IMG/VR virus record: IMGVR_UViG_3300032181_000338
Span: 1-20,300 of that record
DNA: 20,300 nt
Strand: one strand, 5' to 3'
Origin: a virus
Numbering within the stretch: the first letter of the stretch is position 1; each line of letters starts with the position of its first letter. A program made the position numbers and the translations under genes. Of this stretch, positions 1 to 20,300 are shown piece after piece. The notes under the pieces were generated by a model. The model ran no database searches, had not been told where the DNA came from, and saw nothing but the letters and a program-made list of their open reading frames with translations.

Positions 1-520
1 CAATCTCTGCAACACCAGTGTCAAAGTCATCGCTACCGACTTCATAGATCTCAGCGGTGATTGCATAAAACTGGATCTTGCCAAACTGGAAGAATGGTTC
101 TTCTTTACCAACAAACTTGATTTCGTAAATGTCCTGTGTCAATGGGAAGTAGAGTAGATCTCCTTCATTAGGTCTACTAGTAACAGTAAGATTGGGACTG
201 TGCTCTGCTACTTCTTGATCCCAGCGTCTTGTAGACACGCGGAAGACAACTTCGTCTGTAATTCTTAAACCAAATTTGGAGATGAATTCTGCATTGTCAC
301 CAAAACCTGTGACATTCTGTAGCAGCATTTCAATCTGGAATTGCTCCTGATACTTTGTGTATCGGACTTCATCCAGAGTGCTATCTTGCAGAACTATCTT
401 GGGGATATAGTAAATATCTGTACCAAACAGTTTGATTTGCTCATCCACAAGATCCTGAACGAGACCTTGTTCGCCACTGTGACCTGCGTAGTAAGTTGGA
501 AAGTAAGGACTGGTAGGCAT
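1..520 (-). CDS. 14: Neck protein gp14, N-terminal part (runs off window)
   Basis: This is the first 173 residues of a T4-type gp14, the protein that with gp13 closes the filled head and forms the neck to which the tail attaches. The ATG is at 520-518. The reading frame stays open to base 1, so the C-terminus lies outside the window. Seen directly: an early GEQ..L.QDLVDEQIKLFG stretch, then a KFGLRITDEV block, then EGDLLYFPL and FFQFGKIQFYAITAE. These match, in the same order, the T4 gp14 blocks around NFGMQVQDEV, EGDLIYFPM and PFYQLGQ as I recall them. The start lies one base after the gp13 stop (TAA at 524-522), so the two genes are probably translationally coupled; no separate strong Shine-Dalgarno is visible. 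No anomaly seen in the visible part. Confidence 0.9.
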   Translation of the reverse strand, partial: MPTSPYFPTYYAGHSGEQGLVQDLVDEQIKLFGTDIYYIPKIVLQDSTLDEVRYTKYQEQFQIEMLLQNVTGFGDNAEFISKFGLRITDEVVFRVSTRRWDQEVAEHSPNLTVTSRPNEGDLLYFPLTQDIYEIKFVGKEEPFFQFGKIQFYAITAEIYEVGSDDFDTGVAEI

Positions 521-521
521 T

Positions 522-1322
522 TTATCCGATCATATCCATTGGTGGAATTGCGTACTTGCTGAGAACTTCAGATTCAATTTTTTCAATCTCTGCAAGTGCG
601 TCTGTGTAGATTTCTCTACCGTTAAGTGTAATACCGCCAGGAAGCTGAACGTTATTATACTTGATCAAGTTTTGACCCCACTGTCTCTTCATAAGAGCAG
701 TAGCGTATTTCTTGACAAACATATCATTGTTCATTTCTGTAGCATCTGTAGGATCCAACAAACGATGACATTCAATAAGAAGGTTAGTTCCTTCTTTGAG
801 AAAGTCTTTGTCTAGATCCATATAGAGACGATCACGACGCATTGTATATCTGAACTGCTGAAAACTTCCATTGTTCAGAACCATATCTAGAGTTTCTAGA
901 TACTGCTTGTTCATATAATAGTTGAGGATATCAAGTGATCCGAATGCATAGAGATCATTCAAGAACAACTGATACTCAACGCCAAAAAGATTTGAACGGA
1001 TTGAGTTGCTGACAAGACCAAAAACTCTGGTGATACCAACCACATGGTCTGGGACTGGAATATAGTTTGTAGTTTCTTTCCAATCAGTTGTACCACTAGA
1101 TGTTGTTACACTAGCAGCAAACCTTGTCTTATCATCAGCAGTGATTTCGTGGAATAGATATGCACGCTCCATACCGTTGTAGCAGTTCTCTTGGAAGAAC
1201 TGATACGTGTCATCAATAACGTTGTTTACCTGTTCGTCATCGATATTGACTTGTAGGACAGGCTCACCAAGCTGTCTCTTACAATATGTGATGAGTTCAG
1301 CTCTTGAATTTGGAGATGCCAT
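522..1322 (-). CDS. 13: Neck protein gp13
   Basis: Protein of 266 residues, the size and character of T4-type gp13, the head-completion/neck protein that acts with gp14 before head-tail joining. The N-terminus MASPNSRAELITYCKRQLG is the form I know from cyanophage gp13. It is followed by an acidic helix-rich start (DEQVNNVIDDTYQFF) and a conserved middle containing VVGITRVF. I chose the ATG at 1322. An in-frame TTG at 1331 would add three residues but sits inside the terminator U-tract and has no ribosome-binding site. An AAGAAGGG sequence ends 14 bases before the ATG and belongs to the descending arm of the hairpin at 1333-1367. gp14 follows after one base. The identity rests on residue pattern plus the adjacent gp14. 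Confidence 0.88.
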   Translation of the reverse strand: MASPNSRAELITYCKRQLGEPVLQVNIDDEQVNNVIDDTYQFFQENCYNGMERAYLFHEITADDKTRFAASVTTSSGTTDWKETTNYIPVPDHVVGITRVFGLVSNSIRSNLFGVEYQLFLNDLYAFGSLDILNYYMNKQYLETLDMVLNNGSFQQFRYTMRRDRLYMDLDKDFLKEGTNLLIECHRLLDPTDATEMNNDMFVKKYATALMKRQWGQNLIKYNNVQLPGGITLNGREIYTDALAEIEKIESEVLSKYAIPPMDMIG

Positions 1323-1332
1323 TACACACAAA

Positions 1333-1367
1333 AAATCCCTTCTTACCTATTTAGGAAGAAGGGATTT
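1333..1367 (-). terminator. Rho-independent terminator between the small coiled-coil gene and gp13
   Basis: A perfect 12-bp inverted repeat (1333-1344 with 1356-1367) closes an 11-base loop, and the minus-strand transcript then runs into six U residues (1335-1330). This is a textbook intrinsic terminator for the upstream tail/oxygenase transcript. Its descending arm reads AAGAAGGG and lies just upstream of the gp13 start. Its loop contains CTAAATA. The element may therefore do more than terminate. Confidence 0.82.
1348..1354 (-). promoter_or_regulatory. Late-promoter-like box CTAAATA in the terminator loop (gp13)
   Basis: CTAAATA read on the minus strand, the same box found ahead of the 3089-residue gene. 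It ends 26 bases upstream of the gp13 ATG, within the range of the other late boxes in this window (about 25 to 55). A transcript starting just downstream would begin in the descending arm and keep AAGAAGGG unpaired. A second box (1370-1376) competes as the real promoter. Confidence 0.4.
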
Positions 1368-1369
1368 AG

Positions 1370-1376
1370 TATTTAT
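1370..1376 (-). promoter_or_regulatory. Late-promoter-like box ATAAATA upstream of gp13
   Basis: ATAAATA on the minus strand, the core of the T4-type late -10 element (consensus TATAAATA) read by a gp55-like sigma factor. It overlaps the TAA stop of the small coiled-coil gene (1378-1376) and lies just before the hairpin, so a transcript from it would carry the hairpin near its 5' end. Confidence 0.5.
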
Positions 1377-1585
1377 TAAGCTGGTGGTTCTCCTTCTGGA
1401 ACTGCACAATCTTCGCAGTCTGCAGATTGGGGTTGTTCTTCTAGAAGACCTAGAGTTTCAAGACCACCTTGTAGTTTGATCTTATACTCTTTTGCTTTGA
1501 CTAGATTTTCTTCTAGTTCTTTAATTTGTTTATCTGTGGTAGCAATTTGCTCCTCAAAGTTTTTCTTAAGTTGTGCTGGGTCCAT
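1376..1585 (-). CDS. Small coiled-coil protein, function unknown
   Basis: A 69-residue protein beginning MDPAQLKKNFEEQI. Residues about 3-45 are a charged amphipathic helix (Lys/Glu-rich, heptad-like Leu/Ile spacing) that should form a coiled coil. The tail is short, acidic and Pro/Gly/Cys-containing (CEDCAVPEGEPPA). I chose the ATG at 1585; a GTG at 1594 would add only three residues and has no better ribosome-binding site. The gene sits alone between the oxygenase cassette and gp13, has its own late-promoter-like box 28 bases upstream, and is followed at once by a terminator, so it looks like an independently dosed late gene. Small coiled-coil proteins of this type recur in cyanophage structural regions as I recall. 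A virion assembly or scaffold role is a guess. Confidence 0.72.
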   Translation of the reverse strand: MDPAQLKKNFEEQIATTDKQIKELEENLVKAKEYKIKLQGGLETLGLLEEQPQSADCEDCAVPEGEPPA

Positions 1586-1612
1586 AGTAATCACAATGAA
1601 TGGTGTGTGTAT

Positions 1613-1619
1613 TATTTAT
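1613..1619 (-). promoter_or_regulatory. Late-promoter-like box ATAAATA before the small coiled-coil gene
   Basis: ATAAATA on the minus strand, overlapping the TAA stop of the preceding oxygenase gene (1618-1616) and ending 28 bases before the ATG at 1585. The placement over an upstream stop codon matches the box at 1370-1376. Confidence 0.5.
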
Positions 1620-2119
1620 TTGAAATAATTGAAGTTGATAACGAATCTTCCTGTGGGATTTGTTGTGGTTGTTCCAGTGTGTTCAATGTTACTATCAAAA
1701 ATAACAATTCTATTTTCTACACTTTCCACGACCTCTCCAGTTTTAAACTTTGTGTATCCATCACATGTATTCAGATAGTAAACTGCGGTGGTGCAATCTG
1801 ACAAGTCTACATGGTATCCATGTTCTACAACTTTATCAACACAGGGATTCAAATTTGCTTTTACTCTTACTAAAGATTTTAATTTTAATTTTTCTCTAAA
1901 AATTTCTAAGTCTTTATAGTTTTCGCTAAATGGTTGATCAAAATGATAAAACAAATGAACGAATTGGTTTTGTGTTTCTTTGTATTCAAGTTCAATTACC
2001 TCACCAGTTTCAACATCCTTTAATGTAGGTCCATAAAACCAAGGAAAATATGCACCAGTGACAAGATTTTTTAAATATTGAAATTGATGATCAGGTAAAA
2101 AATTATCAATAATTTCCAT
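1616..2119 (-). CDS. 2OG-Fe(II) oxygenase, third of three in tandem
   Basis: A 167-residue protein with the C-terminal half of a 2-oxoglutarate/Fe(II)-dependent dioxygenase jelly-roll. The metal-binding H-x-D is at H103-x-D105 (GYHVD), followed by a TAVYYLNTCDG strand. The distal iron-ligand histidine is H147 (SNIEHTG), and the 2OG-anchoring arginine is R158 in GRFVINFNYF. All expected catalytic residues are present, so it should be active. Such enzymes couple decarboxylation of 2OG to hydroxylation of a protein, nucleic acid or small molecule; the substrate here is unknown. Its ATG overlaps the previous gene's stop by one base (TAATG), so the two are translationally coupled. The protein is clearly divergent from its two oxygenase neighbours, so this is not a recent tandem duplication. 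Confidence 0.82.
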   Translation of the reverse strand: MEIIDNFLPDHQFQYLKNLVTGAYFPWFYGPTLKDVETGEVIELEYKETQNQFVHLFYHFDQPFSENYKDLEIFREKLKLKSLVRVKANLNPCVDKVVEHGYHVDLSDCTTAVYYLNTCDGYTKFKTGEVVESVENRIVIFDSNIEHTGTTTTNPTGRFVINFNYFK

Positions 2120-2724
2120 TAACTAAATCTCCCTCCTTTAATCCAACCAACAAGAGAATACCTAGTTCCAGATGTAACTTCTGTAACTCTATGAGGAACT
2201 CTACTATCAAAAACAGTTAATAGACCTTGTTTCTTTTCAATAACCTGAATTTCCTTTGTATTCATTGGATTTTGGAATTCTAAAACGCCACCTTCATATT
2301 CATTAGGATCTGAAAGTTGAAATGTGAAAGAAAGCTTTCGTACAAACTCTCCTGCGTTGTTTTGCATTAACTCAAATGGATTCCTATCTTCATCCATATG
2401 CCAATCATAATAGTCTCCAACTCCATACTTGGTAAACTGTACCGTTTCATTGTCATATCCAATTAATTCATAACCAAAATATCTGCGGTTAATTTGAGAT
2501 ACATATGCTAATAGTACAGATGGTAACCAGTTACTTTCGTGTAACCATTTTACCATTGATGATCTAGCATCAAGATTATCATCATTTACTTTTGCATGTG
2601 CGTATTCAATAACTTTATCAGTTTCATCCAATGATTCCCAATCACGAATAGCATCACAAATTAATGGCGGCAATTCAGTTGATACAGAAAAGATAGTTGG
2701 GTTTACTGCTAGTTTGATATCCAT
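2119..2724 (-). CDS. 2OG-Fe(II) oxygenase, prolyl-4-hydroxylase/PKHD type, second of three
   Basis: A 201-residue protein with a complete prolyl-hydroxylase-like 2OG-Fe(II) domain. YGVGDYYDWHMDED carries the H109-x-D111 iron motif. It is followed by RKLSFTFQLSDP and the GGVLEF strand, then FDSRVPHRV with the distal ligand H178, and TSGTRYSLVGWI with the 2OG-binding R188. This order and spacing resemble PKHD/PiuC-type hydroxylases, though the protein is somewhat shorter than cellular members. The N-terminal 90 residues are helical and carry no other domain I recognise. It begins two bases after the stop of the upstream oxygenase and overlaps the downstream one by a base, so all three are made from one coupled mRNA. 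The family call is firm; the substrate (protein proline, other residue or small molecule) cannot be read from the sequence. Confidence 0.88.
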   Translation of the reverse strand: MDIKLAVNPTIFSVSTELPPLICDAIRDWESLDETDKVIEYAHAKVNDDNLDARSSMVKWLHESNWLPSVLLAYVSQINRRYFGYELIGYDNETVQFTKYGVGDYYDWHMDEDRNPFELMQNNAGEFVRKLSFTFQLSDPNEYEGGVLEFQNPMNTKEIQVIEKKQGLLTVFDSRVPHRVTEVTSGTRYSLVGWIKGGRFS

Positions 2725-2726
2725 AA

Positions 2727-3323
2727 TTAATTAACAAAATTAAGGTTGAAAGAAAGAGTTACTCTGAGTTTATCAGATTTTTGTCTGGGAACTTTGTGTT
2801 CTAAGAAAGATGGGAAAATTAGTAAATCTCCTTCTTCCGCTTTTACATATGATTGTCCTACCCAAGTTCCAGGTGTTCCGTCTGGACCACCCATAAAATC
2901 AGGAGCATTGGACAATGCTACTTGTCTAAAGGGATTAACAAATATAGTTGGAGAGTGTTCCTCTTTGTCATATGAAACATAATGAATACAAGAAAAATGC
3001 CCAGGAAGATGTTCGTGTATCTCCTGATGTTGATTTACCTTATAAGCGTTTAACCAAGCTTCTCTAACCATGGGATTACCAAAAATTCCCATTTTCATAG
3101 AAAAGTCCTTGAGTTCGTCAATGTAAAGAGGAATTATAGTTTTCCAATCAAAATTGTTCTCTTGATTAAAAGTTGTCCAAACATCAGCATCCCATGCATC
3201 AACAAATGTTGATGGGTTTTTTTCATACTCTGGGATAACATAATCTAAACATTCTTTTTTAATTCTTTCATGATTTTTTACTTTTACTAAGAATAATGTA
3301 GAAGGAAACAATTCAATAATCAT
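2727..3323 (-). CDS. Putative 2OG-Fe(II) oxygenase (TIGR02466/PF13759-like), first of three
   Basis: A 198-residue protein resembling the short phage and bacterial 2OG-Fe(II) oxygenases of the TIGR02466/PF13759 type. Seen directly: an N-terminal ELFPSTLF start; a central NAYKVNQHQEIHEHLPGHFS block followed by a CIHYVSY strand, with candidate iron ligands H103 and H105; then EEGDLLIFPSFLEHKVPR with the distal H176; and R187 in DKLRVTLSFNLNF as the 2OG-binding arginine. The first two ligands form H-x-H rather than the common H-x-D, and several nearby histidines (H99, H109) make the exact pair uncertain. The gene follows the unknown 88-residue gene after 8 bases and precedes the next oxygenase by 2 bases. 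Family membership is likely; the substrate is unknown. Confidence 0.8.
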   Translation of the reverse strand: MIIELFPSTLFLVKVKNHERIKKECLDYVIPEYEKNPSTFVDAWDADVWTTFNQENNFDWKTIIPLYIDELKDFSMKMGIFGNPMVREAWLNAYKVNQHQEIHEHLPGHFSCIHYVSYDKEEHSPTIFVNPFRQVALSNAPDFMGGPDGTPGTWVGQSYVKAEEGDLLIFPSFLEHKVPRQKSDKLRVTLSFNLNFVN

Positions 3324-3331
3324 AAAATGTT

Positions 3332-3598
3332 TTAAGAAGGAGGCGAGAGAATTTCTGTTGTGATAGGAACTTGTCCTAGATCAAAGTCGTATTCATATTG
3401 AAGCTGTTCTAGATTAGCATTTAATCCAGATCTTGTCAATGCTCCACACTGGTCTTCCATTGGAACGCGATACTCGTTTGCAGGAACTTCTACAATATCT
3501 TTTTTAATTAAATTTCCATTATGTCTAAATTCCAAAACATAAGTGAAATTATTGTCTGCATTAGTAGCAAACATATTTTTTACAATTTTAATTTCCAT
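3332..3598 (-). CDS. Small protein of unknown function between adhesin and oxygenases
   Basis: An 88-residue protein starting MEIKIVKNMF, rich in predicted beta strands (FTYVLEFRHNG, IKKDIVEVPANEYRVP) and ending in a Pro/Ser tail. No domain recognised; no signal peptide or membrane segment seen. It has one of the clearest ribosome-binding sites in the window (GTGAGG, 7 bases before the ATG). That site is built from the last two codons of the adhesin gene, so its synthesis is tied to that of the adhesin. A tail-fibre assembly helper or capping protein is a reasonable guess from the position behind an adhesin gene, but nothing in the sequence proves it. Confidence 0.72.
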   Translation of the reverse strand: MEIKIVKNMFATNADNNFTYVLEFRHNGNLIKKDIVEVPANEYRVPMEDQCGALTRSGLNANLEQLQYEYDFDLGQVPITTEILSPPS

Positions 3599-3602
3599 TT
3601 GA

Positions 3603-4703
3603 TTACCTCACGAAAACGGAATAACCGCAGTCAATATATCCATCTGCCCACCCATTATTGTTGCAGTTGTTGTGAATAATAGATCCAGACTCTGGACTTG
3701 AAGTGAAATTATTACCGCATTGACCACTACTACAGTACATAGCGTTTGGTTCACAATATGCTTGAATATATGAAATGGAACCGTAATATCCCCATCCACT
3801 ATGTCCATGTCTGATACCCATGCCAGAATGAGTATGACCATAAGTGGTATTACCACTTCCAGCAGTAGTAGCAAATCTTGCATTTCCTCTAGAGCTACTA
3901 CCCCAGTATCCTGTGGAGTTGATAACTAAGTTATCATTAGCATTATTGTTTCCATTTACTGTACCATCAATAAAAGGATCACCACCTCTACTGTTTGGTC
4001 TTCTACTATTCCACGTTAGGTTTCCTGCGTAGTTAGCACCAGACTTTCTACCACCACTGCTTACAACTTTATTATCTCCACCAGAAGAAATATCATAGTA
4101 AGTCTGACCAGGGAAATTATTATTTTGATAAACGCCGTATCCTCTTAAATTATTAGCGTCATACCCATTGGTATTATGGAGAATAATTAGAAATTCTGTA
4201 ATCGGATGTTTATCCCAAGCTCTAGTTTTTACAGCATTTTGCCATGGAGCAGTAGAGGATTGACTTTGCTCGTTTGGAGATCCCCAGAATGTTGAATTAT
4301 CCCAGTGTGGACGACCTCCCAAAGAATTGTTAGCAGTGGATCCATTAATGTTCCAAAGAAGAACCCATCCACCACCATCAAATGTAGTATTAAAAGTACA
4401 GTATGCTTGGTATGTAGCACCAAGACCATCTTTCAACCAATAAACACCATCAATAGTTACACCAGCATCATCTCTTAAAGAAGTTACACTATCTGCTGCC
4501 GCTTCTGCGCTTGATCCATCAGCTCCTCCACCACCAGCAGCATTAGTCCAATTAGAACCATTATAAACTTCTACCAACTCGGAAGTGGTATTGTAAATCA
4601 TCATTCCAAGTTCTGCAGTGAGAGCATCTCTCTGCGACTCATTATAGTTTGGCAACTTAAGTCGCTCACTAATGTTAAGTCTTCCGACATTTAATTGGGA
4701 CAT
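3603..4703 (-). CDS. Tail adhesin with fibrinogen-related/intelectin-like lectin domain
   Basis: A 366-residue protein. Residues 1-60 form an attachment module (LNVGRLNISERLKLP, then MIYNTTSELVEVYNGSNW) like that in the neighbouring LamG protein. A Gly/Ala/Ser linker (about 56-72) follows. From about residue 80 the sequence reads DGVYWLKDG..YQAYCTFNTTFDGGGWVLLWNINGS, the signature of the fibrinogen-related (FReD) or intelectin (X-type lectin) fold; the protein ends IDCGYSVFVR, also typical. There are six cysteines (102, 317, 324, 329, 347, 359), five of them near the C-terminus. Residues 290-301 hold two HxH motifs (GHTHSG and RHGHSG), like those that bind iron in tips of T4-type long tail fibres. 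Probable role: binding a glycan or surface ligand on the host from the virion. It has its own late-promoter-like box and a Shine-Dalgarno. FReD versus intelectin subfamily is not resolved. Confidence 0.8.
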   Translation of the reverse strand: MSQLNVGRLNISERLKLPNYNESQRDALTAELGMMIYNTTSELVEVYNGSNWTNAAGGGGADGSSAEAAADSVTSLRDDAGVTIDGVYWLKDGLGATYQAYCTFNTTFDGGGWVLLWNINGSTANNSLGGRPHWDNSTFWGSPNEQSQSSTAPWQNAVKTRAWDKHPITEFLIILHNTNGYDANNLRGYGVYQNNNFPGQTYYDISSGGDNKVVSSGGRKSGANYAGNLTWNSRRPNSRGGDPFIDGTVNGNNNANDNLVINSTGYWGSSSRGNARFATTAGSGNTTYGHTHSGMGIRHGHSGWGYYGSISYIQAYCEPNAMYCSSGQCGNNFTSSPESGSIIHNNCNNNGWADGYIDCGYSVFVR

Positions 4704-4714
4704 TGCTACAAAAA

Positions 4715-4720
4715 CCTCTT
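4715..4720 (-). promoter_or_regulatory. Ribosome-binding site of the fibrinogen-like adhesin gene
   Basis: AAGAGG on the minus strand, 11 bases before the ATG at 4703. It lies only 7 bases downstream of the ATAAATA box, so a late transcript would have a very short leader and the Shine-Dalgarno close to its 5' end. Confidence 0.55.
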
Positions 4721-4727
4721 ATCTACT

Positions 4728-4734
4728 TATTTAT
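4728..4734 (-). promoter_or_regulatory. Late-promoter-like box ATAAATA before the fibrinogen-like adhesin gene
   Basis: ATAAATA on the minus strand in the 39-base gap after the LamG gene, 25 bases upstream of the ATG at 4703. It matches the T4-type late -10 core and would allow this adhesin to be expressed separately from the giant upstream operon. Confidence 0.6.
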
Positions 4735-4742
4735 TAAAAATA

Positions 4743-5591
4743 TCAAATGCCATATTTAGACTTGGCATAATTATAATTCTGTTGGATCATTGTAGGTGTT
4801 AACGCAATACTATAAATTCTAAAGTAAGCATATCCACCTGGGCATGGATAGCTATTGAATGTAGTTTGATCACAATTTCTAGATGCTAGTTTTGGCCAAC
4901 ATGAAGTTTGGTTTGCTAATTTTCCTCCAGATGGGTATGTATAACTATCAGTTTGCTGTCCATTCTTGTAGAATTTTACATAATTTCCATCATAAGTTAA
5001 AACCAAATGATACCATTCGCCTACATTAATTTGGCAGTTAGCATCATCCCAGAACCAACCTTGATTATCGGCATATACTGCCCACCAAAGATCCGATGTT
5101 GTGGCAGTATTATTTCTTCTTGATAGTTCCCAGCAGTTTTCTTTGTTATAGATAATCGCATAATCGCTTGGTTGACCAGATGCTTTGTACATAATATCTA
5201 CAGAAACAAAGTCTGATCCTACAGTATTTCCATCAATAACAAATGCTTGATTGGTAGGAAACTCTTGATATGAAAATGCAGCTGCTCCATTAGTTGTTGT
5301 CTGGAGAGATCCTCCTCCATTTAAACCACTAGTTCCATAACCACTGATAGTTTCTGTACCATTTTGATTTAAATTCCAGTCAACATTGGCAACCAATCCA
5401 AGAGTAGAGAAAGTAGATTGCTCTTTCAATCCTTTCCATTTCAGTCCCGTGTTAACACGCAACTCCCTATCAGTTGTGTTATAATAAAGATAACCAGCTC
5501 CATTATAGTCTGGATCCTCAGGCAATGTAGGACACCCAGCAACATTGCTGGGATCTGTTCTACCAATTGATAATTCTGATGAAGATGCCAT
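4743..5591 (-). CDS. Tail adhesin with LamG/concanavalin-A-like lectin domain
   Basis: A 282-residue protein. Residues about 30-55 (GYLYYNTTDRELRVNTGLKW) form the same attachment module seen in the fibrinogen-like protein downstream and in the 1608-residue protein. Residues about 63-282 are a concanavalin-A-like jelly roll of the LamG type. The diagnostic hairpin is at 193-210 (WYHLVLTYDGNYVKFYKN), and the family-typical last strand is at 256-272 (YFRIYSIALTPTMIQQN), followed by a helix. LamG domains bind glycans or proteins; in a phage tail gene cluster this suggests host-surface recognition. The start is the ATG at 5591. No strong Shine-Dalgarno is seen, but an ATAAATA box lies 33 bases upstream inside the end of the giant gene. 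The stop is a TGA at 4745-4743. Confidence 0.85.
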   Translation of the reverse strand: MASSSELSIGRTDPSNVAGCPTLPEDPDYNGAGYLYYNTTDRELRVNTGLKWKGLKEQSTFSTLGLVANVDWNLNQNGTETISGYGTSGLNGGGSLQTTTNGAAAFSYQEFPTNQAFVIDGNTVGSDFVSVDIMYKASGQPSDYAIIYNKENCWELSRRNNTATTSDLWWAVYADNQGWFWDDANCQINVGEWYHLVLTYDGNYVKFYKNGQQTDSYTYPSGGKLANQTSCWPKLASRNCDQTTFNSYPCPGGYAYFRIYSIALTPTMIQQNYNYAKSKYGI

Positions 5592-5597
5592 TTTATT

Positions 5598-8500
5598 TTA
5601 ACTAATGGTCCATGTTGCACCACTATTTATGGTGATAGTATAACTACTTGCTAATTCAAGTGGTCCATTTGAGGAAGCAATAGAATTTGCTGGAATATCA
5701 ACATCTTCATTAATAGTTGATGCTGCAAGAGCAATAATACCTTGTGTATCAGCAAATAATCTATTTGAGTTGAGATAGAATACACCAGCAATATTTGTAT
5801 CTCCAGCAACATCTAATTGATAAGCAGGAGCAGGAACATTACCAATACCAACTTTGGATGGTCTGTAAATGTTAGCACCACTATCATTGGTGGATTCTGT
5901 CCAACGAGAAGTAACAAATTCCTCATTGTTTTGGAAGAATTGACCGTTAAGGTTCATATCACCCTGAACATTCAGGATGTAATCTCTGTTAACGTTTGGA
6001 GATGAACTGGTATCAGTACCAGAGAAAACGTTAGTATTGATACCAACTCTGTTGTTAGTACCTTGAATTGCGAGTGCTGGTGGTAAAGCAGGAGTTGCGA
6101 GACTCTTCCAATCATCAGAACCATTAGTTTGAGATGCGTAGATTTCAAACACATCAGCACCACCACCAATGTTGTTTCCTAAACGGAAACCTCTACCACC
6201 ACCAGCTCCTGTTCCACCACCTCTAAAGAGAACATCAGCTTCAGCGTTTGTTCCTCCGTTTCCAATTCTTACACTGTCTTTAACATTGGTGATGTGGGAG
6301 TAAATATTGGACCACTTGAGAGCATCAGAACCAAGATCTTGATCATTAGTTGCACCAGGAGTAATATCTCCACCATTGCTAATTTTTAGTCTCTCAGCAG
6401 AAGTAGCATTAGCTGTTCTAGTTCTGATAATTAATTCACCAACATTAGCACTTGTTCTATGTGCTGTGATACCCCATTGAGCAGCAGCAGAAGCACCATG
6501 TTGTAAGATGATACCAGATTCACCACCATCTACTTGGTTGTATACGCTTGATTGATATAGTGTTGTCTGTGAAGATAGTGCTAGGTTAGACTGATAGTTG
6601 AGGGAACCAGAATCACTGTAAACATTAAACTTGACTGCGTTAGCATCTGCAGTCTGACCAATGTTAACTCTATTATTAGTAGAATTAACATATAGAGTTC
6701 CGCTATCAACAGTTAGATCTGCTCCGATGGTAGCAGCTCCATTGACGTTAATAGCACCAGTACCAGTGATTGTTAGGTTATTATTTCCAGTAATACTAAG
6801 ACCACCCGTCATAGTATCACCAGTCTTCAGCACGTTAAGTGAAGCAGCACCAGTTAAGGAAGCAGTAATCGTACCAGCAGCAAAGTCGCCATTGGTATCT
6901 CTCATTACAGCAGACTTGAGTGATGCTGTAGAAACTATATTAGAAGAATTGAATGCAACATTACCTGCGTTCCAGATAATGTTATTGTTGACTTTAAGTT
7001 CATTTTCATTTAGAACTTTAAACTCAAGACTACCAGATCCTTCAGTAGCATTACCGCCATCAGCAATGATGGCAGCATTATAAGTCGGATCACCGTTATT
7101 ATCTACTGCTTGTGCTTGTGAAGAGTTAAAGTAAATATATGGGTTTGTAGCAAACTGACCATCATATCTTCCAAGTCTTAGGAATCCAGCACCAGAATTA
7201 TTTCCAAGTTCCGCAAATTGAGTAGTATTGCTATCATAAATTTCATAGTTTTCAAAGTTTCTTTCGTCGCCAGCAACACCAATAAATACAGCAGCCTCAA
7301 GATTGCCGCCAGAAGCAAGTCTACCAATAAGCATTGTGTAGCTATTAGCAGAATCATTTTGATCATTTAATTGCTGTACGTTATCAATGAAGAAATCACC
7401 AATATCCTGTTTATTGACATTGTAAATATTAATTTGAGATCCTGGTTCAAAATCTCCACCAGGATTAATATCAAGAACTTGTCTTACTAGAATTCTATAA
7501 GAAACATCTGTTCCAGTATATGATTTAATTTCAATTTTGTTTCTGAATTTAGTGGAACTTCTCCATGTTGGGAGACGAGTATCAAAGATTTCATTTGTTT
7601 TAATATTCCAACCATCTTGATACCATTCACCTTGCTTATTATCAAGTTTGTCGGCATCCATTCCACTGTCAACACCCTGGTTACCAGAGTTCCAAATCTC
7701 ATACCATGATCCATAAGATGTTACACCATCACCAGAACCACGTAGATACATTCTATCGTCGTTACCAAATGCTAGTTGTCTTACACCACCAAATGTAGCG
7801 TCAATACCAGACTCACCATTACGGAGAGTCATAACTAAGTGCTTAGCGGAGTTGGATGTTCCAGTATCTACACTTGGGAATGCTGCTAGCAAGCCATTAG
7901 AACTATTGAATACTGTATTCAGTGTTAGACCTTGAACAGCATCACTTGGAACTGGATTGGAAGTTGGGTTGTTAATACCAGTGTCAACACGAAGTGTGTT
8001 AGTGGATCTACCACTAATATCAATACTGTAAGTTCCACTAGCAAGTTTGTCTGGATTAATACTGCTATCAACGAAGAATGCGCCGTTGAGGTAGTATCCA
8101 CCCTGCTGACCGTCTAGTAAGTCAGCATCTAATCCACTATCAGGACCAGTCTTAATTGTTACGGAACCATTTCCTTCTTGACCAATATTAAATTGAGACT
8201 TTCTAAATCTCGCAACACCAATAGTTCCAAATTCATCAGCAGAAATTGTTAGATCAGAAACTCTCTGAATATCAACAGCAACGTTAGCAAACTGTTTATT
8301 TACAGTGCTAACTTTTGCTAATAGAACTAGATTAGATCCAGAACCAATAGCAGCTGGATTTGGTGTTACTTGGAAATCAACATTGTAACCAGAACCAGCA
8401 TTTGTTACCGTAGCATCAGTAACTTCTCCACCAGAAATAATAAGGTTAGCTCTTAAATCTGTGCCAGTGCCGCCATCAAGAGAGATATCAAAATACTGAC

Positions 8501-11500
8501 CATCAGTGTATCCACTGCCAGGGTTAGCAATTACAACGTCATCAATAAAGTTGCCAATAGTATTTGAAGAATCAAATGTTAGTGGAGAAGTTCCTCTTTC
8601 AAATTCAATAACAGTTCCAGCAGCAATTGCTGCAGTAATTGGATTGTTGAGAGAGACAGTAGTTAAACCTCCTGTAGTAGTAACGCCATTGATATTTGTA
8701 TTTGCCGCAATACCAGCAACATTAGCAACAACTTCGTGACCAATCAACGCATTCTGATTACTTTCAAAGATGAAAGAACTGGCACCATTCGCTGCTTGCG
8801 TATACAGTCTCGCAAAGTATCTTGTTTCAGCACCTTTAATTGACTGAACAGCAGGAGCAAAGTTTTGATCACCACGTAAGAAGGTGAACGAGTTTGCAGC
8901 ACCACCAGTTGCAAGTCTATCCGTTTCAATTACACCCGAAGTAATATCCGATGCAGCGATCTGGTTTGAAGATAGAGAAACCCAGTTGTTAGCGTTAGTA
9001 GATGATGTGTTAACAACTCTACTGATGTTAACAGTATTTGTTGGAGAAGCACTATCCTCAAATGTGTCAGTATCAAGCATCTTGATATTATTAACAATAT
9101 CACCATACAATCTACTTTCAATCAAAGCAGTTGCAGTTGCTTGTGTACCAGCTCCAGGAGGTGCAGAAATAGTGATTACTGGTTGAGTAGTATATCCAAA
9201 ACCACCAATGTAATTAGCATTTTCCTCAATAGTGATGGTAACAACTTCGCCGTTAGCAATCGTACATGTTGCTGTTGCTGCTACAGCACCAGCAGATGGA
9301 TTACCACCAGAAATAGTTACAGTAGGAGCAACAGTATATCCAGAACCACCATCGGTAATATTAATTTGATGTAGAACACCCTCCCTGTATTCAGTAGCTT
9401 GAATTCTACCTGTAGAAGGTGAGCCTGTATAAACATCGTTTACATTAAATACGAGACTGGAGTCTACACCAAATCCTAGGAACAAACTATCAAGATCATT
9501 GTTTAGAATGAATGATTGTGAAGTATCCTGTTGGATTGCGATATCACCAGCAAGTGCTCCCTCAATCTTGAGCCTATCTGCTTGAGTTGCAACAGTGAAA
9601 ACTTGGAAAGGTCTGAGTGCTGGGATCTGGTCAATAGAAATCTTACCAGAATCGGTAAGTTCAACCAGTGCTCTAGGAACAGCGTTTGTAGAATATGGTT
9701 TGTTGATGTAAGGACCAAGGTTGTTAGTGATATAATCCTTAACTGCCTTTTGTGTGGGTAGTTTAGAATCACTAGAATTGGCACCACCAAGTGTATTACT
9801 GTTGTCAAATCCAGTAACAACAACGTCACCACCTTTCAGTTTCAAGAATTCAACTTCAGAGATCGTAACCGTACCAGTAAAGGTAATATTACCAGTTCTG
9901 TTTTCAATTCTAGCGAATGTACCAACCTTGAAGTCACCAAGTTCGTCAGTACCAGAAACATAAACACGACCATATTGTTCCGATACTTGTTCATTTGCCT
10001 CAACTTTCGTACCACCATTCTCAGGTAATGCAAGATAGTTATTACCAGAACCAGCAAATTCCCAAGTATGAGAAGAGGAGTTAACAATAGATGGTCTGTG
10101 CAATCTAATTGTTGCGTTTGATGCTGCAGCTGGTGTAAGTGCTTGCTGTAACGCAGTGAGACCAGAAATAGTAGCTCCGTCAGATTCTCTAATCAAAGAA
10201 AGACCGTTTCCAACACCATCATCAATAGTGAGAGTTGCTGAGAAAGGAGGTCCTACAGTAACAGCACTTACTGCATCAATAAAGAATTCTTTATCTGGAT
10301 CTGCATTTCTGTAACCATCAAACTTACAGATATAGTGCTCAAGTGGTTCTCTACCAATACCACCAATTGTAAGAGTCGTTCTACCAGTTGGTGTTTGAGA
10401 AACAACATTAACTGTACCAGCATCAAACTCGTAAGGATCTCTACGGAAACCTGTTCCTCTTAGAGCATATGTACCAAAGTTGGTAGCTGAGTTAGTAATA
10501 GAAGCATATCCACCAGACTCACAAAGAACACCATCTTGACAGAAGATAACAAAGACAGAAACTAACTGTGTATAACCATCTTCAATAACCTTGTAACCTG
10601 TACCACCAAAGGATACAATCGTGAATGCTGCCGCAACCATGGATTTACCCTGATTGGGGAATGATGCTGTTCCGTCTGGTTCCAGACCAGGGAAAGGACA
10701 GTTAGGTTGCTTAACCTTTGTACCGTCAATTAGAGCACCACTACCACCTCTGAAAGAGATAACTGATGCATTCTGTGTATAAGGAGATGCTTCAATAATT
10801 GGGAAGTCATCATATCTACCACGAACTGCTAATCTTTGATTATTAAAATCATAGATATAGCTATCTGGATATGTAATAATAGGGGCGGTATCATATAGAG
10901 TACCAAACGTCTGTGTAATAGAACCAGGAGCAGTTCCATTTACCGTATCTGTTGCATACTCTAAAATGTCATCAAATGTTGCTAGGGATGTTGTAATAGC
11001 AGATGCAATAGCAGCACAAGATGGATTCGCACTATCCTCTAGAATACTCCAATCTTCAAACTTGGGAACAGGTGAAGTTGTAGCATATGGGTTGTAAATA
11101 ATTTTAGTGCCATTTGCTAGAGCAGATACGAATGTATGTGCATCTGTATTACTACCAGCAACTCCAACATTTAATGTTAATGTTGTGCTGCCACCAGATG
11201 ATGTTACTCCAGCAATTAAGAAACTTTGACCAAAGTTTGCGTCGGTTCTGTATGGACTTGCGTCGTTACCACCACCATTAGCAGCACAGCTATATGTAAT
11301 AGCACCTTCAGCAAAAGCGATCCTATCAGAATTAGCGACTGGAGCAACTGCTGGATCTGGAATGACTACAGTCATAGCTCCAGTTGTTGGAACATATGTA
11401 GATCCTGTTGGAGTTGTAGCTAGAACATCACCATCAGACCAATTACGCATTGCTGCGATACAAAGATCTCTTACTTGCTGGAAAGCATATCTAGTTTCAT

Positions 11501-14500
11501 CTAGTTGAGCTTCTTGAATTCCAGAAAGAACAGTTCCACTGAAATAAGATTCTGCAGCGGAAACAACACCATGGTTTCCGCCTAAAGATAAATCTCTTAC
11601 AAGTCCTTCAATAACTAGTTTGATGTCTCTACGACACTTTCTCTGATGAATATCAGAAAGATTTAAAGTTGGATAATTAGTTTCTGTATTGATAAGTGCT
11701 TGATCTGCAATCAAATCAGCATTTCTTGCAATCAAATAAGCAGCATCAAGATATGTTCCAGATGTGTTATTAGCAATAACATCTACCCAAAGGAATGATA
11801 GTGTACTAATTGCTGCTTCTACATCAGCACAAGCAGGATTTCCTGCAGTTGTAGTAATGATTGTTGGATCTGTATATCTTGTAGTTGTAGCGTGCTTAGT
11901 TACATATAAAGGATCTGCAGTAGTTCTGTTTTTGATCCTCCAATTGCACATTGCATAGATTGCTAACTCTCTAGCATATTCAATAGCACGTACATTTTGA
12001 ATAATTTCATCTTCAATATAAGCAATTTTGCCACCAACAATATACTTTTTGGCAGCTTCAATAATATTATGGTTAGATCCAAACTCAAGGTCTCTTACGA
12101 GAGCATTGAGGAAGTGAACAACGTCTTGCTTACACTGTTCGTCACCATTAGTTCCACTGTTTGTATTTGTTGGAGAACTATATGCTGGATAAATTTTTTG
12201 ACCAGCGGAACAAGAAATAAGAATATCTGCTAATCTTACAGTATCATCTTCTGACAGTGCTCCAATTAAAGCTGCTTCTGTAGTGACAGTTGCAACACCA
12301 GTAGTAGTTGTATCATAAACAAATCCCGTGATGTTGTAAGTGCTTCCTCCAAATGTTACTGTACCACCACTTACATAAGTATTTGGATGATCAAGTGTTC
12401 CTAGGAAAATATCAAAAGTATTGTTTGTACTGTCAATATTGTATACAGAATAATGATCAGATTTGAATTGATCGTTAATGATACCAACTACTTCTTCTGC
12501 AATATAATCCCTATTATTTCTAATTAACTGACAAGCATCCTGGAATCTTCTCTCAACAGGAGTCGCAAGTGGGAATTTGTTTGGAGAGTTGAGTAGTGAT
12601 AAGGTAACAGATTTTGAGTATGATTGTACAGTTGCGAATTCGCCTGGATCAAAGTTATCACTAGTGAGACTAGGGAATTTTTTAGGAATAACAAAACGTC
12701 TTGCACGACCATCAGCATCTTCCAGAACTTTATAAATTCTTTGTTTGCCATTAAGGAAAGACAAATCTGGAGATACCGTTGGCATTCCAGTAATGATAAT
12801 TTCTTGCCCTTCTTTAAACTCGTGAGTATTAGTTCTACCAACTAGTGCGCTTGTATAGAATACAATACCACCAAGATCTTCTGCGTTACCAAACTGAGAA
12901 TCTTGGAATCCACCAGTTGCAATGCTTGGATCTCCTTGTAAAGAGAAATCAATTCTAGAAATAGGTAATGTAGATGTTACATCTTCGTCATAAGATACAA
13001 CTTCACCTTCAGCTCTAATTGACTTCAGATTAATAGTATCAATTGTATTAGATACAGGTGTAGCAGAATTGATAGAAATTGATTCTGACTGTGTTGTATC
13101 CCAACTAGGAGCACCTAAGATTGGAACAAATTGCACATCCCAATATGTTGGTGCGTTTGAAGTGTCAATACTAGTTACTTGATAGTAACCTGATGTAAAA
13201 CTAGAGTTATCAGCATCATCTAAAAATACAAAGGCATTTACTGGAATGTCTGATGTAGGATCTGTAGTGAATCTTAGTTTATTTTCACCAGCAGTTTGAC
13301 TGATAGTTAATGATAATGCTCCTCCAGTAGACGCAGATGTTACATAACTATATTGGTCACCCTCAATTAAAGCACCAGATTTTAACTGTACATCAATATT
13401 ACCAGAAACATTTGCATTAGCACCTGTAGTTGACGTGAAAGAAACGTCAAATACATTTGCTCTAGCACCAGTGTTTAAACCTACAACTTCAACACCAGAT
13501 TGTAGTAGAGCTAATCCTGTATTATTCTGGAATCCGATACGGAATCTTTCTGGTCCAAAGATTTGATGACCAATTGGAAACTCTAGACCAAAGTCTCCAT
13601 TTGCTTCATTGTCAACAATGATTCTTTGCTTGTCGTCAAAGACCATAGCAAAGTCCCAAGTTCCAATTGGGTCTCCGTTAGCATCAACTTTATCTCTGTA
13701 AGTTACGCCAGTAACATAGTTTTTATCACCAAATTTGAAAATATGTTTTCCTAAGTTAGCTGGTCTAATAATTACTAGACGAAGGTTATCACCAACAACC
13801 GAGCAATCAGGTGGCAATGAAATTGGGTTATCTTCTACATAATCACCACCAGAAACAATTAGAGTTTCTTTGACACCAGGAGTGGACCATGCAATTTGTG
13901 CCGCTTTCTTAATTGTACGAACTGGGTTTACAGCAGAACGACCGTCGTTTAGGTCAGAACCAATCTGCTGCGAAACATAAACACGACCACCAACGTCATT
14001 CGTTGCTAGGTTGAGAACATATTCCGTAGTAGCAATCTTATCAGATCTGTCACCAAGTAGAGGTGTAATTGATCTTGGGAATACTCCAGCATCACCAGTT
14101 TCTAAAAACTTATATCCATTAGGATCAGATACTCTAAAACCAATGTGTTTGAAGTTAACTTCACCATTAAGAACAATGCCATCTTTGTGAGTTGGTGGAG
14201 CTGTTCCAGTAGTTCCTGTATTTGTTGCTTGGTATACGTTACCTTGTGAATATCTGTAAGAATTTTCAGATACGATAACATTTGATGCCCATGGCGTACC
14301 AGTACCATTAATATAAGTCTTGAGGTTCGGTGCCCTCATATTCAAATCTGGTGTGATAAAATTCTCAATATCTAAGTTGAGAATTCTTGCGGTATCAGAA
14401 ATGATAGATGTGGAAGTTCTGATAGCACCATTAATATCAAGTTCAAAGTCAACGGTGTCAAGAATAGCGGTAGCAGCAGCACCAGCACCATTACCACCAG

Positions 14501-14867
14501 TAAAGGAAATGTTTGGAGCGGTAGTGTATCCATTACCAGGATCATTAACAGCAACCGATACAACTGATCCAGCAAAAATAAATGCCGAAGCAAGTGCTTG
14601 TGTTCCTCCAGCAGGCGGAGGATCAATAACAACAGTGGGAGCTAAAGTATATCCACTACCTCCAGCAGTGATATTAATATTGTTAACTCTTTGACCAGTT
14701 CTATTGATACCAACACGGGGTAATCCGCTTTGAGCATCTAACTCTAAGCGCATTACTTCTCGTTCATCAGCGCCCGCGCCAACTCTAATCGTAGTCTCAT
14801 TATCACCGATAAGTTTAGGATTTACGCCCCTAATTTTCTCTTTATCGGAATTAATATGAAAACTCAT
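5598..14867 (-). CDS. Giant (3089-residue) fibre-like virion structural protein
   Basis: One uninterrupted frame of 9.3 kb. Order of parts: N-terminal head (1-60); a pair of GSGY repeats (62-136); a Trp/Pro-rich module (193-243); a tail-fibre motif GDRSDKIATTEYV (272-284); a right-handed beta-helix start (295-400: GSDLNDGRS...NPVRTIKKAAQIA, then SLPPDCSVVGDNLRLVIIRP). Next come two copies of an alpha-helical module (912-981 and 1078-1146), a second beta-helix-like stretch (about 1370-1470), a PTQKAVKDYI motif (about 1703), GSGY repeats (1835-1920 and 2112-2190), two DAD-LD repeats (2247 and 2404), and a C-terminal region with RVGIN/KVGIGN..Y.LDVAG fibre repeats. The end (SSYTITINSGATWTIS) has no S74 self-cleaving chaperone. 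A beta-helix here is a structural trimeric shaft, not necessarily an enzyme. A role in the tail fibre or peripheral baseplate is inferred from composition and position (T4 9-12/wac locus). A weak GGGA lies before the ATG at 14867. Confidence 0.85.
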   Translation of the reverse strand: MSFHINSDKEKIRGVNPKLIGDNETTIRVGAGADEREVMRLELDAQSGLPRVGINRTGQRVNNINITAGGSGYTLAPTVVIDPPPAGGTQALASAFIFAGSVVSVAVNDPGNGYTTAPNISFTGGNGAGAAATAILDTVDFELDINGAIRTSTSIISDTARILNLDIENFITPDLNMRAPNLKTYINGTGTPWASNVIVSENSYRYSQGNVYQATNTGTTGTAPPTHKDGIVLNGEVNFKHIGFRVSDPNGYKFLETGDAGVFPRSITPLLGDRSDKIATTEYVLNLATNDVGGRVYVSQQIGSDLNDGRSAVNPVRTIKKAAQIAWSTPGVKETLIVSGGDYVEDNPISLPPDCSVVGDNLRLVIIRPANLGKHIFKFGDKNYVTGVTYRDKVDANGDPIGTWDFAMVFDDKQRIIVDNEANGDFGLEFPIGHQIFGPERFRIGFQNNTGLALLQSGVEVVGLNTGARANVFDVSFTSTTGANANVSGNIDVQLKSGALIEGDQYSYVTSASTGGALSLTISQTAGENKLRFTTDPTSDIPVNAFVFLDDADNSSFTSGYYQVTSIDTSNAPTYWDVQFVPILGAPSWDTTQSESISINSATPVSNTIDTINLKSIRAEGEVVSYDEDVTSTLPISRIDFSLQGDPSIATGGFQDSQFGNAEDLGGIVFYTSALVGRTNTHEFKEGQEIIITGMPTVSPDLSFLNGKQRIYKVLEDADGRARRFVIPKKFPSLTSDNFDPGEFATVQSYSKSVTLSLLNSPNKFPLATPVERRFQDACQLIRNNRDYIAEEVVGIINDQFKSDHYSVYNIDSTNNTFDIFLGTLDHPNTYVSGGTVTFGGSTYNITGFVYDTTTTGVATVTTEAALIGALSEDDTVRLADILISCSAGQKIYPAYSSPTNTNSGTNGDEQCKQDVVHFLNALVRDLEFGSNHNIIEAAKKYIVGGKIAYIEDEIIQNVRAIEYARELAIYAMCNWRIKNRTTADPLYVTKHATTTRYTDPTIITTTAGNPACADVEAAISTLSFLWVDVIANNTSGTYLDAAYLIARNADLIADQALINTETNYPTLNLSDIHQRKCRRDIKLVIEGLVRDLSLGGNHGVVSAAESYFSGTVLSGIQEAQLDETRYAFQQVRDLCIAAMRNWSDGDVLATTPTGSTYVPTTGAMTVVIPDPAVAPVANSDRIAFAEGAITYSCAANGGGNDASPYRTDANFGQSFLIAGVTSSGGSTTLTLNVGVAGSNTDAHTFVSALANGTKIIYNPYATTSPVPKFEDWSILEDSANPSCAAIASAITTSLATFDDILEYATDTVNGTAPGSITQTFGTLYDTAPIITYPDSYIYDFNNQRLAVRGRYDDFPIIEASPYTQNASVISFRGGSGALIDGTKVKQPNCPFPGLEPDGTASFPNQGKSMVAAAFTIVSFGGTGYKVIEDGYTQLVSVFVIFCQDGVLCESGGYASITNSATNFGTYALRGTGFRRDPYEFDAGTVNVVSQTPTGRTTLTIGGIGREPLEHYICKFDGYRNADPDKEFFIDAVSAVTVGPPFSATLTIDDGVGNGLSLIRESDGATISGLTALQQALTPAAASNATIRLHRPSIVNSSSHTWEFAGSGNNYLALPENGGTKVEANEQVSEQYGRVYVSGTDELGDFKVGTFARIENRTGNITFTGTVTISEVEFLKLKGGDVVVTGFDNSNTLGGANSSDSKLPTQKAVKDYITNNLGPYINKPYSTNAVPRALVELTDSGKISIDQIPALRPFQVFTVATQADRLKIEGALAGDIAIQQDTSQSFILNNDLDSLFLGFGVDSSLVFNVNDVYTGSPSTGRIQATEYREGVLHQINITDGGSGYTVAPTVTISGGNPSAGAVAATATCTIANGEVVTITIEENANYIGGFGYTTQPVITISAPPGAGTQATATALIESRLYGDIVNNIKMLDTDTFEDSASPTNTVNISRVVNTSSTNANNWVSLSSNQIAASDITSGVIETDRLATGGAANSFTFLRGDQNFAPAVQSIKGAETRYFARLYTQAANGASSFIFESNQNALIGHEVVANVAGIAANTNINGVTTTGGLTTVSLNNPITAAIAAGTVIEFERGTSPLTFDSSNTIGNFIDDVVIANPGSGYTDGQYFDISLDGGTGTDLRANLIISGGEVTDATVTNAGSGYNVDFQVTPNPAAIGSGSNLVLLAKVSTVNKQFANVAVDIQRVSDLTISADEFGTIGVARFRKSQFNIGQEGNGSVTIKTGPDSGLDADLLDGQQGGYYLNGAFFVDSSINPDKLASGTYSIDISGRSTNTLRVDTGINNPTSNPVPSDAVQGLTLNTVFNSSNGLLAAFPSVDTGTSNSAKHLVMTLRNGESGIDATFGGVRQLAFGNDDRMYLRGSGDGVTSYGSWYEIWNSGNQGVDSGMDADKLDNKQGEWYQDGWNIKTNEIFDTRLPTWRSSTKFRNKIEIKSYTGTDVSYRILVRQVLDINPGGDFEPGSQINIYNVNKQDIGDFFIDNVQQLNDQNDSANSYTMLIGRLASGGNLEAAVFIGVAGDERNFENYEIYDSNTTQFAELGNNSGAGFLRLGRYDGQFATNPYIYFNSSQAQAVDNNGDPTYNAAIIADGGNATEGSGSLEFKVLNENELKVNNNIIWNAGNVAFNSSNIVSTASLKSAVMRDTNGDFAAGTITASLTGAASLNVLKTGDTMTGGLSITGNNNLTITGTGAINVNGAATIGADLTVDSGTLYVNSTNNRVNIGQTADANAVKFNVYSDSGSLNYQSNLALSSQTTLYQSSVYNQVDGGESGIILQHGASAAAQWGITAHRTSANVGELIIRTRTANATSAERLKISNGGDITPGATNDQDLGSDALKWSNIYSHITNVKDSVRIGNGGTNAEADVLFRGGGTGAGGGRGFRLGNNIGGGADVFEIYASQTNGSDDWKSLATPALPPALAIQGTNNRVGINTNVFSGTDTSSSPNVNRDYILNVQGDMNLNGQFFQNNEEFVTSRWTESTNDSGANIYRPSKVGIGNVPAPAYQLDVAGDTNIAGVFYLNSNRLFADTQGIIALAASTINEDVDIPANSIASSNGPLELASSYTITINSGATWTIS
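5624..5630 (-). promoter_or_regulatory. Late-promoter-like box ATAAATA inside the 3' end of the giant gene
   Basis: ATAAATA on the minus strand, within the last codons of the 3089-residue gene and 33 bases before the LamG gene ATG. As with the boxes at 1370 and 1613, the promoter core is embedded in the tail of the preceding gene. Confidence 0.5.
8300..8535 (-). repeat. GSGY repeat pair in giant protein (residues about 2112-2190)
   Basis: Units with cores VIANPGSGYTDGQYFDI and VTNAGSGYNVDFQV. The first, with the GSGYxxGxY form, is closer to the repeats of the 1608-residue protein than to the other pairs of its own protein. Confidence 0.7.
9105..9365 (-). repeat. GSGY repeat pair in giant protein (residues 1835-1920)
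   Basis: Units INITDGGSGYTVAPTVTI and FGYTTQPVITI, the first almost the same as the pair near the N-terminus (INITAGGSGYTLAPTVVI), 1770 residues away. This suggests duplication or recombination of a portable unit. Confidence 0.75.
11430..11636 (-). repeat. Alpha-helical module, copy 2 (giant protein residues 1078-1146)
   Basis: Second copy: C1078-R-R-D, GLVRDLSLGGNHGVVSAAES, then VRDLCIAAMRNW. The gap-free match to copy 1 over about 65 residues, with LVRDL, NH, AA, Y and AM-NW conserved, shows an internal duplication. The helical stretch around residues 776-800 (CQLIRNNRDYIAEEVVGIIN) and that around 1041-1060 (LIARNADLIADQALIN) look like the two N-terminal leaders of the same units. Confidence 0.75.
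11925..12134 (-). repeat. Alpha-helical module, copy 1 (giant protein residues 912-981)
   Basis: A 70-residue helical segment in an otherwise beta-rich protein. Landmarks: C912-K-Q-D, LVRDL, GSNHNIIEAAKKY, then EYARELAIYAMCNW. It aligns without gaps to the copy at 11430-11636. Similar C-x-x-D ... GGN ... AA..Y modules recur in cyanophage structural proteins to my knowledge. Confidence 0.75.
14460..14684 (-). repeat. GSGY repeat pair in giant protein (residues 62-136)
   Basis: Two beta-repeat units with cores ITAGGSGYTLAPTV and VNDPGNGYTTAPNI, each followed by a G-rich loop and an A-rich strand. Closely similar units recur at 9105-9365 and more loosely at 8300-8535. Confidence 0.8.
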
Positions 14868-14901
14868 GGTGTTCCCGTGCCTTTGACTTTTTCCTAACTA
14901 T

Positions 14902-14908
14902 TATTTAG
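14902..14908 (-). promoter_or_regulatory. Late-promoter-like box CTAAATA before the giant fibre gene
   Basis: CTAAATA on the minus strand in the 43-base gap between the 166-residue gene (TGA at 14913-14911) and the ATG at 14867, 34 bases before the start. Variant of the ATAAATA late core found elsewhere in the window. Confidence 0.5.
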
Positions 14909-14910
14909 CA

Positions 14911-15411
14911 TCAAGCCCAGGCAATACTTATAACTTCGGTAGATACTGCCCACTTAATTGTCTCTACAGTTCCAGTTCTCACAGTAGAATAACTGAAGCG
15001 ATTTGTTGCTGTAAATGAAGAAATATCCCAAGATTCGTTACTGGGAACATCATGCTTAATAATAGTCAACATGTTAGACAATTCAGAAACTGCACCAGCA
15101 CCACTACAATAAACAGCACTTTCAATCTTTCCAGTGTAAACAACACCAGATGGATTAACTCCAATAAAATGACCTGTAATAAAGTTCATCGTATTGTTAT
15201 CAATAGTAATTGATGTTCCCACATCATCTAATTGTAGAGTTGCAGTATTAACACCCCTTAGAATGTAGTTTGTTGTTTTACTATCTGTGTAAAACTGATT
15301 CTTCATCTCAATAGAATTGAGAGACATCGCATTGTGTTCCTCATCAATATGAACTGTCTGATCTACAGAAAATCCACCAAGGGATTCAAATTTTTCTAAA
15401 TTAGTAGCCAT
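14911..15411 (-). CDS. Virion structural protein of 166 residues, family not identified
   Basis: A 166-residue, strand-rich protein starting MATNLEKFESLGGFSVDQTV and ending KWAVSTEVISIAWA. Long beta stretches (TTNYILRGVNTATLQLDDVG, SITIDNNTMNFITGHFIG) and absence of a signal peptide or membrane helix fit a virion protein. Its ATG follows the TAA of the 1608-residue gene with no gap, and an AGGA lies 10 bases upstream inside that gene, so it should be made in proportion to it. Small proteins of this form lie beside the large baseplate proteins in cyanophages as I recall. By position it could play the part of T4 gp11 or of a connector between the two giant proteins, but I see no sequence match that would justify a gp number. 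Confidence 0.75.
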   Translation of the reverse strand: MATNLEKFESLGGFSVDQTVHIDEEHNAMSLNSIEMKNQFYTDSKTTNYILRGVNTATLQLDDVGTSITIDNNTMNFITGHFIGVNPSGVVYTGKIESAVYCSGAGAVSELSNMLTIIKHDVPSNESWDISSFTATNRFSYSTVRTGTVETIKWAVSTEVISIAWA

Positions 15412-18400
15412 TTACTTAATTTCCTGAACTAGTACGGTGAAGTTAATAATATCAGCAACTGCGTGATCATTAGTCAACGTCAGAGTAATTCTGGGTTCTG
15501 TAGAAGCAGTAAAATCAAATGTCGCAGTATATTGATCTGCAGAAGTATTTAATGACGCAAATTCATTGTGGAAAATATCAGTACCATTATCTATAACTGA
15601 ATACTCTGACATAGATCTCTTTCCAGAACTGGATTTAGAAACAACAGTTACCTTACATCCTTTAGATGTGCCACTTGGATATAGAACTACAGAAGAAGCT
15701 TCAAGTCCTCCTTTATCCAATACAAACGTAGAAGAACTAATCTTATAATCTGCTAATTCAAATTCTTTTAAATCGCCGTCAAAGATTTTAACTCCATTAA
15801 AGGATCCAGACCCAAATGTTGTGTTGAGATACACATCACCCTGGTTATCTAATCTAAGAACAGGATCTACATTCAATCCACTAGAAAGACCCAAATCTAG
15901 ATATTGTTTTGTGCTACTAATAAATGTGCTAGTAGAATCTGTATTATCAATTGTAGTGTCAACCGAATTGAAAGTAACAATCTCTGTATTAAGTGCTAAG
16001 GAATTACCACCACTAGTCGTAATATTGTCAATACCAGTAAAGTCTAGAGAGGTTTCAGACAATTGTAATGTATTTACATTATTATTGTAGAAATATAAAA
16101 TGTTTTCATTTGCTGCTGGAGCAGTTTCTGGTATAATATATGTGTTACCATCAACGTCTCTAACCCCACCAAGTGAAGACCAGTTTGATCCACTATATCC
16201 TTCAAATTGTTGGATTGTAGTATTGAAACGAATGGAACCAGGACCAGCAGCTGCAATAGATTTCTCATTGTCAGTACCAGCAGGAATTCTAAAATGAGTT
16301 ACAGAATCAACAATAGTTTGTTTTCCTGCATTTGGTCTTAGTACTAAATCTTGAACTTGTGTAGAAATTACATTGTCATCAAGTTTCAATTCTTGACCAA
16401 CAACTAGTGGGCAGTCTTTATTAGGACCAACTCTAAGTTCAGAAATTTCTTCAAATGTTAACGAATCAACGGCAATAGCGTTCCAAGTTAATTGAGCGGT
16501 TCCATTATTTTGAACACCACTGGTGTGTGTTGGTTCGCTACCAGAAGAAGCAGTTGTTCCATCACCTGTTACTTCATATAAGTTATTTTTGTATCTTACA
16601 TATTGTCCAGTAGTTACTGCGGTATTAGCTGTCCACTCTGTAAATGCTGGAAGACCTAATTTTCCAGAAGAAATTTTCTTAACACCTCTAAAGTCTAAGA
16701 ATTGTGGTGTTAATTTTAGAGTATTTACAGCATCATTATAAAACCATAGCGTATTATCATTTGCTCCTGCTGTAAGTTCCGCAAGAATATATGTATTGCC
16801 ATCAATATCTCTAACTCCACCAAGTGAAGACCAAGAAGTTGTGGTAGCATTATATCCTTCATACTGATTGTTATCAGTATTAAATCTGATAGCACCATTT
16901 TGTCTAGTTGCTGCTCCTGGACGCTCGGAAGTATTACCAACAGGTAAGACTAATGCTTGTGTGCCATTTACTTTAGCAATTCTACCTGCTACTGGATTTA
17001 AAACTAAGTCATTTCCAGTCGTAGTTTGAATCTCGTTATCTTCAATTAAAATCTTATCGCTTACATTCAGGAATGCAGTAGTTTTTACAAAACCAGATGT
17101 AGTAACATTTCCGCTAGTAGCAGCAACACTAACTGTAGAACCTACATTAAATGGAGCATTGACAGTTACTGCAGTTCCAGACATAGTTAATGATGTCTGT
17201 GAAGATATAGATGAAGCAACAATATTGGTTCCATTTAATTGAGGTGTCGTCACAGAAGCGGTAAACGTTGCATCAACGCCACTAACTGTAGAGGCAGAAG
17301 TAATACTTGTAGCAGAAAACTCTCCACTACTAATATCTGCCGATACAACATCAGATTGCTGTGTATTTAAGACGGATAATGCAAATCCAGAACCAAATAC
17401 CTTCGGATTATTAGCATCAATTGTTAATAAAGCTTCATTCCCAGGTTCACCACCTTGATCGGCAGTAAGTCTATCATAATAATATAAATTTGGAGTAGTA
17501 TCGGTTACCTTAATATTAATATTTGAACCGTCTGTTGTTACACCATCAGTAAACTCAGTTCCTTCAAAATTTAGTTCTGCTGCACCAGAAACAGATGGTG
17601 CAGTATCTAACGTAATAGTAGTTGCATCAACAACAGCAGCTACTTTTGTTCCAACAACTAATGCTCCACCACCTTGCCCAGAAGCACTTACAAGCATTCC
17701 AACTACGATTCCAGTAGTGCTAGTTAGAGTAACATTAGAAGACCCTACATCTAGTGTAGTTGTTAGAGGTCCTACACTACTAGTTCCCCACTTTCCTCCT
17801 GCAAATTTAGAGAAAGCAAATTCTTGAGAATCGTTAGAAGAATCTGATAGATCAAATGAATATGTGTTTCCAACATATAATGTTAGATCTGGAGTTATAG
17901 TAGCTCCAGAACCTGTATCAATGAATATTTTTGTTTCTAAATCAGTAAATGTGTTAATAGTGTAGGTTGGACCAGGATTGGAATCTTTTTCAAATACAGA
18001 TCCAGCAGCAAGACCAGTAGCTGTGCAAAGTAAAGAATTTACATTTCCACCAATAGATCTAATTTCAATAATTTCTGTACTTGACCCTTGTGCTACTCCA
18101 CTCTCAACTAAAATATCTCCTACAGCAAACGTGCTTGAAGATACAGTTGTTGTTAATGTAAACTCTACAACATCTCTTCTAGTTACTGTATATGAAATGG
18201 GTTGAGTTAAATCAAATGGACTTACTGTCAGAGAGTCTCCAGCAACATAACCATTACCAGGACTATTAATAGTAAGAGATTCTACAGAACCAATTTTTGC
18301 AATGGTATATTGTAATGGAGTTGATGGTGAACCATATGCAGGACTAAACGATAGCGTTGCAGATCCAGCAGTCGTTGGTGTATTTGATAATGTAATTACA

Positions 18401-20238
18401 TTTCCAGTAATTGTGCTTACAGTAGTATTAGCAGCAACAACGCCAGGTCCAGACGTTACAGTAACAATGTCTCCAGCAGTAATACCTGCAGCACTTGCCA
18501 CAGTAATATCAAATAAATTTGGTGAAGAGAATGATAAACTAGCAGATCCAGCAGTTCCTGGTGTAGCAGATAACGTTAGTTGAGTTGCACTGTCAACAGA
18601 TTGTACTGTTGTACTTGGTTGTACAATTCCAATATCTGATTGTCCATTAAAGACATTCATTCCTACAATAATACCTGTTGTACTAGCAACAGTAATTTGA
18701 GCACTGCTTGTGCTTAAAGTTGTGGATACATTATTTTTTTGACCAGGAAGAGTAGTTGCAACTCCTGTAACACCAGCTGATAAAGATAATACATCTCCTG
18801 CAGTATAACCAGATCCTTTACTATCAAAAGAATTAATTTCTGTTAGTACACCAGGATTGCTGTTTACCGTGTAAGTAAATCCAGCTCCACCGCCTCCACC
18901 TAAATCAGAATCATTTGCTGATAGTACATCTGTATTAACATATCCAGAACCAATACTTGTGAAAGTTATAGAACTAACAACTCCATTGAAAGCAGTTGTT
19001 GTTAGAGTAAACGTAGCTCCAGATCCTGTTCCTCCTACATCAACAGCGTTAAATGTTACAATATCTCCAGTTGCATAATCATCTGCAGTCGTAAACACGA
19101 CTGCTGTAACTGCTCCGCCAGATACGGTTACATCTGCTGTTCCACCTGTACCCTCATGTACTGTTGTTCCAGACTGAATGGTGACAGCTGCACCCATATT
19201 ATTATGAACTTCACAGTCATAATTTACAGTTGTGGTTGTAGATGATCCCTTAACTACAACGTAGTAAAAAGCACCTGCAGTACCAGGAGTTCCTACTCTA
19301 ACTCCAGTAACACCAGGGGCGTCTGCTGGATTTAAGTCTCCTCCAAACTGAGTTTCAAATCTAAATGGATGTCCAACATTAGATGCATCAGATATGTCAA
19401 ATCTGTATGTATTTCCAGTGTCTAAAGTTAATGTTGGTTGAGTATTACCATCAATTACATATTGAAAAGGACCTGAACCAGTTACAGTTACAACAAATGT
19501 TTGTACTGGTTGGTTGTATGTGGATACACCTTGATATGTTCCATCAGTATATCCAGAACCACCAACTATTGTTCCATTAAATCCTGTTGTACCAGTTACT
19601 GTAATATCAGCAACAGCATTAGATCCACTTCCTCCAGTGATTGGTACACCAGTGTAACTTCCTGGCACATATCCAGAACCACCAACCAGAGCACCAACAA
19701 TTCCAGGTACAGTAAATGTAATTAATGCTCCAGATCCAGTTCCTCCATTTAACGGAATAGAACTATAGGATCCTGGATTATAGCCAGCACCACTTTGTGT
19801 AATTGAACCTTCATATTCTGCAATTATAAAATCTGCAGATGCGTCATCACCAGTTCCTCCAGTGAGTGAAACATTTTCATATGTCCCTGGATCATAGTTA
19901 GATCCAGTATCTAGAATAGAAATTCCACCTGCGTATAAAATTCTTTGTCTTACATTAATATTTTTGTAGAATACAACATCTGTTGGTTGTAAATCAACAA
20001 TTTTTTTATTAGATGAAACAAATCCTAAAGTTCCAGCACTAGGTTTGTATATACCAACAGAAGCATCTGATGTAAATGATAAAGATGGAGAAGTAACTGT
20101 TCCATTGCCAAGTTTTAAATTTCCTGTAGAAAGATCACTTCCTCCCTGAGAAATATTAAAAATTTGGTCACCAATTTGATTAATTTTCTGCCTTTGAAGT
20201 TCAAAGGTATCAGTTCTAGCGACTTGAATTGCTGGCAT
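15412..20238 (-). CDS. Baseplate/fibre-type structural protein (1608 residues) with cupredoxin-like domain
   Basis: The N-terminus (ARTDTFELQRQKINQIGDQIF) resembles the KIN..F..IY..GD start of T4 gp9/gp10-type baseplate proteins, so this end may dock on the baseplate. Then follow four GSGYxxGxY repeats (about 108-240) and a cupredoxin-like domain (about 244-356) with H290 and C342-x2-H345-x2-M348. More GSGY units lie near 430, 476 and 662. Three copies of a V.STTGI.VGM repeat are at 512-570, 575-632 and 833-892. A second cupredoxin-like domain (764-942) is interrupted by the third of these and lacks the copper ligands. Fibre repeats (971-1075) are followed by two copies of a 105-residue module (about 1080-1185 and 1298-1402) around a Trp-containing module (1200-1256), and a beta C-terminus ends LVQEIK. 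A role in the peripheral baseplate or fibre is inferred. The ATG is at 20238 with purine-rich AGAGAG upstream. Confidence 0.85.
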   Translation of the reverse strand: MPAIQVARTDTFELQRQKINQIGDQIFNISQGGSDLSTGNLKLGNGTVTSPSLSFTSDASVGIYKPSAGTLGFVSSNKKIVDLQPTDVVFYKNINVRQRILYAGGISILDTGSNYDPGTYENVSLTGGTGDDASADFIIAEYEGSITQSGAGYNPGSYSSIPLNGGTGSGALITFTVPGIVGALVGGSGYVPGSYTGVPITGGSGSNAVADITVTGTTGFNGTIVGGSGYTDGTYQGVSTYNQPVQTFVVTVTGSGPFQYVIDGNTQPTLTLDTGNTYRFDISDASNVGHPFRFETQFGGDLNPADAPGVTGVRVGTPGTAGAFYYVVVKGSSTTTTVNYDCEVHNNMGAAVTIQSGTTVHEGTGGTADVTVSGGAVTAVVFTTADDYATGDIVTFNAVDVGGTGSGATFTLTTTAFNGVVSSITFTSIGSGYVNTDVLSANDSDLGGGGGAGFTYTVNSNPGVLTEINSFDSKGSGYTAGDVLSLSAGVTGVATTLPGQKNNVSTTLSTSSAQITVASTTGIIVGMNVFNGQSDIGIVQPSTTVQSVDSATQLTLSATPGTAGSASLSFSSPNLFDITVASAAGITAGDIVTVTSGPGVVAANTTVSTITGNVITLSNTPTTAGSATLSFSPAYGSPSTPLQYTIAKIGSVESLTINSPGNGYVAGDSLTVSPFDLTQPISYTVTRRDVVEFTLTTTVSSSTFAVGDILVESGVAQGSSTEIIEIRSIGGNVNSLLCTATGLAAGSVFEKDSNPGPTYTINTFTDLETKIFIDTGSGATITPDLTLYVGNTYSFDLSDSSNDSQEFAFSKFAGGKWGTSSVGPLTTTLDVGSSNVTLTSTTGIVVGMLVSASGQGGGALVVGTKVAAVVDATTITLDTAPSVSGAAELNFEGTEFTDGVTTDGSNINIKVTDTTPNLYYYDRLTADQGGEPGNEALLTIDANNPKVFGSGFALSVLNTQQSDVVSADISSGEFSATSITSASTVSGVDATFTASVTTPQLNGTNIVASSISSQTSLTMSGTAVTVNAPFNVGSTVSVAATSGNVTTSGFVKTTAFLNVSDKILIEDNEIQTTTGNDLVLNPVAGRIAKVNGTQALVLPVGNTSERPGAATRQNGAIRFNTDNNQYEGYNATTTSWSSLGGVRDIDGNTYILAELTAGANDNTLWFYNDAVNTLKLTPQFLDFRGVKKISSGKLGLPAFTEWTANTAVTTGQYVRYKNNLYEVTGDGTTASSGSEPTHTSGVQNNGTAQLTWNAIAVDSLTFEEISELRVGPNKDCPLVVGQELKLDDNVISTQVQDLVLRPNAGKQTIVDSVTHFRIPAGTDNEKSIAAAGPGSIRFNTTIQQFEGYSGSNWSSLGGVRDVDGNTYIIPETAPAANENILYFYNNNVNTLQLSETSLDFTGIDNITTSGGNSLALNTEIVTFNSVDTTIDNTDSTSTFISSTKQYLDLGLSSGLNVDPVLRLDNQGDVYLNTTFGSGSFNGVKIFDGDLKEFELADYKISSSTFVLDKGGLEASSVVLYPSGTSKGCKVTVVSKSSSGKRSMSEYSVIDNGTDIFHNEFASLNTSADQYTATFDFTASTEPRITLTLTNDHAVADIINFTVLVQEIK
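16015..16347 (-). repeat. Fibre module copy 2 in the 1608-residue protein (residues 1298-1408)
   Basis: Copy of the module at 16669-17001. Shared landmarks: a GxIRFNT..Q.EGY strand pair, a SSLGGVRD.DGNTYI core, and N..L.FYN..VNTL.L..LDF at the end. The copies are about 218 residues apart and separated by a Trp-containing module. Confidence 0.8.
16669..17001 (-). repeat. Fibre module copy 1 in the 1608-residue protein (residues 1080-1190)
   Basis: The first copy, with NGAIRFNTDNNQYEGYN, then SWSSLGGVRDIDGNTYI, then LWFYNDAVNTLKL. The RFNT...W part is also seen as the N-terminal module of both downstream adhesin genes. Confidence 0.8.
17563..17742 (-). repeat. VGM repeat copy 3 (residues 833-892), inserted in a cupredoxin-like domain
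   Basis: About 60 residues with TSTTGIVVGMLV, GTKVAAVVDATTITL and SGAAELNFEG. It matches copies 1 and 2 but splits the second cupredoxin-like domain after its FAF strand. Confidence 0.65.
18343..18516 (-). repeat. VGM repeat copy 2 (residues 575-632)
   Basis: Pattern ITVASAAGITAGDIVTV, then ANTTVSTITGNVITLS, then TAGSATLSF. Directly follows copy 1. Confidence 0.7.
18529..18705 (-). repeat. VGM repeat copy 1 (residues 512-570)
   Basis: Pattern ITVASTTGIIVGMNV, then PSTTVQSVDSATQLTLS, then TAGSASLSF. An Ig-like beta unit is the likely fold. Confidence 0.7.
19515..19925 (-). repeat. Four tandem GSGYxxGxY repeats (residues about 108-240)
   Basis: The core tyrosines fall at residues 115, 153, 190 and 230, a period of 37-40 residues. 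Each unit reads roughly G-S-G-Y-x-x-G-x-Y followed by GG-T/S-G-S and an alternating strand. The first unit is the most diverged (GSNYDPGTY). Confidence 0.85.
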
Positions 20239-20300
20239 TTTTAACTAACTCTCTAAGTAAAGATTTGATCTCAGAAACTTCATTCTTCAACATATTTATG
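20216..20300 (-). CDS. Possible C-terminal end of an upstream gene, or short leader ORF
   Basis: A minus-strand frame is open from the window edge to a TAG at 20218-20216, overlapping the first 23 bases of the 1608-residue gene. From the only ATG in view (20293) it would encode 25 residues, MLKNEVSEIKSLLRELVKN and a short Asn/Ser/Arg tail. That is a plausible amphipathic or coiled-coil end, so this is more likely the 3' end of a gene starting outside the window than a chance frame. It cannot be decided from 85 bases. Confidence 0.4.
   Translation of the reverse strand, partial: INMLKNEVSEIKSLLRELVKNASNSSR
20293..20299 (-). promoter_or_regulatory. Late-promoter-like box ATAAATA upstream of the 1608-residue gene
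   Basis: ATAAATA on the minus strand, 54 bases before the ATG at 20238. It probably lies within the end of the preceding gene, in line with the other boxes here. It would drive the 1608- and 166-residue genes. Confidence 0.5.

Follow-up and report, generated by a model that had tools for sequence, protein, structure and literature searches.

The question raised by this locus is whether a very long virion structural protein carries a genuine type-1 copper site and, if so, what such a site would contribute to a virus particle. The window (the whole 20,300-nucleotide stretch of the IMG/VR record that was analysed) encodes, in order, a large structural protein, a small ORF, the 1608-residue protein in question, a 166-residue protein, and a long tail-fibre protein. 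This gene order is matched over the extent of the 20.3-kb stretch in the Kyanoviridae (e.g., S-CAM4, ACG-2014h, and S-H9-1), in which a virion structural protein is annotated at the position equivalent to that of the 1608-residue protein. Residues 709 to 1608 of the latter match PHROG 6005 ("virion structural protein"; E = 0), and residues 254 to 623 match PHROG 32294 ("baseplate wedge subunit"; E = 2.6e-81). Elsewhere in the window, three adjoining 2OG-Fe(II) oxygenase-like genes are located at 1616-3323 (minus strand), two of which score above the Pfam cut-off, the third (1616-2119) falling below it and bearing the PHROGs label DNA endonuclease V, which looks like a mislabel. A 282-residue protein (4743-5591, minus strand) harbors a Laminin_G_3/concanavalin-like lectin domain and is likely a host-surface binding part, and a 366-residue protein (3603-4703, minus strand; PHROG 1325, function unknown) contains a stretch resembling fibrinogen-C/intelectin by eye (YQAYCTFNTTFDGGGWVLLWNING), a Pfam search of this protein returning no match. 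The features discussed below are listed in Table 1.

Table 1. Positions in the window of the virion protein, its two cupredoxin-like domain copies, and the proposed ligands
Feature	Position	Strand	Basis or remark
1608-residue virion structural protein carrying the cupredoxin domain	15412..20238	minus	ORF; PHROG 6005 and PHROG 32294 matches
Cupredoxin domain copy 1, residues 244-356, ligand-complete	19171..19509	minus	AF2, Foldseek, hhalign
H290, proposed first His copper ligand, GHPF motif	19369..19371	minus	Invariant in 63/63 rows of the copy-1-family alignment
C342, proposed Cys copper ligand	19213..19215	minus	Invariant in 63/63 rows of the copy-1-family alignment
H345, proposed second His copper ligand	19204..19206	minus	Invariant in 63/63 rows of the copy-1-family alignment
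M348, proposed axial Met ligand	19195..19197	minus	61/63 rows; the other two are C-x2-H-x3-M loop variants
Second domain copy, residues ~754-951, split by an insert, ligands lost	17386..17979	minus	Q805 in place of the first His, D922 in place of Cys
Module of ~65-70 residues inside copy 2, residues ~825-893	17560..17766	minus	Recurs in kind at residues ~505-625

The original prediction read a blue-copper fold into residues 244 to 356 of this protein, with H290, C342, H345, and M348 as an amicyanin-like ligand set, and translation of the ORF yields each of these residues at the position named, with the predicted C-x2-H-x2-M spacing. The protein contains just four Cys, seven His (residues 290, 345, 361, 1238, 1315, 1557, and 1592), and six Met residues; the four proposed ligands are, the start Met aside, the sole Cys, His, or Met residues within residues 1 to 360, and CEVHNNM is its sole C-x2-H-x2-M motif. 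Such a motif accompanied by an upstream His was obtained in 3 of 100,000 shuffles of the 1608-residue protein, which, as confirmed by the homologues described below, argues against a chance pattern.

The predicted structure agrees with the proposed fold. The AlphaFold2 model of copy 1, for which an alignment of 63 homologous rows served as input (as it did for the hhalign profile comparisons), is a beta-sandwich of nine strands (model residues 7-13, 21-23, 31-34, 37-42, 53-57, 71-76, 85-90, 97-103, and 111-116) with a pLDDT of 90.2 and a pTM of 0.84. In this model, the first His (model residue 51, H290) directly precedes a strand, the Cys (model residue 103, C342) terminates the penultimate strand, and the loop which follows it contains the second His (model residue 106, H345) and the Met (model residue 109, M348). 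The ligands of plastocyanin are placed equivalently relative to its strands. When the model was compared with the PDB (350,542 chains) using Foldseek, the best 23 matches were all copper proteins of the cupredoxin superfamily, among them Cu-nitrite reductase (2dv6; E = 5e-4), rusticyanin (TM, 0.51), laccases, and other multicopper oxidases, followed at rank 24 by coagulation factor Va (cupredoxin fold superfamily) and, lower down, by pseudoazurin and plastocyanin. Because the E values are modest (best, 5e-4) and the TM scores are approximately 0.5, with 7 to 19% identity among the matches listed, copy 1 would represent a divergent branch of the cupredoxins. Although Cu-nitrite reductase, rusticyanin, and multicopper oxidase domains are the best fold matches, and the His-Pro context of the first His is shared in the alignment with a copper oxidase, copy 1 possesses neither the trinuclear nor the type-2 site of the nitrite reductases and multicopper oxidases.

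At the level of sequence, searches of copy 1 against Pfam, NCBIfam, and the PDB returned no significant match, the gathering cut-off of PF00127 not being reached; the weak PDB profile matches were in part blue-copper and in part antibody-like proteins. The PF00127 family was reached from copy 1 only via an intermediate relative, a Bacteroidetes domain retrieved by a PF00127 genome search, which scores 32.4 bits against PF00127 (cut-off, 21.2), shares 41% identity with the gp9 domain of cyanophage S-RIM4 (E = 4e-13), and aligns to the 63-row copy-1 profile at 97.4% with the H, C, H, and M ligands all in register. Comparison of this profile by hhalign with eight cellular PF00127 proteins (including Prochlorococcus plastocyanins, SAR86, and others) gave 89% (E = 2.3e-6), the two His residues and the Cys being in register, while a control comparison of another module of the same phage protein with the plastocyanin profile gave 0.2%. 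Copy 1 shares with PF00127 (plastocyanin, pseudoazurin) the sandwich, the G-x-T-x-x-F strand, and the order His ... Y-x-C-x2-H ... M; however, the first His of plastocyanins is followed by Asn, whereas that of copy 1 is followed by Pro, the middle region of copy 1 is longer, and plastocyanin is a soluble carrier whereas copy 1 is part of a very long virion protein. Amicyanin (TIGR02657) has the same C-x2-H-x2-M loop spacing as the CEVHNNM of copy 1, although the methylamine dehydrogenase context of amicyanin is absent from the phage domain and the TIGR02657 model does not match copy 1 (best of 17 family members, E = 0.069). It is thus almost certain that residues 244 to 356 constitute a genuine cupredoxin homologue.

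Ligand conservation was assessed on loci gathered without the use of ligand residues. The DNA pattern for GNTYRFDxSD, which contains no ligand residue, occurs in IMG/VR at 122 or more places in at least 120 contigs (not dereplicated), and all four ligands are present at 109 of the 122 places listed; the remaining 13 comprise six places cut by contig ends, three loop variants (C-x4-H-x2-M and C-x2-H-x3-M), three second-copy types which carry an inserted module, and one in which all ligands are lost. Since this pattern is biased toward canonical members, two further retrieval routes were employed. When orthologues of the 1608-residue protein were fetched by their far C-terminal segment and their domains located by a profile with masked ligand columns, 32 copy-1 domains possessed the complete HCHM set, and the few that did not had lost the whole set. 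When gp9 proteins were fetched by their N terminus and the C-terminal domain was then inspected, none of the 74 complete proteins (64 distinct tails) lacked any of the four ligands. Queries were ligand-free DNA patterns or other parts of the proteins because a more diverse alignment of the domain offered no conserved stretches from which to search. Invariant columns of the 63-row alignment are Y, F, H290, Y, C342, and H345. At the Cys and at each His ligand, the two synonymous codons are both in use (TGT 87 and TGC 28 for Cys; CAT 82 and CAC 33, and CAT 69 and CAC 44, for the two His residues), and the invariance is therefore attributable to selection on the residues themselves. The C-x2-H-x2-M spacing is present in 219 of 226 domains, and the ligands are kept despite changes in loop length (x2, x3, x4, and x6), as exemplified by C-x2-H-x4-M in Sf-CH1b and C-x2-H-x3-M in P-HM1 gp7; known type-1 sites likewise vary in ligand-loop length. 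Across the homologous sequences, the full His/Cys-x2-His-x2-Met set is thereby shown to be under strong purifying selection. Free variation of Cys342 and His345, which had been named as grounds for abandoning the prediction, is not observed in copy 1, and site losses mostly involve the whole set.

A further copy of the domain, devoid of ligands and missed by the original prediction, occupies residues ~754-951 of the same protein; it was found by an own-genome match (E = 7.6e-7) and aligns to the copy-1 family by hhalign at 99.6%. In the source phage and its close kin, all ligands of copy 2 are lost (SQEF; YYYDRLTADQGG), and its AF2 model nevertheless attains a pLDDT of 91.9; a Foldseek search with copy 2 returned no significant match, the probable reason being the inserted module, which is not plastocyanin-like (hhalign, 0.2%). 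Copy 2 and its insert represent one domain nested in another. The suggestion that the fold might be a retired one holds for copy 2 and fails for copy 1. In copy 2 across 56 orthologues of the protein, the first His is present in 35 of the 35 in which the Cys is present and absent from 17 of the 21 in which the Cys is absent, although the two sites are approximately 115 residues apart with the inserted module between them. This coupling gives a Fisher value of 6e-11 if kinship is ignored; on the tree, six independent pairs on supported branches are on average concordant in 5.0 of 6 instances, with none opposite (sign test, p ~0.06). Coupled loss of the Cys and a distant His argues for a single four-residue metal site, and it is very probable that H290, C342, H345, and M348 form one such site in copy 1. 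In copy 2 of six further loci and of S-CAM4, the axial Met is replaced by Glu and the Cys-His loop is longer (e.g., CSSGIGHENEGG and CANPDESHAGEGG); in these variants the metal site may have been altered and not abolished.

Of 57 orthologues of the 1608-residue protein, 49 possess one or more complete sites and the other 8, from several lineages, possess none; the site is therefore dispensable for this protein. A requirement for one complete site or more per protein was tested on a tree. Complete sites in the two copies tend to replace each other (inverse association, Fisher p = 0.008), but the association loses significance when relatedness is taken into account, and the requirement is thus only a hint.

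A blue-copper domain in a phage tail or baseplate had been expected to be unusual; instead, the domain proved to be widespread in cyanophages. With copy 1 as the query, 50 phage records were matched, a consensus query matched 302 places in 227 records, and a gp9-type query matched 334 records (in 330 of them along 80% or more of the domain length), many of these records being near-identical isolates. Most of the listed gp9-type matches are annotated "baseplate wedge tail fiber connector." Cyanophage gp9 (PHROG 677) is a different protein from the 1608-residue protein, but its C terminus is a ligand-complete domain of the copy 1 type, and its annotation makes no mention of copper. The domain, which has no Pfam family of its own, is found in PHROGs 30742, 677, 27200, 32294, 693, 6005, 708, and 9158, in tail fibres, baseplate proteins, and the gp9 tail-fibre connector, across more than 300 cyanophage records, and in phages of Synechococcus, Prochlorococcus, Pelagibacter, and Methylophilales; a plasmid search for it returned no match. 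Fold matches in BFVD include P-SSM2 fibre proteins as well as small pithovirus and marseillevirus beta-sandwich proteins (A0A481Z7Q7, A0A481Z6J5, and A0A481YXP1). As judged from this distribution of sequences, the cupredoxin domain is shown to recur in many tail and baseplate proteins, notably as the C-terminal domain of gp9, and would have become a mobile building block of marine phage tail, fibre, and baseplate proteins; its recurrence in cyanophage tail proteins suggests that virus particles may carry copper. Four relatives, from MGII archaea, SAR86, and a further gammaproteobacterium, possess signal-peptide and lipobox-like starts and look like candidate uncharacterised marine cupredoxin lipoproteins, presumably exported; the exported or envelope side is the usual compartment of cupredoxins. 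Other relatives occur in marine bacteria and MGII archaea, several of these "cellular" contigs possibly being phage. A stand-alone, ligand-less version of 112 residues, P-SS2 gp080 (ORF 080; 1992-2330 of locus L397), adjoins tail tape measure genes and was detected with nine peptides by virion mass spectrometry of purified particles (PMC2784084), which establishes for one relative that a domain of this kind is part of the virion. This virion-detected relative is also a counterpoint, having itself lost the ligands. A literature search confined to open-licence PMC papers yielded no relevant account of a cupredoxin or blue-copper domain from a phage tail, and the ligand-complete blue-copper module of marine phage tails is apparently undescribed.

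The best explanation overall, which we regard as moderately probable, is that a copper-binding cupredoxin serves as an outward-facing attachment module of the tail, fibre, or baseplate. In the proposed mechanism, the four ligands would coordinate a single copper ion, forming a mononuclear type-1 site. The protein would be made copper-free in the host cytoplasm, which is kept copper-poor, and would acquire copper on release, from the envelope or from seawater; such loading after lysis is plausible because type-1 sites bind copper very tightly. Copper would then lock the ligand loop of the outward-facing beta-sandwich, and the locked loop may stabilise an attachment surface or a fibre joint and possibly contribute to docking. 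Since a fold is predicted even for copies devoid of ligands, formation of the sandwich probably does not depend on the metal; as ligand-complete copies dominate at the fibre connector, the metal probably serves that site by locking the loop and the attachment surface. This attachment-lock step is drawn from position only.

That the metal at a copy 1-type site in the virion is copper is predicted to be probable, and a competing view is that another metal (Zn, Ni, Co, or Fe), or Cu(I) only, acts as a purely structural staple of the sandwich. The ligand set itself is not copper-specific, since Cys/His2/Met sets are likewise able to coordinate Zn, Ni, Co, or Cu(I). However, the arrangement of the ligands, the fold, and the relatives are all of the copper-protein type, and the confidently predicted fold of ligand-less copy 2 implies that a staple is not needed for folding, which renders this view unlikely. 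It does accord with the use of metal staples by phage fibres, for which Fe in HxH sites of T4 gp37 is cited (PMC11705849). The gp37-type site resembles that proposed here in placing a metal in a tail-fibre protein (PMC11705849), yet it is a His-only site of a fibre trimer, whereas that of copy 1 is formed within one domain and includes Cys and Met; the HxH motif is not present in the 1608-residue protein, all seven His positions having been checked. Even less probable, at the far end of the range, is a retired cupredoxin acting as a beta-sandwich spacer only, with ligands surviving by inertia: this holds for copy 2 and P-SS2 gp080, but in copy 1 and gp9 the four ligands have all persisted through deep divergence while their codons changed synonymously, and the losses of Cys and the first His in copy 2 are coupled.

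With regard to function, type-1 sites are built for electron transfer, and a redox or copper sensor or electron carrier, in which Cu(I)/Cu(II) cycling at the host surface triggers or tunes infection or exchanges electrons with envelope proteins, might be envisaged. Its appeal is increased by the photosynthetic nature of the hosts and by the soluble plastocyanin which many cyanophages encode (PMC3037559). Yet relatives are found in phages of Pelagibacter and Methylophilales, hosts which are not photosynthetic, so photosynthesis is not the common factor and a role specific to it is disfavoured; furthermore, the site has been lost in whole lineages. We know of no electron donor or acceptor for these virion parts, nor of any partner able to reach a baseplate domain. 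For these reasons an attachment role is preferred to electron transfer; the sensor or carrier reading is rather improbable, and a structural or attachment role for the site rather than a redox one is predicted tentatively, at a little under even chances. A type-1 site buries its metal and no receptor is known, which speaks against the copper-loaded domain acting as bait for the proteins with which the host takes up copper or metals, as a "Ferrojan horse" for copper. That idea, which we consider quite improbable, draws on the likely outward location of the domain on fibres and fibre connectors and on an analogous iron proposal for phage tails (PMC11705849).

On a more far-reaching reading, nearly all marine T4-like cyanophages might carry several type-1 copper centres at the baseplate-fibre joint, loaded from the environment after lysis, so that copper occupancy or redox state would act as a fibre-lock or attachment switch and tie infection to ocean copper chemistry, a scenario which we regard as speculative and rather unlikely. 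Blue-copper domains are textbook electron carriers, and here a ligand-complete version occurs as a conserved structural module of virus particles, giving eight PHROG families, together with hundreds of domains that lack annotation, a lead to function. If copper is truly bound, it would follow that very abundant marine viruses bind copper and that T4-like cyanophages have a testable metal switch in their fibre connector.
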